In this document: one piece after another, positions 1-64,000 of the stretch
How the letters are laid out: the number at the start of each line of letters is the position of its first letter
How positions within the stretch are numbered: the first letter of the stretch is position 1
Origin: Listeria monocytogenes
Lineage (GTDB): Bacteria > Bacillota > Bacilli > Lactobacillales > Listeriaceae
DNA: 64,000 nt
Reading direction: 5' to 3'
Assembly (NCBI RefSeq): GCF_013282665.1
Contig: NZ_CP054041.1
Coordinates: 2,028,001 to 2,092,000, forward strand
The notes under the pieces: model-generated
Told to the model about the DNA's origin: nothing
Seen by the model: the letters and a program-made list of their open reading frames with translations, nothing else
Database searches by the model: none
Position numbers and translations under genes: made by a program

Positions 1-2
1 AA

Positions 3-95
3 GAACCGACAGTAGCGATCCCTGCAACACTCGTAAAAGAGTCAAATACAACGCTTGTAGTCGATAAAATTGCCGCAAGTGGGGTGGAATCATAA
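3..95 (+). CDS. C-terminal end of a glucosamine-6-phosphate deaminase-like protein (5' truncated)
   Basis: The first 30 codons in frame 3 are open up to a TAA at 93-95 and read EPTVAIPATLVKESN... ending in DKIAASGVES. The pattern of an Ala-x-x-Leu helix, then Thr-Thr-Leu-Val-Val-Asp and Ala-Ala, resembles the last strand and helix of NagB/6-phosphogluconolactonase-fold sugar-phosphate isomerases. That is inference from a short tail. The stop overlaps the ATG of the next gene (TAATG), so the two are probably translationally coupled in one sugar-utilisation operon that begins outside the window. Confidence 0.5.
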   Translation, partial: EPTVAIPATLVKESNTTLVVDKIAASGVES

Positions 96-1048
96 TGGAA
101 AAGATTATCGTTAATGGAAGAAAAAATGGACAAAAAATCGAGATAGCTTGCTCTAATTTAGTGATGGGTGCTGGAGATTTCTTACGGGCAGATAATATGG
201 ATTTTGCTGGCCCAGTACTAGATCAATATTTTGAAATGGGCGGGAATATTTTTGATACGGCGCGCCATTATCGTCATAGTGAAAAAGCGATTGGTACGTG
301 GATGAAAGCGCGAGGAAATCGGGATAGTGTTATTATTCAGACGAAAGGCGGGCATCCAGTTCGGGAAGCAAGCGACGTGCCGCGGGTTACTCCGGAAGCA
401 ATTCACGAAGATATTTCGGTTAGTTTAGATACGCTACAAACAGATCATGTTGAATTGTTCGCACTTCATCGCGACAATCCAGAAGTGGAAGTGGGTCCTA
501 TTATGGAGGCGATGCATAAAGAAGTGGAAGATGGCCGTGTTTATGCTATCGGACTTTCAAACTGGGAGCTCTCGCGTATTATCGAAGCGAATGAATATGC
601 AGTGAGCCACGGTTTGACACCACTAAGCTTTAACAGTCCTAATTTTAGTTTGGCAAAAGTGAATCGACCACGCTGGGAAAATTGTGTCTCAGCAAATGAA
701 GAGATGATTCGCTGGCATGAGGCGACGAATTTGCCACTATTTTCTTGGTCTTCGCAAGCAGGCGGATTTTTCTCTGGTAGGTTTTCTGAGGAAGACAAGA
801 GCGATACGGAAATGGTGGAAGTTTATTATAGTGAGGCGAACTGGGAAAGATACAGTCGCGCCAAGCAACTAGCTAACCAAAAAGGTTGCACCCCGATTCA
901 AATTTCGCTTGCTTATGTACTAACGCAATCATTCCCGACAGCCGCGGTCATCGGTCCAGAAAATGCTGCTGAACTTCAATCTTCTGTTGCAGCAGCCGGA
1001 ATTACATTAACAGCGTCTGAGGTTGATTGGCTGGATTTAAAGGCATAA
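95..1048 (+). CDS. Aldo/keto reductase
   Basis: 317 residues, the usual length for a (beta/alpha)8 NAD(P)H-dependent aldo/keto reductase. The catalytic tetrad can be placed: Asp54 and Tyr59 in DTARHY, Lys84 in IIQTKGG and His125 in LFALHRDN. The C-terminal part (PIQISLAYVLTQ, then AAVIGPEN) is the typical cofactor-binding end of the family, resembling Bacillus YccK-type oxidoreductases. It overlaps the preceding deaminase-like gene by one base and is followed 17 nt later by a TIM-barrel isomerase, so it probably acts on a sugar or sugar-derived carbonyl in that operon. The substrate cannot be deduced. Confidence 0.9.
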   Translation: MEKIIVNGRKNGQKIEIACSNLVMGAGDFLRADNMDFAGPVLDQYFEMGGNIFDTARHYRHSEKAIGTWMKARGNRDSVIIQTKGGHPVREASDVPRVTPEAIHEDISVSLDTLQTDHVELFALHRDNPEVEVGPIMEAMHKEVEDGRVYAIGLSNWELSRIIEANEYAVSHGLTPLSFNSPNFSLAKVNRPRWENCVSANEEMIRWHEATNLPLFSWSSQAGGFFSGRFSEEDKSDTEMVEVYYSEANWERYSRAKQLANQKGCTPIQISLAYVLTQSFPTAAVIGPENAAELQSSVAAAGITLTASEVDWLDLKA

Positions 1049-1065
1049 GGAAAGGCGGAGAAGCA

Positions 1066-1833
1066 ATGAATATAAAAGAAAAAATAGCAGTCCAACTTTA
1101 TTCTGTACGAAAAGAAATGGAGCGCGATTTAGAAGGTACACTCCGGAAAATACATGAAATCGGTTTTCGATATGTGCAACTCGATGGTATGCGTGGCAAT
1201 GATCCTGCGGAGGTACGCCGTTTACTACAAAAATATGAGCTAAAAGTGATTGGCATGCACATCAAGCACGATCGTTTTATGAATGATTTGGATGGTATCA
1301 TTGAGGAAGCTTATTTCTTTGATTGTAAAACTGTTTTTGACAAATATATTGAAGAAGAGGACCAAACGACAGCGGGTTACACGGCGACAAAAGCGGCGTT
1401 AATTAATGCGGCGGAAAAGCTACACCCACTCGGTTTTCGCATTGGTCTTCACAATCCAGAGTATGATTTCAATGAATGCATTCATGGTCGCAGAGTGATG
1501 GACTATATTACCGACCCAGTTGACGGTATTTGCATTTATGCAGAACCTGATACCTACTGGATTCGTGCAGCTGGACATGATGAAACAGAATTTATTAAAC
1601 GCTACAGCGGCCGCGCGCCAATTGTTCATATGAAAGATTTTGTGAGCGGTTTTGAACTAGAAGATATGGATAATAATTTAGTTGAAATAGGAGAAGGTGA
1701 AGTGGATTTTCGCGCTATTATTGAATGGGGTGAAGCAAACGGAGTCGAGTACTATTGCATTGAACAAGATAGATCTAAACGAACTATGTTCGAAACACTA
1801 GAAGCCAGCTATGAGTATTTATTACAGCTATAA
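1066..1833 (+). CDS. Sugar phosphate isomerase/epimerase family TIM-barrel protein
   Basis: 255 residues from the ATG at 1066, which has a purine-rich AAAGGCGGAG 5 nt upstream. An in-frame ATG at 1027 overlaps the reductase and has no ribosome site, so the later start is preferred. The sequence has the AP-endonuclease-2/xylose-isomerase-like barrel pattern: KIAVQLYSVRKEM at the first strand, HIKHDRF, GLHNPEYDF, and a late acidic VEYYCIEQD strand whose Glu and His residues would bind a divalent metal. It is the last gene of the operon and is followed by a terminator. The specific sugar is unknown. Confidence 0.85.
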   Translation: MNIKEKIAVQLYSVRKEMERDLEGTLRKIHEIGFRYVQLDGMRGNDPAEVRRLLQKYELKVIGMHIKHDRFMNDLDGIIEEAYFFDCKTVFDKYIEEEDQTTAGYTATKAALINAAEKLHPLGFRIGLHNPEYDFNECIHGRRVMDYITDPVDGICIYAEPDTYWIRAAGHDETEFIKRYSGRAPIVHMKDFVSGFELEDMDNNLVEIGEGEVDFRAIIEWGEANGVEYYCIEQDRSKRTMFETLEASYEYLLQL

Positions 1834-1838
1834 AAGAA

Positions 1839-1868
1839 AAACGTCAGACTTGTTCTGGCGTTTTTTTT
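1839..1868 (+). terminator. Rho-independent terminator
   Basis: The stem AACGTCAGA/TCTGGCGTT has a short loop and is followed by eight T residues, directly after the TIM-barrel gene. It separates this sugar operon from the LPXTG gene. Confidence 0.85.
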
Positions 1869-1888
1869 GTGCGCAAAATCATTGTACG

Positions 1889-1914
1889 GTTTTTAACAAG
1901 TATGTTGTGGGAAC
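1889..1914 (+). promoter_or_regulatory. Putative SigB promoter of the LPXTG protein gene
   Basis: GTTTTT at 1889-1894 and GGGAAC at 1909-1914 are 14 nt apart, close to the SigB consensus (GTTT, 13-15 nt, GGGWAW). It lies about 36 nt before the coding start. From memory, the EGD-e counterpart (lmo0880) is a reported SigB-regulon member. Confidence 0.65.
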
Positions 1915-1949
1915 TATAAAGATAGATGTTTTAAGGGGGAATGAAACAA

Positions 1950-3338
1950 ATGAAAAAAAGATGGTTGGTATTTGCAATTATATGTTTAATTATCATTGGA
2001 TTTTTAAGTCCAAAAGCAGAAGCTGCAACAGATTACGGGAGCAGTTTTTTTACTAATGTAGCATTACAAAATCAAAACGGGGAACAAGCAACGAATTTTA
2101 AGGAAAATAGCAAAGTGCGAGTGGCGTATGATTTTGTCATCACACAGCCCGTTGCAAGCGGAGAAACAATGACGCTTACTATTCCTAATCAGCTAAAATT
2201 AATTAATTATGGCGGATTTCCTCTCATGGATTCGCAAGGAAATACTATCGCAAATGCAACCATTGATCAAGCAACGGGAACGATTACATTAACTTTTACC
2301 GACTACGTAAATACACATACAAATTTAAGTGGCAGCCTTTATTATAACGCAACTTTTAACAGCAAAAATATTCAAATAGACCAAGTAAATCCCATTCCTT
2401 TTCCTGTGAAAAATACGACCCAAACGATAAATGCCTTTATTAGCAAAGTTAATACTGGTGGCGGTACAGGTTCACCAACAATCGTTTTTAAACAAGGGCG
2501 AATGGATGATAAAGACTTAAGCATTTTACATTGGACCGTTACTTTAAATAATGCGCTAACACCTATTGATAATGCGGTTTACACGGATACACTTGGTTCA
2601 GGGCAAAACTTGCTTGGAAATGCAACAATCAAATACCGCGATGCCAACAAAAAAGTGATAGCCACCAATATCCAACCAATTACACTGGATGCCAATCGGA
2701 ATTTTGAATTATCTATTGGTACGTTAAATAATCAATCTGTTGTGATTACGTATGATACGAAAATTACGACGAAACAAAAAAGCTATACAAATAAAGCAAC
2801 TTTATCTGGTGATAACTTAGACCCAGTGTCGAGAAACGCGACAGTGAATGATTACGGTAGTGGTGGACAAGGAAACGGAACACCACCAGTTCCCCCAGTG
2901 AAAGAAGAACCACCATTTATCCCAGCTGAAAAGCAACCGATTGAAAAAACAGTCGAAACTGATTTTGGACCACTGGAAGTTGTCAAAGATTCCGAACAAA
3001 ATGGCAAAATCAAAGTCGTTTATAAAGTAAAAGATGGCGATACTTTACCAGGAGTAGCTAAAAAGTTCGATGTTACTGTGGCAGAAATCAAAGACTGGAA
3101 CAACCTCACATCAAACACGCTTCAAGCCGGCCAAAAATTACAATTAACCATTGAAAAAACACTCTTATCTAAAATAACCGTGCCACCAGTGCAAAAAGTG
3201 GCGAGCACAACGAGAGTAGATGGAGTCGTCGAAGCAACAGGGATTTTGCCGCATACTGGAGATACAAATCCACTTATCCCATTTGTAACTGGGGCAAGTT
3301 TAGTCGCACTTGGTTTCATATTTGGACGTAGAAAATAG
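1950..3338 (+). CDS. LPXTG wall-anchored surface protein with adhesin fold and LysM domain
   Basis: 462 residues from the ATG at 1950. An ATG at 1941 lies only 1 nt after the AAGGGGG ribosome site, while 1950 is 10 nt away, so 1950 is preferred. An N-terminal signal peptide ([17 protein letters not shown], cleavage near AEAA) is followed by a region of about 280 residues resembling bacterial collagen-adhesin Ig-like domains, then a proline-rich linker ([14 protein letters not shown]). A LysM motif follows ([16 protein letters not shown]...LQAGQKLQL). At 433-437 comes LPHTG with a hydrophobic stretch and GRRK tail, a sortase A signal. SrtA is encoded in this same window. A SigB-type promoter precedes the gene. 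The ligand is unknown. Confidence 0.93.
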
Positions 3339-3388
3339 TGAAAAAAAGAAGCGCTCATTCATATGAGGAGTGCTTCTTTTTTCACTAT
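3336..3388. terminator. Bidirectional terminator between convergent genes
   Basis: A long interrupted stem, TAGTGAAAAAAAGAAGC...GCTTCTTTTTTCACTA, has A and T runs on both flanks. It serves the LPXTG gene on the plus strand and the small secreted-protein gene on the minus strand, whose TAG stop lies inside the stem. Confidence 0.85.
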
Positions 3389-3861
3389 AATAAATGTCCT
3401 TTTTTTCGATGCGTCATTTGTTGGTTTTTAGTTTGATCATGAAACGATTTAGAGCCTTTCTTTGGCTTGTCTGGAAGGTTAATTGTGATGGTTTTGCTCT
3501 CGGTTGTCCCATCTGCCATTGTCGCTGTTATTGTCACTAAATTATTTCCAGGTTGCAAATTAGCTAATGTAAATTGATGGTTTTCAGTATGACCAGAAAT
3601 ATTTTGGGTTTGGTTATTTGTTTTAGCAGTGATGGTAGCAACTTCCTCTGTTACAAACATTATCTCTGCACTATTTTTTGTCGTTTCAATATAAGGGTTT
3701 TGAATGGAATAAGGTAGAAACATTTCCATTAATTCGCTTGATGTAGCCGTTGTATAGGTACTTCCAGTTGCTTCTTTTTGCGCGTGGGCTATTTCTGGAA
3801 GCCAATTTAAAGTTAGCGACAAAAGCGCTATTATTAATAGAACATAACCTTTTTTCTTCAT
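3385..3861 (-). CDS. Small secreted protein of unknown function
   Basis: 158 residues from the ATG at 3861, which has AAGAGGTG 5 nt upstream. A GTG three codons earlier overlaps this ribosome site and is less likely. The start MKKKGYVLLIIALLSLTL followed by AHAQ is a clear Sec signal peptide. The mature part is Thr-rich, with ENHQFTLANLQPGNNLVTIT and MADGTTESKTITINL, which reads like one Ig-like or cadherin-like beta-sandwich repeat, and then a short basic tail. There is no sorting signal or lipobox. It converges on the LPXTG gene. I do not recognise a specific function. Confidence 0.7.
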   Translation of the reverse strand: MKKKGYVLLIIALLSLTLNWLPEIAHAQKEATGSTYTTATSSELMEMFLPYSIQNPYIETTKNSAEIMFVTEEVATITAKTNNQTQNISGHTENHQFTLANLQPGNNLVTITATMADGTTESKTITINLPDKPKKGSKSFHDQTKNQQMTHRKKGHLL

Positions 3862-3993
3862 CCTACTCACCTCTTCTTGTTATATTATAAAAAAGAAATA
3901 TGAACAAACTATGAATAAAACATGATAGATTTAAAAAATCGCTACCAATTTAGCTGTTTTTAACGTAAGATAAAAGAAAAAAGGAGTAGAGCA

Positions 3994-4476
3994 ATGGAAC
4001 TTGATAATTTAGAAAAGAAATTACCGGAGAAAATTAAAACAGTTTGGCGGCAAACAGAGGGAATTGCTGTTCTTGTTTTTCTGCTTTGTTCGGTTGCAGC
4101 GGCAATTATTTTGTATTATACAGGAGTTTCTGTGTGGTGGAGTGCTATCGGTTTTGGATTAACGGTACTTTATGCTGCCTTTATTTACTTATTTATTATT
4201 CCATTTCGTTTTGCACGTTGGAGTTACCAAATTAAACCAGACGAAATGGAAATTCAGCACGGCATTATTTTTAGAAGTCGTGTCTTAATCCCGATGATTC
4301 GCATTCAACACGTGGAAACGGAGCAAGGTCCACTACTTAGAAGACAAAAACTTGTTTCCTTATCAATTACAACTGCTGCCAAAACACATAAGATTGAAGC
4401 GGTAAACGAGTCTGAATCAGATGAACTTAGACATCATATTCTTGAACTTGTGAAGGTGGCGAAAGAAGATGTTTGA
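3994..4476 (+). CDS. PH-domain (DUF304) membrane protein, YdbS-like
   Basis: 160 residues with two closely spaced transmembrane segments (about 24-45 and 50-72). A bacterial PH/DUF304 domain follows: RWSYQIKPDEMEIQHGIIFRSRVLIPMIRIQHVET. The AAAGGAG ribosome site sits 9 nt before the ATG. The gene overlaps the next, larger DUF304 gene by 8 nt. The pair corresponds to B. subtilis ydbS-ydbT, which lie upstream of acpS there too and are known to contribute to resistance to antimicrobials made by competing bacilli. The order here (pair, then hemY, acpS, alr, mazEF, rsb) supports orthology. Confidence 0.85.
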   Translation: MELDNLEKKLPEKIKTVWRQTEGIAVLVFLLCSVAAAIILYYTGVSVWWSAIGFGLTVLYAAFIYLFIIPFRFARWSYQIKPDEMEIQHGIIFRSRVLIPMIRIQHVETEQGPLLRRQKLVSLSITTAAKTHKIEAVNESESDELRHHILELVKVAKEDV

Positions 4477-5944
4477 AGAAAGGCGCCTCCATCCAATTGC
4501 CCTTATTAAAGAAATTATCACGAACGTAAGGCGCAATATTGTTCCTATCGTCGTCGGTTTGTTTTCTGTTTTTCGCGCTGTTAATAGTAACGGTTATTTG
4601 CCGGACTGGGCTGTATATTTAATTATTGTCATCGTTATATTACTCATTTTAACCCCCGCAGTCTTAAAATACATAACTTACAAGTACACCCTCGAAGATC
4701 AAGGGATTCGCATCAAATACGGTTTGATTTTCCGAAAAAATACATACATACCTTACGAACGCATCCAAACCGTCCAAAAGAAACAATGGTTTTTCTTTAT
4801 CCCATTTAATGTCTGCCAAATTTTAATCGAAACAGCTGGCGGTAATGGGAAAGCAGAAGCTGATTTAGTCGCTGTACCAGTTGGCGTAGTAGACGAATTA
4901 AAAGATTTACGCGATGGTAAAAAAGCGGACATCCAAGAAGCCGTGCCAGAAACCGAGGAAACCACAGTAGAAGTGGCAGAAGCGCCAGAAAAAACGGTCA
5001 TGCTACAAACAAAACAGCTTATTTTAATGGCAGTAACATCCGGTGGCGTTTTCGGGACTCTCCTTATCGTTCTAGCATTCATGCAACAATTCCGAGAAGT
5101 CATTCCGACAGACTGGATGGAAGCCCAAGCAGAACAATTATGGAAAATGGGCATTATCGTGCTAATTGTATTAATCGTCTTAATTCTTTTAGTATTATGG
5201 GGAATATCCATTGTGACGACATTGTTCAAGTATTTCCAGTTCAAATTGATGAAATATCCCCATTCACTTGTGGTAGAAAAAGGGTTATTAGAACGAAACC
5301 ATACAACTATTTCACTTTCGCGCATTCAAGGAATCACCATCATCGAATCACCACTACGACAAATGTTAGGCTTAGTAGCGGTCAAAGTTACTACTGCTGG
5401 GAACTCAGGTGATGAAAAACTATCCGGAGACATTTTACTTTTGCCTATTATGAAAAAAGAGTTGGCCTTAAAAACGTTAAAAGAAATGCTACCAGATTAT
5501 TTATTTGAAATAGAAAAAATGGAACGTGCTCCAAAAGCCAGTTTGCGCAGATTTTTGCAGATTTACTTAATCTGGACAATTATCCCAGCTGCTGTAGCAA
5601 GTATTTTATTTTTCCCACTTGGCTTCATTAGCATTATTTTGCCAATTTTAGCAGGGATAAAAGGGATAGCCAGTTACCGTGCGACCGGAGTTTTCACAGA
5701 TAAGCACACCCTCCTTGTCCAGTCACGCCCTATTTTCTCCAAGTTAACGCACATTATCCGCAAAGAGCGAATTCAAGGTTTGAGCTTAAGACAAAGCATT
5801 TGGATGGAAAAAGGCGGATCAAGACACTTAAATGTTTGGCTTAAATCAGGAAGTACGAGCACGGAAGCTTATGTTCGCTATATCAATCAAGATCTGGCTA
5901 TCAAGGTATACAACTGGTACAGCCCGTCCAAAACAACAAATTAA
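4469..5944 (+). CDS. Multi-PH-domain (DUF304) membrane protein, YdbT-like
   Basis: 491 residues. It contains paired membrane segments near 27-62, 185-245 and 365-405 and three copies of the short PH/DUF304 signature: GIRIKYGLIFRKNTYIPYERIQTV, SLVVEKGLLERNHTTISLSRIQGI, and HTLLVQSRPIFSKLTHIIRKERIQGLSLRQ. It overlaps the YdbS-like gene by 8 nt and so is probably co-translated as a partner. A strong terminator follows the stop. The role is inferred from the B. subtilis pair (membrane protection against peptide or antibiotic stress); the molecular mechanism is not known. Confidence 0.85.
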   Translation: MFEERRLHPIALIKEIITNVRRNIVPIVVGLFSVFRAVNSNGYLPDWAVYLIIVIVILLILTPAVLKYITYKYTLEDQGIRIKYGLIFRKNTYIPYERIQTVQKKQWFFFIPFNVCQILIETAGGNGKAEADLVAVPVGVVDELKDLRDGKKADIQEAVPETEETTVEVAEAPEKTVMLQTKQLILMAVTSGGVFGTLLIVLAFMQQFREVIPTDWMEAQAEQLWKMGIIVLIVLIVLILLVLWGISIVTTLFKYFQFKLMKYPHSLVVEKGLLERNHTTISLSRIQGITIIESPLRQMLGLVAVKVTTAGNSGDEKLSGDILLLPIMKKELALKTLKEMLPDYLFEIEKMERAPKASLRRFLQIYLIWTIIPAAVASILFFPLGFISIILPILAGIKGIASYRATGVFTDKHTLLVQSRPIFSKLTHIIRKERIQGLSLRQSIWMEKGGSRHLNVWLKSGSTSTEAYVRYINQDLAIKVYNWYSPSKTTN

Positions 5945-5945
5945 A

Positions 5946-6020
5946 AAAGAACACGTCATTTCCCAAAATTCGCTGATTCATAGCGTCTGCAATTTTGGAA
6001 ATGGCTGTTCTTTTATTTTT
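5946..6020 (+). terminator. Long-stem rho-independent terminator
   Basis: AAGAACA, CATTTCC and AAAATT pair with AATTTT, GGAAATG and TGTTCTT around an inner CGCT/AGCG hairpin, followed by a T-rich run. It ends the ydbS-ydbT-like operon. Confidence 0.8.
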
Positions 6021-6049
6021 TGTTCAATTACCCAGAAATCTGGTAAAAT
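6020..6049 (+). promoter_or_regulatory. Possible sigma-A promoter for the hemY-acpS-alr operon
   Basis: TTGTTC at 6020-6025 and TAAAAT at 6044-6049 are separated by 18 nt, 45 nt before the hemY start. The -35 is weak; position and the preceding terminator are the main support. Confidence 0.4.
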
Positions 6050-6093
6050 AGATAGAATAAACGAAAGCGTGGATAGAGAGGATTGGTTAAGTA

Positions 6094-7473
6094 GTGAAAC
6101 ATATAGTCATTATCGGAGGCGGCTTATCAGGGCTGGCAGCAGCGTATGAACTACAAAAAACACATCCGAATTATACTTGGGAATTAGTAGAGAAAGACGA
6201 AAAACTAGGCGGGAAATTTGAAACGGTCAAACGAGACGGATTTTTAATGGAAAAAGGGCCAGACTCCTTTTTAGCAAGAAAACCAGCTGGTGTGAGCTTA
6301 GTGAAGGATTTAGGACTCGAAGATAAGCTGATTGCGAATGCGACCGGAAGATCCTATATTTATCATCAAAAAGCGCTTCATCCGATTCCAGAAGGCTCTG
6401 TGATGGGAATTCCGACAGACAAAGAAGCGCTGCTAGCAAGCACACTTGTATCGGAAATTGGCAAAGCTCGGGCACTTCAAGAACCAACAATAGAACGAAA
6501 TAACCAAGAACAAGATCAAGCACTTGGCGATTTCTTTGAAGCGCGATTCGGCAAAGAATTAGTCAAAACAATTATCGAACCACTTTTATCAGGAATTTAT
6601 GCCGGGGATATATACAAAATGAGTTTACGCGCCACTTTTCCGCAATTCGAACAAACGGTTAAAAAATATGGAAATTTGATGGATGGTTTAAAAGAAAGTA
6701 GCATGCAAACGACAGGTACAAAAGCAACTATTGGTGCTTTCCGAACTTTAGAAGGCGGGCTAGACGCTTTACCGAAAGCCATTGCCGCCGCACTTCCAAA
6801 GGAAAACGTGCATACAGCAAAACAAGCAACGCATATTGCAAAAAAGAATAGCTCTTACGAAATTTCGTTTGCAGATGGCGATAAAATGGAAGCTGATGGC
6901 GTCATTATCGCTGCCACACATGATGCACTCATTCATTTATTAGCAAAAACAACGACAGAACCATTTGCAGGACAACCGCTCACGACTCTTGCAACTGTCT
7001 CATTAGCATATAATGAACAAGATGTACCGATTTTACCTGATGGGACGGGTTACTTAGTTGCTAGAACTGCGCCGTATAAAACCACCGCTTGTACATGGGT
7101 GCAGAAAAAATGGCCGCATATGGTGCCAAAGAATAAAATGTTACTACGAGGCTTTGTTGGAAAAGCAGGGGAAACTTGGTTAGAGCAAGCAAGCGATGAA
7201 GCAATCGTTTCGGCTGTTTTGACAGATTATGCGGAAATTATGGACCTTCACGCCGCACCACTTTTTTATGAAGTAAGCCGAATGAAATCCGCGATGCCAC
7301 AATACTTAGTCAATCACCAAGACCGGCTAAAACAATTGAAAAAGAACATTAAGGCAGATTACCCGGGTGTTTATTTTGCAGGAATGAGCTACGAAGGTGT
7401 TGGTATTCCTGATTGCATCGCTGGGGCACAAACAGCTATTAAGGAATTAGCAGAATACTTGGAAGAGGTGTAA
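6094..7473 (+). CDS. hemY: Coproporphyrinogen III oxidase, HemY/CgoX type
   Basis: 459 residues starting at GTG (6094) with GAGAGG 13 nt upstream. The N-terminus IVIIGGGLSGLAAAYELQK is the FAD dinucleotide-binding motif, followed by EKDEKLGGKFETVKRDGFLMEKGPDSF. The C-terminus (YFAGMSYEGVGIPDCIAGA) is the conserved flavin-contacting end of the HemG/HemY amine-oxidase-like family. In Gram-positive bacteria these enzymes oxidise coproporphyrinogen III to coproporphyrin III in the coproporphyrin-dependent haem pathway; protoporphyrinogen oxidase is the older name. It is followed 1 nt later by acpS, so the genes are coupled. Confidence 0.92.
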   Translation: MKHIVIIGGGLSGLAAAYELQKTHPNYTWELVEKDEKLGGKFETVKRDGFLMEKGPDSFLARKPAGVSLVKDLGLEDKLIANATGRSYIYHQKALHPIPEGSVMGIPTDKEALLASTLVSEIGKARALQEPTIERNNQEQDQALGDFFEARFGKELVKTIIEPLLSGIYAGDIYKMSLRATFPQFEQTVKKYGNLMDGLKESSMQTTGTKATIGAFRTLEGGLDALPKAIAAALPKENVHTAKQATHIAKKNSSYEISFADGDKMEADGVIIAATHDALIHLLAKTTTEPFAGQPLTTLATVSLAYNEQDVPILPDGTGYLVARTAPYKTTACTWVQKKWPHMVPKNKMLLRGFVGKAGETWLEQASDEAIVSAVLTDYAEIMDLHAAPLFYEVSRMKSAMPQYLVNHQDRLKQLKKNIKADYPGVYFAGMSYEGVGIPDCIAGAQTAIKELAEYLEEV

Positions 7474-7474
7474 C

Positions 7475-7831
7475 ATGATTAAAGGAATTGGACTAGACAT
7501 GATAGATTTGGAACGTGTAAAACAAGTTGTGGAAAAGAATCCGCGCTTTATCGAACGCGTTTTAACAATTAAAGAAATTGAGCAGTTTGAAAAATACGAA
7601 GGTAATCGCAAAATCGAATTTTTAGCTGGACGTTTTGCAGCTAAGGAAGCATATGCAAAGGCGAATGGAACTGGTTTTGGCAAACATTTAAGTTTTACGG
7701 ATGTCGAAATCTTGCAAGTAGAAGATGGTCGCCCCCATGTTACTTTACCAGTCAAATCAGGCGAAAACATTTTTGTTAGCATTACCCACACAGCTAGATC
7801 AGCCGCAGCTCAAGTGATAATTGAAATTTAG
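7475..7831 (+). CDS. acpS: Holo-[acyl-carrier-protein] synthase
   Basis: 118 residues. It transfers 4'-phosphopantetheine from CoA to apo-ACP. Family signatures are GIGLDMIDLERV at the N-terminus (metal-binding Asp) and FLAGRFAAKEAYAKANGTG in the middle (Glu and Lys of the active site), ending SITHTARSAAAQVIIE. The ATG follows the hemY stop by 1 nt, with GGAAGAGGTG as ribosome site inside the end of hemY. alr follows after 18 nt, an order shared with B. subtilis and other Bacillales. Confidence 0.95.
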   Translation: MIKGIGLDMIDLERVKQVVEKNPRFIERVLTIKEIEQFEKYEGNRKIEFLAGRFAAKEAYAKANGTGFGKHLSFTDVEILQVEDGRPHVTLPVKSGENIFVSITHTARSAAAQVIIEI

Positions 7832-7849
7832 AAAGGAACGTGAACAATC

Positions 7850-8956
7850 ATGGTGATAGGCTGGCATCGTCCTACATGGATTGAAATAGACCGCGCAGCA
7901 ATACGCGAAAATATAAAAAATGAACAAAGGAAACTCCCGGAAAATGTGGATTTATGGGCAGTTGTCAAAGCTAATGCGTATGGGCACGGAATTATCGAAG
8001 TTGCTAGAACAGCGAAAGAAGCTGGTGCAAAAGGTTTCTGTGTCGCCATTTTAGATGAGGCGCTGGCTCTTAGAGAAGCTGGATTTCAAGATGACTTTAT
8101 CCTTGTTCTTGGTGCAACTAGAAAAGAAGATGCGAATTTGGCGGCTAAAAACCACATTTCTCTCACTGTTTTTAGAGAGGACTGGCTAGAGAACCTAACA
8201 TTAGAAGCGCCACTTCGCATTCATTTAAAAGTAGATAGCGGTATGGGGCGTCTTGGGATTCGTACGGTAGAAGAGGCGCGGCAAATCGAAACCACGATCG
8301 CGAGCGACAGCCAACTACAACTAGAAGGTATCTACACACATTTTGCAACAGCTGATCAACTTGAAACTAGTTATTTCGAACAACAATTAGCTAAGTTTCA
8401 AACGATTTTAACGAGTTTAAAAAATCGCCCAACTTATGTACATGTCGCCAATTCAGCGGCTTCCTTATTACAGCCACAAATAGGTTTTGATGCGATTCGC
8501 TTTGGTATATCGATGTATGGATTAACCCCATCCACAGAAATCAAAACTAGCTTACCGTTTGAGCTTAAACCAGCACTTGCACTCTATACCGAGATGGTTC
8601 ATGTAAAAGAACTCGCACCAGGTGATAGTGTGAGCTATGGAGCAACCTACACTGCAACAGAACGAGAATGGGTTGCAACGTTGCCAATTGGCTATGCAGA
8701 CGGATTGATTCGTCATTACAGCGGTTTTCATGTTTTAGTAGACGGGGAATTTGCCCCAATTATAGGGCGCGTTTGTATGGATCAAACCATCATAAAACTG
8801 CCCCGCGAATTTCAAACTGGTTCAAAAGTAACGATAATTGGCGAGGATCACGGTAATGTGATAACAGCAGATGACGCTGCTCACTATTTAGATACAATTA
8901 ATTACGAGGTTACCTGTTTGTTAAACGAGCGAATACCTAGAAAATACCTTCATTAG
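7850..8956 (+). CDS. alr: Alanine racemase
   Basis: 368 residues of a PLP-dependent racemase that makes D-alanine for peptidoglycan and teichoic acids. The PLP lysine is Lys40 in [11 protein letters not shown]. The C-terminal domain carries the second catalytic base Tyr in [11 protein letters not shown] and the conserved [10 protein letters not shown]. The AAAGGAACGTG ribosome site precedes the ATG. The gene is called dal in Listeria work. Several positions (for example [18 protein letters not shown]) differ from the L. monocytogenes protein as I remember it, which suggests another lineage or species. mazEF and the rsb operon follow. Confidence 0.95.
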
Positions 8957-8968
8957 GAGGTAATATTC

Positions 8969-9001
8969 GTGCTTTTTTTAGAAGAAGCGTTTATAATCTA
9001 A
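8969..9001 (+). CDS. Possible ten-codon minigene downstream of alr
   Basis: A perfect AGGAGG (8955-8960), overlapping the alr stop region, is followed 8 nt later by GTG and nine further sense codons (MLFLEEAFII) before TAA. It has the form of a leader peptide or a decayed gene remnant. No conservation evidence is available here, so the call is tentative. Confidence 0.25.
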   Translation: MLFLEEAFII

Positions 9002-9161
9002 CATATGAAACTTTATAGCTATATATAGGACTTAAGGGAGTACATCAGCTAGAACTGTAACATTCTTAACAATAAAATGCGAAATAACTCTTTTCTTCAA
9101 GGCGTGATAATGGTACGATATAGTTGTTACTTACAGGTACGAGGCTTTGGGGGTGTGACAC

Positions 9162-9440
9162 GTGTTAGAGAAAGAAAAGCGGATGATAATATCCGTAGAA
9201 CTGACACAGGAAATGATACAAGAACTCGACGTAGTTGTAGAAAAAGAAAAAATGGGGCGGAGTGAAGTTATAATGGAAGCAACGCAACAGTTTTTACAAG
9301 AGAAAAGGGCTCGCGAATTAAGAGACGAGATGGAACGCGGCTATGCAGAGATGGCGACAATTAATTTCGCTATCGCATGTGAGTGTACCCATGTCGAAGC
9401 AGAAGCAGAAGACAGGAATATTAGTATTTTAGGAGGTTAA
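9162..9440 (+). CDS. mazE: MazE/EndoAI-type antitoxin
   Basis: 92 residues starting at GTG (9162) behind GGGGG at 9149-9153. The N-terminal RMIISVELTQEMIQELDVVVEKEKMGRSEVIMEATQ... is a ribbon-helix-helix DNA-binding fold like B. subtilis NdoAI/EndoAI, with a C-terminal tail that would wrap the toxin. It sits 6 nt before mazF, between alr and rsbR as in Bacillus. Antitoxins of this class repress their own operon as a complex with the toxin; no operator was identified here. Confidence 0.9.
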   Translation: MLEKEKRMIISVELTQEMIQELDVVVEKEKMGRSEVIMEATQQFLQEKRARELRDEMERGYAEMATINFAIACECTHVEAEAEDRNISILGG

Positions 9441-9446
9441 TGGCTG

Positions 9447-9791
9447 ATGGTGAAGCGTGGTGATGTATACTACGCGGACCTTTCCCCCGTGGTCGGCAGC
9501 GAGCAAGGGGGAATACGGCCTGTTCTCATCATTCAAAATGATATTGGTAATAGATTCAGTCCAACTGTGATTGTGGCAGCAATAACTGCAAAAATTCAAA
9601 AAGCAAAATTGCCAACACACGTGGAAGCTACTCGCAAAGATGGCTTTGAGAGAGATTCTGTCATTCTTTTAGAACAAATTAGAACGATTGACAAACAGCG
9701 CCTGACAGACAAAATTACACATTTGGACGAAGAGTTAATGGCCAAGGTAAACAAGGCACTTGAAGTTAGTCTAGGAGTAGTAGAATTTTAA
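9447..9791 (+). CDS. mazF: MazF/EndoA-type mRNA interferase toxin
   Basis: 114 residues. [20 protein letters not shown] is the hallmark N-terminus of PemK/MazF endoribonucleases, with the conserved Arg-Gly-Asp and GGxRPV loop; [17 protein letters not shown] follows, and the later [14 protein letters not shown] supplies the conserved Asp-Ser and Gln residues. AGGAGG at 9431-9436 lies 10 nt before the ATG. The homologue in B. subtilis cleaves mRNA at UACAU-type sites; the exact specificity here is not shown. Confidence 0.94.
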
Positions 9792-9840
9792 CCCCATCCT
9801 AAAAAAATAACATACAATGATGAATGCAGGGCAAAAGGGT

Positions 9841-9869
9841 CTGACGTAAATAATAGTTTAATACATAAT
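9841..9869 (+). promoter_or_regulatory. Putative sigma-A promoter upstream of rsbR
   Basis: CTGACG (9841-9846) and CATAAT (9864-9869) are 17 nt apart. Initiation near 9876 would put the long inverted repeat at 9877-9980 at the very 5' end of the transcript. Confidence 0.5.
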
Positions 9870-9876
9870 GAAATAA

Positions 9877-9980
9877 TTAACTGCTCTGAAGAAACAGTAA
9901 GGACATCAGAAACCTACAAACAACGCGTATCAATATACTCGCTAAATGTGTTTCTAATGTCTTTTTTAAAAGGCAGTTAA
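9877..9980 (+). ncRNA. Nested stem-loop leader with internal terminator-like hairpin, upstream of rsbR
   Basis: An outer perfect 8-bp pair, TTAACTGC (9877-9884) with GCAGTTAA (9973-9980), encloses an inner hairpin, GACATCAGAAAC (9902-9913) with GTTTCTAATGTC (9950-9961). The inner hairpin is followed by TTTTTT (9962-9967). It lies in the 250-nt gap between mazF and rsbR. It may simply be the mazEF terminator, or a leader or attenuator if the promoter at 9841 is used. Confidence 0.45.
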
Positions 9981-10041
9981 GCAAACCGCACAATTATAGA
10001 GAAAATTTTTTTAATAGTGGAGAAAGGTTGGAAAATAACTG

Positions 10042-10878
10042 ATGTATAAAGATTTTGCAAACTTCATCCGTACAAATAAAGCAGATTTACTAAACAATTG
10101 GATGAATGAAATGGAAAAACAATCAGATCAGCTAATCAACGACATTGCAAAAGAAGCAATGTACGAAGAAACTAGCAAAGAATTTGTGGATTTAATTGTT
10201 TCGAATGTTACCGAAAATGGCTCTAAATTCAATGAAAAACTAGATGATTTTGCAGAGAAAGTGGTCCACCTCGGTTGGCCGATTCATTTTGTCACCACTG
10301 GCCTACGTGTTTTTGGGCTTTTAGTATATACAGCAATGAGAGATGAAGATTTATTTTTAAAGAGAGAAGAAAAACCGGAAGATGATGCCTATTATCGCTT
10401 TGAAACATGGCTTTCCTCCATGTATAACAAAGTGGTCACTGCCTACGCAGATACGTGGGAAAAGACAGTTTCTATCCAAAAAAGTGCACTACAGGAATTA
10501 TCGGCACCACTTTTGCCAATATTTGAAAAAATTTCTGTAATGCCCCTAATTGGAACGATTGACACAGAAAGAGCCAAGTTAATCATAGAAAACTTACTAA
10601 TAGGCGTTGTAAAAAATCGGTCAGAAGTGGTTTTGATTGATATTACGGGAGTTCCTGTTGTTGATACAATGGTTGCGCATCACATCATTCAGGCGTCCGA
10701 AGCGGTTAGACTTGTCGGCTGTCAGGCGATGCTTGTAGGGATTAGACCAGAAATCGCGCAAACAATCGTTAACCTAGGAATTGAATTAGATCAAATTATC
10801 ACGACCAACACAATGAAAAAAGGCATGGAGCGTGCGCTAGCCTTGACGAACAGAGAGATAGTAGAAAAAGAGGGGTGA
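10042..10878 (+). CDS. rsbR: Stressosome sensor/scaffold RsbR
   Basis: 278 residues. An N-terminal non-haem globin-like sensory domain (1-135) is joined by a helix to a C-terminal STAS domain. The two threonines phosphorylated by RsbT in this family are at 175 (GTIDTERAK) and 209 (VVDTMVAHH). RsbR and RsbS build the stressosome core that sequesters RsbT until stress. The gene opens the rsb operon and overlaps the region of the rsbS start. The ribosome site GAGAAAGG lies 14 nt before the ATG. Confidence 0.96.
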
Positions 10879-10883
10879 ATACT

Positions 10884-11240
10884 GTGGGGATACCAATCTT
10901 AAAGTTAGGTGAATGTTTATTAATTTCTATCCAGAGTGAATTAGATGATCATACTGCGGTAGAATTCCAAGAAGATTTACTTGCAAAAATCCATGAAACG
11001 TCGGCCAGAGGAGTAGTCATTGATATCACTTCCATCGATTTTATTGATTCATTTATTGCAAAAATTCTTGGAGATGTAGTAAGTATGTCTAAACTAATGG
11101 GTGCAAAAGTGGTTGTAACTGGGATACAACCAGCAGTTGCGATTACACTAATTGAACTCGGGATCACGTTTAGCGGAGTACTTTCGGCGATGGACCTTGA
11201 AAGTGGTCTGGAAAAACTTAAACAGGAATTGGGGGAATGA
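10884..11240 (+). CDS. rsbS: Stressosome STAS protein RsbS, RsbT antagonist
   Basis: 118 residues, a single STAS domain. The GTG at 10884 is chosen because AGAGGGG ends 8 nt upstream; an in-frame GTG at 10875 overlaps that ribosome site. Ser56 in [10 protein letters not shown] is the RsbT-phosphorylated residue of the family. RsbS forms the stressosome core with RsbR and binds RsbT; phosphorylation releases RsbT toward RsbU. The rsbR stop lies just upstream and rsbT starts at the rsbS stop, so the genes are tightly coupled. Confidence 0.95.
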
Positions 11241-11242
11241 AC

Positions 11243-11653
11243 ATGACATTCCAATCCTGTGTAAAGATAATAAATGAATGGGACATTGTAGCTGCAAGGC
11301 AACTAGGTAGAAAAATATCCAAAGAAATTGGTTTTGGAACAGTTGACCAAGCAAGAATTACAACTGCCATCAGTGAATTAGCTAGAAATATTTTCCTTTA
11401 TGCTGGACGAGGAGAAATCTGTATTGAAAAAGTAAGTGAATCTGGTAAACAAGGAATGATTATTGTTGCCAAAGACAAAGGTCCAGGTATTGTAGACATC
11501 AGAAAAGTAATGCAAGATGGTTATACAACATCGGGCGGACTTGGAGCAGGTCTTCCAGGAGTCAAACGTTTAATGGACAGTTTTGATATTGAATCCAGTA
11601 TTGAAGGCGATTCAAAAGGAACGGTAATTACAACAACGAAATGGGTTCGGTAA
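11243..11653 (+). CDS. rsbT: Stressosome serine/threonine kinase RsbT
   Basis: 136 residues with a GHKL-type ATP-binding fold (ISELARNIFLYA as N box; KDKGPGI and GLGAGLPGVKRLMD as G1/G2). The ATG at 11243 lies 7 nt after GGGGG, whereas the ATG at 11237 is too close, so 11243 is preferred. RsbT phosphorylates RsbR and RsbS upon stress and then binds the N-terminal domain of RsbU to activate its phosphatase. In this genome that downstream partner is truncated. Confidence 0.95.
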   Translation: MTFQSCVKIINEWDIVAARQLGRKISKEIGFGTVDQARITTAISELARNIFLYAGRGEICIEKVSESGKQGMIIVAKDKGPGIVDIRKVMQDGYTTSGGLGAGLPGVKRLMDSFDIESSIEGDSKGTVITTTKWVR

Positions 11654-11669
11654 GGAGATCTAGAAAAAA

Positions 11670-12605
11670 ATGGAAAAAGCTTTTGAGGGGAAATACCGTG
11701 ATATTCTTATTCAGTATTTAGAACATCAAGATGAAGAAATTCTTTATACTTGCGAAAAATTATCCAGAGAAGCTATGGAAGAGCGAGTATCACCAGAAGA
11801 AATTGTCCATTTACATCGCTCGGTTCTTGAACTATACGGAAAAGAGTTGCCGGATTTCGTACGATTATCATTTGATGTACTACTTGAAATAATGGTAGGC
11901 TACGGCTTAGCTTATATGGAACATCTTAGTCTAAGAACCGAGCAAAAAGAATTACGTAGTGAAATCGCTCAAGCGGAAGATATGCAAAAAACGTTAATGA
12001 AAACAGAGGTACCGGAACACGATGAACTTGATTTTGGGGTTATTAGTGTCGCAGCCAGACAAATGAGTGGTGATTACTATAGCTTTACAGAAGAAGGAGA
12101 TAAACAAATCGGTATCGCGCTTGCTGATGTTATTGGTAAAGGAATTCCAGCCGCATTTAGTATTTCTATGATAAAATACGCATTAGCTGGAATGACCGGA
12201 GATGACAGAAAGCCATCTATTGTGCTTGAATCATTAAACCAAGTAGCGGAAGAAAATATTAACGACAATATGTTTATCACGATGTTTTATGGGCTTTATC
12301 ATGAAGATACATATTTGTTTGAATATGGGTCAGCTGGACATGAGCTGGGCCTCTACTATCAACATAAAGAAAACAGCTTTTCTGACTTATACGCCAAAGG
12401 TTTACCACTCGGCGTAGATAAAAATGCTGTCTACCGTCAATTTGATAAGAAAATTGAAGTGGGCGATGCCATATTTATTATGTCAGATGGTGTAACTGAA
12501 ACAAGAACTGCTAATGGTTTCATCGAACGTGAAGAATTAACGGAAATTATTGCAGCACATATTTCGTTATCAGCTGAAAAAATGGTACATGCGATTTATG
12601 ATTAA
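11670..12605 (+). CDS. rsbU: RsbV-P phosphatase RsbU, truncated by an in-frame TAA
   Basis: 311 residues instead of an expected 334. Residues 1-85 are the RsbT-binding four-helix domain. The PP2C/SpoIIE-type phosphatase domain starts near 120 with SGDYYS (Asp135), ADVIGKGIPAAF (Asp153), SAGHELGLYY and IMSDGVTET (Asp273). The reading frame stops at TAA (12603-12605), where one base change from CAA would give Gln312. After it the frame stays open for 22 codons (12606-12671), ending in TAA at 12672-12674. Those codons encode LHDDFTLICIKRTK, the DD-x-T motif that supplies a metal ligand in this family. The truncated protein is therefore probably inactive or unstable. Listeria, as I know it, lacks the second RsbV phosphatase RsbP. 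Confidence 0.92.
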   Translation: MEKAFEGKYRDILIQYLEHQDEEILYTCEKLSREAMEERVSPEEIVHLHRSVLELYGKELPDFVRLSFDVLLEIMVGYGLAYMEHLSLRTEQKELRSEIAQAEDMQKTLMKTEVPEHDELDFGVISVAARQMSGDYYSFTEEGDKQIGIALADVIGKGIPAAFSISMIKYALAGMTGDDRKPSIVLESLNQVAEENINDNMFITMFYGLYHEDTYLFEYGSAGHELGLYYQHKENSFSDLYAKGLPLGVDKNAVYRQFDKKIEVGDAIFIMSDGVTETRTANGFIEREELTEIIAAHISLSAEKMVHAIYD

Positions 12606-12761
12606 TTAGTTAAAATGCAAAATTTCGAGTTGCATGATGACTTTACGCTTATTTGCATTAAGCGAACTAAATAAGAAGAAGTGAAGACGGACCTCATTCT
12701 TTAGAGAACATTTACTGGTGAGTAAACGTATTTAAAGAGTGGAACGTTTTTATTTTTGGAT

Positions 12762-12786
12762 GTTTTAATTTTATTTGTTAGGGTAA
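12762..12786 (+). promoter_or_regulatory. SigB promoter of rsbV-rsbW-sigB-rsbX
   Basis: GTTTTA (12762-12767), a 13-nt spacer and GGGTAA (12781-12786) match the SigB consensus. It lies 37 nt before the rsbV ATG. This is the classical autoregulatory promoter of the SigB operon. It amplifies sigB once active and could partly bypass rsbU at the level of transcription only. Confidence 0.9.
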
Positions 12787-12822
12787 AATCGACAGTATAC
12801 TTAAATTAGATGGGGTGAAGTG

Positions 12823-13167
12823 ATGAATATTAGTATAGAAATAAAAGAGCGTGATACTGACCACATAGATATATTTGTTGCTGGGGAGATTGATGCTTAT
12901 ACAGCGCCAAAGGTAAAAGAAGCTCTAGAAGTGTATCAAGTAAAAGAGGGTATTGTACTTCGAATCGATTTAACAGAAGTAAGTTACATGGATAGCACCG
13001 GATTAGGCGTATTTGTAGGAGCGTTTAAAAGCTTACGTCAACGCCAAAGTGAACTTGTCTTGTTTGGTTTAAGCGACCGACTTTTCCGATTGTTTGAAAT
13101 CACAGGATTGTCAGATATCATTGAAATCAAAAATGTAGAGGGTGAAATGAATGGCAACAATGCATGA
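12823..13167 (+). CDS. rsbV: Anti-anti-sigma factor RsbV
   Basis: 114 residues, a STAS domain of the SpoIIAA family. The ATG at 12823 is preferred over the overlapping GTG at 12820, with GGGGTG as ribosome site. The phosphorylated serine lies in [12 protein letters not shown] (Ser58 by my count). Unphosphorylated RsbV binds RsbW and releases SigB; RsbW re-phosphorylates it and RsbU removes the phosphate. The gene overlaps rsbW by 17 nt. Confidence 0.95.
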
Positions 13168-13624
13168 CAAAATTACATTACAACTTCCTGCCAAGCCTGA
13201 ATATGTTAGTTTAGGTAGACTTTCATTATCAGGAATTGCAAGTCGCGCAGGATTTTCTTATGAAGCAATTGAAGATTTGAAAATAGCCGTAAGTGAAGCC
13301 ATCACTAATTCTGTAAAGCACGCATTTAAAGGAGAAGATGATGGGGAAATTACAGTAGAATATCTTATTTATGAAGACAAATTAGAAGTTCGTGTTTCTG
13401 ATAATGGAACAAGCTTCGACTTAGAAACTCGTAAACAAGAAATTGGCCCATATGAAGTAGGAGAAGATGCGGAGATGATGCGTATCGGAGGTCTAGGTTT
13501 ATTTTTAATTGAAACATTAATGGATGACGTGAAACTTTATTACGATGAAGGGGTTTCTGTCGTAATGACCAAATATATTAATGAAAAGCAGGTGGAGGAG
13601 AATGCCAAAAGTATCTCAACCTGA
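13151..13624 (+). CDS. rsbW: Anti-sigma factor and serine kinase RsbW
   Basis: 157 residues with a GHKL kinase fold: [14 protein letters not shown] (N box), VSDNGTSFD (G1) and [16 protein letters not shown] (G2). RsbW holds SigB inactive and phosphorylates RsbV. Its start lies inside rsbV and its end overlaps the sigB start by 23 nt. This keeps the ratio of kinase, antagonist and sigma factor coordinated. Confidence 0.96.
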
Positions 13625-14381
13625 TAAAGAAGCAAAAGAAAAAGTGTATATTTGGATTGCCGCTTATCAAGAAAACGGTGACGAAGATGCCCAGTATAAT
13701 TTAGTCGTTCATTATAAAAATTTAGTAGAATCGATTGCCCGCAAATATTCCCAAGGTAAATCTTTTCACGAAGATTTAGTTCAAGTTGGAAATATCGGTT
13801 TGCTTGGTGCTATTAGACGTTATGACGCGACTTTTGGGAAAAGCTTTGAAGCATTTGCTGTGCCGACGATTGTTGGTGAAATTAAACGTTTTTTGCGTGA
13901 TAAAACATGGAGCGTACATGTACCGCGTCGAATTAAAGAATTAGGTCCAAAAATTAAAAATGCCGTGGAAGAGCTAACAAGAGAATTGCAAAGCTCGCCG
14001 CAAATTAGCGACATTGCTGATTTCATCGGTGTCACGGAAGAAGAAGTTTTAGAAGCGATGGAAATGGGAAAAAGTTACCAAGCACTTTCTGTAGATCATT
14101 CGATTGAAGCAGATTCGGATGGAAGTACCATTACGTTACTTGATGTAGTTGGTGGTACGGATGATGGATTTGAGCGTGTGAATCAACGTATGCTCTTAGA
14201 GAAAGTTCTCCCAGTTTTAGATGAGCGAGAACAGAAGATTTTGCAATTTACATTTATTGAAAATCGCAGTCAAAAAGAAACGGGTGAACTACTCGATATA
14301 TCACAAATGCATGTGTCTAGAATCCAACGTCAAGCTATTAAAAAACTTCGAGAGGCGTTGCAGAATGAGGAAGTGGAGTAA
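13602..14381 (+). CDS. sigB: General stress RNA polymerase sigma factor SigB
   Basis: 259 residues. The ATG at 13602 follows GGTGGAGGAG; a longer reading from 13581 lies within rsbW and lacks a ribosome site. Region 2 is visible as [21 protein letters not shown], region 3 in the middle ([12 protein letters not shown]) and region 4 as [44 protein letters not shown] with a helix-turn-helix. It directs the general stress regulon (acid, osmotic, bile). The gene appears intact, so any defect in this strain lies upstream in rsbU. Confidence 0.97.
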
Positions 14382-14981
14382 ATGAACAAGGCAGTTGAAT
14401 CAAATAATTTATTTGTATTTCAACGTTCTAAAGCATTACAACAATACTGCGGGGATGTTTATTTTACCCATGAAGACAAAAATGGTTTTTTGTATGTTCT
14501 TTCTGATGGACTTGGGAGCGGGCTCGAAGCTAATAGAGCGGCCAAAGCGACCGTTGATGCCATAAAAGAGGATATCCATGCAGATATTACCGATATGCTT
14601 GAAAAAGCGAATCAGGCTGTTTCAGGACTTCGTGGTGCTGCGGTAGCTATTATTAAAGGTGACTACTTAACGAAGACCCTTTATTATACTGGTATGGGTA
14701 ATATTCGGTTTTATATGATTGGGATGGAAGATAAGCTTATTTTTCCGCTTTCTGGTTCTGGATTTTTGTCCGGTCGAAAACAGAAATATCGGTTGCAATC
14801 ATTTAAATATAAACCAGGCAGTAAGTTTTTAATGCATTCAGATGGACTTGTTCTTTCTCGCGTTAGAAAAAGCCTAGAATCGCCACTTTGTGTAGTGAAA
14901 ATCGGGCATTTAATCGAGCGTAATATATTAGATATTCCAACAGATGATGTTACTTTTATAGTTGGGAAATTTCCGGAATAA
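14382..14981 (+). CDS. rsbX: RsbX, feedback phosphatase of the stressosome
   Basis: 199 residues, a PP2C-type serine phosphatase. Motifs include YVLSDGLGSGLEANRAAKATV with its metal-binding Asp, FLMHSDGLVLSR, and a late IPTDDVTFIVGKF, which is the DD-x-T element that RsbU lacks here. RsbX dephosphorylates RsbS and RsbR and resets the stressosome. The ATG abuts the sigB stop, and a terminator follows. Confidence 0.95.
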   Translation: MNKAVESNNLFVFQRSKALQQYCGDVYFTHEDKNGFLYVLSDGLGSGLEANRAAKATVDAIKEDIHADITDMLEKANQAVSGLRGAAVAIIKGDYLTKTLYYTGMGNIRFYMIGMEDKLIFPLSGSGFLSGRKQKYRLQSFKYKPGSKFLMHSDGLVLSRVRKSLESPLCVVKIGHLIERNILDIPTDDVTFIVGKFPE

Positions 14982-14983
14982 CA

Positions 14984-15025
14984 AAACACCTTTTAAACTA
15001 GCAATCGTTTAAAAGGCGTTTTTTT
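14984..15025 (+). terminator. Terminator of the SigB operon
   Basis: CACCTTTTAAAC and GTTTAAAAGGCG form a strong stem followed by seven T residues, directly after rsbX. Confidence 0.9.
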
Positions 15026-15096
15026 CGTAATGGACATGAGAACTTAGTCTATTTATGGTATATTAGAATAGAGCGCTAGTTTTTTATACTTAATCA

Positions 15097-15112
15097 TGTG
15101 ATAAATATCACT
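15097..15112 (+). promoter_or_regulatory. CRP/FNR-type palindrome upstream of the SulP gene
   Basis: TGTGATAAATATCACT contains a perfect GTGATA-AA-TATCAC palindrome and fits TGTGA-N6-TCACA in nine of ten positions. It may be bound by a Crp/Fnr-family regulator. It lies 74 nt before the TTG start, downstream of a weak TATACT at 15085, so repression would be the likely mode. Confidence 0.45.
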
Positions 15113-15117
15113 TAATA

Positions 15118-15147
15118 AGCGTGAAGCAATCTTGCTTTGCGTTTTTT
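15118..15147 (+). terminator. Terminator-like hairpin in the SulP leader
   Basis: GCGTGAAGCAA pairs with TTGCTTTGCG and is followed by TTTTTT, only about 40 nt before the SulP start. The rsb operon already has its own terminator, so this one would act on a short leader transcript. Confidence 0.55.
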
Positions 15148-15185
15148 CGCGCGGATTAAAATATAAATTAGAGAGAAGGAGCAAA

Positions 15186-16817
15186 TTGAAGAAAGTTTGG
15201 TTGAATAGTGTAAAAGATTATACGTGGGCGAGATTTAGGAAAGACTTGCTTGCGGGAATTATCGTGGGCATTATAGCTTTACCACTAGCGATGTCCTTCG
15301 CGATTGCATCAGGTGTGAGTCCGGAATATGGGATTTATTCGAGTTTTGTAGCCGGAATAATCGTTTCTATTTTCGGGGGATCGAAGTTTCAAATTGCCGG
15401 CCCAACTGGCGCTTTTATTCCAGTGTTACTCGGAATCGTATTAACTTATGGTTATCAAGATTTACTAGTTGCTGGGATGATGGCAGGGGTCTTACTTTGC
15501 TTAATGGGGATTTTTAAAATTGGAGCATTAATCAAATTTATTCCACGACCAGTGACAATCGGATTTACAGCCGGGATTGCTGTCACGATTTTTATGGGGC
15601 AGGTGGGGAACTTCCTCGGTTTAACAGGTATGGAAAAACATGAATCATTTGTCGCGAATATGAATGAGATCTGGTTACATTTAGATTCATGGAATTTCTA
15701 TAGTGTGCTCATTTCCTGTATTTGTATGCTTGTCTTATTTATTTTTCCGAAAATTTTACCGAGAATTCCAGCACCACTTATTGGACTTGTGATTACGACG
15801 GCGATTGCTATGCTATTTTTCCCAGATGCGCTTCCGACGATTGGGTCAGCGTATGGAGATATTCCGAGTACATTTCCTCCGTTTGAATTTCCCGATATGA
15901 CTTTTGCGAATATGAGTAAATTGATTGGGCCAGCTTTTGTTATTGCGATGCTCGGTGGGATTGAATCGCTTCTTTCGGCAGTTGTGGCAGATGGAATGAC
16001 GAATACAAAACACAATAGTAATCGCGAACTCATTGGGCAAGGTATCGCAAATATTGTAACGCCAATGTTCGGCGGGATTCCGGCAACGGGAGCTATCGCA
16101 AGAACGGCAACCAATATTAATAATGGCGCAACAAGCCGTGTCTCAGGCGTTATCCACGGGATTTTCGTTTTACTCACTTTACTTGTACTTGCACCAGTAG
16201 CTGTCAATATCCCAATTGCTGCAATGGCGCCGATTTTAATGCTAGTTGCTTGGAATATGAGCGAACGAAAAACCTTCCAACACATTATTAAGTTAAAATC
16301 GGGTGATACGTTAGTTCTGATTATTACTTTTTTATTAACAGTGTTTGCAAGCTTAACTGTGGCCGTCGAAGTTGGTTTACTGCTGGCAGTGGTGCTTTTC
16401 GCTAAACAAATGGGAAGTTCGATGCAAATTGAAGAAATCGAACCAGAAGGCGCCGAAATTGCTCCTCATTTACACGAGAAAATGAGTATTTTTACTATTC
16501 GTGGGCCATTGTTTTTTGGTGCAGCACAGATTTTTCAACAAAATATTATCAAAGCAATCCATGTTAAACCAAAATATCTTATCTTGCGAATGGGGAAAGT
16601 ACCGATTATTGATGCTACAGCAGAAGGCTATTTCCACCAAATTGAAAAAGAATTTTCGAAGCAAGGCGGGCAAATTTTGATTACTGGACTAACAGATAAA
16701 GCGAAAGAAAGTTTGAAAGGTAGCGGACTTTACGACCGAATCGGCGAAGAACACTTCTTTTCCCATACCGAAGATGCAATTCATTATGCGGAAAATGCTT
16801 TAAATAAAGGAGACTGA
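15186..16817 (+). CDS. SulP-family anion transporter with STAS domain
   Basis: 543 residues from the TTG at 15186 behind AAGGAG; an upstream in-frame ATG at 15132 lies inside the leader hairpin and lacks a ribosome site. About ten to twelve membrane segments carry SulP features: RKDLLAGIIVGIIALPLAMSF at the first segment, FQIAGPTGAFIPVL, and the NRELIGQGIANI region. A cytoplasmic STAS domain occupies about 430-540 (IFTIRGPLFFGAAQIF...LILRMGKVPIIDAT). The family moves sulfate, bicarbonate or other anions; the substrate cannot be told from sequence. It is expressed from its own leader, behind the sigB operon. Confidence 0.9.
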   Translation: MKKVWLNSVKDYTWARFRKDLLAGIIVGIIALPLAMSFAIASGVSPEYGIYSSFVAGIIVSIFGGSKFQIAGPTGAFIPVLLGIVLTYGYQDLLVAGMMAGVLLCLMGIFKIGALIKFIPRPVTIGFTAGIAVTIFMGQVGNFLGLTGMEKHESFVANMNEIWLHLDSWNFYSVLISCICMLVLFIFPKILPRIPAPLIGLVITTAIAMLFFPDALPTIGSAYGDIPSTFPPFEFPDMTFANMSKLIGPAFVIAMLGGIESLLSAVVADGMTNTKHNSNRELIGQGIANIVTPMFGGIPATGAIARTATNINNGATSRVSGVIHGIFVLLTLLVLAPVAVNIPIAAMAPILMLVAWNMSERKTFQHIIKLKSGDTLVLIITFLLTVFASLTVAVEVGLLLAVVLFAKQMGSSMQIEEIEPEGAEIAPHLHEKMSIFTIRGPLFFGAAQIFQQNIIKAIHVKPKYLILRMGKVPIIDATAEGYFHQIEKEFSKQGGQILITGLTDKAKESLKGSGLYDRIGEEHFFSHTEDAIHYAENALNKGD

Positions 16818-16823
16818 TAGCTT

Positions 16824-16853
16824 TTGTCAGTTGAAACGTAATTATGTTACACT
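16824..16853 (+). promoter_or_regulatory. Possible sigma-A promoter of tex
   Basis: TTGTCA (16824-16829) and TACACT (16848-16853) are 18 nt apart, 35 nt before the tex ATG. Confidence 0.45.
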
Positions 16854-16887
16854 TAGTAGATAATGAAATAATTGGAGGCTATCAAGT

Positions 16888-19065
16888 ATGGAACAAATGC
16901 AAGATAAAATAATAAAATTAGTCCAAAAATCGCTAACGTATAAACCAGCGCAAATCAATGCCGTTATCAAATTAATGGAAGAAGGTAACACAGTTCCATT
17001 TATCGCGCGTTACCGTAAAGAAATGACTGGTAGCTTAGATGAAGTAGAAATCCGCGATATTGAAGAAACATTTGAATATGTAACAAAATTAGAAACTCGT
17101 AAAGAAGAAATTATTCGCCTAATAGATGAACAAGGGAAATTAACAGACGAGCTGAGAGCAGCCATTACCAAAGCAGAAAAACACCAAGCGCTCGAAGATT
17201 TATATCGTCCTTATAAACAAAAGAAACGCACAAAAGCAACGATTGCGAAAGAAAAAGGATTAGAACCGCTTGCTGATTGGCTAATGAGCTTCCCTAGTAA
17301 TGCGGACCCACTGAAAGAAGCAGCAAACTATATTTCAGAAGAAAAAGAAGTAGCGTCAGCAGAAGATGCTTTACTCGGCGCACATGAAATCATCGCGGAA
17401 CAAATCAGTGATGAGCCTAGTTTCCGTGAGTGGATTCGTAACTTTACGCGCAAATTTGGGATGATTGAATCCAGAGCGAAAAACGCTGAAGCAGACGAAA
17501 AAGGCGTTTATGAAATGTATTATGAATTTAACGAAATGATTGGTAAGGTAGCAAGTCACCGTATTCTTGCATTTAACCGCGGGGAGAAAGAAGACATTTT
17601 ACGTGTACAAGTCCAAGTAGATACGACAAAAATTTTCCAATATCTATTTGAAAAAGTGATCCAAAATCGTAATTCTCCAACACGACCATACGTAGAAGAA
17701 GCGATAATGGATGCTTATAAACGCTTTATCGGACCGGCAATTGAACGTGAAATTCGCGGTGAATTAACAGAAAAAGGCGAAGAACAAGCCATCCATATTT
17801 TCTCCGAGAACTTGCGCAAACTACTTTTACAACCACCTTTAAAAGGAAAAATTATTCTTGGGGTCGATCCGGCTTTTAGAACAGGTTGTAAATTCTCTGT
17901 ATTAGATCAAACCGGGAAAGTGCTAGAAATCGGCGTTGTTTATCCGCATACAGCAAAAGCGCGTCGTCCTGAAGCAAAACAAAAAATTGCGGAAATTTTA
18001 TCCACATACAAAGTGGAAGTTATCGCAATTGGTAACGGAACAGCGTCACGTGAAACAGAGCAATTTATTGTGGAAGTGATTCGTGAATCGAAATCGAGCG
18101 CTTATTATTGTATCGTCAATGAAGCTGGCGCGAGTGTTTATTCAGCGAGTGAAACTGCCCGCGAAGAATTCCCGGACTATCAAGTAGAAGAGCGTAGCGC
18201 CGTTTCGATTGGTCGTCGTTTGCAAGATCCACTAGCGGAACTTGTGAAAATCGATCCAAAATCTGTAGGCGTAGGGCAATATCAACATGATGTAGCACAA
18301 AAGCGTTTAAATGAAACATTAACTTTCGTCGTTGAAACGGCCGTTAACCAAGTGGGCGTAAACGTTAATACGGCCTCGGCTTCTCTGTTACAATATGTTG
18401 CTGGCTTAAACAAGACAGTCGCAAATAATATCCGTAAATATCGCGAAGAAAACGGCTCGTTCGCTTCTCGTAAAGAGTTGAAAAAGGTTCCCCGTCTGGG
18501 CGCGAAATCATATGAACAAAGTATCGGTTTCTTACGTATTTTGGAAGGTGAAAATCCACTTGATAAAACCGCAATCCACCCTGAAAGTTATAAGGCAGCT
18601 GAACAAATTGTAAAAGCAGCTGGTTTCGGATTGAAAGATATTGGTAGCGAGGATTTAAAAGCTGCACTTCAAGCACTTAGTATCCCAGAAGAAGCAGAGA
18701 AATTAAGCATTGGTAAAGAAACCATGCGCGATATCATTGATAATTTAATTGCCCCTGGTCGCGACCTTCGTGACGAGCTTCCAGCACCACTTTTAAAACA
18801 AGATGTTATTTCGATGGAAGATTTAAAACAAGGCATGGAATTACAAGGAACCGTTCGGAATGTAGTTGACTTTGGCGCATTTGTTGATATTGGTGTGAAA
18901 CAAGACGGCCTTGTGCATATTTCGAAACTAAGCAATTCTTTTGTTAAAAACCCGATGGATGTCGTTTCAGTAGGAGACGTTGTAACTGTTTGGGTAGATG
19001 AAGTAGACACAAAGAAAAACCGTATTGCTTTAACTATGCTAAATCCTAATGGAAGTGTTAAATAA
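16888..19065 (+). CDS. tex: Tex-family RNA-binding transcription accessory protein
   Basis: 725 residues, typical of Tex. The N-terminal helical Tex domain contains [26 protein letters not shown] YqgF-like nuclease fold follows ([18 protein letters not shown]), then a helix-hairpin-helix segment ([25 protein letters not shown]). The C-terminal S1 domain (from about 645) reads [31 protein letters not shown]. Tex proteins bind nucleic acids and influence transcription; in pathogens they affect toxin and stress gene expression. TTGGAGG precedes the ATG. The stop overlaps the next start (TAATG). Confidence 0.95.
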
Positions 19066-19532
19066 TGAATCAAGCAGAATTGCAGCGACACATGGAAGAA
19101 GTGTCGCTGCAATTTTTCCAAAAAGAATTTCGCCACCAAGCCATGTTTAATGCGCGCTTACGAACCACTGGGGGTCGCTATTTGCTAAAAAGTCATAATA
19201 TCGAAATGAACCCCAAGTACCTAGAAAACTTTGGATTAGCGTACTTTATCGGGATTATGAAGCATGAACTATGTCATTATCACCTTCATTTAGAGAAAAA
19301 AGGTTATCAGCATCGCGATCAAGATTTCCGTGAGTTATTAAAAAAAGTAGACGCACCGAGATTTTGTGCAACGATACCACGTGAAATTACCATGCATGAA
19401 TATACATGCAAAAGTTGCGGGAAGTCCTTTTTAAGACAACGCAGATTCAATGTGAACCGTTATCGCTGTGGCAGTTGTGGTGGAAAATTAATACAAACAG
19501 GTTCCAAGAAAATTTATACAGAAAACGCATGA
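19065..19532 (+). CDS. SprT-like zinc metalloprotease family protein (YdcK-like)
   Basis: 155 residues. HELCHYHLH in the first half is the HExxH zinc motif of SprT proteins. The C-terminal zinc ribbon has CKSCGKSF and CGSCGGKL, i.e. four cysteines. The N-terminus aligns with Bacillus YdcK-type proteins from the first codons, so the ATG overlapping the tex stop is probably the true start. Unusually, codons 5-17 contain a perfect 14-bp palindrome followed by a T run (separate entry). The role is unknown; eukaryotic SprT-fold Spartan repairs DNA-protein crosslinks, but a similar role here is only inference. Confidence 0.88.
19078..19117 (+). terminator. Terminator-like palindrome inside the sprT-like coding sequence
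   Basis: AATTGCAGCGACAC (19078-19091) and GTGTCGCTGCAATT (19101-19114) are perfectly complementary across a 9-nt loop. TTT follows, so five T residues in a row close the 3' side. The structure lies within codons 5-17. It would end the tex message while leaving the sprT-like gene to read-through. Confidence 0.7.
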
Positions 19533-19584
19533 AAAGTCTTGCAATTTTGCCAGGTTCTGCGTATACTAGTGGAAGTCAGATAAT

Positions 19585-19657
19585 TCCACAGTAGCTCAGT
19601 TGGTAGAGCAATCGGCTGTTAACCGATCGGTCGCAGGTTCGAGTCCTGCCTGTGGAG
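19585..19657 (+). tRNA. tRNA-Asn (GTT)
   Basis: A 73-nt cloverleaf. The TCCACAG/CTGTGGA acceptor stem, the anticodon loop CTGTTAA with GTT and the GGTTCGAGTCC T arm are all visible. CCA is not encoded. Confidence 0.95.
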
Positions 19658-19660
19658 TTT

Positions 19661-19748
19661 GGGGAAGTACTCAAGTGGCTGAAGAGGTGCCCCTGCTAAG
19701 GGTATAGGTCGCTCGCGCGGCGCGAGGGTTCAAATCCCTCCTTCTCCG
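19661..19748 (+). tRNA. tRNA-Ser (GCT)
   Basis: An 88-nt class II tRNA. It has the GGGGAAG/CTTCTCC acceptor, the anticodon GCT in CTGCTAA, a long variable arm (TCGCTCGCGCGGCGCGA) and the GGTTCAAATCC T loop. It follows tRNA-Asn by 3 nt. Confidence 0.95.
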
Positions 19749-19760
19749 TAATAACTTATA

Positions 19761-19797
19761 AAGACATTGTTTAGGAAACTAAGCAGTGTCTTTTTTT
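19761..19797 (+). terminator. Terminator after the tRNA-Asn/tRNA-Ser pair
   Basis: AAGACATTGTTTAG and CTAAGCAGTGTCTT form a stem with a GAAA loop, followed by a T run. Confidence 0.8.
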
Positions 19798-19900
19798 GTG
19801 GAAAAATAGCGATGGATTTGCGTCTATATGTATGCTAAAGTTATTTGGAAAGATAAGCTCAAGTTGCAAAAAACATAACGTAAATACTCGGAGGTGCAAA

Positions 19901-20256
19901 ATGAAGGTTATCCATTTTTATAGTGAAAATGCGGACTATGGCTGTTTTTCTAATTTCTCTTTACATCCAGTTGTCATAGATGGTGTGACTTATATGACTA
20001 CAGAACACTATTTCCAAGCGTAAAAGTTTATGGATAAAAAGCTTATTAAGAAAGTAATTAATGTGAAAAAACAATTGATGTAGCAAAAGTAGAGCAACAT
20101 TCAGAAGTGAAAGAAAAACTTTTAGCCACTGGAAATGCTATTTTAGTGGAACATACGGAAAATGATTATTATTGGGGCGATGGTGGAGATGGCTCGGGAG
20201 AAAATCGTCTAGGCAAAATTTTGATGAAAGTTAGAGACGAATGGAACGCTAAATAG
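19901..20256 (+). pseudogene. Broken YbiA/NADAR-type N-glycosidase gene
   Basis: A good GGAGG and ATG at 19901 begin a 40-codon reading (MKVIHFYSENADYGCFSNF... EHYFQA) typical of the YbiA/DUF1768 N-terminus. It stops at TAA (20021-20023) where the family has Gln-Lys-Phe, so CAA to TAA is likely. A second stop follows. The family C-terminus (KEKLLATG, YYWGDGGDGSGENRLGKILM) is then found in a different frame, ending at 20256. The middle, about 30-40 residues, is missing. Functional members hydrolyse toxic riboflavin intermediates. It lies directly behind a tRNA pair, a common site of gene gain and loss. Confidence 0.85.
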
Positions 20257-20271
20257 TGGGAGGTAGCTTAA

Positions 20272-20757
20272 ATGGAACGAATAAATCATTTTCTTGCATG
20301 GGCTAAAAATAATAATTGGCAAATAGATTTGTCTGCTGTAGAGAAAAAATTTCCAGAGCAGATTTTAAAAAGATATGTAAATATACCAGACGAATATAAA
20401 GCTTTTTATGCGCAAATTAACCTTTGCTGTAATGCGGCTGATACTTGTTGGTTTTTGTCGGAAGAAGATTTTTTAGAGAATGGGGATGACGCCTTTTCGG
20501 GGAATTCTTTTGAAGAAATGAGTTTAGAAGCAGCAGAAGGTGATAAAAATTTAGAGAATAAAATAAAACTATTTTGGAATACACATTTACCAATTATGAT
20601 GAGTGTTGGTGGTAGTTATGAATATTATGCTATCGCTTTAAATGACGGAAGTGTTGTTCATAGTTCGGAACCTGAATTTGAAGAAAGTCTGGTTGTAGCA
20701 GACTCGTTTGCGGATTTTTTACTGAAAATCGTTGCTGGTGAAGTTGTGATAAGTTAA
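20272..20757 (+). CDS. SMI1/KNR4 (SUKH)-like protein
   Basis: 161 residues, acidic, single domain. The order of an early LKRYVNIPDEYKAFYAQIN helix, an aromatic WFLSEEDFLENG turn, an acidic loop, LPIMMSVGGSYEYYAIAL and the final SFADFLLKI helix is that of SUKH superfamily proteins. Many of these are immunity proteins against polymorphic toxins. No toxin gene is adjacent, so it may be an orphan immunity protein or a housekeeping member. The ribosome site GGGAGG lies 9 nt upstream, just after the ybiA-like remnant. Confidence 0.65.
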   Translation: MERINHFLAWAKNNNWQIDLSAVEKKFPEQILKRYVNIPDEYKAFYAQINLCCNAADTCWFLSEEDFLENGDDAFSGNSFEEMSLEAAEGDKNLENKIKLFWNTHLPIMMSVGGSYEYYAIALNDGSVVHSSEPEFEESLVVADSFADFLLKIVAGEVVIS

Positions 20758-20811
20758 ATTGTATTAGGAAATTTGCTATAATAAGAAAAACGTTTCAGAA
20801 AGGAAAGGACT

Positions 20812-21204
20812 ATGGATAATAAACTAGAATTTACAACGATTGATGAATATATTACCCAAGCGCCACCGGAAACAAAAGAAGTGCTGCAAAAAATCAGAGA
20901 AACGATTAAAGCTGCTGCACCGGAAGCAACAGAGAAAATAAGTTATCAAATGCCGACTTTTTATTTGGAAGGGAATCTGGTGCACTTCGCTGTTGCAAAA
21001 AATCATTACGGGTTTTATCCAGCTTCTAGTGGCATTGCGGCGTTTGAATCTCAGCTTGGAAATTACAAGCATTCCAAAGGTGCTGTACAGTTTCCAATCA
21101 AAGAAGAAGTCCCTTATGAGTTAATTAAAGAAATGACACTTTTCCGACTAGCAGAAAATAAGCAAAAAGCAGCAGAAAAGCTAGCAAAAAAGAAGAAAAA
21201 ATAA
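20812..21204 (+). CDS. DUF1801 family protein (YdhG-like)
   Basis: 130 residues. The sequence from FTTIDEYITQAPPETKEVLQKIRETIKAAAPEATEKISYQMPTF through HFAVAKNHYGFYPASSGIAAF is the DUF1801 pattern. Bacillus YdhG, a frataxin-like iron chaperone, belongs to this fold. A lysine-rich tail (KKAAEKLAKKKKK-type) ends the protein. It stands alone, with AGGAAAGGAC before the ATG and a terminator after the stop. The iron-chaperone role is inference from the family. Confidence 0.8.
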   Translation: MDNKLEFTTIDEYITQAPPETKEVLQKIRETIKAAAPEATEKISYQMPTFYLEGNLVHFAVAKNHYGFYPASSGIAAFESQLGNYKHSKGAVQFPIKEEVPYELIKEMTLFRLAENKQKAAEKLAKKKKK

Positions 21205-21211
21205 GAACGAG

Positions 21212-21241
21212 ACTTTCATTGTGATGATGGAAGTCTTTTTT
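21212..21241 (+). terminator. Rho-independent terminator
   Basis: AGACTTTCAT and ATGATGGAAGTCT form a stem followed by seven T residues, after the DUF1801 gene. Confidence 0.75.
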
Positions 21242-21263
21242 TGTTTGGTCTTTTATTTTAAAA

Positions 21264-21276
21264 AGACTAGACATTT
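21264..21276 (+). promoter_or_regulatory. Putative GntR operator copy upstream of the PTS IIC gene
   Basis: AGACTAGACATTT shares the 12-mer GACTAGACATTT with the site before the adjacent GntR-type regulator gene (22678-22690). It overlaps the -35 TAGACA (21268-21273), which is 16 nt from the TATAAT at 21290-21295. Binding there would block initiation. Confidence 0.5.
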
Positions 21277-21295
21277 AATATTAAATGAGTATAAT
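21268..21295 (+). promoter_or_regulatory. Sigma-A promoter of the PTS IIC gene
   Basis: TAGACA, a 16-nt spacer and a perfect TATAAT, 55 nt before the GTG start. Confidence 0.6.
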
Positions 21296-21301
21296 AATAA
21301 A

Positions 21302-21316
21302 TAGAAAACGTTTTCT
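21302..21316 (+). promoter_or_regulatory. cre-like site (CcpA)
   Basis: TAGAAAACGTTTTCT contains the palindrome AGAAAACGTTTTCT and matches WTGNAANCGNWNNCW with one mismatch. It lies at the expected transcription start, a position suited to carbon catabolite repression. Confidence 0.6.
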
Positions 21317-21349
21317 TTTTAGAAAAATATCATGTTTGGGGGAAGTAAA

Positions 21350-22636
21350 GTGAATAAGTTTATGGAGTTACTTGGGGAAAAGTTAATGCCTCTTGCTGCA
21401 AAACTAGGAGAGAATAGGTACTTAACCACTTTAAGAGATGCATTCATGTTGGCATTTCCGCTAACAATGTTTGGTTCGATTGCGGTGGTTTTAATGAATC
21501 TACCATTTTGGAGTGATGAAACGAAGGCAGTTTTACAGTTGTATCTCGGGAATGCCCAAAGCGCCACGATGAGTATTATGACTGTCTTTGTTGTTTTTGG
21601 AATTGGATATTCACTATCTAAATATTATAAAGTTGAAGCAATTTATGGAGGGGCAGTTGCCCTTGCTAGCTTCTTGATTTTAACGCCATTTTTCTTTAAT
21701 AGTCCTGATGGAGAGCTTATTACCGGAGCGCTTTCGTTAGATCGACTTGGGGCAAAAGGAATGTTTATCGGAATGATTACTGGTTTTATTGCTGCAGAAT
21801 TATATCGATTTTTTGTTCAACGGGATTGGACAATCAAAATGCCTGCAGGAGTTCCACCTGCTGTAGCTAAATCATTTGCAGCACTTATTCCCGCTATCTT
21901 AACATTAAGTATTTTTTTAGCAATTAATGTTATAGTACAATTCTTCTTCCATACAAACTTACATGATGTTGTTTATACTGTTATTCAAAAGCCTTTAGTG
22001 GGGCTGGGTTCAGGAATTGTTCCAACACTAATCGCTTTATTTTTTGTCCAAGTATTATGGTTTTTCGGCCTGCATGGTCAAATTATCGTCAACTCGGTAA
22101 TGGACCCGATTTGGAATACGTTAATGCTTGAAAATTTAGATGCCTATAAAGCTGGACTCCCATTGCCGCATATTATTACGAAACCATTTATGGAAGTCTT
22201 TACTGTTGGTATGGGCGGATCTGGAATGACTTTAGCAGTCGTTATTGCGCTAGCATTCTTAATGAAGAGTAAGCAAAGTAAAGAAATTGGCCGATTAGCA
22301 CTTGGACCTGGAATTTTTAACGTTAATGAGCCAGCACTTTTTGGTATGCCAATTGTATTGAATGCTACGATTTTAATTCCATGGATTATTGCACCTTTGA
22401 TTGTAACTACCCTGAATTATTTCGTAATGGCAGCTGGTATTGTTCCTGCTCCAACCGGGGTTGCTGTTCCTTGGACGGTGCCCATTGTAATCAATGGAAT
22501 TCTCGCAACCAACTCATGGCTAGGTGGGGCGCTACAAGTAGTCGATTTCTTCATCGTTCTCCTTATTTGGTACCCATTCTTAAAACTAGTCGATCGTACA
22601 AATATTGCGAGAGAATCAGAGGCGGCTATCAAATAA
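21350..22636 (+). CDS. PTS cellobiose/lactose-family IIC permease
   Basis: 428 residues from the GTG at 21350, 6-7 nt after TTGGGGGAA; an ATG at 21332 would place the ribosome site inside the gene. NKFMELLGEKLMPLAAKLGENRYLTTLRDAFM is the typical start of CelB-like IIC proteins. Eight to ten membrane segments follow, with the conserved FNVNEPALFGMPIVLN substrate loop. IIA and IIB are not encoded nearby, so it must use components from elsewhere, for example the IIB/IIA at 34.0-35.9 kb. A GntR regulator follows; the operators suggest sugar-induced derepression. Confidence 0.92.
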   Translation: MNKFMELLGEKLMPLAAKLGENRYLTTLRDAFMLAFPLTMFGSIAVVLMNLPFWSDETKAVLQLYLGNAQSATMSIMTVFVVFGIGYSLSKYYKVEAIYGGAVALASFLILTPFFFNSPDGELITGALSLDRLGAKGMFIGMITGFIAAELYRFFVQRDWTIKMPAGVPPAVAKSFAALIPAILTLSIFLAINVIVQFFFHTNLHDVVYTVIQKPLVGLGSGIVPTLIALFFVQVLWFFGLHGQIIVNSVMDPIWNTLMLENLDAYKAGLPLPHIITKPFMEVFTVGMGGSGMTLAVVIALAFLMKSKQSKEIGRLALGPGIFNVNEPALFGMPIVLNATILIPWIIAPLIVTTLNYFVMAAGIVPAPTGVAVPWTVPIVINGILATNSWLGGALQVVDFFIVLLIWYPFLKLVDRTNIARESEAAIK

Positions 22637-22667
22637 GTTATGTTTTCCTTTTCGATATGCTATAATT

Positions 22668-22690
22668 TGACTAGAAATGACTAGACATTT
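22668..22690 (+). promoter_or_regulatory. Direct-repeat operator upstream of the GntR regulator gene
   Basis: TGACTAGA occurs at 22668-22675 and again at 22678-22685, exactly 10 nt apart. The second copy continues to TGACTAGACATTT, shared with the site upstream of the IIC gene. The repeats lie just after TATAAT at 22661-22666, so autoregulation by the adjacent GntR protein is likely. Confidence 0.5.
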
Positions 22691-22716
22691 TTAATTCAAG
22701 TGAAGGAGCGATCGAA

Positions 22717-23430
22717 TTGGTTAAGTATGAATTGATTGCAGCAGATATCCGCGAAAAAATAAACAATGGTACTTACCCACCAGAATCCATTCTTCCTGAT
22801 CAAGTAAGCTTATGTAAAGCCTATGACTGTAGCAGAATGACAATAAAAAAAGCCTTTGACGTTTTAGCGCTTGAAGGACTTGTTTACCGACAACGGGGTG
22901 CAGGAACTTTTGTGATGAAAAATGCCTTAGCTAATAAGCAAGACGCGAGTTTACGGGATTATGACGGTTTGACAAAAATGATGGGAGATAATCGAATCTC
23001 AAGTAAAATTATTGCATTCGATATTGCTTTCCCAGATGAAAAAACACAAGAACAACTTTTAATAAAAGCAGACCAGCCGGTGTACAAATTGATTCGGTTA
23101 CGGCTCTTGGACGGCGCACCATATGTGTTAGAGCATACAACGATGCCGGCAGATTTAGTTCCTGGTTTAACAAGAGAAATTTTACATCATTCGATTTATG
23201 CATACTTACAAGACACATTAGGACTCGTGCTAAGCGGCGCCTTTCGGAAAATTAATGCCGATAAGCCATCTGAGTATGACCAAGAATATTTAGCATGCGG
23301 AAAACATGATCCAGTGTTAGAAGTGGAGCAAGTTGTGTATTTGAAAGATGGTAGACCAGTGGAATATTCTAGGTCAAGACACCGCTATGATACGAGAAGT
23401 TTTATTATGGTTGATCATCGGGAAAAGTGA
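22717..23430 (+). CDS. GntR-family (HutC/UTRA) transcriptional regulator
   Basis: 237 residues starting at TTG with AAGGAGCG 8 nt upstream. The N-terminal winged helix is KYELIAADIREKINNGTYPPESILPDQVSLCKAYDCSRMTIKKAFDVLALEGLVYRQRGAGTFV. From about 85 a UTRA effector domain follows, with the typical EHTTMPADLVPGL and a closing PVEYSRSRHRYD. Such regulators sense sugar phosphates or similar ligands and usually repress. It lies after the IIC gene, and shared sequence repeats upstream of both genes point to these two as targets. A terminator follows. Confidence 0.9.
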   Translation: MVKYELIAADIREKINNGTYPPESILPDQVSLCKAYDCSRMTIKKAFDVLALEGLVYRQRGAGTFVMKNALANKQDASLRDYDGLTKMMGDNRISSKIIAFDIAFPDEKTQEQLLIKADQPVYKLIRLRLLDGAPYVLEHTTMPADLVPGLTREILHHSIYAYLQDTLGLVLSGAFRKINADKPSEYDQEYLACGKHDPVLEVEQVVYLKDGRPVEYSRSRHRYDTRSFIMVDHREK

Positions 23431-23443
23431 AGGAAAGTCAGCG

Positions 23444-23471
23444 TGCCATAAAGCATTGCTGACTTTTTTAT
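23444..23471 (+). terminator. Rho-independent terminator
   Basis: AGTCAGC and GCTGACT form a stem with a T run, after the GntR gene. Confidence 0.75.
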
Positions 23472-23533
23472 TCGAGTAAAAATGCATAAAATGTAGAAGA
23501 TAAAAAAATTGTAAATAAAATTAGAAAAAGCCG

Positions 23534-23561
23534 TTGACAGTCACTCAGATTATGTTATAAT
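23534..23561 (+). promoter_or_regulatory. Strong promoter of the tRNA-Glu/tRNA-Asp unit
   Basis: A perfect TTGACA (23534-23539) and TATAAT (23556-23561) are 16 nt apart. The stretch 23431-23922 holds no protein gene: it contains a terminator, this promoter, an AAATGAAT/ATTCATTT pair that could guide tRNA processing, the two tRNAs, their terminator and the next promoter. Confidence 0.85.
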
Positions 23562-23624
23562 AAAAAAGCTGGTGTAAGAGAAATGAATTCAATTGAATAT
23601 ATATTCATTTTTCGCTTTTTATCT

Positions 23625-23696
23625 GGCCCGTTGGTCAAGCGGTTAAGACACCGCCCTTTCACGGCGGTAACACGGGTTCGAATCCCGTACGGGTCA
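23625..23696 (+). tRNA. tRNA-Glu (TTC)
   Basis: A 72-nt cloverleaf. GGCCCGT/ACGGGTC acceptor, anticodon TTC in CCTTTCAC, GGTTCGAATCC T arm. Confidence 0.96.
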
Positions 23697-23722
23697 CTTT
23701 TTTATTCATTTTTTATACATAT

Positions 23723-23795
23723 GGTTCCGTGGTGTAGGGGTTAACATGCCTGCCTGTCACGCAGGAGATCGCGGGTTCAAATCCCGTCGGGACCG
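23723..23795 (+). tRNA. tRNA-Asp (GTC)
   Basis: A 73-nt cloverleaf. GGTTCCG/CGGGACC acceptor, anticodon GTC in CTGTCAC, GGTTCAAATCC T arm. Confidence 0.96.
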
Positions 23796-23799
23796 CTCA

Positions 23800-23833
23800 A
23801 AAAGAATCCAAGCTAAACTTGGATTCTTTTTTT
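23800..23833 (+). terminator. Terminator of the tRNA unit
   Basis: AAGAATCCAAG and CTTGGATTCTT form a perfect stem with a CTAAA loop and a following T run. Confidence 0.9.
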
Positions 23834-23844
23834 CGTGCCGGAAA

Positions 23845-23874
23845 TTGGACACAGCTTTTTATTTGAGCTATAAT
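23845..23874 (+). promoter_or_regulatory. Promoter of the OsmC-like gene
   Basis: TTGGAC (23845-23850) and TATAAT (23869-23874) are 18 nt apart, 48 nt before the ATG. Confidence 0.65.
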
Positions 23875-23922
23875 CTTATTATTCATATAAGAATTGTAAG
23901 GATTAAATTGGAGGAATGAATC

Positions 23923-24303
23923 ATGGATTTAGTGAAAAATGGGAAAGTATTAGAACTTGTACATCCAAGTGGAAACTGGACATTAATTAAAGAAGAAGGT
24001 TTTTCTCCAGTTCAAATAACTGTTGCGGCGGTTGCTGCTTGTAGCGGATATGTCTATCAAACGTTACTTGAGAAAAAAAGAATTGATATAAATGATTTAA
24101 GCATTCATATAGATTATGAGCAAGATCAAGAAAGTGCTGTGCATGTTTTGACGAAAATTAATGTTACTTTTACGGTGGATTTAGTGGATAAAAGCAATGA
24201 AGCGAAAGCCGAAAAAGCCGTCCATTTAGTGAAAGACGCCTGCCCGGTTGCGAAAAGTTTAGATCCGTCGATTGAAATTAATGAGATTGTTGTTTTTAAA
24301 TAA
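23923..24303 (+). CDS. OsmC/Ohr family protein
   Basis: 126 residues. VTVAAVAACSGYVYQTLLEKKRI carries the first conserved Cys and LVKDACPVAKSLDPSIEIN the second, the pair used by OsmC/Ohr proteins to reduce organic hydroperoxides. The protein is short and closer to YhfA-type OsmC proteins than to Ohr. A GGAGG ribosome site and a separate promoter and terminator make it a single-gene unit. The peroxidase role is inferred from the cysteines. Confidence 0.85.
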   Translation: MDLVKNGKVLELVHPSGNWTLIKEEGFSPVQITVAAVAACSGYVYQTLLEKKRIDINDLSIHIDYEQDQESAVHVLTKINVTFTVDLVDKSNEAKAEKAVHLVKDACPVAKSLDPSIEINEIVVFK

Positions 24304-24311
24304 AATGATTT

Positions 24312-24342
24312 ATAGACCAAGCGGTGGTGCTTGGTCTTTTTT
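24312..24342 (+). terminator. Rho-independent terminator
   Basis: AGACCAAGC and GCTTGGTCT form a stem followed by six T residues. Confidence 0.85.
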
Positions 24343-24416
24343 GTGTTTAGTTTGGCTTGATTACTTGGAGGGAAGTCTATATACTGAAACAAACAACACA
24401 AACGAGGTGCTGGAAT

Positions 24417-25091
24417 ATGGCAGAGAAAACAATAGTAGAAAAATTACAACTGACTAAATATAAAGAAGCAGTCATCCTAAATCAACCAGATGGAGCGGAT
24501 TATTTCCAAAATCTAGCAAATTACGAAGAAAAACTAGCAGACAAACAATACGATTTAATTTTTGCTTTTGTTGAAACGCTAGAAGAATTAATTACGTTCG
24601 TGCAAAAAGTTATTGTTGAAAATAAACTTGCTGCGAATGGTTATTTATTTTTCGCCTACCCCAAAAAAGGCAATAAAAAGTTCACTACATATGTACACCG
24701 CGATGAACTCATGCCAGCGCTAAAAACCGATGAAGAAGGCTACGTGGACGGTAGCACTCTCAAATTCACGCGAATGGTCGCGCTCGATGAAACATACACG
24801 GTTGTTGGACTAAAAGAAGCAGCAAAACTAAAAGCAAAGGGCGTTAAGAAAAACAATCCTTCCGCAGATGAATACGCCGATTATGTCCCTCTTGTCGCCG
24901 AATTTTTAGCAGACAAAGATGATTTACAAGCCTTCTATAATAACTTAGCAACGGGATACCAGCGTGTTTGGGCGCGCTATATTTACTCTGCCAAACAACC
25001 AGCGACACAAGAAAAAAGACGTTTAGAAATGATTGATATTTTAAGTCAAGGTTATAAAACAAAAGATCTTTACCGCCAAGGGAAAAAATAA
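24417..25091 (+). CDS. YdeI/OmdA-like protein
   Basis: 224 residues from the ATG at 24417, which follows GAGGTG by 8 nt; the in-frame reading can be extended upstream to 24357, but without a better ribosome site. The C-terminal LQAFYNNLATGYQRVWARYIYSAKQPATQEKRRLEMIDILSQG matches the OmdA/YdeI pattern (helix, SAK-x-P-x-T-x-x-KR, helix). The N-terminal half has a DUF3052/YdeI-like region with FVETLEELITFVQKVI and YLFFAYPKKGNKKF. YdeI proteins have been called bacteriocin-protection proteins, but the function is not well established. A terminator follows. Confidence 0.7.
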   Translation: MAEKTIVEKLQLTKYKEAVILNQPDGADYFQNLANYEEKLADKQYDLIFAFVETLEELITFVQKVIVENKLAANGYLFFAYPKKGNKKFTTYVHRDELMPALKTDEEGYVDGSTLKFTRMVALDETYTVVGLKEAAKLKAKGVKKNNPSADEYADYVPLVAEFLADKDDLQAFYNNLATGYQRVWARYIYSAKQPATQEKRRLEMIDILSQGYKTKDLYRQGKK

Positions 25092-25118
25092 CCAAATAAT
25101 TTTATTTGGTTATTTTTG
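25089..25118 (+). terminator. Rho-independent terminator
   Basis: AACCAAATAA and ATTTGGTTATTTTT form a hairpin with a T run. Confidence 0.75.
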
Positions 25119-25221
25119 TGTTTGAAACTGCTTCTTTATGTAAAAATGTCTAGGCGTGATAGAATAGAAGAGGAATAAGACGAAGGAAAATCTTGTTGCA
25201 CTGGAAAAGGGGACATGCAGG

Positions 25222-25719
25222 ATGGCGAATTATATTAATAAAGAAAAGCGCCAAATTGATTTTGATCCATTTGATTTACGGATAATTGCCGTACCAGAAG
25301 TAGTAGCGGTGCAGTTTAAGCCGCGCTCAGAGCATACTTTACTTATTCGTATTGCGGATGTCGGCGCAACCTATCAGCCACTCAAGCACGAATCACTTTT
25401 TGAAGCTATTTTGCCCGTTCACTTTAATGATATTAACGAAGAAGATGATTACTGGGGGCTTAGTGACAAAGAGCAAGCGGAGATGAAACTATTTAACGAG
25501 GTGCACCGCGATTTGATTTATGATTTTGTGGATGAGCACCCAGATTTTACGCAGATTGTTGTCCATTGTCACGCTGGGGTCAGTCGAAGTAGCGCGGTTG
25601 CTATGGGTATTGCGGAACATTTAGGAGATACGGACACGTACGAAAAACTTCAAGTGATAAAACGATACTTACCAAATCCGCGGGTTCTTGCGATTATGCG
25701 GGGCGAAGCGTATTTATAA
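25222..25719 (+). CDS. Dual-specificity/tyrosine phosphatase-like protein
   Basis: 165 residues. VVHCHAGVSRSSAVAMGIAEHLG is the P-loop C-x5-R-S of cysteine phosphatases. An aspartate-containing HFNDINEEDDYWG loop upstream could provide the general acid. The C-terminal YLPNPRVLAIM resembles small bacterial dual-specificity phosphatases. It starts at ATG with AAAAGGGG upstream and ends 36 nt before the glutathione reductase gene, so the two may be co-transcribed. The substrate is unknown. Confidence 0.85.
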   Translation: MANYINKEKRQIDFDPFDLRIIAVPEVVAVQFKPRSEHTLLIRIADVGATYQPLKHESLFEAILPVHFNDINEEDDYWGLSDKEQAEMKLFNEVHRDLIYDFVDEHPDFTQIVVHCHAGVSRSSAVAMGIAEHLGDTDTYEKLQVIKRYLPNPRVLAIMRGEAYL

Positions 25720-25754
25720 AAACGAAAATGAAGAAATGTTAGGAGAGATTTTGT

Positions 25755-27104
25755 ATGGAAAAGCATTATGATTATATTGCGATTGGCGGCGGAAGTGGCG
25801 GAATTGCTTCGATTAATCGCGCAGCCATGCACGGAGCAAAATGTGCATTAATTGAACCAAAATTTTTAGGTGGAACATGTGTAAATGTTGGTTGTGTTCC
25901 AAAAAAAGTCATGTGGTATGGCGCACAAATGAAAGAAGCGATGGATTTATACGCAGATGCTTATGGGTACCAAGTGGACGCGAGCTTTAACTTCCAAAAA
26001 CTAGTCGAAAATCGAGAAGCCTACATTGAACGGATTCGTGGTTCCTACAAAAATGGGCTGGATAATAATAAAGTAGAATGGATTAAAGGTTATGCCGAAT
26101 TTGTCGATGAAAAAACATTACGTGTAAACGGCGAACTAGTAACCGCAGATCATATTTTAATTGCAACAGGCGGCGAACCAGCGCTTCCTTCCATTCCAGG
26201 AGCAGAATTCGGAATCACATCAGATGGTTTTTTTGCATTAAAGGAACTTCCGAAAAAAGTAGCGGTTATTGGTGCGGGCTATATTGCGGTTGAGCTTGCT
26301 GGCGTATTACAACAACTTGGATCTGAAACGCATTTATTCGTACGTAAACATGCACCACTCCGAAATTTCGATCCACTTTTAACAGACACACTAACCGAAA
26401 TTATTGAGCAATCGGATATGACGTTGCATAAGCACGCTGTTCCGCAAAAAGTTGAAAAAAATCCAGATGGTAGCTTGACATTGAGCTTGGAAGATGGCCG
26501 CACAGAAACGGTGGATACACTTATTTGGGCGATTGGACGTAAACCGGTCACCAAAGGTCTTCAAATCGAAAAAGCAGGCGTAGAACTCTTAGAAAGCGGG
26601 CATATCGCTGTAGATAAATTCCAAAATACCAATGTGGATGGGATTTATGCAGTTGGCGATGTAACGGGTCATTATGAATTAACCCCTGTCGCAATTGCAG
26701 CGGGCCGCCGTTTATCAGAACGCCTTTTCAATAACAAAAAAGATGCGCATTTGAACTACGAAAACATTCCAACTGTTGTTTTTAGCCATCCAGCTATCGG
26801 AACGGTCGGTTTAACAGAACCAGAAGCAATCGAAAAATATGGCAAAGAAAATATCAAAGTGTACACTTCAAGCTTTACCTCAATGTACACAGCCATCACA
26901 AACCACCGCGAACCTTGCCGAATGAAATTAATTTGCGAAGGGAAAACAGAGCGTGTCATCGGCTTGCACGGAATTGGTTATGGTGTAGATGAAATGATTC
27001 AAGGATTCGCCGTTGCAATTAATATGGGCGCAACAAAAGCCGATTTTGACAATACAGTCGCTATCCACCCAACAGGATCTGAAGAATTTGTTACAATGAA
27101 ATAG
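25755..27104 (+). CDS. Glutathione-disulfide reductase
   Basis: 449 residues, class I pyridine nucleotide-disulfide oxidoreductase. FAD motif [15 protein letters not shown], redox-active disulfide [20 protein letters not shown] motif [20 protein letters not shown] ribityl motif [18 protein letters not shown], and the dimer-interface HPTGSEEF with the catalytic His-Glu pair. The class keeps glutathione reduced; Listeria makes its own glutathione. It is followed after 28 nt by a phosphoglycerate-mutase-like gene, a likely co-transcript. Confidence 0.93.
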
Positions 27105-27132
27105 AAAACAACGATGGAGGAGGAAGTACGTA

Positions 27133-27807
27133 ATGGGAAAAAAATTATCTCTTTATTTTGTAAGACATGGTCAAACCTACTTAAATAAAAACTTGCGCAT
27201 GCAAGGCTGGGCTGATACACCACTGACACCAGAAGGAATTGAAATAGTCAAAGAAAGTGGTCGCGGACTTGCAGAAACGGAATTCGTTGCAGCTTATTCA
27301 AGCGACTTACACCGCACAATCGCGACAGCAGGGCATTTACTAAAAGAAAATAAACACGCATTCGGCTTAACGCTTGAACCATTAAGTGAATTTCGGGAAA
27401 CTTTCTTCGGCTCTTATGAAGGTGAAAAAGGCGATGTTGCCTGGAACGAAATTGCGCATCATATGGGTTATGCGAATCAAGAAGAACTATTTAAAAATGC
27501 CGATGTACGCGAAACAATGAATGGTACAAAAGCAGCTGACCCAACAGGAGATGCGGAAGATTTCATGACATTTTGGACACGTGTAGAACAAGGTTTCTTG
27601 CATGTTATCAATCGTCATCGCGAAACTGGTGGTAACGTTCTTATCGTCGCTCACGGAAATACCATCCGGAACATTGTTCACGAACTCGAACCATCTATGG
27701 ACGAAGCGGTTATCCTAGACAATGCGAGTGTCACTGTACTAGCTTACGAAAACGGCTTATTCAAATTAGAACGTTTAAATGACACTTCCCATTTTAAAAA
27801 AGCATAG
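27133..27807 (+). CDS. Histidine phosphatase (phosphoglycerate mutase-like) protein
   Basis: 224 residues. FVRHGQTYLN is the RHG phosphohistidine motif. AYSSDLHRTIATA carries the second conserved Arg. IVAHGNTIRN provides the second catalytic His. The length and the FFGSYEGEKG motif fit a broad-specificity phosphatase or cofactor-dependent mutase; EGEKG resembles the PhoE/YhfR subgroup. AGGAGG precedes the ATG. A bidirectional terminator separates it from the convergent permease gene. Confidence 0.88.
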   Translation: MGKKLSLYFVRHGQTYLNKNLRMQGWADTPLTPEGIEIVKESGRGLAETEFVAAYSSDLHRTIATAGHLLKENKHAFGLTLEPLSEFRETFFGSYEGEKGDVAWNEIAHHMGYANQEELFKNADVRETMNGTKAADPTGDAEDFMTFWTRVEQGFLHVINRHRETGGNVLIVAHGNTIRNIVHELEPSMDEAVILDNASVTVLAYENGLFKLERLNDTSHFKKA

Positions 27808-27808
27808 A

Positions 27809-27851
27809 AAAAACGAGCTTTAGGAACTAGTTTCCCAAAGCTCGTTTTTTT
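27809..27851. terminator. Bidirectional terminator
   Basis: AAACGAGCTTT and AAAGCTCGTTT form a stem with A and T runs on its flanks. It is shared by the mutase-like gene (plus) and the AI-2E permease gene (minus). Confidence 0.85.
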
Positions 27852-28986
27852 ATTCTTTCGGTGTATCCGGATCAGGAAGGTTATTATCAATCGCCAGCTG
27901 ACCTCGCCGCAATTTAATTAAACGATTAACGTTCACGATAATTGTTTTCACAACCGCATAAAGTGGAACACCTAAAATCATTCCGAAGATTCCTGCTAAG
28001 TTTCCAGCTACAATCAAGATAATGATAATAGTTAATGGGTGAATCGATAATGATTTCCCCATAATATATGGAGAAAGCAAGTTAGAATCAATTTGTTGCA
28101 CAATCGTTACGACAACAATGACAAGTAATGCTTGGACTGGAGAGGTGAATAACGCTACGATAACCGCGGGAGCTGCTCCAAGGAAAGGTCCAAGGTAAGG
28201 AATAATATTCGTCGCACCAGCAATGAATCCGAAAAGAAGGGCATAAGGTTGACCAATAATTAAGTACCCAATGAAAGTAAATAAACCAACAAACATACAA
28301 TCAATCGCTTGTGAACTGATGTAAGTGGAAATGGTTTTATTCATTTCTTTAATAATTTGTTTTGCTTCAGAACGAATACCTGCTGGGAAAAATTTTCCAG
28401 AGGACTCAACGAACTTATGGCCATCTTTAAACATATAAAAGACGATAAATGGTACAGTTACAAGAATCATGACAAAACTAGAGACAAAAGAGATAATAGC
28501 TCCAAAACTAGAAGCAACCCCGTCAACGACCACAGACATGATTTTTGGTAAGGAAATGTTGAGCTTCTCAAGTTCTTGTTTTATGTCTAGATCTTTTAGT
28601 GCAGAATTATTCGAGAGACCTTGCAACCATTTCTCAAAATCTTGCCAGTAACCTGGTATTGCTTTTGCAAGTTCAGCTACTTGGTCAGCAAGCGTTGGAC
28701 CGAGTTGCATTACCGCAAGAACAACAAGCGTGATAAAAGCAATAAAAATTAAAATAACGCTCAAAAGTCGAGGTACTTTCCTTTTTTCTAAAAATAATAC
28801 GAGCGGGTTAAATAAATAGAATAGAAACCCTGCGACCAAAATCGGCATAAATAATGTAGAAACAATGATGCCAATTGGTGAAAATATGTACTTCATTTGT
28901 AATAGAACAAACAAAATGGCTACAACCGCTAAAATTTCAATTGTCCAAAAAAATAATTTACTATCTCGAAAACGTGAAAACTTCAA
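27850..28986 (-). CDS. AI-2E/YtvI-family membrane permease
   Basis: 378 residues starting at TTG with AAGGGGAG upstream. Two membrane segments lie near 13-60, a soluble region with DLDIKQELEKLNI in the middle, and five more segments in the C-terminal half including GFIAGATNIIPYLGPFLGAAPAVI and IVQQIDSNLLSPYIMGKSLSIHPL, the most conserved signature of the family. Family members export autoinducer-2, Na+/H+ or other small molecules. The substrate here is open. The gene stands alone, divergent from the GntR/YtrA unit. Confidence 0.88.
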   Translation of the reverse strand: MKFSRFRDSKLFFWTIEILAVVAILFVLLQMKYIFSPIGIIVSTLFMPILVAGFLFYLFNPLVLFLEKRKVPRLLSVILIFIAFITLVVLAVMQLGPTLADQVAELAKAIPGYWQDFEKWLQGLSNNSALKDLDIKQELEKLNISLPKIMSVVVDGVASSFGAIISFVSSFVMILVTVPFIVFYMFKDGHKFVESSGKFFPAGIRSEAKQIIKEMNKTISTYISSQAIDCMFVGLFTFIGYLIIGQPYALLFGFIAGATNIIPYLGPFLGAAPAVIVALFTSPVQALLVIVVVTIVQQIDSNLLSPYIMGKSLSIHPLTIIIILIVAGNLAGIFGMILGVPLYAVVKTIIVNVNRLIKLRRGQLAIDNNLPDPDTPKE

Positions 28987-29067
28987 ATTCTCCCCTTCTT
29001 TCTAAAACCTTATTGATAAATTTTATAGTACCATTAACTGCTTTAAATAGCCACTGAATTACTACTA

Positions 29068-29096
29068 TTGACGTTTCGATATATGTGTTATACAAT
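29068..29096 (+). promoter_or_regulatory. Promoter of the GntR/YtrA-like operon
   Basis: TTGACG (29068-29073) and TACAAT (29091-29096) are 17 nt apart, 31 nt before the ATG. Confidence 0.8.
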
Positions 29097-29105
29097 ATGT
29101 ATAAC
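29087..29105 (+). promoter_or_regulatory. Palindromic operator over the -10 region
   Basis: GTTATAC-AATAT-GTATAAC is a perfect 7-bp inverted repeat covering the -10 box. It is the natural operator for the YtrA-type repressor encoded next, so autorepression is expected. Confidence 0.65.
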
Positions 29106-29126
29106 AGTTGAGGGAGAGGTGTTTCT

Positions 29127-29519
29127 ATGTTGCTTGCTATAGATCTTCAGTCAGATGAACCGATTTACACACAAATATGCAATCAAATCATTGAAGGTAT
29201 GGCGAAACGGGAACTTTTACCAGGAGATAAATTACCTTCTGTTCGAAGTTTAGGCGCAGATATTGGTATTAATTTTCATACAGTAAACAAGGCCTACCAA
29301 ATTTTAAAACAAGAAGGATTTATTCAAATACATCGTCAAAAAGGAGTAGTAATTCATCCAGATGGCGTAGCTAAGGCGGATGAGTTATTTTTTGCTAAAT
29401 TACAAACGAAACTAAAGCCACTCATCGCGGAATCGGTTGTGCGCGGTGTTACTGAAGAGAAGTGGCTCGAAGTAAGTAAGGCTATTTTTGACGAAATGCA
29501 TGGACGGAGAGTGGAGTAG
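29127..29519 (+). CDS. GntR-family regulator, YtrA subfamily
   Basis: 130 residues. The winged helix is SDEPIYTQICNQIIEGMAKRELLPGDKLPSVRSLGADIGINFHTVNKAYQILKQEGFI. The short C-terminal tail of about 60 residues lacks an effector domain, as in YtrA. Such regulators usually repress ABC transporter or membrane-protein operons in response to cell-wall antibiotics. It overlaps none but lies 2 nt before the downstream membrane-protein gene. The palindrome over its promoter supports autorepression. Confidence 0.9.
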   Translation: MLLAIDLQSDEPIYTQICNQIIEGMAKRELLPGDKLPSVRSLGADIGINFHTVNKAYQILKQEGFIQIHRQKGVVIHPDGVAKADELFFAKLQTKLKPLIAESVVRGVTEEKWLEVSKAIFDEMHGRRVE

Positions 29520-29521
29520 AA

Positions 29522-30625
29522 ATGGAAATTATCATTTATATTTTTGTCAGTATTGCTATCATTTCACTGCAAGCAATAACCCCTTTTGTAATAAGAAAAT
29601 CAGAATGTTTCGGAGTAAATGTTGGCGAACGTGCTAACCGGAATGCAGAATTAACACAACTAAAAAAACAATATGTTGGGCAAGTGGTTTTGTGGACCTC
29701 TTTCGTTGCTATTATCGGAATCGCATTAATTCAAGGCTTTCATTCGAGTGAGAATATGCAAGCGGGTATTTTTATTGCTTCGATGTTTGGGCAATTAATC
29801 GTTTCTTTTGTTATTTATTATCGCTTTCACCACACAACTTTACAGTGGAAAAGAGATAAAATAGAGGCGGGAGAAATCTCGACTAATTCTATCATAATGG
29901 TAGACACTAGTTTTCATCGCAGAAAAATGGTTATCTCGTATACGTGGTTTGTCGTGCCACTACTTATCTTTATTATTACGCTTGCAATTACAGTCGTTTT
30001 TTATCCAGTAGCTCCTGCTGATTTTCCAATCCATTTTGATATGAGTGGGGCAGTAACGAATACGGTTGCAAAATCACCGAGAGTCGTGTTGCTATTACCA
30101 ATGATGCAGCTAGGAATGATTGCGTTATTTATCTTTATTAATTTTGTTATTGCTAGGAGCAAACAATCCGTAGAGAACGAAAACCCTACTGATTCATTAA
30201 AACGGGGCCTCCTATTTAGACAGATTTCTAGTAAAGCTATGTTAATTATGTGTACGATTATGGTAATTGATTTTCTCATTATGCAAGTAGTCACTTTACT
30301 AGCACTTCCAGCTGAATGGATGATGACAACGATAATTATCTCCGTTGTTTTGATTCTGTTTGGAACCGTACTTCTTGCTGTGAAAGTAGGGCAAGGCGGT
30401 AGCAGACTTAAATTTGCTGACCAACCTGATGGTGTCAATAAACCAATTCGGGATGATGATTCTTTTTGGAAAGCAGGCGTTATTTATTTTAACCGAAATG
30501 ATCCAGCTTTGTTTGTAGAAAAACGCTTTGGGATTGGCTGGACGATTAACACAGCTCGCCCTGTTGCTTGGTTATCTTTTGTCATTATTATCGCTGTAAT
30601 TATTCTTATTAGCATCTTGTTTTAA
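29522..30625 (+). CDS. DUF1648/DUF5808-type membrane protein
   Basis: 367 residues with about seven membrane segments. The N-terminal region CFGVNVGERANRNAELTQLKKQYVGQVV and the middle DFPIHFDMSGAVTNTVAKSPRVVLLLPMMQLGMI carry the DUF1648 motif (P-x-H-F-x-x-G). The C-terminus has RDDSFWKAGVIYFNRNDPALFVEKRFGIGWTINTARP, the DUF5808 pattern. These proteins are usually found with YtrA-type or other autorepressors, and SdpI, an immunity protein, shares DUF1648. A role in membrane or antimicrobial stress is inference. Confidence 0.85.
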   Translation: MEIIIYIFVSIAIISLQAITPFVIRKSECFGVNVGERANRNAELTQLKKQYVGQVVLWTSFVAIIGIALIQGFHSSENMQAGIFIASMFGQLIVSFVIYYRFHHTTLQWKRDKIEAGEISTNSIIMVDTSFHRRKMVISYTWFVVPLLIFIITLAITVVFYPVAPADFPIHFDMSGAVTNTVAKSPRVVLLLPMMQLGMIALFIFINFVIARSKQSVENENPTDSLKRGLLFRQISSKAMLIMCTIMVIDFLIMQVVTLLALPAEWMMTTIIISVVLILFGTVLLAVKVGQGGSRLKFADQPDGVNKPIRDDDSFWKAGVIYFNRNDPALFVEKRFGIGWTINTARPVAWLSFVIIIAVIILISILF

Positions 30626-30644
30626 CATGCCATCAGACGGGTAT
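30619..30644 (+). promoter_or_regulatory. SigB promoter of the GyrI-like gene
   Basis: GTTTTA (30619-30624), a 14-nt spacer and GGGTAT (30639-30644) match the SigB consensus. The site overlaps the stop of the preceding gene. Confidence 0.8.
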
Positions 30645-30712
30645 TTATCATATGGTATACAGATAAATAAATTAGCTTGTATGAGATGCTTTTTGTGAAG
30701 GAGTAGATAATC

Positions 30713-31216
30713 ATGGCAATTAGATTGAAGCGACTGGAGGAATGGGAAGGATTCACTGGTATTGCGCTCGTTCGAGAAGGTCTTAAAACAGAAGCTCTTC
30801 ATACAGAAATAAAAACAGCCTTCAAAGAAATGCTTCAACTTGCGCGAGAACTAGATGATTTTTCCAAACAAAAAACGTTTTATGGTATTTCTGTCCATAA
30901 TATAGAAGACGGAATTACTCATTATTCGGTAATTCCAGTGGAACAAAAATATCCTCATTTACAAGAACCTCTTGAGTGGATTGAAGTTCCAGCTCATACG
31001 TATTTTGTAGCAGAGCATATTAGGGATACTGACCTAACTGAAAGCTACGAAGAAATTGCCATAGCCATTCAAGAAAAAAATTACAAACCATATATTACAG
31101 CGAACAACCCCGTTTTTGACCCACTACCATTCAAATTGGAAGTGTATACGAAACAAGGAAGCAACGAAGCAAATATCGAAATTAGGATTCCTGTCGTAAA
31201 AGAATTGCATACGTAA
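30713..31216 (+). CDS. GyrI-like/AraC effector-binding-domain protein
   Basis: 167 residues. The fold order MAIRLKRLEEWEGFTGIALVREGL, TFYGISVHNIEDGITHYSVIPV, WIEVPAHTYFVAEH and PLPFKLEVYTKQGSNEANIEIRIPV is that of the stand-alone SRPBCC/GyrI-like ligand-binding domain (SOUL/GyrI superfamily). Such proteins bind small molecules and some hydrolyse xenobiotics. A SigB-type promoter lies 69 nt upstream, so stress induction is likely. AAGGAG precedes the ATG. Confidence 0.8.
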   Translation: MAIRLKRLEEWEGFTGIALVREGLKTEALHTEIKTAFKEMLQLARELDDFSKQKTFYGISVHNIEDGITHYSVIPVEQKYPHLQEPLEWIEVPAHTYFVAEHIRDTDLTESYEEIAIAIQEKNYKPYITANNPVFDPLPFKLEVYTKQGSNEANIEIRIPVVKELHT

Positions 31217-31219
31217 GAA

Positions 31220-31251
31220 GAAGCCTGGGACTTTTGTTCTGGGCTTTTTTA
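31220..31251 (+). terminator. Rho-independent terminator
   Basis: AAGCCTGGGAC pairs with the T/C/G-rich TTCTGGGCTT and is followed by TTTTTT. Confidence 0.65.
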
Positions 31252-31274
31252 TACTAGCAAGCTGTTTTTGAGTA

Positions 31275-31283
31275 TGCTATAAT
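31275..31283 (+). promoter_or_regulatory. Extended -10 promoter of the formate/nitrite transporter gene
   Basis: TGC-TATAAT (TG at 31275-31276, TATAAT at 31278-31283) forms an extended -10 box. No good -35 is seen. Confidence 0.5.
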
Positions 31284-31329
31284 AAAAACGCTATTTTGTG
31301 ATTATTTTAACAAGAAGGAAGGGATTCAT

Positions 31330-32142
31330 GTGGGATATTACAGCCCGCAGGAAGTAACAGAGATTACGATTGAAAAAGGGACCCAAAAAGCAAATTCAAG
31401 TACATTAACACTTGTTTTGCTAGGCTTTTTAGGTGGAGCTTTTATATCTCTTGGTTACTTATTATACATACGTGCAGTAGGAACAATGCCTCACGAATGG
31501 GGGAGCTTTGCAACGCTTATCGGCGCCAGTCTTTTTCCAGTCGGCCTCGTTTGTATTTTGCTCGGTGGAGGAGAATTAATTACTGGCAACATGATGGCTG
31601 TTGCGATTGCTTGGTACGACAAAAAAATCTCCTTCCAACAATTACTTAGAAACTGGGCAATTGTGTCCGTCATGAACTTAGTGGGTGCATTTTTTGTCGC
31701 TTATTTCTTCGGACATTTCGTTGGCTTAACAGAAGGCGATTTCTTACCAAAAACGCTAGCTACAGCTGGTGCAAAAATTAAAGATCCTTTCTGGGTTGCT
31801 TTTGTTTCTGGAATTGGCTGTAACTGGTTTGTAGGGATTGCTGTATGGCTTTGCTACGCGGCAAAAGACTTCGCAGGAAAAATTCTTGGTATTTGGTTCC
31901 CGGTTATGGCATTTGTAGCTATCGGATTTCAGCACGTTGTCGCCAATATGTTTATTATCCCAGCTGCGATTTTCGCGGGTTACTATTCATGGGCGGATTT
32001 CATTTGGAACGTCATCCCAGTTTACTTAGGAAATGTAGTTGGCGGAGCAGTTTTTGTTAGCTTATTCTACTTCCTTGCTTATAAGAAAAATGCGCCTAAA
32101 AAGGTAAAAGAAGAAATACATCAACCAATTGAAGAAAGTTAA
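31330..32142 (+). CDS. Formate/nitrite transporter (FocA/NirC family)
   Basis: 270 residues from a GTG behind AGAAGGAAGGG. Six membrane segments with the family motifs GGAFISLGYLLYI, GGGELITGNMMAVAIAW, SGIGCNWFVGIAVWLCYAAKDF and FPVMAFVAIGFQHVVANMFIIPAAI (the conserved His in the channel). FocA/NirC proteins form pentameric anion channels for formate, nitrite or hydrosulfide. It stands alone. Confidence 0.92.
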   Translation: MGYYSPQEVTEITIEKGTQKANSSTLTLVLLGFLGGAFISLGYLLYIRAVGTMPHEWGSFATLIGASLFPVGLVCILLGGGELITGNMMAVAIAWYDKKISFQQLLRNWAIVSVMNLVGAFFVAYFFGHFVGLTEGDFLPKTLATAGAKIKDPFWVAFVSGIGCNWFVGIAVWLCYAAKDFAGKILGIWFPVMAFVAIGFQHVVANMFIIPAAIFAGYYSWADFIWNVIPVYLGNVVGGAVFVSLFYFLAYKKNAPKKVKEEIHQPIEES

Positions 32143-32210
32143 GACCAAAAAGCTAGTTACAATCGATGTAGCTAGCTTTTTTTGAAAAAAATTAAAGTTT
32201 TTTAGAGACT

Positions 32211-32236
32211 GTTCTCGTTCCCGCCATGTTGGGATA
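32211..32236 (+). promoter_or_regulatory. Possible SigB promoter of the succinate-semialdehyde dehydrogenase gene
   Basis: GTTCTC (32211-32216), 14 nt, and GGGATA (32231-32236). The -10 fits SigB, the -35 has a mismatch (C for T), and the leader would be about 127 nt. From memory, lmo0913 of L. monocytogenes is reported as SigB-dependent. Confidence 0.4.
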
Positions 32237-32371
32237 GAATGACTTTTTCCAAAAATCATTTTGCCAGTTGGAAAGGAAAATCCTGATTAAATTTTTCGAT
32301 TTGTGGAAAACACTATTATAAGATAAGCAACAAGAGCTCGTGCAGAAAAATTTTTTTGAGGAGTGGTATTT

Positions 32372-33838
32372 TTGAGTATTAAAGAAACAGCCTTACCAAA
32401 AGTTCAAACAAAATTATTTATTAATGGAAAATGGACGGATGGAGATAATAAAGAAATAAAAGATATTGTAAACCCAGCAAACGGAGAAGTTATTGCTAAA
32501 ATCGCCCAAGCTGGACCAAACGAAACCAAAAAAGCCATTAAAGCTGCAAAAGAGGCATTTCCTGATTGGGCAAAAATGGAACTACCTGATCGCGTCAAAT
32601 TATTACACAAAATTGCCGATTTAATGGAAGAAAAAGCAGATACATTAGCAAAAATTATGACGCTTGAACAAGGTAAACCGCTAAAAGAATCAAAAGGAGA
32701 AGTGCTAACTGGCGCAGAAAATTTCCGATTCGCTGCAGAAGAAGCAAGAAGATTATATGGTGAAACTATCCCAGCGCCAAATAATCATGCGTTTATCGTG
32801 AAAAAACAACCTATTGGCGTAGTTGCGGCTATTACACCGTGGAATTTTCCAGGTGGTATGGTGACGCGGAAACTTGCACCAGCGCTTGCAACAGGAAATA
32901 CAATTGTATTAAAACCTTCCGGAGATACGCCACTTTCTGCCCTAGCTATCTTCGAGATTTTTGAAGAAGCCGGCTTGCCAAAAGGTGTGGCTAATATTGT
33001 TATGGGTAGTTCCAAAGAAATCGGCGAAACGTTAACTGACAGTGATGATGTTCGTAAACTAACTTTCACTGGCTCCACGAAAGTCGGTCAAACACTATTC
33101 AAACAATCAGCCGAAACACTGAAAAAAATCTCACTCGAACTTGGTGGACATGCGCCATTTATCGTATTTGATGATGCGAACCTGGATGCTGCTGTAAATG
33201 ATTTAGTTGCCGCAAAATTCCGTAATAACGGTCAAGTATGCGTATCGCCGAACCGAATTTTCGTTGCCAAAGAAATCAAAGAAAAATTCACTAAGGCGCT
33301 AGTTGCTAAAGTAGAACAACTAAAAGTAGGTAACGGTTTAGATGATGTGAATGTTGGTCCACTTATCCGCGAAGATGCGATAGACAAAATCGACAAACAG
33401 CTTAAAAATGCAACAGATAAAGGTGCCAAAGTCCTAACTGGCGGCGGTCGTTTAACAGGTTCCGACTATGACCAAGGGAACTTCTACAAACCAACTGTCT
33501 TAGATAATGTTACTCGTGAAATGGACATTTTTTATGAGGAAACATTTGGTCCAGTAATCCCGCTCATCACATTTGAAACGGAAGACGAAGCTATCGAAAT
33601 GGCGAATGACAGCGAATTTGGTCTTGCTTCCTATTTCTACACAAAAGACTTAGCTCGCGTAGAAAAAGTAGGCGCGGCGCTCGAATATGGGATGGTTGGT
33701 GCAAACGAAATTGCGATTTCTAACCCAGAAACTCCATTTGGCGGTGTGAAGCATTCTGGTTTCGGTCGCGAAAACGGCCACTACGGAATGGAAGAATACA
33801 TCCAAGTGAAATTCATTAACTTGAAATATCGTGACTAA
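32372..33838 (+). CDS. gabD: Succinate-semialdehyde dehydrogenase
   Basis: 488 residues from the TTG at 32372, 8 nt after GAGGAG; an in-frame GTG at 32363 overlaps the ribosome site. NAD(P)-dependent aldehyde dehydrogenase: cofactor loop TPWNFPGGMVTRKLAPALATGN, catalytic general base in LELGGHAPFIVF, nucleophilic Cys in NNGQVCVSPNR, and the closing EETFGPVIPLITFETEDEA. The EGD-e homologue (lmo0913) is assigned to the GABA shunt, which helps acid resistance together with glutamate decarboxylase. A long leader precedes it. A terminator follows. Confidence 0.93.
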   Translation: MSIKETALPKVQTKLFINGKWTDGDNKEIKDIVNPANGEVIAKIAQAGPNETKKAIKAAKEAFPDWAKMELPDRVKLLHKIADLMEEKADTLAKIMTLEQGKPLKESKGEVLTGAENFRFAAEEARRLYGETIPAPNNHAFIVKKQPIGVVAAITPWNFPGGMVTRKLAPALATGNTIVLKPSGDTPLSALAIFEIFEEAGLPKGVANIVMGSSKEIGETLTDSDDVRKLTFTGSTKVGQTLFKQSAETLKKISLELGGHAPFIVFDDANLDAAVNDLVAAKFRNNGQVCVSPNRIFVAKEIKEKFTKALVAKVEQLKVGNGLDDVNVGPLIREDAIDKIDKQLKNATDKGAKVLTGGGRLTGSDYDQGNFYKPTVLDNVTREMDIFYEETFGPVIPLITFETEDEAIEMANDSEFGLASYFYTKDLARVEKVGAALEYGMVGANEIAISNPETPFGGVKHSGFGRENGHYGMEEYIQVKFINLKYRD

Positions 33839-33849
33839 CACAAATTATT

Positions 33850-33888
33850 AAGAAACTCCTTCGCTTCAAGCGGAGGGGTTCTTTTTTA
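33850..33888 (+). terminator. Rho-independent terminator
   Basis: AAGAAACTCCT and AGGGGTTCTT form a stem followed by a T run. Confidence 0.75.
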
Positions 33889-33920
33889 TGCAGTTTCCTA
33901 CCAGTAGGAAAAAAACATAT

Positions 33921-33935
33921 TTGTAAGCGGATTCA
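33921..33935 (+). promoter_or_regulatory. Perfect cre site over the promoter of the PTS operon
   Basis: TTGTAAGCGGATTCA matches WTGNAANCGNWNNCW in every fixed position. Its first six bases serve as the -35 box, 17 nt before TATAAT at 33944-33949. CcpA binding would directly block RNA polymerase. Confidence 0.85.
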
Positions 33936-33949
33936 GCCATTTATATAAT
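33921..33949 (+). promoter_or_regulatory. Sigma-A promoter of the beta-glucoside PTS operon
   Basis: TTGTAA (33921-33926), 17 nt, TATAAT (33944-33949), 31 nt before the first coding start. Confidence 0.7.
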
Positions 33950-33980
33950 AAAAGTAAGTTAAGGAAAGGGAGGATACAAA

Positions 33981-34286
33981 ATGAAAAACATTTTACTCAT
34001 TTGTGGGTCAGGAGCTTCAAGTGGATTCATGGCGGCAGCAATAAGAAAAGCAGCAAAAAAACGTGGAGAACAAGTGACGGTGAAAGCAGCCAGTGAGTCA
34101 CAAATAGATGAAAGAATTAATGAAATTGATTACTTATTAATCGGGCCACACTTAGCTTATATGCTGGATGACTTAAAACAAAAAGTAGCCGATAAAAATG
34201 TTTTAGTATCAATTATTCCGCAAGCAACTTATGGCACACTTAACGGTGAAAAAGCACTCGATCTCATTTTAACTATGGAGGGATAA
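33981..34286 (+). CDS. PTS cellobiose/lactose-family IIB component
   Basis: 101 residues. NILLICGSGASSGFMAAAI is the phosphocysteine loop; Cys8 is the phosphorylated residue of this family. The rest follows the IIBcel fold with a closing ISIIPQATYGTLNGEKALDLIL. AAGGAAAGGGAGG precedes the ATG. It is the first gene of an IIB-IIC-IIA, glucosidase and regulator operon, read from a CcpA-controlled promoter. Confidence 0.93.
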   Translation: MKNILLICGSGASSGFMAAAIRKAAKKRGEQVTVKAASESQIDERINEIDYLLIGPHLAYMLDDLKQKVADKNVLVSIIPQATYGTLNGEKALDLILTMEG

Positions 34287-34290
34287 CACG

Positions 34291-35559
34291 ATGAACAACA
34301 AAGTGATGGATTTTATGACAAATAAATTTGCGCCAAAAGTAAATAAAGTTGTTAAAAATCCTTGGATATCAGCAATTCAAGATGCAATTATGTCTGCGCT
34401 TCCGCTCGTTTTTGTCGGTTCTTTAGTCACCATCGTTTCACTACTTAAAAATTTATTTCCCGGCATGCCTGACTTTTCGATGATAAGTAATTTTTCGTTT
34501 GGAATGTTTGGGTTAGTTGTAGCCTTTTTAATCCCATACTATCTGATGGAGAAAAAAGGAAATAGCAGCCAAAAGTTAATTTCTGGCGCAACTGGACTTG
34601 TTCTATTTTTAATGCTACTATTTCCAACTATTTCAGCAGACGGGGACGCCGTTTTCATTTTATCTAGATTTGGAGCGACAGGGATGTTCTTATCAATTAC
34701 AACTGGATTATTTGTTGGTTGTGTAATGAACTTTGCTGCGAAGCGATCATTTTTCAGTGAAGATACACCGATTCCAGATTTTGTTGTTGGTTGGTTCAAT
34801 AGCTTGTTACCAATTACATTTATTCTGATTGTTGGTTGGTTAATAACTGTTCAATTTAACATTGATTTCTTTGAAGTGATTGTGGCAGTGTTTAGCCCGC
34901 TCGCGTCAATCGTTCAATCTTATCCAGGCTTTGTGCTTTCGGTTTTCATTCCAGCATTTCTTTATACATTCGGGATTTCTGGTTGGGTAATGATGCCAGC
35001 GATTTACCCGGTTTATATGGCAGGACTCGCAGAAAACTCACAAGCCGTAGCAAATGGCGCAAGTGCATCAAATATTGCAACACAAGAAACTGTATACGCC
35101 TTAATTTCCATCGGCGGGGTCGGTACAACCCTATCACTATCGCTCATGATGCTAATTTTAAGTAAATCCTTACAACTAAAAGCAATCGGAAAAGCCGTTA
35201 TTGTCCCATCAATTTTTAACATCAACGAACCATTATTTTTTGGGGCACCAATTGCCTTTAATCCCTATCTAATGATTCCAACGTGGATTAATGCTTTCTT
35301 AGTTCCAAGCATCGCCTATTTTGTTATGTCGATGAACTTAGTAAATATTCCCGCGCAATCATTCTTACTATGGTACATGCCATACCCCGTAACATCTTAT
35401 CTTGCAACACAAGATTTCCGAGGTGTGATTGCTTGTTTAGCAATTATCGTCATTACATGGCTTGTCTACTTGCCATTCTTTAAAGCATACGACAACTCAT
35501 TACTCAAACAAGAAAAATTAGACGCAATCGAATCAGAGAAAGAAATGGTAACAAATTGA
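34291..35559 (+). CDS. PTS cellobiose/lactose-family IIC permease
   Basis: 422 residues, ten or so membrane segments. NKVMDFMTNKFAPKVNKVVKNPWISAIQDAIMSALPLVFVGS is the usual N-terminus, and SIFNINEPLFFGAPIAFNPYLMIP is the conserved substrate-binding loop of the lactose/cellobiose family. It forms the sugar channel with the IIB encoded 4 nt upstream and the IIA encoded directly downstream. Its end overlaps the short upstream extension of the IIA reading frame. Confidence 0.93.
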   Translation: MNNKVMDFMTNKFAPKVNKVVKNPWISAIQDAIMSALPLVFVGSLVTIVSLLKNLFPGMPDFSMISNFSFGMFGLVVAFLIPYYLMEKKGNSSQKLISGATGLVLFLMLLFPTISADGDAVFILSRFGATGMFLSITTGLFVGCVMNFAAKRSFFSEDTPIPDFVVGWFNSLLPITFILIVGWLITVQFNIDFFEVIVAVFSPLASIVQSYPGFVLSVFIPAFLYTFGISGWVMMPAIYPVYMAGLAENSQAVANGASASNIATQETVYALISIGGVGTTLSLSLMMLILSKSLQLKAIGKAVIVPSIFNINEPLFFGAPIAFNPYLMIPTWINAFLVPSIAYFVMSMNLVNIPAQSFLLWYMPYPVTSYLATQDFRGVIACLAIIVITWLVYLPFFKAYDNSLLKQEKLDAIESEKEMVTN

Positions 35560-35573
35560 TTGGAGGAACTAAA

Positions 35574-37387
<1,814 letters not shown>

Positions 37388-37459
37388 TGTAAAAGAGCGC
37401 CAGTTGTGGTAGTTGATAGCTAATACAACTGGCTTTCGATATATAGGGGGTAACAAAAA

Positions 37460-39358
37460 ATGGATACTCAAAAAGAAATACTAGCTTATTTGCATAAACA
37501 GGAAAATAAGTGGGTTACCTCAAATGAGTTAGCAGCTTTTTGCGAGTGTACAACACGAACCATTCGTAACAACATTTCTAAGATAAATGAAGTGACACCA
37601 AATTTAATTCGTTCTGCAAAACAAGGTTATCAAATCAATCAACGTATTCCATTTGAACTTCAGACAGAAAGTGATGTAACAGAAAGAAAGTCAAAACTCT
37701 TACTCGAATTAATTAAAAACTCTACTAAAGGCGTTGACTTGTTTGAACTTGCGGATATTTTGTATATTTCAGAAGTAACCTTAAAAAAAGACATCCAACA
37801 ATTAAAAAACGAGCTAAAAGAAGCCGATGTCCAAATCGTCACCAGTAAAGACCGAATCAAATTAATCGGAAAAGAACGTGCCAAACGAAAATATATGATT
37901 TCCTTGCTATACGAAGAAGGTGGATACCGTGAAAGTATCAAAAGTCGCATTCAAGAAATGATTGAATTTGTTTCTATCGACAAACTGCAAAACATCGTAA
38001 AAGAAGTTTTAGCGGAAGAATCCATTACAACCAATCAATATTCGATGATGAACATTGTCTTACATTACGCCATTAGCATCGTCCGAATTCAACAAGGAAA
38101 TACGCTCATCGAAACGCAAAAAACACTCATTCAAAAACACTCCAAAGAATACGAAATATCGAAAAAAATTGCTGAAATTCTCTCGGAAGAATATCAAATC
38201 CATTTTTCAGAGGCAGAGACAAAACAACTCGGACTTTTATATGTTGGCTTGCAAAATGAACAATCTGCTAATGCCAATCATGGCGAACTGGACCAATTTG
38301 TCGATAAAAAAATCATCGAAGCACTTAAAAGCGTGCTTGCCAATGTGGAAGAAACCTATCTCATTGATCTCCAAAATGAGCAACTTTTTATCAAGCTAGC
38401 GATTCACGTCCAAAGCCTATACTATCGCTCGCGTTACAAAGCGTACACCAGAAATTTAAGCTTACTTGATATCAAAACGTCCTACCCTGTCACTTTTGAC
38501 ATTGCTGTTTACATTTCTTCTTTGCTACAAGAAAAACTAACAATTGACTTTAACGAAGACGAAATTTCCTTTATCGCGCTGCATATCGGCTCTTTTCTAG
38601 AAAGTGAAAACCGTGATTATATTCGCTTAGAAATAGGCCTACTTATTGAGGATTATCACGATTTAAGAACAAATATGCTGAAAAAACTGCGCGCACGATT
38701 TGAAAATGAAGCTACCATCAAACTGATAGAAAACGAGGATTATGAAGATAATTTTGATATTATCTTAACAACAAACCGTGATATTGCTCTTGAAAAAGCG
38801 GGTTCCATTTTTATTCATCCATTACTAACGATGAAGGATATCAAGAAAATCAGCAATCGAATCCAAACAAAGAAAAAAATCTTAGAAAATCACTTGCGAG
38901 GTCAACAAATTGATCGCTATATCGTTCGTTCCCTCTATGCCAACCAAATTGACCCCTCAGAACTGACACCCGCAAAAATCAGAGAGCAAATGATTTCTAA
39001 AATGGAAAAACAGACCTTCGTCACGCCGGAGTTTAAAGAAAAAGTCGAAAAAAGGGAACAAATGGCGCCAACAAGCTTTCCATCCGGCATTGCTATACCA
39101 CATTCTATCAAGAATGATGCCCTTCAAAGCGGTGTATCCATAATGACGCTGCAAGAACCGATTTATTGGAATGACGTCAAAATAAAAATAATTGCCCTCG
39201 TCGCCATCAGTAAAAAAGATGCGACAGAGTTCAATGATTTTTTTGAAAAATTTGTAGAAATCGTCTCCGAACCAATCAACACGAAACGTTTATCAATGGC
39301 TGAAAGTTTCGAGGCGTTCATTCAGAAATTAAAAATGATGATGGAAGAAAATGAGTAA
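37460..39358 (+). CDS. BglG/LicR-type transcriptional activator with PRD and PTS domains
   Basis: 632 residues. Two N-terminal helix-turn-helix segments (CECTTRTIRNNISKINEV and ILYISEVTLKKDIQQL) precede two PRDs (about 190-290 and 305-400). A IIB-like segment comes next, with FDIILTTNRDIALEKAGSIF. The last is a mannitol/fructose-type IIA domain with FPSGIAIPHSIKND (phospho-His). PRD2 has conserved His in LAIHVQSLYYRSR and IALHIGSFLESE. In PRD1 only LHYAISIVRIQ is clear; the second position reads GLLYVGLQNE without His. It probably activates the PTS operon when the substrate is transported. It is transcribed as the last gene, 72 nt after the glucosidase. Confidence 0.9.
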   Translation: MDTQKEILAYLHKQENKWVTSNELAAFCECTTRTIRNNISKINEVTPNLIRSAKQGYQINQRIPFELQTESDVTERKSKLLLELIKNSTKGVDLFELADILYISEVTLKKDIQQLKNELKEADVQIVTSKDRIKLIGKERAKRKYMISLLYEEGGYRESIKSRIQEMIEFVSIDKLQNIVKEVLAEESITTNQYSMMNIVLHYAISIVRIQQGNTLIETQKTLIQKHSKEYEISKKIAEILSEEYQIHFSEAETKQLGLLYVGLQNEQSANANHGELDQFVDKKIIEALKSVLANVEETYLIDLQNEQLFIKLAIHVQSLYYRSRYKAYTRNLSLLDIKTSYPVTFDIAVYISSLLQEKLTIDFNEDEISFIALHIGSFLESENRDYIRLEIGLLIEDYHDLRTNMLKKLRARFENEATIKLIENEDYEDNFDIILTTNRDIALEKAGSIFIHPLLTMKDIKKISNRIQTKKKILENHLRGQQIDRYIVRSLYANQIDPSELTPAKIREQMISKMEKQTFVTPEFKEKVEKREQMAPTSFPSGIAIPHSIKNDALQSGVSIMTLQEPIYWNDVKIKIIALVAISKKDATEFNDFFEKFVEIVSEPINTKRLSMAESFEAFIQKLKMMMEENE

Positions 39359-39406
39359 ATGACAACAGACTAAGCCGTGGATTTCAAATGACACGGCTTA
39401 TAAAGG

Positions 39407-39435
39407 TTGAAGTAACAATCAAATTGCGCTATAAT
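39407..39435 (+). promoter_or_regulatory. Sigma-A promoter of the ABC-F leader
   Basis: TTGAAG (39407-39412), 17 nt, TATAAT (39430-39435). The transcription start would be near 39442, giving a 206-nt leader. Confidence 0.75.
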
Positions 39436-39472
39436 ATATTCATCAAACGTAAAGGAGTGTTATCTTAAGCCA

Positions 39473-39484
39473 ATGAAATTCTAA
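39473..39484 (+). CDS. Three-codon leader peptide MKF in the attenuator
   Basis: ATG-AAA-TTC-TAA, 15 nt after GGAG (39454-39457), just before the terminator hairpin. Stalling of a ribosome here would be the sensing event. The spacing to the ribosome site is longer than usual, so the assignment rests on position. Confidence 0.5.
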   Translation: MKF

Positions 39485-39513
39485 TCCTGTATTATATGAA
39501 AAAATGAAGAAAG

Positions 39514-39543
39514 CTATCCAATTATCGGATAGAAACTTTTTTT
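39514..39543 (+). terminator. Terminator-like hairpin in the ABC-F leader
   Basis: CTATCC and GGATAG form a 6-bp stem with a 7-nt loop, then AAAC and seven T residues. It lies inside the leader, before the coding start. Confidence 0.6.
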
Positions 39544-39647
39544 CGGACGGGATTCGTATGTTCATTTCGCATGATAACTCTAGCTATAGGCCTTTTTGGC
39601 GTAGCCTCGCGGATTCCTCTCTGAAAATATTCAGGAGGTTATTTTTT

Positions 39648-41219
39648 ATGTCTACAATCGAAATAAATCAATTAAAAATAGAAGTAGCAGACAGAGTTTT
39701 AGTAGAAATTCCTCATCTGCTAGTTAGTAAAAAAGCAAGAATCGGCATTATCGGTCAAAATGGTCTCGGGAAAACAACACTAATGGAAGTAATTGCTGGA
39801 GCTAAAGAAGCGACATCTGGCACGGTGACTACACAAGGAAAACTTGCTTACATTAAACAACTTTCCACGGATACAAGTACGAAAAGCGGCGGCGAAAAAA
39901 CAAGAAAAGCCATCCAATATGCAATGCGTCAAAATCCAAGTGTTCTCCTAGCAGACGAACCAACAAGCAATCTCGATGTCGAAAGCGTCCAACATTTAGA
40001 ACGTCAGTGGAGTGATTTCCACGGTGCACTCATAATTATCTCACATGACCGCGCTTTTTTAGATGCACTCTGTACAGAAATATGGGAAATCAAAAATCAA
40101 AAAATTCATGTATACAAAGGGAACTACCATGCGTATTTAGAACAAAAACAACAACAAGAAAACCAAGCAGAACTTGCATATAAAGAATTTAAAAATAAAA
40201 AGAAACAGTTACAAGCGTCCCAAACGTATCATGAAATCGAAGCCGGTCGCATCGTTAAACCAGGGAAACGGCTAAACAACAAAGAAGCCAGCGCATTTAA
40301 AGCCGGAAAAGGCACACAACAAAAGAAACAACACAGTACCATCAAAGCTTTAGAAAAGCGAGTGGAACGGCTCGGCAATGTCGAAAAACCACGTACAACT
40401 AAACCAATCAAAATGATTACACCAGATAATCGCGTTATAAAAAAAGGCAATACGATACTAAGTGCCAAAGAAACAACCTATGAAATTGCTGGTCGAAAAC
40501 TATTTGAAACAAATACTTTTTCTATCAAAGCAGGAGATAAAGTGGCACTCATCGGTGAAAATGCGAGTGGGAAAACTACTTTTTTAAAAGAAATCATCCA
40601 AGAAAATCCTAATCTCCTATGTAATCCCCAAGCGAAAATTGCTTATTTTGACCAAGAATTAAATGGATTAAACCAAACAAAATCCCTTTTAGAAAACATC
40701 ACGGAAATCAGCGTTCAAACGAAGCAAGTAATCAGAGAAGTACTAGGTAGTATGCATTTTAAAGAAAGCGATTTGCATAAGGAAGTGCACATGCTCTCTG
40801 GCGGAGAACGAGTGAAATTGCTGCTCAGTATGCTCCTTGTTAGTGACGCCAATTTCTTAATTCTTGATGAACCAACGAACTATTTGGATATCTACGCAAT
40901 GGAAGCACTAGAGGCGTTAATCAAACAATTTGCAGGGACAGTACTTTTCGTTTCTCATGATAGAACTTTTGTTAATCATGTGGCGGAACAATTACTCGTC
41001 ATCGAAAATAATGAAATGACTTTCCACCGAATGACTTTCGCGGAATATGAAGAAAGTAAAGGACCAACTCGCATTACAGAAGAAGATAAGTTGATTTTAG
41101 AAATGCGTATGTCAGAAATTGCGGCAAAACTTATGCAACCCAATTTAAAGCCCACAGAAAAAGCCATACTCGAACAAGATTATCAAGATATTATCACAAA
41201 AAGACAACAATTTAGTTGA
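39648..41219 (+). CDS. ABC-F ribosome-protection protein (Lmo0919/VgaL-like)
   Basis: 523 residues from the ATG at 39648, with AGGAGG upstream; the frame is open 48 codons further, but that stretch is the structured leader. Two ABC domains without membrane segments: Walker A GIIGQNGLGKTTLMEV, signature SGGEKTRKA, Walker B VLLADEPTSNLD; then ALIGENASGKTTFL, LSGGERVKLLLS and LILDEPTNYLD. The linker between them is basic and helical (YKEFKNKKKQLQ...), as in ABC-F proteins that expel lincosamide, streptogramin A and pleuromutilin drugs from the ribosome. The EGD-e counterpart confers lincomycin resistance. Its attenuator leader fits antibiotic induction. Confidence 0.93.
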   Translation: MSTIEINQLKIEVADRVLVEIPHLLVSKKARIGIIGQNGLGKTTLMEVIAGAKEATSGTVTTQGKLAYIKQLSTDTSTKSGGEKTRKAIQYAMRQNPSVLLADEPTSNLDVESVQHLERQWSDFHGALIIISHDRAFLDALCTEIWEIKNQKIHVYKGNYHAYLEQKQQQENQAELAYKEFKNKKKQLQASQTYHEIEAGRIVKPGKRLNNKEASAFKAGKGTQQKKQHSTIKALEKRVERLGNVEKPRTTKPIKMITPDNRVIKKGNTILSAKETTYEIAGRKLFETNTFSIKAGDKVALIGENASGKTTFLKEIIQENPNLLCNPQAKIAYFDQELNGLNQTKSLLENITEISVQTKQVIREVLGSMHFKESDLHKEVHMLSGGERVKLLLSMLLVSDANFLILDEPTNYLDIYAMEALEALIKQFAGTVLFVSHDRTFVNHVAEQLLVIENNEMTFHRMTFAEYEESKGPTRITEEDKLILEMRMSEIAAKLMQPNLKPTEKAILEQDYQDIITKRQQFS

Positions 41220-41234
41220 ATTGTTGTCTTTTTA
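41206..41234 (+). terminator. Rho-independent terminator
   Basis: ACAACAAT and ATTGTTGT form a stem followed by a T run, overlapping the ABC-F stop codon. Confidence 0.8.
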
Positions 41235-41244
41235 TTCGAGCCCA

Positions 41245-41265
41245 ATAAATGATATAGTCATTTAT
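41245..41265 (+). promoter_or_regulatory. Palindrome upstream of the UPF0718 permease gene
   Basis: ATAAATGA-TATAG-TCATTTAT is a perfect 8-bp inverted repeat, 76 nt before the ATG. It could be an operator. A second, weaker pair ATCTTTT/AAAAGAT lies downstream. No known consensus is matched. Confidence 0.35.
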
Positions 41266-41340
41266 CTTTTACTTGATTTCTGCAAAAGATAGGCTTAGAA
41301 TCAAATAGTTATTAAAAAGAGTAAAGAAAGAAGGAATCCC

Positions 41341-42381
41341 ATGTTTAGTCATCTTCCGGATTCATTCCTCCAAATGAATACCATTTTTATTTCTATTTTG
41401 ATTGAGGCACTGCCGTTTGTATTAATTGGAGTATTTATTGCTGGCTTTATTCAAATGTTTATATCAGAACAATTTATTGCCCGTGTTATCCCCAAAAATA
41501 AATTTCTAGCAGTCATTGTTGGCTCGCTTATCGGTGTATTTTTCCCTTCCTGTGAATGTGGAATTGTTCCTATCGTTCGTAATTTACTGGCAAAAGGGGT
41601 ACCGCTTCATGCTGGTATTGCCTTCATGCTTACCGCTCCTATTATCAACCCAGTAGTATTATTTTCGACCTATGTTGCATTTGGTAGTACGTGGGAAGTT
41701 CCATTGCTACGTGTTGCGGGAAGTCTTGTAGTAGCTCTCGTTGTCGGAAATATTATCGCTTATTTTTATAAAGGAACTGGACTCAAAGAGCGCTTTTTAA
41801 AATATGAAGCAGCTAGTGAAAAAGTGGCTGTTCCAGCAACAAATCTAGCGCTTGCTGGTGGTCCTTCTGAAAGTACGACAACTAATTTCCAAGCGCTAGC
41901 AAGCGACGTAGCACATACAGAAGACGCTCATAAAGGACATGCGCACCATCATCACGGTGAGGAGCACACACATACAAAAATGACACTGAGTCAAAAAATA
42001 TGGCATACTGTGCAGCACGCCGTCGATGAATTTTTCTCTGTAGGTAAATACCTTGTATTTGGTTCATTGATTGCCGCAGCGATGCAAACATATATTAAAA
42101 CATCGACGCTCGTTTCGATAGGCCACGGTCCGATTTTATCGATTTTACTTATGATGGTCCTTGCTTTTGTATTGTCCCTTTGCTCTGAAGCAGATGCCTT
42201 TATTGGCGCTTCTTTCCGTAGTGTTTTCTCCACACAATCCATCGTTGCCTTTTTAGTGTTCGGCCCAATGCTTGATATTAAAAATCTAATGATGATGTTA
42301 GGCGCATTTAAAGCAAAATTTGTCTTATTAATTGTTACTAGTGTAACGATTGTTGTCTTTTTATACGCCTTAGTTATTTAA
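41341..42381 (+). CDS. UPF0718 permease with His-rich loop
   Basis: 346 residues, about eight membrane segments. FPSCECGIVPIVRNLLAKGVPLHAGIAFMLTAPIINP is the conserved CEC motif of the family; the C-terminal LSLCSEADAFIGASF repeats the Cys-Glu theme. Between the halves lies a cytoplasmic or external loop of about 60 residues with HAHHHHGEEHTHTK, a likely metal-binding stretch. The next gene encodes a TIGR03943 protein 18 nt downstream. The B. subtilis pair YcgR-YcgQ has the same arrangement. Metal or thiol transport is inference from the motif. Confidence 0.88.
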   Translation: MFSHLPDSFLQMNTIFISILIEALPFVLIGVFIAGFIQMFISEQFIARVIPKNKFLAVIVGSLIGVFFPSCECGIVPIVRNLLAKGVPLHAGIAFMLTAPIINPVVLFSTYVAFGSTWEVPLLRVAGSLVVALVVGNIIAYFYKGTGLKERFLKYEAASEKVAVPATNLALAGGPSESTTTNFQALASDVAHTEDAHKGHAHHHHGEEHTHTKMTLSQKIWHTVQHAVDEFFSVGKYLVFGSLIAAAMQTYIKTSTLVSIGHGPILSILLMMVLAFVLSLCSEADAFIGASFRSVFSTQSIVAFLVFGPMLDIKNLMMMLGAFKAKFVLLIVTSVTIVVFLYALVI

Positions 42382-42399
42382 CCGAAAGTAGGTGAGCAG

Positions 42400-43239
42400 A
42401 TGTTTCGCGTTTTTATTTTATTTGGATTTGGTTTTTATTTGATGCAGCTTCATATTTCTGGTGACATCAGTAAATATATTAATATGAAGTACGCTTATTT
42501 ATCTTTTTCTGCGATGATTGCCGCATTCTTACTTGCGATTATTCAACTTATTATGGTGTTTCGCGATGAAGATATTGGAGCAAAAACAGAACATATGGGG
42601 CACACCCATGATGGCGAAAATACTATTTTGAAAAAAATTATGGTCTATGGTTTGCTTTCTTATGCCTTGATTGCAGGTTTTCTTTTCCCTGTCGCAACGC
42701 TTGATTCGACTATTGTTTCAGCAAAAGGTTTTCACTTTCCGAAAAACAATGCAGCTGGAGACGATCCATACGCTCAAAATCAATTTTTAAGACCAGATAC
42801 AAGTGGCTACTTTGGGGAAACAGATTATGAAAAAATGATGGCGAAAGAAAAAGCAGAAATCATTGATCAAAACCCAATTAAAGTCAATGATAGTAATTAC
42901 TTAATGACGATGGAAATTCTTTATAATTATCCAGGGGAGTTTACTGGCAAACAAATCGAATTTACCGGTTTTGTTTATAATGATGAAGTCACCCAAGATA
43001 ATAACTTGTTCTTGTTTCGTTTTGGAATTATTCACTGTGTGGCTGATTCTGGTGTGTTTGGAATGCTCGTCCAAATGCCCGAAAAAACCGATTTGAAAAA
43101 CGATACTTGGCTTACAGTAAAAGGAACCATCACCCAAGAATATTATTCCCCGTTCAAAATGAACATCCCATCTGTACAAGTAGAAAGTTATAAAGAAGTA
43201 GCAAAACCAAAATCAGTTTATGTCTATCGTAAATATTAA
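42400..43239 (+). CDS. TIGR03943 (DUF1980) family protein, YcgQ-like
   Basis: 279 residues. Three or four membrane segments near the N-terminus (LFGFGFYLMQLHISGDISKYIN and VYGLLSYALIAGFLFP), with a short HMGHTHDGE His motif between them. A large C-terminal outside domain contains FTGFVYNDEVTQDNNLFLFRFGIIHCVADSGVFGMLVQMP, where the conserved Cys lies. It is coupled with the UPF0718 permease, its usual partner. The role in metal handling is inferred from the family. Confidence 0.88.
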   Translation: MFRVFILFGFGFYLMQLHISGDISKYINMKYAYLSFSAMIAAFLLAIIQLIMVFRDEDIGAKTEHMGHTHDGENTILKKIMVYGLLSYALIAGFLFPVATLDSTIVSAKGFHFPKNNAAGDDPYAQNQFLRPDTSGYFGETDYEKMMAKEKAEIIDQNPIKVNDSNYLMTMEILYNYPGEFTGKQIEFTGFVYNDEVTQDNNLFLFRFGIIHCVADSGVFGMLVQMPEKTDLKNDTWLTVKGTITQEYYSPFKMNIPSVQVESYKEVAKPKSVYVYRKY

Positions 43240-43327
43240 ATCGCTACTTGCGGATTTATGCAGCTTGCGTTATCCTTAAATAAAGCTGTTTACGTTTTCA
43301 CGAATGAATTAAAGGATGGAACATTGA

Positions 43328-44248
43328 ATGAATGATTACAACCACTACTTTCATTTCCCACGAGAAGAATGGCGCAAGCTGGAAGTGAGTAAGGACCAAA
43401 TTTTAACTGCAGAGGAATTGGAAGAAATACGTGGTTTAAATGACCGAATTTCTTTACAAGACATCTCTGAAATCTATTTACCACTAATAAAACTAATTGC
43501 GATTCAATACCATGAAGCAATTTTTATTCATGGCGAAAAAATGGAATACTTAAAGAAAAAAGAATCGCGTGCACCATTTATTATTGCATTAGCTGGAAGT
43601 GTGGCTGTTGGAAAAAGTACGACTGCACGCGTTTTCAAATTAATGCTTGATCGCTGGTTCTCCAAAACCAGACAAGTAGAGCTTGTGACGACAGACGGCT
43701 TTCTTTATCCTAACAAAGTTTTAGAAGAACGCGGTATCATGGACAAAAAAGGCTTCCCGGAAAGCTACGACCGAGATCGCTTTGCTAAGTTTTTAACTGA
43801 CTTAAAAGCAAATAAAGAAGATGTCGAAATACCACTTTATTCGCATTTTACCTATGATGTTTTAGACGAAACGCGCGTGATTCATAATCCAGATATCGTC
43901 ATTATTGAAGGCATCAATGTTCTTCAAGCGGATCAACATGAGAGCCTGTTTCCAAGTGACTTCTTTGATTTCTCGGTTTATATGGATGCTAATGAGTCTG
44001 ATATCAAAAAATGGTATTTAGAGCGCTTCTTCATGCTTCGTGAAACAGCTTTCCAAGACGAAAGCTCTTATTTCCACCCGTATACTAAAATTAGCGAGCA
44101 AGAAGCAGAAACATTTGCACTTGGGGTTTGGGATACAATCAACGGTGTCAACTTAAAAGAAAACATTGAGAAAACAAAATATCGAGCCGACTTAGTGCTG
44201 CATAAAGGCACTGATCATCTTATATCAGACATTTATTTACGTAAATAA
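43328..44248 (+). CDS. coaA: Pantothenate kinase type I
   Basis: 306 residues. FIIALAGSVAVGKSTTARVFKLML is the Walker A P-loop of CoaA. The motifs VELVTTDGFLYPNKVLEERG, KGFPESYDRDRFAKFLTDLKA and PDIVIIEGINVLQ follow the family closely. It catalyses the first step of CoA synthesis (pantothenate to 4'-phosphopantothenate). The ribosome site AAAGGATGG lies before the ATG. It stands alone, followed by a terminator. Its upstream 88 nt contains no clear promoter. Confidence 0.96.
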   Translation: MNDYNHYFHFPREEWRKLEVSKDQILTAEELEEIRGLNDRISLQDISEIYLPLIKLIAIQYHEAIFIHGEKMEYLKKKESRAPFIIALAGSVAVGKSTTARVFKLMLDRWFSKTRQVELVTTDGFLYPNKVLEERGIMDKKGFPESYDRDRFAKFLTDLKANKEDVEIPLYSHFTYDVLDETRVIHNPDIVIIEGINVLQADQHESLFPSDFFDFSVYMDANESDIKKWYLERFFMLRETAFQDESSYFHPYTKISEQEAETFALGVWDTINGVNLKENIEKTKYRADLVLHKGTDHLISDIYLRK

Positions 44249-44250
44249 CC

Positions 44251-44295
44251 GAATGCTAATAGAAGGAAACTTCTTGATGCATTCGGTTTTTTCTT
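44251..44295 (+). terminator. Rho-independent terminator
   Basis: CGAATGC and GCATTCG form a stem over a long loop and are followed by GTTTTTT. Confidence 0.7.
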
Positions 44296-44321
44296 TACAT
44301 TGGATAAAATCCGAGTATAAT
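44294..44321 (+). promoter_or_regulatory. Promoter of the ABC exporter operon
   Basis: TTTACA (44294-44299), 16 nt, TATAAT (44316-44321), followed 7 nt later by a TetR-type palindrome. Confidence 0.65.
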
Positions 44322-44327
44322 CATAAG

Positions 44328-44341
44328 TGAGTAATCACTCA
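44328..44341 (+). promoter_or_regulatory. TetR-type operator
   Basis: TGAGT-AATC-ACTCA is a perfect short inverted repeat at the presumed transcription start. It is the likely binding site of the TetR-like regulator encoded third in the operon. Confidence 0.55.
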
Positions 44342-44364
44342 TTTTTAGAAAGGGAGGGAAAGCA

Positions 44365-45087
44365 ATGTCAGAAATCGCAATTAATGTAACCAATTTAGAT
44401 GTGAAAATTGGCAAAAAGCAAATTTTGTCGGATATGTCTCTTGAAATAGCAAAAGGCGAGATATTTGGCTTGATAGGACCATCCGGTGCGGGGAAAACCA
44501 CGCTCGTTAAGACTATTATTGGGATGGAAAAGGCAACGAATGGTACAACCGAAGTGTTAGGAAAAGTAATGCCTAATTTACCCGTCATTAGCAAAATTGG
44601 TTACATGGCCCAATCAGACGCACTTTATACCGATTTAACAGCTAAAGAAAACTTAGATTTTTTTGCTTCACTATATTCTATCAAAGGTGCAGCCAAAAAA
44701 GACCGAATGAAGTATGCAGCCACTTTAGTTAATTTACAACAAGATTTAACTAAAAAGGTGAACAATTATTCGGGAGGGATGAAACGTAGGCTGTCTCTCG
44801 CAATTTCTGTCCTTGCTGACCCAGATGTCCTAATTCTAGATGAGCCGACAGTCGGAATTGATCCAGAACTTAGAAAAACGATTTGGGAAGAATTAGGTGA
44901 CCTAAAAGCGAATGGTAAATGCATCCTTGTGACGACACACGTGATGGATGAAGCTGAAAAATGCGATAGACTTGCCATGATAAGAAATGGAAAAATAATC
45001 GCTCTAGGGACACCACAAGAGCTCTCAAGCAAAACGTCATCTGGTAAGTTAGAAGATGCCTTTTTAGAGTTTGGAGGGAAGGACTAA
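44365..45087 (+). CDS. ABC transporter ATP-binding protein
   Basis: 240 residues. Walker A GLIGPSGAGKTTLVKTIIGM, Q-loop YMAQSDALYTDLTAKENL, signature NYSGGMKRRLSLAISVL, Walker B VLILDEPTVGIDPELR and H-loop VTTHVMDEA. It belongs to the drug/lipid-exporting ABC-2 group. The stop overlaps the ATG of the permease gene by 1 nt. Substrate not known; control by an adjacent TetR regulator suggests export of a toxic compound. Confidence 0.93.
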   Translation: MSEIAINVTNLDVKIGKKQILSDMSLEIAKGEIFGLIGPSGAGKTTLVKTIIGMEKATNGTTEVLGKVMPNLPVISKIGYMAQSDALYTDLTAKENLDFFASLYSIKGAAKKDRMKYAATLVNLQQDLTKKVNNYSGGMKRRLSLAISVLADPDVLILDEPTVGIDPELRKTIWEELGDLKANGKCILVTTHVMDEAEKCDRLAMIRNGKIIALGTPQELSSKTSSGKLEDAFLEFGGKD

Positions 45088-46202
45088 TGCGAATACTTGC
45101 AATCGTCAAACGCATCATTAACCAATTTCGCCGGGATAAACGGACGCTTGCCCTAATGTTTCTTGCGCCACTTTTACTTATTACGCTTCTCACTTACTTA
45201 TTCGAAGGTGACACAGTGCAGCCAGTTGTTGGTGTAAGTGGACTTTCTGACTCCATGGTAAAAGAACTGAAAGCAAACGACTTAACGATCAAAACATACT
45301 CAGAAAATACCGACGTGACTGCTAAAATTAAAGATGCCAACCTCGACGCTTTTTTCAAACAAAACGGTGAAAAACTCGAAGTCACCTATGAAAATAGTGA
45401 ACCAAGCTTGAGTAAGGAAATCGGATTAAAACTACAAAAAACATTGATGACGGAACAACAAACGCAAGCGAAAAACCAAGCAAAGGCAACCGGAGAAGCT
45501 CTTGCTAAAGCTGGAATTGATCCAAACAGTATTCCGTCACTTACCAAAAGTCCAGAGAAACTAACACTCTCAACAGATTACGTATACGGCGATAAAGATA
45601 CTAGCTTTTTCGACACAATTAGCCCGATTTTCATTGGCTTTTTCGTTTTCTTCTTCGTATTTTTGATTGCCGGTATTTCTTTCTTGAGAGAACGAACAAC
45701 AGGTACGCTTGAACGACTTATGGCAACCCCAATTAAACGTATCGAATTAGAACTAGGCTATTTGATAGGCTTTGGTATTTTTGCGTTACTACAGTCTATC
45801 TTAGTCGCAGTTTTCTCCATCCAAGTACTAGGCATGATGCAAAACGGCTCCTTATTCTATGTGTTACTAATTACGTTAACACTCGGCATGGTTTCTTTAG
45901 CGCTAGGAATTTTACTTTCTACGTTTGCAAATAATGAATTTCAAATCGTACAATTTATTCCAATCGTTATCGTGCCACAAGTCTTATTTTGTGGGATTTT
46001 CCCGCTCGATGGAATGGCTGATTGGCTTGTGTGGATTGCCCACATTATGCCGCTATACTACGGCGCAAATGCACTAACATCCATCATGGTAAAAGGAGAA
46101 GGATTCGCTTCGTTTGCAACTGATTTCTATATTTTACTAGGATTTGTGCTCGTATTTGTTATATTAAATATTTTTGCTTTGAAAAAATATCGTAAAGTTT
46201 AA
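45087..46202 (+). CDS. ABC-2 type transporter permease
   Basis: 371 residues. One N-terminal membrane segment (RTLALMFLAPLLLITLLTYLF), then an extracytoplasmic domain of about 150 residues, then five segments from about 170 with the ABC-2 motif FLRERTTGTLERLMATPIKRIELELGYLIGF. It forms the membrane part with the ATPase encoded upstream; the starts and stops overlap. The large outside domain is typical of YhgE/YadH-like drug or antimicrobial exporters. Confidence 0.92.
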   Translation: MRILAIVKRIINQFRRDKRTLALMFLAPLLLITLLTYLFEGDTVQPVVGVSGLSDSMVKELKANDLTIKTYSENTDVTAKIKDANLDAFFKQNGEKLEVTYENSEPSLSKEIGLKLQKTLMTEQQTQAKNQAKATGEALAKAGIDPNSIPSLTKSPEKLTLSTDYVYGDKDTSFFDTISPIFIGFFVFFFVFLIAGISFLRERTTGTLERLMATPIKRIELELGYLIGFGIFALLQSILVAVFSIQVLGMMQNGSLFYVLLITLTLGMVSLALGILLSTFANNEFQIVQFIPIVIVPQVLFCGIFPLDGMADWLVWIAHIMPLYYGANALTSIMVKGEGFASFATDFYILLGFVLVFVILNIFALKKYRKV

Positions 46203-46223
46203 GTGGAAAGGAGGATATAAGGC

Positions 46224-46880
46224 GTGGATGCAGAAGGGGACATTATCCGTCAAATGCTTGATTTAACGGAAAAAGAAACAAAAATGAGTGAAAAACAGCG
46301 CCGAATTGTCGCTGCTTCCATCGAACTATTTGCTGAAAAAGGGTATGCTGGAACTTCAACGAATGAAATTGCTAAAAAAGCAGGGGTTGCAGAAGGCACC
46401 ATTTTTAGACATTACAAAACGAAAAAAGATTTACTAATGGCGATTACAATGCCAACACTCATCGGTGGTGTGATACCATTTTTAGCACAAAGTTTTGTCA
46501 AAGAAGTGTTTGAAAGTGAATATCCAGATTTTCAGTCATTTATTCGGGAGATTATTGTTAATCGCTTTGACTTTGCTAAAGAAAATGGGAAGGTCATCAA
46601 GATTTACTTCATGGAACTATTTTACCACGATGAGCTAAGAGAACAGTTTTCAGAAATTTTTATGACGCATGTAAAAGGACAATTTGATCAAATGATTGAT
46701 TACTATAAAGAGCGCGGAGAAATTGTTGATATGCCGAACAGTACAATTATGCGTGCCCTTATTACAAATATTGTCGGCTTTATGCTAACGAGGTTTGTCG
46801 TTATGCCTGACGTGGAGTGGGATGACGCAAAAGAAATTGATGATACGGTAGCTTACATTATGCGAGGTTTAGGCAAATAA
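46224..46880 (+). CDS. TetR-family transcriptional regulator
   Basis: 218 residues starting at GTG behind GGAGG. The N-terminal helix-turn-helix is QRRIVAASIELFAEKGYAGTSTNEIAKKAGVAEGTIFRHYKTKKDLL, after a 20-residue extension. The C-terminal ligand domain (about 75-218) is family-variable. As third gene of the exporter operon, it probably represses it through the TGAGT/ACTCA palindrome. It is followed by a bidirectional terminator. Confidence 0.92.
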   Translation: MDAEGDIIRQMLDLTEKETKMSEKQRRIVAASIELFAEKGYAGTSTNEIAKKAGVAEGTIFRHYKTKKDLLMAITMPTLIGGVIPFLAQSFVKEVFESEYPDFQSFIREIIVNRFDFAKENGKVIKIYFMELFYHDELREQFSEIFMTHVKGQFDQMIDYYKERGEIVDMPNSTIMRALITNIVGFMLTRFVVMPDVEWDDAKEIDDTVAYIMRGLGK

Positions 46881-46915
46881 AAAAGAGTCCAGATATTCTG
46901 GACTCTTTTTTATAT
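46880..46915. terminator. Bidirectional terminator
   Basis: AAAGAGTCCAGA and TCTGGACTCTTT form a near-perfect stem with a 3-nt loop, with A and T runs. It serves the TetR gene (plus) and ltaS (minus). Confidence 0.9.
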
Positions 46916-48877
46916 TTAATTACTGGATGAATCAGTTGATTTTTTCTTATTATAATTGTATTTACTTGGATCCACTTTTTTGAAACCATCAGGAGCATAG
47001 AAACGCAACAAGTCACCTTGTAGTACAGAATCTGAAAGCTCTAATTCTTTTGCTACTTTTTCTTTTGTTTCTTTCATTTCTTTTGTTTCCGTAGCAATTG
47101 GTTCTCCAGTTTGTTGATTATACATGTTGCCACCAATCATGGAATAGGTAGGAGTTATATAATCACCATTTCGGAATGGAACAAGTTGTTTATGATCTTT
47201 AGAAAGTAAATCTGTACCAAATTGCAAGTACTCTTTATTATCAACGCCAAGTAAGTGAAGTAATGTCGGAAGTAAGTCAACTTGACCACCGTATTGTTCT
47301 TGAACGCCACCTTGAACACCAGGAACGTGAATCATTAAAGGAACACGCTGCGCTTGGGCATTTTCAAAAGTGTTGTAATCTTTACCAAGAATTTTGGTCA
47401 TTGCTTGTTCATGATTGTCGGAAATACCATAATGGTCGCCGTACATGATAATGACAGAGTTATCGTAAAGACCAGTTTTCTTCAAGTAATCAACAAAGCT
47501 TTTCACAGATTCGTCTAAATAACGAGCTGTTTGGAAATACGTATCTACAGATGAATCGCCTGTTGTTGCTGGAGCAATCGAAGCATCTTTCTCATCAATT
47601 GGATAAGGGAAGTGGTTCGTAAGCGTAATAAATTTCGTGTAGAACGGTTGTTGTAAGGATGATAGATATTCTTCCGATTCTTTAAAGAATGGTTTATCTT
47701 TAAGTCCATAGTTAGAAACATCTGCTTCGTTCATATCGTAGTAACTAGCATCAAAGAAATGATCGTAACCAAATTGTTTATAAATTTCATCACGATTCCA
47801 GAAGCTCTTATAGTTACCATGGAATACAGCGCTTGTGTAGCCTTGTTGTCCTAAAATAGCAGATGCTGATTCGTAGGTGTTTTTACCTTTAGTTGTAAAG
47901 GCAGAACCTTGAGGCAAGCCGTAAAGTGAGTTCTCAAGTAACATTTCGGAGTCAGCTGTTTTACCTTGACCTGTTTGGTGGAAGAAGTTTGTAAAGCTTA
48001 GTGTATTTTGATCTTTAAAGAAAGAGTTAATAAACGGCGTTACTTCTTCTCCATTTAATTTATAATTCACTAGGAATTGTTGGAAACTCTCTAAGTGAAT
48101 ATAAATCACGTTTTTGCCTTTTGCTTTACCGAAATATTCCGGATTTGGCGCGGCATATTTGGATTTAGTATAGTTTAACACTTCTGTAACATCACTACTA
48201 TCAGCAAGTGCACGCTGTGTAGATGATTCAGTACTTTTCACGGCGTCATAGATTTGGTAGTTAGTCATACCAAGATATTTAACGATGTAATTTCTATCAA
48301 ATGTTCTTGTTAAAAGTTGTGGACGATCAATTTCTGCAAGTCCCAAGTTACCAAAGAACATTGCAATACCAAGCGTCAGCACCCCAACTACTTTTCTTGC
48401 ACGAATACGGGCTGTTTTGTTTGGTTTTACAAAACGGAAAGCAAGCAGTGCAATTAAAATGATAATATCCACGAAGTAAATAATATCGTGCCAGCTGAGT
48501 AACGCTGTGATAGTACCTCCCATGTCGCCCATGTTTTGCATTTGTTTTGCGTTAAGATTCGGAAGCGTAATGAAATCACTAAAGAATCTATAATATACAA
48601 TATTTGCGTAAAGAATAAAACTCATTAAAAAGTCAATGACGATAATCCAAATGAATGAACGACGTCCCTTAGCAAAGAGCGCAAGACCCATAAAGAAAAT
48701 GGCTCCGCTTAATGGATTAATGAACAGCAGAATTTGCTGCATCAGATTTTCTATGCCAAGTTTGAATTCAAGTTGATATGCAATATACGTTTTTAGCCAA
48801 TAAAGAATGACGGCTAGAACAAAAAATCCATAATTCTTGCTTAAAAACGTTTGGATTTTTATTTTCCAATCCTTCAT
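46916..48877 (-). CDS. ltaS: Lipoteichoic acid synthase LtaS
   Basis: 653 residues. Five N-terminal membrane segments (up to about 180), then an extracellular sulfatase-fold domain. The catalytic Thr307 is in HQTGQGKTADSEM. Metal ligands are seen in YIHLESFQQFL, YGDHYGISDNH and AVFHGNYKSFWNRD. A signal-peptidase-like ALA at 223-225 would allow release of the domain, as in S. aureus LtaS. It polymerises glycerophosphate from phosphatidylglycerol into the LTA backbone. GGAGAGGTG precedes the ATG. The leader has a terminator-like hairpin (separate entry). Confidence 0.95.
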   Translation of the reverse strand: MKDWKIKIQTFLSKNYGFFVLAVILYWLKTYIAYQLEFKLGIENLMQQILLFINPLSGAIFFMGLALFAKGRRSFIWIIVIDFLMSFILYANIVYYRFFSDFITLPNLNAKQMQNMGDMGGTITALLSWHDIIYFVDIIILIALLAFRFVKPNKTARIRARKVVGVLTLGIAMFFGNLGLAEIDRPQLLTRTFDRNYIVKYLGMTNYQIYDAVKSTESSTQRALADSSDVTEVLNYTKSKYAAPNPEYFGKAKGKNVIYIHLESFQQFLVNYKLNGEEVTPFINSFFKDQNTLSFTNFFHQTGQGKTADSEMLLENSLYGLPQGSAFTTKGKNTYESASAILGQQGYTSAVFHGNYKSFWNRDEIYKQFGYDHFFDASYYDMNEADVSNYGLKDKPFFKESEEYLSSLQQPFYTKFITLTNHFPYPIDEKDASIAPATTGDSSVDTYFQTARYLDESVKSFVDYLKKTGLYDNSVIIMYGDHYGISDNHEQAMTKILGKDYNTFENAQAQRVPLMIHVPGVQGGVQEQYGGQVDLLPTLLHLLGVDNKEYLQFGTDLLSKDHKQLVPFRNGDYITPTYSMIGGNMYNQQTGEPIATETKEMKETKEKVAKELELSDSVLQGDLLRFYAPDGFKKVDPSKYNYNKKKSTDSSSN

Positions 48878-48928
48878 GAAACACCTCTCCTACACACTAT
48901 TTACTCGTTTTATTTGTTATTTTGAAAT

Positions 48929-48975
48929 GAAAAAAAGAAGCTGTATTATGTAACAAAAAAACATCTTCATACAGC
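48929..48975 (-). terminator. Terminator-like hairpin in the ltaS leader
   Basis: On the minus strand GCTGTAT and ATACAGC form a 7-bp stem around a 22-nt loop, followed by TTCTTTTTTT. No other minus-strand gene lies upstream, so it would act on the ltaS message only. Confidence 0.5.
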
Positions 48976-48990
48976 ACCCACTTTAACATA

Positions 48991-49018
48991 ATTCTAACAC
49001 AAGATTAATAAAAGGCAA
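48991..49018 (-). promoter_or_regulatory. Putative sigma-A promoter of ltaS
   Basis: On the minus strand TTGCCT (49018-49013), 16 nt, TAGAAT (48996-48991). It would give a leader of about 107 nt that includes the terminator-like hairpin. Confidence 0.5.
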
Positions 49019-49136
49019 GTTATAACGTATACGTCTGAAGTAGGATTTATGAAGAAATAGTCTTATATAACTAGTCAAAAAAGAACCATTTGGAAAGGAA
49101 TTCTGCTAGAATAAAAAGAAAACATTGAGGTACGAA

Positions 49137-49760
49137 ATGGATACGATTATTACAAACGCATTTTTTGAAAACAAGCCGACCATCGAATTAGCGAGAGATA
49201 TTCTTGGTATGCGCCTAGTACATCAAACAAATAATGGGAAGCTTTCCGGACTAATAGTGGAAACAGAAGCTTACCTTGGGGCAACTGATAAGGCGGCGCA
49301 TAGTTTTCAAAATCTCCGAACGAAACGAACAGAAGTCATGTTTTCATCCCCAGGAACAATCTATATGTACCAAATGCACCGCCAAGTGTTGCTTAATTTC
49401 ATAACCATGCCAGAAGGAATTCCAGAAGCCATTCTAATCCGAGCCATCGAACCTGACGAAGAAGCGAAACATCTGATGGAACAGAATCGTCATGGGAAAA
49501 CGGGTTACGAACTTACTAATGGCCCCGGAAAATTAACACAAGCTTTAGGATTAAGTATAGAAGATTACGGGAAAACTCTTTTTGATAGTAATATTTGGTT
49601 AGAAAAGGCAAAAACACCGCATTTAATAGAAGCAACTAATCGAATAGGGGTGCCAAACAAAGGAATGGCAACCCATTTTCCACTTAGATTTACCGTTAAA
49701 GGAAGCCCCTATATTTCTGCTCAACGAAAAAGTCGGATTCTGACCAACATTTGGGAGTAA
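49137..49760 (+). CDS. 3-methyladenine DNA glycosylase (AAG/MPG family)
   Basis: 207 residues from the ATG at 49137, 6 nt after TTGAGG; the frame can be extended 4 codons to 49125. [29 protein letters not shown] (active-site Glu), [22 protein letters not shown] and [15 protein letters not shown] match the AAG fold. The family removes alkylated bases such as 3-methyladenine and hypoxanthine. It stands alone between ltaS and srtA. Confidence 0.93.
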
Positions 49761-49868
49761 CTTTACAATTCTGTCACAGGTAGGGAAAATAGTTCTACTA
49801 AGTTGCTGATTTTCTTTGCTTCATAAGCAGAGCTACTATATAATGAAATAGTTACAAGGAGGAATTAT

Positions 49869-50537
49869 ATGTTAAAGAAAACAATTGCAATAATAATTTT
49901 AATCATCGGGCTACTATTAATTTTTTCCCCATTTATCAAAAACGGCATCGTGAAATACATGAGCGGTCATGAAACAATTGAGCAATATAACGCATCAGAT
50001 ATAAAGAAAAATAATGAAAAAGACGCTACATTTGATTTTGAAAGTGTGCAGCTTCCGTCTATGACATCTGTGATTAAAGGAGCAGCTAATTATGACAAAG
50101 ATGCAGTTGTTGGTTCTATTGCAGTTCCATCCGTAGACGTGAGCCTATTAGTTTTTAAAGGAACCAATACGGCTAATTTACTGGCTGGTGCAACAACCAT
50201 GCGTTCTGATCAAGTCATGGGTAAAGGGAACTATCCGCTTGCAGGGCACCATATGCGTGATGAATCTATGTTGTTTGGTCCTATAATGAAAGTCAAAAAA
50301 GGTGATAAGATTTATCTAACCGATTTGGAAAATTTATACGAATACACTGTTACAGAAACGAAAACGATTGATGAAACTGAAGTAAGTGTGATTGATGATA
50401 CGAAGGACGCTAGAGTCACACTGATTACATGTGACAAACCAACGGAAACAACGAAACGCTTTGTTGCTGTTGGTGAGCTAGAAAAAACCGAAAAACTAAC
50501 AAAAGAACTAGAGAATAAGTATTTCCCTAGTAAATAA
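49869..50537 (+). CDS. srtA: Sortase A
   Basis: 222 residues. An N-terminal membrane anchor (KKTIAIIILIIGLLLIFS) is followed by the sortase beta-barrel. Catalytic triad: His127 in PLAGHHMRDE, Cys188 in VTLITCDKP and Arg197 in TTKRFVAVG. SrtA joins LPXTG proteins to the peptidoglycan crossbridge; the LPHTG protein at 1950-3338 is one substrate candidate. An AAGGAGG ribosome site precedes the ATG. A bidirectional terminator lies directly after the stop and overlaps the end of a convergent lipoprotein gene. Confidence 0.96.
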   Translation: MLKKTIAIIILIIGLLLIFSPFIKNGIVKYMSGHETIEQYNASDIKKNNEKDATFDFESVQLPSMTSVIKGAANYDKDAVVGSIAVPSVDVSLLVFKGTNTANLLAGATTMRSDQVMGKGNYPLAGHHMRDESMLFGPIMKVKKGDKIYLTDLENLYEYTVTETKTIDETEVSVIDDTKDARVTLITCDKPTETTKRFVAVGELEKTEKLTKELENKYFPSK

Positions 50538-51588
50538 AAAATATCCCCACAGATTTTATTCTGCGGGGATATTTTTTATGGAAAGAAAGAGAACTGTTAT
50601 AATCCGTAATTAGATTATTATATTCTTTTATTAATTTTTCAGGTGTACCTTCCGTAGTTTCAATAAAAATAGGGTTCTTTAGGTCGTTTTCAGGTATAGC
50701 TTGTTTTGTTTTGACGCGGTTAAGCAGTGAAGTTGCTTCTGCTTTAATAATCGTTGCTTTTTTTACTAAAAAAACAAGATCATTACTAGTCAATTTTTCT
50801 TTTTGTAGTTGTGTTCCATCTGTACTCGCCTTGATGAACTCGTCATAAGACTTGGTTAAATTGTTATAGTATTTCTCATAAGAGGGAATATCGAGATCTA
50901 CTAAATTAGTAGCAGTTATTTCTTGTTTTCGGAGTTCGGCAATCACTTTTTCACTATCAGAAATGAAAGCATTTAGCGCGAGAGGCGTAAGATTACCAGA
51001 TTTCTTCATTTTTTCAGCTGCAAACTTTTGCTGTTCAGTGTTAATTTTTTGCATAGCTTCATTAAATGTTTGTATTTCTTGATTCGATTTTTTTACGGAA
51101 CTTACTAACTCTTTATGCAAGCTACGCGCTTCTACAAAATCATCATCCAGATAACTTTTAGCGGCGAAATATGTTTGTAAATCATTTAGTATGCGTATTT
51201 CATTTGCTAAATCTGTGGAAAGTTCCTGAATATCTTTATCCATCGGAAAAGAAGGCGTTTCGCTAATAGAATCTTTCATAGTAGTAATAGCGTTGGCTGT
51301 TTCGGTCGGGATTCTTATAGGAACCAAAATATCAGTGCTACTCAGTTGTTTAAAATGACCGTTTTCGTCAGAGTAACATTTGAAATAATTAGCTCGCGTA
51401 TTTAAAAAATCGTCATTAATAGCATTACTTAAATTCACGTAATCGTTGTACTTTACTAAAGTTTCCTTCGAATATAGACTGTCTTCGGTTGCAGTATCTG
51501 CCTTTTTCTCTTTATCGCAGCCAGCTAACAAACTAATAGAAAGCGCGATAATAAGTAAAGATAGGCAGGACTTTTTAAAATAATTCAA
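50527..51588 (-). CDS. DUF3829 (YiiG-like) lipoprotein
   Basis: 353 residues. A lipoprotein signal peptide (KKSCLSLLIIALSISLLAGC) puts a lipidated Cys at 24. The mature protein is long, mostly helical and Lys/Glu/Asn-rich, without further motifs; the pattern (VKYNDYVNLSNAINDDF ... ALNAFISDSEKVI ... YYNNLTKSYDEFIK) fits DUF3829. Its last residues (RRIKSVGIFFIY) are read from the shared terminator, and the stop lies inside the end of srtA. The function is unknown. The convergent overlap and no operon partners suggest independent expression. Confidence 0.75.
   Translation of the reverse strand: MNYFKKSCLSLLIIALSISLLAGCDKEKKADTATEDSLYSKETLVKYNDYVNLSNAINDDFLNTRANYFKCYSDENGHFKQLSSTDILVPIRIPTETANAITTMKDSISETPSFPMDKDIQELSTDLANEIRILNDLQTYFAAKSYLDDDFVEARSLHKELVSSVKKSNQEIQTFNEAMQKINTEQQKFAAEKMKKSGNLTPLALNAFISDSEKVIAELRKQEITATNLVDLDIPSYEKYYNNLTKSYDEFIKASTDGTQLQKEKLTSNDLVFLVKKATIIKAEATSLLNRVKTKQAIPENDLKNPIFIETTEGTPEKLIKEYNNLITDYNSSLSFHKKYPRRIKSVGIFFIY
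50537..50577. terminator. Bidirectional terminator in the overlap of srtA and the lipoprotein gene
   Basis: AAATATCCCCaCAGA and CTGcGGGGATATTT form a stem with A and T runs. It lies after srtA but within the 3' coding end of the minus-strand gene. Confidence 0.85.
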
Positions 51589-51721
51589 TCGTTGATCATC
51601 CTCATCTGTAAATTTAAAAAGGTTCTATAATAAGTGTAGCATTTTTTCTGGATGATTTCTCCTTTTATTGTAAATGTTGTATCATATAAAGGAGGTTTAC
51701 TTTGAGAAAGGAAGTGCAGTG

Positions 51722-52453
51722 ATGAAACTAACCGTTTTTGGACATTGGGGTGGCTATCCGGTAGCGAATGAAGGAACATCTAGTTATTTGCTGGAAGAAG
51801 CTGGGTTTAAGCTTTTAATTGATGTTGGAGCAAGTGCTGTTTCTATTATGCAAAACTATATTGATTCTGATGACATTGATGCGGCAATAATTTCTCATTA
51901 CCATCCAGATCATGTAGCAGACGTAGGAATTTTGCAGCACATTCGCCTATTATCCCAAAAAAAGGAAAAACCGCCCGTCTTACCGATTTATGGACATAAA
52001 GAAGATGAACGGGGCTATTCTTATTTAGAAATGGCCAATGTAACAAAGGCAATCGAATATAAAGCAGACGATACACTGGAAATAGGACCGTTTAAAGTAA
52101 CTTTCTTAAAAACGATTCATCCGGTACCGTGCTATGCAATGAGAATAGAAGCAGGTGGCAAAGTTTTCGTATACACCGCAGATAGCGCTTATCAAGATAG
52201 CTTTATTCCTTTTGCAGAGAGTGCCGATTTATTAGTAACAGACACCAATTTTTTCCATGACCTAGCTGGAAAAACAAAAGTGCATATGGCAAGTACAGAA
52301 GTTGCAAAAATTGCCAAAGAAGCCAATGTGAAATCATTACTCCTTAGTCATTTACCCGAAGTTGGCGATTTAGAAGTCCTAAAACAAGAAGCAGCAGCTA
52401 TTTACAAAGGAGAAATTGCGCTCGCTTCCAAAGGATTCACGAAAACATTTTAA
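51722..52453 (+). CDS. Metallo-beta-lactamase-fold hydrolase, YhfI-like
   Basis: 243 residues from the ATG at 51722 behind AAAGGAAGTG; the frame is open to 51674 but without a better site. Metal-binding SHYHPDHVADV is the HxHxDH motif. Further ligands are in KTIHPVPCYAM, YTADSAYQ and LLLSHLPE. This is the RNase Z/YhfI-like group of metal hydrolases of unknown substrate. In Bacillus yhfI also precedes a lipoate-protein ligase gene (yhfJ/lplJ), so the pairing with lplA is conserved. Confidence 0.88.
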   Translation: MKLTVFGHWGGYPVANEGTSSYLLEEAGFKLLIDVGASAVSIMQNYIDSDDIDAAIISHYHPDHVADVGILQHIRLLSQKKEKPPVLPIYGHKEDERGYSYLEMANVTKAIEYKADDTLEIGPFKVTFLKTIHPVPCYAMRIEAGGKVFVYTADSAYQDSFIPFAESADLLVTDTNFFHDLAGKTKVHMASTEVAKIAKEANVKSLLLSHLPEVGDLEVLKQEAAAIYKGEIALASKGFTKTF

Positions 52454-52476
52454 TATAGAAGAAAAGGGGTAGGAGT

Positions 52477-53472
52477 ATGTATTTTATCGATAATAATAAT
52501 GAGAAAGATCCGCGTATTAATTTAGCGGTGGAGGAATTTATTTTAACAGAATTAAATCTAGATGAGCCCGTACTGTTATTTTATATTAATAAGCCATCGA
52601 TTATCATTGGACGCAACCAAAATACAGTAGAAGAAATTGATACAGAGTATGTGGAGAAAAATGATGTTATTGTTGTGCGCAGACTTTCTGGTGGTGGAGC
52701 TGTTTATCACGATGAAGGAAACTTGAATTTCAGTTTTATCACGGAAGATGACGGCGAGTCTTTCCATAATTTTGCGAAATTTACACAACCGATTGTGGAA
52801 GCGCTGAAACGTTTAGGTGTCAATGCGGAACTAAAAGGGCGCAATGATTTATTGATTGATGGTTTCAAAGTTTCCGGTAATGCGCAATTTGCAACCAAAG
52901 GAAAAATGTTCTCGCACGGCACATTAATGTTTGATTTGAACTTAGATAACGTTGCGGCATCGCTAAAACCACGTAAAGATAAAATCGAATCAAAAGGTAT
53001 AAAATCTGTTCGTAGTCGTGTAGCAAATATTTCTGATTTCATGGATCAAGAAATGACCACCGAAGAGTTCCGCGATTTGCTCTTACTTTATATTTTTAAT
53101 GTCGAAAAAGTAGAAGACGTAAAAGAATATAAATTAACTGCTGCAGATTGGGAAAAAATCCACGAAATATCTGCTAAACGTTATGGTAATTGGGATTGGA
53201 ATTACGGAAAATCACCAAAATTCGACTTAACACGTACAAAACGTTTCCCAGTAGGAGCCGTCGATGTTCGCTTAAATGTACAAAAAGGGATTATTACAGA
53301 TATCAAGATTTTTGGAGACTTCTTTGGCGTGAAAAATGTGGCTGACATCGAGGATAAATTAGTTAATGCTACTTATAAACGTGAAGCTTTGGCTGAGGCG
53401 TTAGAAGATATAGACGTAAAAGAATACTTTGGTAACATTACGAAAGATGAATTTTTAGATTTACTTTATTAA
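52477..53472 (+). CDS. lplA1: Lipoate-protein ligase A
   Basis: 331 residues. RRLSGGGAVYHDEGNLNFSF is the lipoate/lipoyl-AMP loop, GRNDLLIDGFKVSGNAQF contains the catalytic Lys, and MFSHGTLMFDLNL follows. The C-terminal domain (from about 245) is the accessory domain of bacterial LplA. The enzyme attaches scavenged lipoate to E2 subunits; in L. monocytogenes LplA1 is needed for growth in host cytosol. It lies 23 nt after the YhfI-like gene and is followed by a terminator. Confidence 0.95.
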   Translation: MYFIDNNNEKDPRINLAVEEFILTELNLDEPVLLFYINKPSIIIGRNQNTVEEIDTEYVEKNDVIVVRRLSGGGAVYHDEGNLNFSFITEDDGESFHNFAKFTQPIVEALKRLGVNAELKGRNDLLIDGFKVSGNAQFATKGKMFSHGTLMFDLNLDNVAASLKPRKDKIESKGIKSVRSRVANISDFMDQEMTTEEFRDLLLLYIFNVEKVEDVKEYKLTAADWEKIHEISAKRYGNWDWNYGKSPKFDLTRTKRFPVGAVDVRLNVQKGIITDIKIFGDFFGVKNVADIEDKLVNATYKREALAEALEDIDVKEYFGNITKDEFLDLLY

Positions 53473-53511
53473 AAAAAGAAAGCACGCATTTCGCGTGCTT
53501 TCTTTTTTTAT
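53472..53511. terminator. Bidirectional terminator
   Basis: AAAGAAAGCACGC and GCGTGCTTTCTTT form a perfect stem with a 5-nt loop and flanking A and T runs. It is shared by lplA1 (plus) and the VTT gene (minus). Confidence 0.9.
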
Positions 53512-54113
53512 TTGAGATTCTTTCCTGACATCCAACGTTCCAGCCGTTTTCCAACAAACCATAGAATAACAACAGAAACAGCTAATATAGCCAGTTTGAG
53601 CGGTTGGTGAATTAAGTCAACGAAATCATAGCCAATATAGCTAATAGCAAACACTTTGATTAATTTCCCACCTACAAGCGCTAATATAAATTGATATACT
53701 TTTATTTTAGAGAGACCTGCAACAATATTTACCGCCGAAGATGGGGTAAATGGCATTACAAGTAAAATGAAAATCGGGCTAAAACCATGTCTATCAATCC
53801 ATTCCATTACTCGTTTAATTTGTTTGTGACCCGAAATAAAACGTAAAAAACGAGTTTGACCAAATTTCCGTGCTAACAAGAATACGCATAAACTACCCGC
53901 AATTGCTGCTGTCACCGAAATTAAAAAACCACCAAGTAGTCCGTATGCATTTACGTTCACTACAACGAATACAATAAATGGTAAAAATGGTAAAAACGCT
54001 TCAATAAAAGGTAAGAGAAAAGCTAAAAGTGGACCTAAATTCCGATACTCACTTAGCCAGTACATTAAATTATCATAAGAAAAGAAATTCATCATATCCT
54101 GCCAAAATGTCAT
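53508..54113 (-). CDS. TVP38/TMEM64 (VTT/DedA) family membrane protein
   Basis: 201 residues from the ATG at 54113, 7 nt after CTGGAGG; the frame goes on ten codons upstream without a site. It shows five to six membrane segments. The VTT core is AFLPFLPFIVFVVVNVNAYGLLGGFLISVTAAIAGSLCVFLLARKFGQTRFLRF, followed by GFSPIFILLVMPFTPSSAVNIVAGLSKIKVYQFILALVGGKLIKVFAISYIG. The family includes phospholipid scramblases and DedA transporters. Function here not determined. Confidence 0.88.
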   Translation of the reverse strand: MTFWQDMMNFFSYDNLMYWLSEYRNLGPLLAFLLPFIEAFLPFLPFIVFVVVNVNAYGLLGGFLISVTAAIAGSLCVFLLARKFGQTRFLRFISGHKQIKRVMEWIDRHGFSPIFILLVMPFTPSSAVNIVAGLSKIKVYQFILALVGGKLIKVFAISYIGYDFVDLIHQPLKLAILAVSVVILWFVGKRLERWMSGKNLK

Positions 54114-54196
54114 AAGCAAGCCTCCAGTAGTCTTTAACAACATACTTATTTTCTCATATCAAAATGATAAAGCGCTAATAAAATAGCTTGAATATA

Positions 54197-54230
54197 GTTA
54201 AAATCCTAGTATTTCAGCCAGGATTTTAAC
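54197..54230 (-). terminator. Inverted repeat after the GT39 gene
   Basis: GTTAAAATCCT and AGGATTTTAAC form an 11-bp perfect inverted repeat just downstream of the glycosyltransferase stop. The following T run is poor, so a terminator role is only probable. Confidence 0.5.
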
Positions 54231-54239
54231 ATTTCTTCT

Positions 54240-56297
54240 TTATTTTAATTGATATAGTGTTCCTGTACCAGTGCCATTCATTCCTTGAGCGCCACCTTGC
54301 ATATTAAAAGAAGCACTAGAAGTAGTGTCATCATCCGTAGAAACGGAGCTACTCCACTTCGAACTATCAATTTCTGTACCGTTTTCTTGAATCCATTTTA
54401 CCACATCTGAATCAGAAGCTTTACTATTTGATGGGAGATAAAAATATTTTATTTCACCGGCTTGAATCATTTGTTTTAATTGTTTTACAGTTAGGGTTGG
54501 GTCTGTTCCATTGAAACCACCAAGTGCCATAACAGCTTCTTTCGTTTTAATAATATAAGGCCCCGCTGTCGTTGCGTCTGTTGTCCCAAATAAGTAGGTT
54601 TCTCCGGTATTGTTTTTCTGTAAATAGCTAATTAAATCACTATCAACAGACGCATCGGCGAATCCACCACCACTGGATTGTTTTAATTGTGGTCCAGCTT
54701 CAGGCAGAGAACTATTTCCGCCATATAAAATAGGTGTTAAAGACCAATACGTTGGTGCAATGAGCAAAATTGCCAAGGCTAATCCTGTCATTTTCGCAGT
54801 GAATTTAGAAGGTTGCTGTCTCAGCACAAGTAAGCTAATAGACATCAGCAATGCAGCAATACCAATAATTACCGCCAAAATAGGCAAGTAAGTAGCGACA
54901 AAGAATGCTTGAAGACTGCCAGTTAGTGCAACTGCAACAGGTAATAGGAATCTTTGCCAATTCTCTTTGTCTTGGTATAAGCGAAAGAGCGCCACTATAC
55001 CTACGCCACTAAGTACAGCAATTGGCGGAGCTAACATAATCAAATAATAATGATGGAAAAAGCCAGCTATACTAAAGAATCCGGCGACAGGGATAAGCCA
55101 AGCTGCCCAGAAAACCATTTCCTTTTGTTTGGAGGTCAATTGATAAATGCGTTTATTTTCATTTCGATACGCCAGAAAAATGGCTAGCATACCGATAATA
55201 GCGAGTGGTAAGAACCAACTAATTTGATCACCAAGTGCGGTTTGGAATAGACGAAGCGGTCCAGCATTCCCCGTTCCAAACATACCTGTACTACCAGTCA
55301 TTTTTGATCCATTTCCGCCACCCTTTGCCGCATTCCCGGGGCCACCAGTCGGGGGAGTACCGTTATTACCTTGAGGAGGCGTTCCGCCGTTAGCGCCATC
55401 TTGCACACTTCCACTTGGAGGACTCGGTGGCGTTGTGCTATTTGAATCTGATGAGTTAGTGCTAGGAGGAGTCCCCATTTCCATATTACCGCTACTACCA
55501 GTTCCAGTTTCTTGACCGAGAAGTCGTTCCATACCGTTATAACCAAAAGCTAATTCAAGCACCGAATTTGTTTGACTACTACCAATATAAGGTCGCTCAG
55601 AAGCAGCTGTTTGATCTACTATGACTGCCCAAGAAACAGAGACAGCTAGCATTAAAACGAGTGCGATTACTAATTGAACTAACTTTTTTCTCCAACTTAA
55701 TTTTGTAGCAATAAAATAGAAGAGCAAAAATGCGGGCACGACCATGAAAGCTTGGAGCATTTTTACATTAAAACCGACACCAATTAATGCGAAAGAAAGT
55801 AGAAGCCAGCCGATTTTTGCACGATGAACAGCTTTAAAAAGAAAAAAAGTTGCCAGTAATAACACGAAAACAAGGATGGCATCCATATTATTAGTACGCG
55901 TCACGGCTACCGCAATAGGAGTCAGTGCCATAATCAAAGCGGTAATTCTTGCAGCCCATGCGCCGAATCTAGGTTTGACGAGAACATAAAGCAAAATCAC
56001 CGAACCAACACCAGCCAACGCTTGTGGCAGAATAACACTCCAACCATGCACGCCGAAAATAAGGGCGCTAATCGCTTGCAACCAAAGCGCAACAGGTGGC
56101 TTATCTACTGTAATAAAACCAGCAGGATCAAAAGCTCCGTAGAAAAAATTATGAAAATTTTGTACCATGCTTGTCACAGCAGCTGTATAATAAGGATTTA
56201 CTGTATCATCCTTCCAAATACCATAAAAATTAAAAAAGATAGCAATAACCATAATTCCAACAAAATAAAAATCTAAATGTTGTATCCGTTTCTTCAT
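54240..56297 (-). CDS. GT39-family membrane glycosyltransferase (YkcB/ArnT-like)
   Basis: 685 residues from the ATG at 56297 behind GGAAAGAAGTG; the frame is open 12 codons further without a ribosome site. About twelve membrane segments. The first outside loop has DDTVNPYYTAAVTSM and GFITVDKPPVALWLQ, where the first Asp is the usual catalytic residue of ArnT/PMT enzymes. At about 275-370 an outside insertion rich in Gly, Ser, Pro, Thr and Asn breaks the membrane region. The C-terminal soluble domain carries MALGGFNGTDPTLTV. It probably moves a sugar from an undecaprenyl-phosphate carrier to a surface molecule; the acceptor is unknown. Confidence 0.88.
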   Translation of the reverse strand: MKKRIQHLDFYFVGIMVIAIFFNFYGIWKDDTVNPYYTAAVTSMVQNFHNFFYGAFDPAGFITVDKPPVALWLQAISALIFGVHGWSVILPQALAGVGSVILLYVLVKPRFGAWAARITALIMALTPIAVAVTRTNNMDAILVFVLLLATFFLFKAVHRAKIGWLLLSFALIGVGFNVKMLQAFMVVPAFLLFYFIATKLSWRKKLVQLVIALVLMLAVSVSWAVIVDQTAASERPYIGSSQTNSVLELAFGYNGMERLLGQETGTGSSGNMEMGTPPSTNSSDSNSTTPPSPPSGSVQDGANGGTPPQGNNGTPPTGGPGNAAKGGGNGSKMTGSTGMFGTGNAGPLRLFQTALGDQISWFLPLAIIGMLAIFLAYRNENKRIYQLTSKQKEMVFWAAWLIPVAGFFSIAGFFHHYYLIMLAPPIAVLSGVGIVALFRLYQDKENWQRFLLPVAVALTGSLQAFFVATYLPILAVIIGIAALLMSISLLVLRQQPSKFTAKMTGLALAILLIAPTYWSLTPILYGGNSSLPEAGPQLKQSSGGGFADASVDSDLISYLQKNNTGETYLFGTTDATTAGPYIIKTKEAVMALGGFNGTDPTLTVKQLKQMIQAGEIKYFYLPSNSKASDSDVVKWIQENGTEIDSSKWSSSVSTDDDTTSSASFNMQGGAQGMNGTGTGTLYQLK

Positions 56298-56419
56298 ATT
56301 TTTCACTTCTTTCCGTAAGATAATATCTTTCATTTTAGAGTCAAAATATGAAAAAAACGTGAATAAACTTAGAAATAAACGAGATATTTATTTTTTATAA
56401 AAAAATTCCAGAAAAAGCC

Positions 56420-56448
56420 TTGTCAAAACATACATAGAATGGTATTAT
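56420..56448 (+). promoter_or_regulatory. Promoter of tRNA-Gly
   Basis: TTGTCA (56420-56425), 17 nt, TATTAT (56443-56448), 37 nt before the tRNA. The stretch 56298-56652 holds this promoter, the tRNA and its terminator, no protein gene. Confidence 0.75.
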
Positions 56449-56484
56449 ATAAAAGTTGTTAAAACACTAAGAACTACTTACTAT

Positions 56485-56555
56485 GCGGGTGTAGTTTAGT
56501 GGTAAAACTACAGCCTTCCAAGCTGTTGTCGTGGGTTCGATTCCCATCACCCGCT
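56485..56555 (+). tRNA. tRNA-Gly (TCC)
   Basis: A 71-nt cloverleaf. GCGGGTG/CACCCGC acceptor, anticodon TCC in CTTCCAA, GGTTCGATTCC T arm. Confidence 0.96.
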
Positions 56556-56579
56556 TTATATTTTTTATAAATCCTGTTA

Positions 56580-56627
56580 TCAACGCAGTGTTTCGACCTT
56601 TTTAAGCGAAGCATTGCGTTTATTTTA
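56580..56627 (+). terminator. Terminator after tRNA-Gly
   Basis: AACGCAGTGTTTCG and CGAAGCATTGCGTT form a stem, followed by TTATTTTATT. Confidence 0.7.
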
Positions 56628-56652
56628 TTGCCTGAAAATAAGGAGAGAGGGG

Positions 56653-57795
56653 ATGATGATAGTGAAGTCGACATCAGATTATGCCGCATTGAAAGAAGCG
56701 CTCATTGCTTATGCGCATGAAATAGGTATTCAAAAAATAGGTTTCACAACAGCAGACCCTTTTTTATTTTTAAAAGAACGCTTACTAGAAGCGGAAGCGC
56801 TGGATCTTTTTACGGGATTTGAGCATCCGGTAATTGATGAACGGGTTTATCCAGAGCTTATTTTCAAGGAACCGCAGTCGATTATCGCCATTGCACTTGC
56901 TTATCCGTCTAAATTGAAAGAAGCACCTGTAAGTAAAAAAGGAGCTAGACGAGGTGTATTTGCCAGAGCTTCTTGGGGAATTGATTACCATACCGTTTTA
57001 CGAGAAAAATTAGCACTTCTTGAAACTTTTTTAAGTGAGCGTTTGCCGGATGTACGAATGAAATCGATGGTGGATACTGGGGAATTATCAGATGTAGCTG
57101 TAGCAGAACGAGCAGGTATTGGCTGGCGCGGGAAAAATACGTTACTCATAACGCCAGAATACGGCTCGTGGGTCTATTTAGGCGAAATGATAACCAATAT
57201 ACCATTTGAACCAGATACGCCCTCTAGCGATTTGTGTGGCAGTTGCAATCAATGCGTGAAAGCTTGCCCGACAGGCTCCTTGCTAGGTGAAGGGAAAATG
57301 AATCCGAAAATATGTTTAAGTTATTTGACGCAAACAAAAGACTTTCTAGATGAAAAATATCGCGAAGTATTGCATAATCGTTTGTATGGTTGTGATACTT
57401 GTCAGGTAGTTTGTCCATATAATCGTGGGCATGATTTCCACTTTCATGATGAGATGGAGCCGGATCCAGAGCTTGTTCGACCAGAATTAAAACCACTACT
57501 ACACATTTCCAATCGCGCATTTAAAGAACAATTTGGCGATATGGCAGGTTCGTGGCGTGGGAAGAAGCCTATTCAGCGAAATGCCATCATTATATTAGCG
57601 CGTTATAAAGATAAAACAGCTGTACCAGACTTAATTGACTGCTTACAAAATGATCCAAGACCAGTCATTCGAGGAACGGCTGGCTGGGCGCTAAGAAAAA
57701 TCGGTGGAAGCGATGCCGAAAAAGCCATCGAGCAAGCACTTCAAACCGAACAAGATGAACAAGTATTACAAGAGTTAACAGCTATACCAAATTAA
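56653..57795 (+). CDS. queG: Epoxyqueuosine reductase
   Basis: 380 residues from the ATG at 56653 behind AGGAGAGAGG. The N-terminal cobalamin-binding part ends with WRGKNTLLITPEYGSW. Two 4Fe-4S clusters: CGSCNQCVKACPTGS and CDTCQVVCPYN. The C-terminal HEAT-like repeats (PVIRGTAGWALRKIGG) are typical of QueG. It catalyses the last step of queuosine synthesis in tRNA. It is followed 20 nt later by trmL, another wobble-base modification gene, so they are one operon. Confidence 0.95.
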   Translation: MMIVKSTSDYAALKEALIAYAHEIGIQKIGFTTADPFLFLKERLLEAEALDLFTGFEHPVIDERVYPELIFKEPQSIIAIALAYPSKLKEAPVSKKGARRGVFARASWGIDYHTVLREKLALLETFLSERLPDVRMKSMVDTGELSDVAVAERAGIGWRGKNTLLITPEYGSWVYLGEMITNIPFEPDTPSSDLCGSCNQCVKACPTGSLLGEGKMNPKICLSYLTQTKDFLDEKYREVLHNRLYGCDTCQVVCPYNRGHDFHFHDEMEPDPELVRPELKPLLHISNRAFKEQFGDMAGSWRGKKPIQRNAIIILARYKDKTAVPDLIDCLQNDPRPVIRGTAGWALRKIGGSDAEKAIEQALQTEQDEQVLQELTAIPN

Positions 57796-57815
57796 TAGAA
57801 ACCAGGTGAAAAGAA

Positions 57816-58325
57816 ATGCCAAACCATATCGTACTATACCAACCAGAAATCCCAGCAAATACCGGAAATATCTCCAGAACATGTGCCGGAACAGATACTT
57901 ACTTACATTTAATCCGTCCACTTGGTTTTTCAACAGATGATAAAATGTTAAAACGCGCTGGACTTGATTACTGGGATAACGTGAAACTTTCTTATTACGA
58001 TTCTTTAGATGAATTCTTCGAGAAAAATGAAGGCGGAGAATTTTACTACATTACCAAATTTGGTCGTCATGTTTATAGTGATATCGATTATAGCGATTCC
58101 AACAAAGATTATTTCTTCGTTTTTGGAAAAGAAACGACCGGATTGCCAGATGCGCTTTTACAAGAGAATGAAGAAAATTGTTTGCGTATACCGATGACAG
58201 ATCATATTCGCTCGTTGAATTTATCGAACACAGCGGCAATTTTAGCTTATGAAGCATTACGTCAGCAGAATTTTGGCGCACTTTTACAAGAACCGAATTA
58301 CGATCGGAAAATTTTTCAAGACTAA
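57816..58325 (+). CDS. trmL: tRNA (cytidine/uridine-34-2'-O)-methyltransferase
   Basis: 169 residues, SPOUT superfamily. IVLYQPEIPANTGNISRTCAGT, HLIRPLGFSTDDKMLKRAGLDYW, VFGKETTGLP and CLRIPMTDHIRSLNLSNTAAILAYEA are the family signatures with the trefoil-knot SAM site. It methylates the ribose at position 34 of tRNA-Leu. It follows queG with AGGTG as ribosome site, and 13 nt after its stop the nitroreductase gene begins. Confidence 0.95.
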   Translation: MPNHIVLYQPEIPANTGNISRTCAGTDTYLHLIRPLGFSTDDKMLKRAGLDYWDNVKLSYYDSLDEFFEKNEGGEFYYITKFGRHVYSDIDYSDSNKDYFFVFGKETTGLPDALLQENEENCLRIPMTDHIRSLNLSNTAAILAYEALRQQNFGALLQEPNYDRKIFQD

Positions 58326-58338
58326 GGGGGGGGTTAGG

Positions 58339-59079
58339 ATGAATCAGGCGATAGATGCCATTCTTGGACATTACTCAGTGCGGAAATTTGAAGACAAGGA
58401 CTTAACGGAAGAAGCGTTGACCTTACTTATCAAGAGTGCGCAAGCCGCATCTACATCCAGTTTTGTTCAAGCATACTCCATCATCGGAATAACAGATAAA
58501 GACATTCGGGAACAAATCTCAGCCATTGCGGGAAATCAACCATATACTGTACAAACCGGACAACTATTTATTTTCGTTGCTGATTTAGCTCGTCATCACA
58601 CCATCTTAGAAGAACATCAAGTAGACACAACTGCACTGGAAACGTCAGAAAAATGGCTTGTTTCTGTGATAGATGCCGCACTAGCTGCACAAAATATGGC
58701 CGTTGCCGCAGAATCATTAGGACTTGGTATTTGCTTTATTGGCGGTATTCGGAACGATGTTGAACAAATCGCCGAAATACTTGATTTACCACCATATACG
58801 ATGCCATTATTCGGCTTAACAATTGGGTATCCGGTTGCTAACAAAGAAAAAGCGAAACCGAGATTGCCTCAAGATTTGGTATACCACGAAAACAGTTACC
58901 AAAAAATGAACCCAACTATTTTAGCTGAATATGATGAACAAATAAAAAATTATTACGACGAAAGAACAGCAGGAAAACGAGTAGAAGGCTGGTCCGAACA
59001 AATTGCTCGCGGACTTGGAAGAACAAGCCGGCTAGATTTAAAAGCATTTTTAGAAAAACAACACTTAAATCAAAAATAA
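58339..59079 (+). CDS. NfsA-like NADPH-dependent nitroreductase
   Basis: 246 residues from the ATG at 58339, 13 nt after trmL. An eight-G run followed by TTAGG provides the ribosome site. HYSVRKFEDKDLTEEALTLLIKSAQAASTSSFVQAYSIIGI is the FMN-binding start. The middle ENMAVAAESLGLGICFIGGIRND reads AQNMAVAAESLGLGI here. The end DERTAGKRVEGWSEQIARGL is typical of NfsA/Frp reductases. It reduces nitro compounds or flavin. A terminator follows. The upstream open frame to 58249 overlaps trmL and is not used. Confidence 0.9.
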   Translation: MNQAIDAILGHYSVRKFEDKDLTEEALTLLIKSAQAASTSSFVQAYSIIGITDKDIREQISAIAGNQPYTVQTGQLFIFVADLARHHTILEEHQVDTTALETSEKWLVSVIDAALAAQNMAVAAESLGLGICFIGGIRNDVEQIAEILDLPPYTMPLFGLTIGYPVANKEKAKPRLPQDLVYHENSYQKMNPTILAEYDEQIKNYYDERTAGKRVEGWSEQIARGLGRTSRLDLKAFLEKQHLNQK

Positions 59080-59126
59080 AAGAACAGTACAGCGCATTAT
59101 TGTAATGCGCCGTACTGTTCTTTTTA
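59080..59126 (+). terminator. Rho-independent terminator
   Basis: AAAGAACAGTACaGCGCATT pairs with AATGCGCcGTACTGTTCTTT around a 5-nt loop, then a T run. It closes the queG operon and may also serve the minus-strand small gene. Confidence 0.9.
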
Positions 59127-59128
59127 CG

Positions 59129-59290
59129 TTATTTCCGTTTATTTCTAGCCATTTGAATTAAGTTCCAAATAACGAGTATTAAAACGATTACTAGCAAGAT
59201 ATTAATTAATCCACCCGCAATATGGAAAATAATTCCAAGTAACCACACTGCTAATAAAACAACGATTATTCCCCAAATAATTCCTAACAT
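59129..59290 (-). CDS. Small membrane protein, lmo0937 family
   Basis: 53 residues on the minus strand, too short for the usual ORF cut-off. MLGIIWGIIVVLLAVWLLG and INILLVIVLILVIWNLI form two membrane helices, with an ARNKRK tail. AAAGAGG lies 8 nt before the ATG. A SigB-type promoter lies about 43 nt upstream. It corresponds to EGD-e lmo0937, a family of small stress-related membrane proteins of unknown function. Confidence 0.85.
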   Translation of the reverse strand: MLGIIWGIIVVLLAVWLLGIIFHIAGGLINILLVIVLILVIWNLIQMARNKRK

Positions 59291-59332
59291 ATATAAAAAC
59301 CTCTTTCTGCACTTTTGATTGTACTCTTATAT

Positions 59333-59357
59333 ATTCCCGTGAGAGCAGTCTTTAAAC
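59333..59357 (-). promoter_or_regulatory. SigB promoter of the small membrane protein gene
   Basis: On the minus strand GTTTAA (59357-59352), 13 nt, GGGAAT (59338-59333), both good SigB elements. Confidence 0.75.
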
Positions 59358-59377
59358 ATATTAGGGCTAAAAATAGA

Positions 59378-59836
59378 CTATTTTTTTGTGATATAAGCTA
59401 AAAGAGCCTTCACTCCCTCAGTTACCATGCGTTCAGTTTCATCAAAATCTCCAGTATAATAGGGATCTGGAATATCTTTATCCTCTTGACCGGGTACAAA
59501 CGACATAAGGGAGCGAACGATGACATCTGGATTATTATTAAGTGCATTTAAATCTGCTAAATTTTGCTGATCCATACCAATAATAAAATCAGCTTCGTTA
59601 AAATCAACATCAGAAATTTTTCGAGCTCGCATTGATTGGTAATCAACACCATGCTTTTTCAACACTGCTTGCGTCCCGCGGTGTGGCGGTTTCCCTAAAT
59701 TCCAAGTACCAGTTGCAGCAGAATCAATTTTTATTTCATTCGTTAACCCAGCTTCTGCAACTTCTTTCCGAAATAACCCCTCAGCCATTGGGGAACGACA
59801 AATATTCCCTAAACAGACAAAAACTACTTTTACCAA
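59378..59836 (-). CDS. Low-molecular-weight protein tyrosine phosphatase
   Basis: 152 residues from a TTG behind AAGGAGGAG. VVFVCLGNICRSPMAEGLF is the C-x5-R-S P-loop, and DIPDPYYTG contains the general-acid Asp pair. The family (YfkJ/YwlE group) removes phosphate from tyrosine or arginine. It lies 12 nt behind the SUKH-like gene in the same direction. The two probably form one transcript. Confidence 0.93.
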   Translation of the reverse strand: MVKVVFVCLGNICRSPMAEGLFRKEVAEAGLTNEIKIDSAATGTWNLGKPPHRGTQAVLKKHGVDYQSMRARKISDVDFNEADFIIGMDQQNLADLNALNNNPDVIVRSLMSFVPGQEDKDIPDPYYTGDFDETERMVTEGVKALLAYITKK

Positions 59837-59848
59837 TTGAACTCCTCC

Positions 59849-60595
59849 TTACTTCCATTCTTTATATAAATCAGCTAGAGCCGCTTTATTTACCCCATCA
59901 CATGCTTCAAGTCGGACGAAAATTTGCTCCACAAGCTCAGGCGCGAGTTTTCTCCGGAAATAAAGCAATTGATTCTCAAACAAACTATAGACAACTAAAG
60001 TATACGGGATTTCTCGTTTTTCGAGTAATCCTAAAAGCGTCTCTAAATACCACTTTTTATCTGGATAATCTTCTAATAGTTCCAGTAATTGTTTTGTTTT
60101 TTGCACATTGCTGGAAGCGAGAATTTGATTTAATTTTTTTATCGGAAATTGTTCCGCGAAATCGGTAGAAAAGGGACTAAAGTACAATTCCTCTATAAAT
60201 GTAGCAAACGTTTCAGCAACAATAAGTGTTTGTAACGTTTCAAAATCAACATAAATAATACTGGGTTCGGACGTATTATCTATATAGGAAAAACCAAGAT
60301 AACGCGATTCATCACGGTGGAAATAAACTTGCTTCCCTGCGAGATCAACATCCTTTTGTTCCGGAATATCCATTAATAATTCATCCAAACTCGCCAGATA
60401 ATAGATTTCACCAAAATCCAGCCCATAAGAAGTCGGTTCCGTCGTCTTAAAATGATTTTTGCGAATCAATCCACCATTTTGGTCTGATAAAAGCTGTTTG
60501 GATTCAAATGGTAAAGTGACACCTAACGCTATTTCTTTTTCACGAATTGCTTGTTCAGTTGCGCCACTCTTTTCGTTTTTCACCCAAATCGTCAT
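59849..60595 (-). CDS. SUKH (SMI1/KNR4)-family protein
   Basis: 248 residues from the ATG at 60595; a TTG three codons earlier touches the GGGAGGAG site and is less likely. Residues 10-140 follow the SUKH pattern: an N-terminal helix, ALGVTLPFESKQLLSDQNGGLI, SYGLDFGEIYYLASLDELL, YLGFSYIDNTSEPSIIYVDFETLQTLIVAETFATFIEELYF. The C-terminal 100 residues are helical. SUKH proteins are often toxin-immunity proteins, but no toxin lies here. It is transcribed with the LMW phosphatase gene. Confidence 0.65.
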   Translation of the reverse strand: MTIWVKNEKSGATEQAIREKEIALGVTLPFESKQLLSDQNGGLIRKNHFKTTEPTSYGLDFGEIYYLASLDELLMDIPEQKDVDLAGKQVYFHRDESRYLGFSYIDNTSEPSIIYVDFETLQTLIVAETFATFIEELYFSPFSTDFAEQFPIKKLNQILASSNVQKTKQLLELLEDYPDKKWYLETLLGLLEKREIPYTLVVYSLFENQLLYFRRKLAPELVEQIFVRLEACDGVNKAALADLYKEWK

Positions 60596-60644
60596 CCTCT
60601 TCAACTCCTCCCTGTATTATCCTAAAAAAAGTAAAATAGCGCAA

Positions 60645-60683
60645 ACAAAAGAACATAGCTAGAAATAATTCCTAACTATGTTC
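60645..60683 (-). terminator. Terminator after the TPR-like gene (minus strand)
   Basis: GAACATAG and CTATGTTC form a stem with inner pairing, followed on the minus strand by TTTTGTTT. It ends the Hsp90/TPR transcript before the SUKH gene. Confidence 0.65.
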
Positions 60684-60690
60684 CAACATA

Positions 60691-61659
60691 TTACTTCAAA
60701 AGGTCCTGATAATAACTATTTCCATTCCGCGCATCAAACTTCGCCGTTAAAGCTTCTGTCATTTCTACCAAATCAGCTTCTTTTTCCCGGTCAAAAAGGG
60801 GGTAGGCTGCTTGTAAGAAAATAAGTCGGTCTAAACCACCCTCAGCTTTAAGAACGGTTTCTAGGTTGGTATCAATCACTTCCCGCGCTTTTTTCGTTTG
60901 CTTGGTAAGAACTAAATATTTAAGTAATTGCCCAAGCGGTGGTAGTAAGGAGATTTGTTTTTTCACAAGTGGGTAACCTTTATCAAAGCATTCTTGCGCC
61001 ATTTTTTCATCACCTAGTGCTAAATAAGCAAGCGCCATATTTCCATACGTTAAATGAGGGACTTCCGTACAGCGTTGTTTTCCTCCAAAAATCGGTTTTG
61101 CCGTTTTCTTGGCTGTTTCATAGTCTTTAATGAAGCAATAATAAAAGACTTGATCGTTTTTTTCGCAAGCTGGACAATCATTTAAAAAGTCTGCTTTTGT
61201 ATTACTCCATTTTTTAAATAGTTCTTTGGCTTTTTCAACATCGCCCATACGTATGGCTGCAAGCGTGCAGACTTTATAGTAAGGTCGTAAGGAATAATTT
61301 TCTTGTTCGAATTTCACCTTCATATCATTCAAAAGGCCATCAATTTGCGCTTTAGATACTTCATCGAAAGTCGGAACATGTTCGCTAATCCATTTATATT
61401 TCCAAAAAAGATCTTCCGTGTCAATGTAAGCATCACTATCTTTATCTTCCCATTTCTTGATTAACCAGCTAAAAGCCTGTAATTGCTTTTTCGGAAAGCC
61501 AGCTGTTAAACATGTGTCAATCAACATTTCACGTGCTTCAATGCCATCATCTATATTGTTATATAAATCTGCACCAGCAATAATTCGTTCTAATACTTTT
61601 ATTTTTTCAGGCGTATCATCCATTCCCCAAACAGATTCTAAATCATTCAAATAATCCAT
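60691..61659 (-). CDS. Helical-repeat (TPR-like) protein encoded with the Hsp90-like chaperone
   Basis: 322 residues, almost entirely helical. Repeat units of about 35 residues are seen, such as MGDVEKAKELFKKWSNTKADF, TYGNMALAYLALGDEKMAQECFDKGYPL and LTKQTKKAREVIDTNLETVL, i.e. tetratricopeptide-like. A CPACEKND pair of cysteines lies in the middle. It follows the Hsp90-like gene after 11 nt, so they are one operon. An adaptor or client role with the chaperone is possible; in eukaryotes TPR proteins bind Hsp90 through its C-terminus, but the matching MEEVD end is absent here. Confidence 0.75.
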   Translation of the reverse strand: MDYLNDLESVWGMDDTPEKIKVLERIIAGADLYNNIDDGIEAREMLIDTCLTAGFPKKQLQAFSWLIKKWEDKDSDAYIDTEDLFWKYKWISEHVPTFDEVSKAQIDGLLNDMKVKFEQENYSLRPYYKVCTLAAIRMGDVEKAKELFKKWSNTKADFLNDCPACEKNDQVFYYCFIKDYETAKKTAKPIFGGKQRCTEVPHLTYGNMALAYLALGDEKMAQECFDKGYPLVKKQISLLPPLGQLLKYLVLTKQTKKAREVIDTNLETVLKAEGGLDRLIFLQAAYPLFDREKEADLVEMTEALTAKFDARNGNSYYQDLLK

Positions 61660-61670
61660 TATTCTCCCTC

Positions 61671-63476
61671 CTATAGCATTTCTAAGATTTGTAACATATT
61701 TTGATTCATTAATTTCATTTCTTTGCGTTTCAGCGGATAATGCCCTAATAGTAAGGCTTGGATGTAAAGTACATTCACAATCACGGATAATTCTTTCACT
61801 GTTTTTTCAGAAGTGAAAAGTCGTTTAATCAGCTCATTATCTAAATTTAAATACAAGTGAGCGAGCGGGGCAGGTTCTTGCTCTTTTTGAATGCTTTCTA
61901 AAATATCACTAAAAACAGAATTCGTTTCTTCGACAGCTCGTTCTAGTTCACGTAATTCCTGTGTTGCAGTAGAATGGATGAAAATAATCGGTAAATCTTT
62001 CGGTTCAAAATGTTTAATTAATACATCTGTATCAAAATCAGCCATCATACTATTCATTTCTGTCAAAATAGGTTGGTAAGCTTGTTCTTCACTCACTGTC
62101 ATAGGGCGTAATTTATTGGTCATTTCTTCCGGTTCGATTAAGATAAATTCTGTTCCCTCAACAAAATAACTTAATTGCGCTAAAATTGGAGAGTCATAGG
62201 AATAACCGCCGTTAATAAGTGTCATGCCGCTTGATCGCGCAATATCTTTAATTTGTCTAAAATCATCGACCGAATAGGTGTAGTAGATGACATCATTTTT
62301 ATCAATTATATCGCCTAGTTTTTCCTCTCCATTCAAAGTTCGAACTGGAAGGTAAGGATAAATTAATTTTAAAAATGGTACGTCTTCACTCGCAAGTGCT
62401 TTAAAACCGAGATAATGTGTTGCTAACAATTTCTTTAGTGCCTCTTCCGAAAGTGTTTCAATACCTTTTTTCAAAGCAACGCCTAGCTCATCGGAAACAC
62501 TGGTTAAGCGCTCATTTTTATAAAAGGCTTCACGGGAAGCAACGGGTTGAAGTTCGTCTGTCCAAAGCACACATTTAGCGAAGAAGGACCAATCCGGCAA
62601 AATATTATTCGCTTCACTAGTAACATACATATTATTTAAAAATACTGTGTGCTTACGTGTCGCATTCATTTGAACAGCATGGGGAATCATATAAGCAATC
62701 CCAAATGTTCTCCCGGATTCATTTTCAATTAAGAAATAATCTTGAAAATGCGTCCCCAAAATATATTCACCGTACTTAATTATTTGCTCTCTTGGAAGAT
62801 TGAATAACGTTTCTTTGTTCGAAAACTGTTTGGTCCAACTATTAATTTCTTCTTCTAAACCATTGATTTCTACTATTATATTACTTTCTAAAGAGGAGCC
62901 GTATTTTTTCAATGTATTAATTAATTCTTCTACATCCTCGCATTCAGGATGCTCCTCTAAATCAGCACGTAAGCGCAAATACACTTGTGTACCTGGTTCG
63001 CGAGTTTCCGCTTCTATTTTTCGAACCGAATAAGTCCCGTCCGCTTTACCACGCCATTCTGTTGTATCACCATCTTTCTTGGAAGTGGAAATCATTACAA
63101 TTTCATCACTAACAATAAAACAAGAAAGTAAGCCAATTCCAAAACGACCGATGAAATCATTGGAATGCTCGCCATCAAAGTCTTTTTCGCCTTTAGAAGA
63201 ATTAGCAATCGTTGCGAGAAAAGCGTGGACTTCCTCTTCGGTCAAACCAATTCCGTTATCTTCTAAAATCAAAGTTTTTTCATTTGTGTTCCCTGTTAGA
63301 GACACGAGGATTTTTCCTTCTAAAGTTGGCGTTAAAATTTTTCTAGCACGAATGGCATCGGTTGCATTTTGCAGTAATTCGCGAATATAAACATCTTTTT
63401 CGTCATAAAGGTGGTTGGAGAGAATATCAATCATACCAGCCAAGTTCACCTGAAAACGGTGAGAGTGATTTTCCAT
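61671..63476 (-). CDS. Hsp90-family chaperone (HtpG-like)
   Basis: 601 residues. The N-terminal GHKL ATPase has IRELLQNATDAIRARK (Glu and Asn of the ATP site), LEDNGIGLTEEEVHAFLATIANSSKG and FIGRFGIGLLSCFIV (the lid and G2 box). The middle domain carries the conserved Arg region near VASREAFYKNERL. The C-terminal third is shorter and more divergent than in classical HtpG (about 625). It is a diverged paralogue-type HSP90, annotated as heat-shock-like in Listeria. GATCC and AGGAGG precede the ATG. It is co-transcribed with the TPR-like gene. Confidence 0.88.
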   Translation of the reverse strand: MENHSHRFQVNLAGMIDILSNHLYDEKDVYIRELLQNATDAIRARKILTPTLEGKILVSLTGNTNEKTLILEDNGIGLTEEEVHAFLATIANSSKGEKDFDGEHSNDFIGRFGIGLLSCFIVSDEIVMISTSKKDGDTTEWRGKADGTYSVRKIEAETREPGTQVYLRLRADLEEHPECEDVEELINTLKKYGSSLESNIIVEINGLEEEINSWTKQFSNKETLFNLPREQIIKYGEYILGTHFQDYFLIENESGRTFGIAYMIPHAVQMNATRKHTVFLNNMYVTSEANNILPDWSFFAKCVLWTDELQPVASREAFYKNERLTSVSDELGVALKKGIETLSEEALKKLLATHYLGFKALASEDVPFLKLIYPYLPVRTLNGEEKLGDIIDKNDVIYYTYSVDDFRQIKDIARSSGMTLINGGYSYDSPILAQLSYFVEGTEFILIEPEEMTNKLRPMTVSEEQAYQPILTEMNSMMADFDTDVLIKHFEPKDLPIIFIHSTATQELRELERAVEETNSVFSDILESIQKEQEPAPLAHLYLNLDNELIKRLFTSEKTVKELSVIVNVLYIQALLLGHYPLKRKEMKLMNQNMLQILEML

Positions 63477-63605
63477 TATTGATCCTCCTAGTTGTATAAA
63501 AGTCCTTTTTATTCTATCATAAAAAAAGAGATAAATAATGAAAAAACAATAATAGATGTTTAAGAATTTATATCAGTGGTAAATACTTTGTGATGGTTTC
63601 CACAC

Positions 63606-63634
63606 TGGACATGGACGCGAAAATAGATTATACT
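63606..63634 (+). promoter_or_regulatory. Sigma-A promoter of fri
   Basis: TGGACA (63606-63611), 17 nt, TATACT (63629-63634), just upstream of the PerR box. Confidence 0.65.
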
Positions 63635-63644
63635 TATTATTAAG

Positions 63645-63659
63645 TGATAATCATTATAA
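63645..63659 (+). promoter_or_regulatory. PerR box of fri
   Basis: TGATAATCATTATAA matches the consensus TTATAATNATTATAA in 13 of 14 fixed positions. It lies between the promoter and the ribosome site, where PerR represses fri until peroxide stress. Confidence 0.85.
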
Positions 63660-63677
63660 AATAGGAGGAAGATAATT

Positions 63678-64000
63678 ATGAAAACAATTAACTCAGTAGA
63701 CACAAAGGAATTTTTGAATCACCAAGTAGCGAACCTAAACGTATTCACAGTAAAAATTCATCAAATTCATTGGTATATGAGAGGACACAACTTCTTCACT
63801 TTACATGAAAAAATGGATGATTTATATAGCGAATTCGGCGAACAAATGGATGAAGTAGCAGAACGTTTACTAGCAATCGGCGGAAGCCCATTCTCAACAT
63901 TAAAAGAGTTTTTAGAAAATGCGAGCGTAGAAGAAGCTCCTTATACGAAACCAAAAACAATGGATCAATTAATGGAAGACTTAGTTGGAACATTAGAATT
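63678..64000 (+). CDS. fri: Dps-family ferritin Fri (3' truncated by the window)
   Basis: 107 codons are present. The ferroxidase residues of Dps proteins are visible: His31 in IHQIHWYMRGH, His43 and Asp47 in FFTLHEKMDDLY, and Asp58 and Glu62 in QMDEVAERL. Fri stores iron using hydrogen peroxide and protects Listeria against oxidative stress, cold and heat. AGGAGG lies before the ATG. It is controlled by a PerR box and, in L. monocytogenes, also by SigB. It is transcribed away from the Hsp90-like gene. Confidence 0.96.
   Translation, partial: MKTINSVDTKEFLNHQVANLNVFTVKIHQIHWYMRGHNFFTLHEKMDDLYSEFGEQMDEVAERLLAIGGSPFSTLKEFLENASVEEAPYTKPKTMDQLMEDLVGTLE

What the first reader, a model, noticed from the sequence alone, without database searches (positions are those of the whole stretch)
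12600..12674. In-frame TAA cuts off the DD-x-T motif of RsbU
The rsbU frame stops at 12603-12605, but after this single codon it continues open for 22 codons that encode the expected C-terminus LHDDFTLICIKRTK, followed by a normal stop at 12672. One base change (CAA to TAA, Gln312) explains this. The lost segment holds Asp323/Asp324 of the metal-binding DD-x-T motif of PP2C-type phosphatases, which RsbX in the same operon retains. Listeria, as known, has no RsbP, so this would disable the stressosome route to SigB while sigB, rsbV and rsbW stay intact.
Basis: partly seen in the sequence, partly recalled or inferred. Interest (0 to 1): 0.85.

Follow-up and report, generated by a model that had tools for sequence, protein, structure and literature searches.

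The report
Stop codon breaks Listeria stress switch
In this Listeria genome a premature stop codon removes the last 22 amino acids of RsbU, the enzyme that relays stress signals, and this likely switches off the usual route to the general stress response; similar broken copies have been reported before, so this is a new example of a known thing.

Summary
The rsbU frame (from 11670) meets TAA at 12603-12605, stays open for 22 codons and stops normally at 12672-12674. Of 25 Listeria genomes, 23 have an uninterrupted rsbU; the exceptions are this genome and one with a frameshift. Asp323, Asp324, Phe325 and Thr326 are invariant in 25 of 25 aligned relatives, and the DD pair aligns with the DD of SpoIIE, which holds a manganese ligand. 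The product keeps its RsbT-binding domain but would lack the last strand and a metal site, so it would likely not dephosphorylate RsbV-P. The other seven operon genes are open, and no further RsbV phosphatase was found. The nearest precedent, RsbU Q317*, five residues downstream, was a loss of function in a natural isolate (PMC13068326). So the stop is there, but of a known kind. Two of the three nearest genomes carry in-frame stops in rsbV and sigB instead; for the rsbV one, a 2013 paper already names that gene (PMC3556495). SigB activity in this strain is untested, and sequencing error is not excluded.

The parts
11670..12605 (+). rsbU as it stands, 311 aa; RsbU_N domain complete, SpoIIE/PP2C domain cut short
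   Evidence: PF08673 profile 2-75 of 75, PF07228 profile 2-169 of 192; the profile reaches 191 only across the stop
12603..12605 (+). in-frame TAA, codon 312
   Evidence: absent from the other 24 Listeria genomes
12606..12671 (+). 22 codons cut off from rsbU: the conserved C-terminus
12636..12641 (+). codons of Asp323-Asp324, predicted metal site, untranslated here
   Evidence: SpoIIE manganese ligands from PMC3517971
12672..12674 (+). old rsbU stop
10042..10878 (+). rsbR, open
10875..11240 (+). rsbS, open
11237..11653 (+). rsbT, open
12762..12786 (+). SigB-type promoter-like match before rsbV
   Evidence: found at the same place in the four genomes searched; the pattern itself is not enriched genome-wide (13 matches against 55 of the backwards control in G000)
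12823..13167 (+). rsbV, open
13151..13624 (+). rsbW, open
13602..14381 (+). sigB, open
14382..14981 (+). rsbX, open, DDVT kept

Best explanation
An in-frame TAA at 12603-12605 ends RsbU after 311 residues and removes the last 22, and the shortened phosphatase is predicted to be inactive, so stressosome signals would likely no longer reach SigB. Shown: the stop, the conserved lost segment, the open rest of the operon, and no further RsbV phosphatase found by the SpoIIE profile. Inferred: without the last beta-strand and the Asp323/Asp324 metal ligand the PP2C domain would fail to dephosphorylate RsbV-P, so RsbW would keep SigB bound. The product keeps the RsbT-binding N-terminal domain, so it may still bind RsbT without effect. 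Also inferred: the allele is young and belongs to the known class of SigB-lowering mutations that help growth under mild conditions.
For: Stop and conserved tail. 23 of 25 Listeria genomes have an uninterrupted frame. D323/D324 invariant in 25 of 25 aligned relatives and aligned with the DD of SpoIIE, whose Asp795 is a manganese ligand (PMC3517971). In the model of an intact relative residues 325-332 are the last strand; the 311-aa product is modelled with lower confidence, including three loops near conserved aspartates. RsbU Q317* in a natural isolate: lowest inlA, gadD3 and lmo2230 transcripts, weakest acid survival, faster growth at 30 C; that strain also carries rsbX N77K, and the comparison with its rsbX-only sister isolates the rsbU effect (PMC13068326). 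Three field strains with RsbU truncations had low gadD3 mRNA (PMC7574537). RpsU is identical to five relatives, so the published rpsU bypass is absent.
Against: No phenotype or reads for this strain. SigB can be activated without RsbV in an rpsU mutant and at 4 C (PMC10977602). If the genome were FSL J1-208, which is not shown (published as 2.74 Mb), the published strong SigB-dependence of SbrE in that strain (PMC3565269) would speak against a full loss. The models rest on 25 and 26 sequences only.
Confidence: 0.82

Rival explanations
1. The TAA is an error of sequencing or assembly, or a mutation of the one culture that was sequenced, and the strain's natural population has an intact rsbU.
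For: The stop is in one genome only and the tail shows no decay. SigB-lowering mutations are said to arise readily in the laboratory (PMC13068326 introduction).
Against: Single-contig genome, completeness 99.98; the rest of the operon shows no other lesion. The known class of natural rsbU lesions makes a real stop plausible.
Confidence: 0.08
2. RsbU is dead, but SigB is still switched on by another way, so the stress response is largely kept.
For: RsbV-independent activation of SigB is published for an rpsU mutant and at 4 C (PMC10977602, passages). A SigB-type promoter match before rsbV is kept.
Against: RpsU is identical to five relatives. No private change in RsbV, RsbW or SigB. The SpoIIE profile finds no further phosphatase than RsbX and a 252-aa PP2C, and the same three kinds of match occur in all five genomes scanned.
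Confidence: 0.1
3. The 311-aa protein keeps enough PP2C activity to work.
For: Two metal-site regions (MSGD, SDGVTE) and the whole N-terminal domain remain.
Against: The DD pair and the last strand are missing; a stop five residues further on was a loss of function (PMC13068326).
Confidence: 0.04

Closest known systems
RsbU Q317* of L. monocytogenes MQ140025 (PMC13068326, passages and introduction read)
   Same: nonsense codon late in rsbU, just before the DD motif, in a natural isolate; published as a loss of function
   Different: five residues further on; that strain also has rsbX N77K; here rsbX is open and no phenotype is known
RsbU frameshift truncations of field strains (PMC7574537, passages read)
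   Same: natural rsbU loss with low SigB output
   Different: those stop early, at codon 16 or 109; here only the last 22 residues are lost
rsbS, rsbV and rsbU lesions of reference strains (PMC3556495, passages read)
   Same: SigB-activating genes broken in sequenced reference strains
   Different: the paper speaks of deletions and gives no phenotype in the passages I saw
RssB of E. coli (PMC12143880, passages read)
   Same: PPM domain lacking its C-terminal part and therefore inactive, regulatory N-terminal part kept
   Different: RssB is an evolved adaptor; here the frame is freshly cut and no new function is shown

Membership tests
RsbU (stressosome-controlled PP2C phosphatase of RsbV) | RsbU_N domain (PF08673) | tested here: met
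   profile 2-75 of 75
RsbU (stressosome-controlled PP2C phosphatase of RsbV) | complete SpoIIE/PP2C domain with the C-terminal DD-x-T | tested here: not met
   profile 2-169 of 192 in the 311-aa product; DD lies behind the stop
RsbU (stressosome-controlled PP2C phosphatase of RsbV) | place between rsbT and rsbV in the sigB operon | tested here: met
RsbU (stressosome-controlled PP2C phosphatase of RsbV) | dephosphorylates RsbV-P when bound by RsbT | not testable with these tools
   no assay; predicted lost
natural rsbU loss-of-function allele | frame interrupted where relatives are open | tested here: met
natural rsbU loss-of-function allele | lowered SigB output | not testable with these tools
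   inferred from Q317* (PMC13068326)
RsbP bypass (energy-stress phosphatase of B. subtilis) | a further SpoIIE-profile protein with a sensor domain besides RsbU and RsbX | tested here: not met
   3 profile matches in G000: RsbU, RsbX and a 252-aa PP2C; that the last is the Stp-type phosphatase is recalled, not searched

The most novel reading that the evidence does not exclude
The trimmed RsbU is not merely dead: keeping its dimerising, RsbT-binding half, it could act like RssB as a pseudo-phosphatase that soaks up RsbT, a dominant lock on the stressosome pathway that a plain loss of rsbU would not give.
Probability: 0.04. Interest if true: 0.65.

Novelty: new member of a known kind. Interest (0 to 1): 0.27.

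Why it matters
If true, the genome that stands for its species in the set searched would have a disabled stressosome-to-SigB pathway. With G018 (rsbV stop) and G017 (sigB stop), three of the four closest representative genomes would lack the normal stress switch, each through a different gene. Comparisons of stress survival based on such reference strains could mislead. It also fits the published view that SigB is kept in the long run but is often lost for a short-term growth advantage (PMC13068326 introduction).

Tried and rejected
Chance open frame after the stop: rejected, since the 22 codons match relatives with silent changes only. Read-through or a suppressor tRNA: not tested genome-wide; the five tRNAs of the window have ordinary anticodons. 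Compensation in rsbW or rpsU: none found. A second RsbV phosphatase: none found by the SpoIIE profile. Relaxed selection: not seen; one private residue in the operon proteins, His215 to Tyr in RsbU.

Lesion-hotspot test: in four close genomes 3 of 32 SigB-operon gene copies are broken, against 2 or 3 of about 207 other gene copies of the window region (my count), Fisher p 0.018 or 0.033. The two outside lesions are the 19.9-kb gene of G000 and one gene of G019; the doubtful third lies at a stretch edge of G018. The test is post hoc and small. Across the wider genus other genes are broken too: sulP in G024, tex in G004, alr and tex in the draft G007; G011 has no readable sulP. The draft G001 (89% complete) has split rsbR, rsbW, rsbX and tex and was left out as unreliable. 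G006 rsbX and G005 tex run off the fetched stretch. Activator genes against brakes, 3 of 24 against 0 of 8, gave p 0.55.

Structure matches show the PP2C fold only. Papers asked for but not held. Malformed requests.

Full report
What is there. The window lies in a 2,787,956-base single-contig genome. G018 has exactly the chromosome length printed for L. monocytogenes ATCC 19117 (2951805; PMC3556495, table passage). The genome is therefore taken to belong to the L. monocytogenes group; this is inferred, and the strain is not identified. The operon rsbR-S-T-U-V-W-sigB-rsbX lies at 10042-14981.

The stop. Codon 312 of rsbU is TAA (12603-12605); 22 codons are then open to the old stop at 12672-12674. 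In the 25 genomes (the window's included) 23 have an open frame of 335-342 aa; G000 has the stop and G015 a frameshift near codon 177. After the stop the window differs from its three nearest genomes at 3 silent and 0 replacement codons; before it, at 34-53 silent and 2-4 replacement codons. The other seven operon genes align to six relatives without gaps, and no stop falls in the window's copies. Against 14 close relatives the operon proteins (RsbU to residue 311) have one private residue in this genome, Tyr215 of RsbU. This is the picture of a young stop in an otherwise constrained operon (inference).

What is lost. Asp323, Asp324, Phe325 and Thr326 are invariant in 25 of 25 aligned relatives (G003 and the frameshifted G015 were not in that alignment). 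HMMER aligns this DD with the DD of the SpoIIE phosphatase domain in 5mqh, 3t91 and 5ucg. SpoIIE binds manganese through Asp628, Asp746 and Asp795 (PMC3517971, passages); that the first D of the pair is Asp795 is my count from the construct ends. In the model of the intact L. marthii protein residues 325-332 form the last strand. The window's 311-aa product is modelled with lower confidence (mean 70.1 against 80.2), under 50 at 77-95, 97-112, 128-134, 156-160 and 274-279, the last three near conserved aspartates. Both models rest on shallow alignments. The intact model matches PP2C structures including SpoIIE and RsbX.

Consequence. RsbT released from the stressosome activates RsbU, RsbU dephosphorylates RsbV, and RsbV draws RsbW off SigB (PMC13068326 introduction). 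Without RsbU activity RsbV would stay phosphorylated and SigB bound. The closest precedent is RsbU Q317*, five residues further on, in a clinical isolate that also has rsbX N77K: lowest inlA, gadD3 and lmo2230 transcripts, weakest acid survival, faster growth at 30 C, and called a loss of function by its authors (passages). Three field strains with RsbU truncations and one with a larger operon deletion had low gadD3 mRNA (PMC7574537, passages). SigB can be activated without RsbV at 4 C and in an rpsU mutant (PMC10977602, passages), but RpsU here equals that of five relatives. I found no second RsbV phosphatase, in line with a review that says RsbPQ homologues are absent (PMC7358398, passage). 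Against a full loss: if the genome were FSL J1-208, SbrE is strongly SigB-dependent in that strain (PMC3565269, passages); identity is not shown.

Wider pattern. The survey also found an in-frame stop at codon 60 of rsbV in G018 and at codon 189 of sigB in G017. A 2013 paper already names rsbV of ATCC 19117 among SigB-related lesions, with rsbS and rsbU of two other reference strains; it calls them deletions (PMC3556495, passage). The protein database holds RsbU forms with late or middle frameshifts (P0002, 310 aa, named L. monocytogenes; P0016 and P0018, 274 aa, unnamed) and one with an internal duplication (P0001): I read 6 of the 120 listed of 1461 hits. A 2026 paper cites no premature stop in rsbW among 22,340 genomes (PMC13101537, passage). 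So activators of SigB break repeatedly. My own four-genome comparison is too small to prove a hotspot.

Verdict. The possible added value is that three of the four closest representative genomes carry a broken SigB-activating gene. I saw no paper that says this of species representatives in the listings of my ten searches or the passages I opened; these cover open-licence papers only.

Noticed in passing
L021 and L046 (G018), rsbV: In-frame stop at codon 60 of rsbV; G018 has the chromosome length printed for ATCC 19117, for which a paper names rsbV as affected.
   Followed up: yes
L054 (G017), sigB: In-frame stop at codon 189 of sigB.
   Followed up: partly
L043 and L075 (G015), rsbU: Frameshift near codon 177 splits rsbU in another Listeria species.
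   Followed up: partly
G018:C1:1910866-1911168: A further STAS-domain frame of 278 aa in G018 contains one TAA.
   Followed up: no
12312-12314: RsbU residue 215 is Tyr here and His in the 14 close relatives compared, the only private residue of the operon proteins.
   Followed up: partly
L063 (G013), rsbU codon 134: Ser replaces the Gly of the conserved MSGD next to a predicted metal aspartate, at the place of SpoIIE Gly609 by my reading.
   Followed up: no
13500-14100: The sigB 5' half is nearer L. farberi and G012 (95-99%) than the nearest genomes (90-93%), which suggests recombination.
   Followed up: partly
19901-20250: A gene intact in G019 (146 aa) is interrupted here, and a second, 187-aa gene further on in G019 was not seen; the NADAR/YbiA name is recalled.
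   Followed up: partly
L051 5223-5896 (G019): A gene that is open in the window (24357-25091) is split into two overlapping frames in G019.
   Followed up: no
P0001: A public L. monocytogenes RsbU of 369 aa carries an in-frame internal duplication of about 35 residues in the PP2C domain.
   Followed up: no
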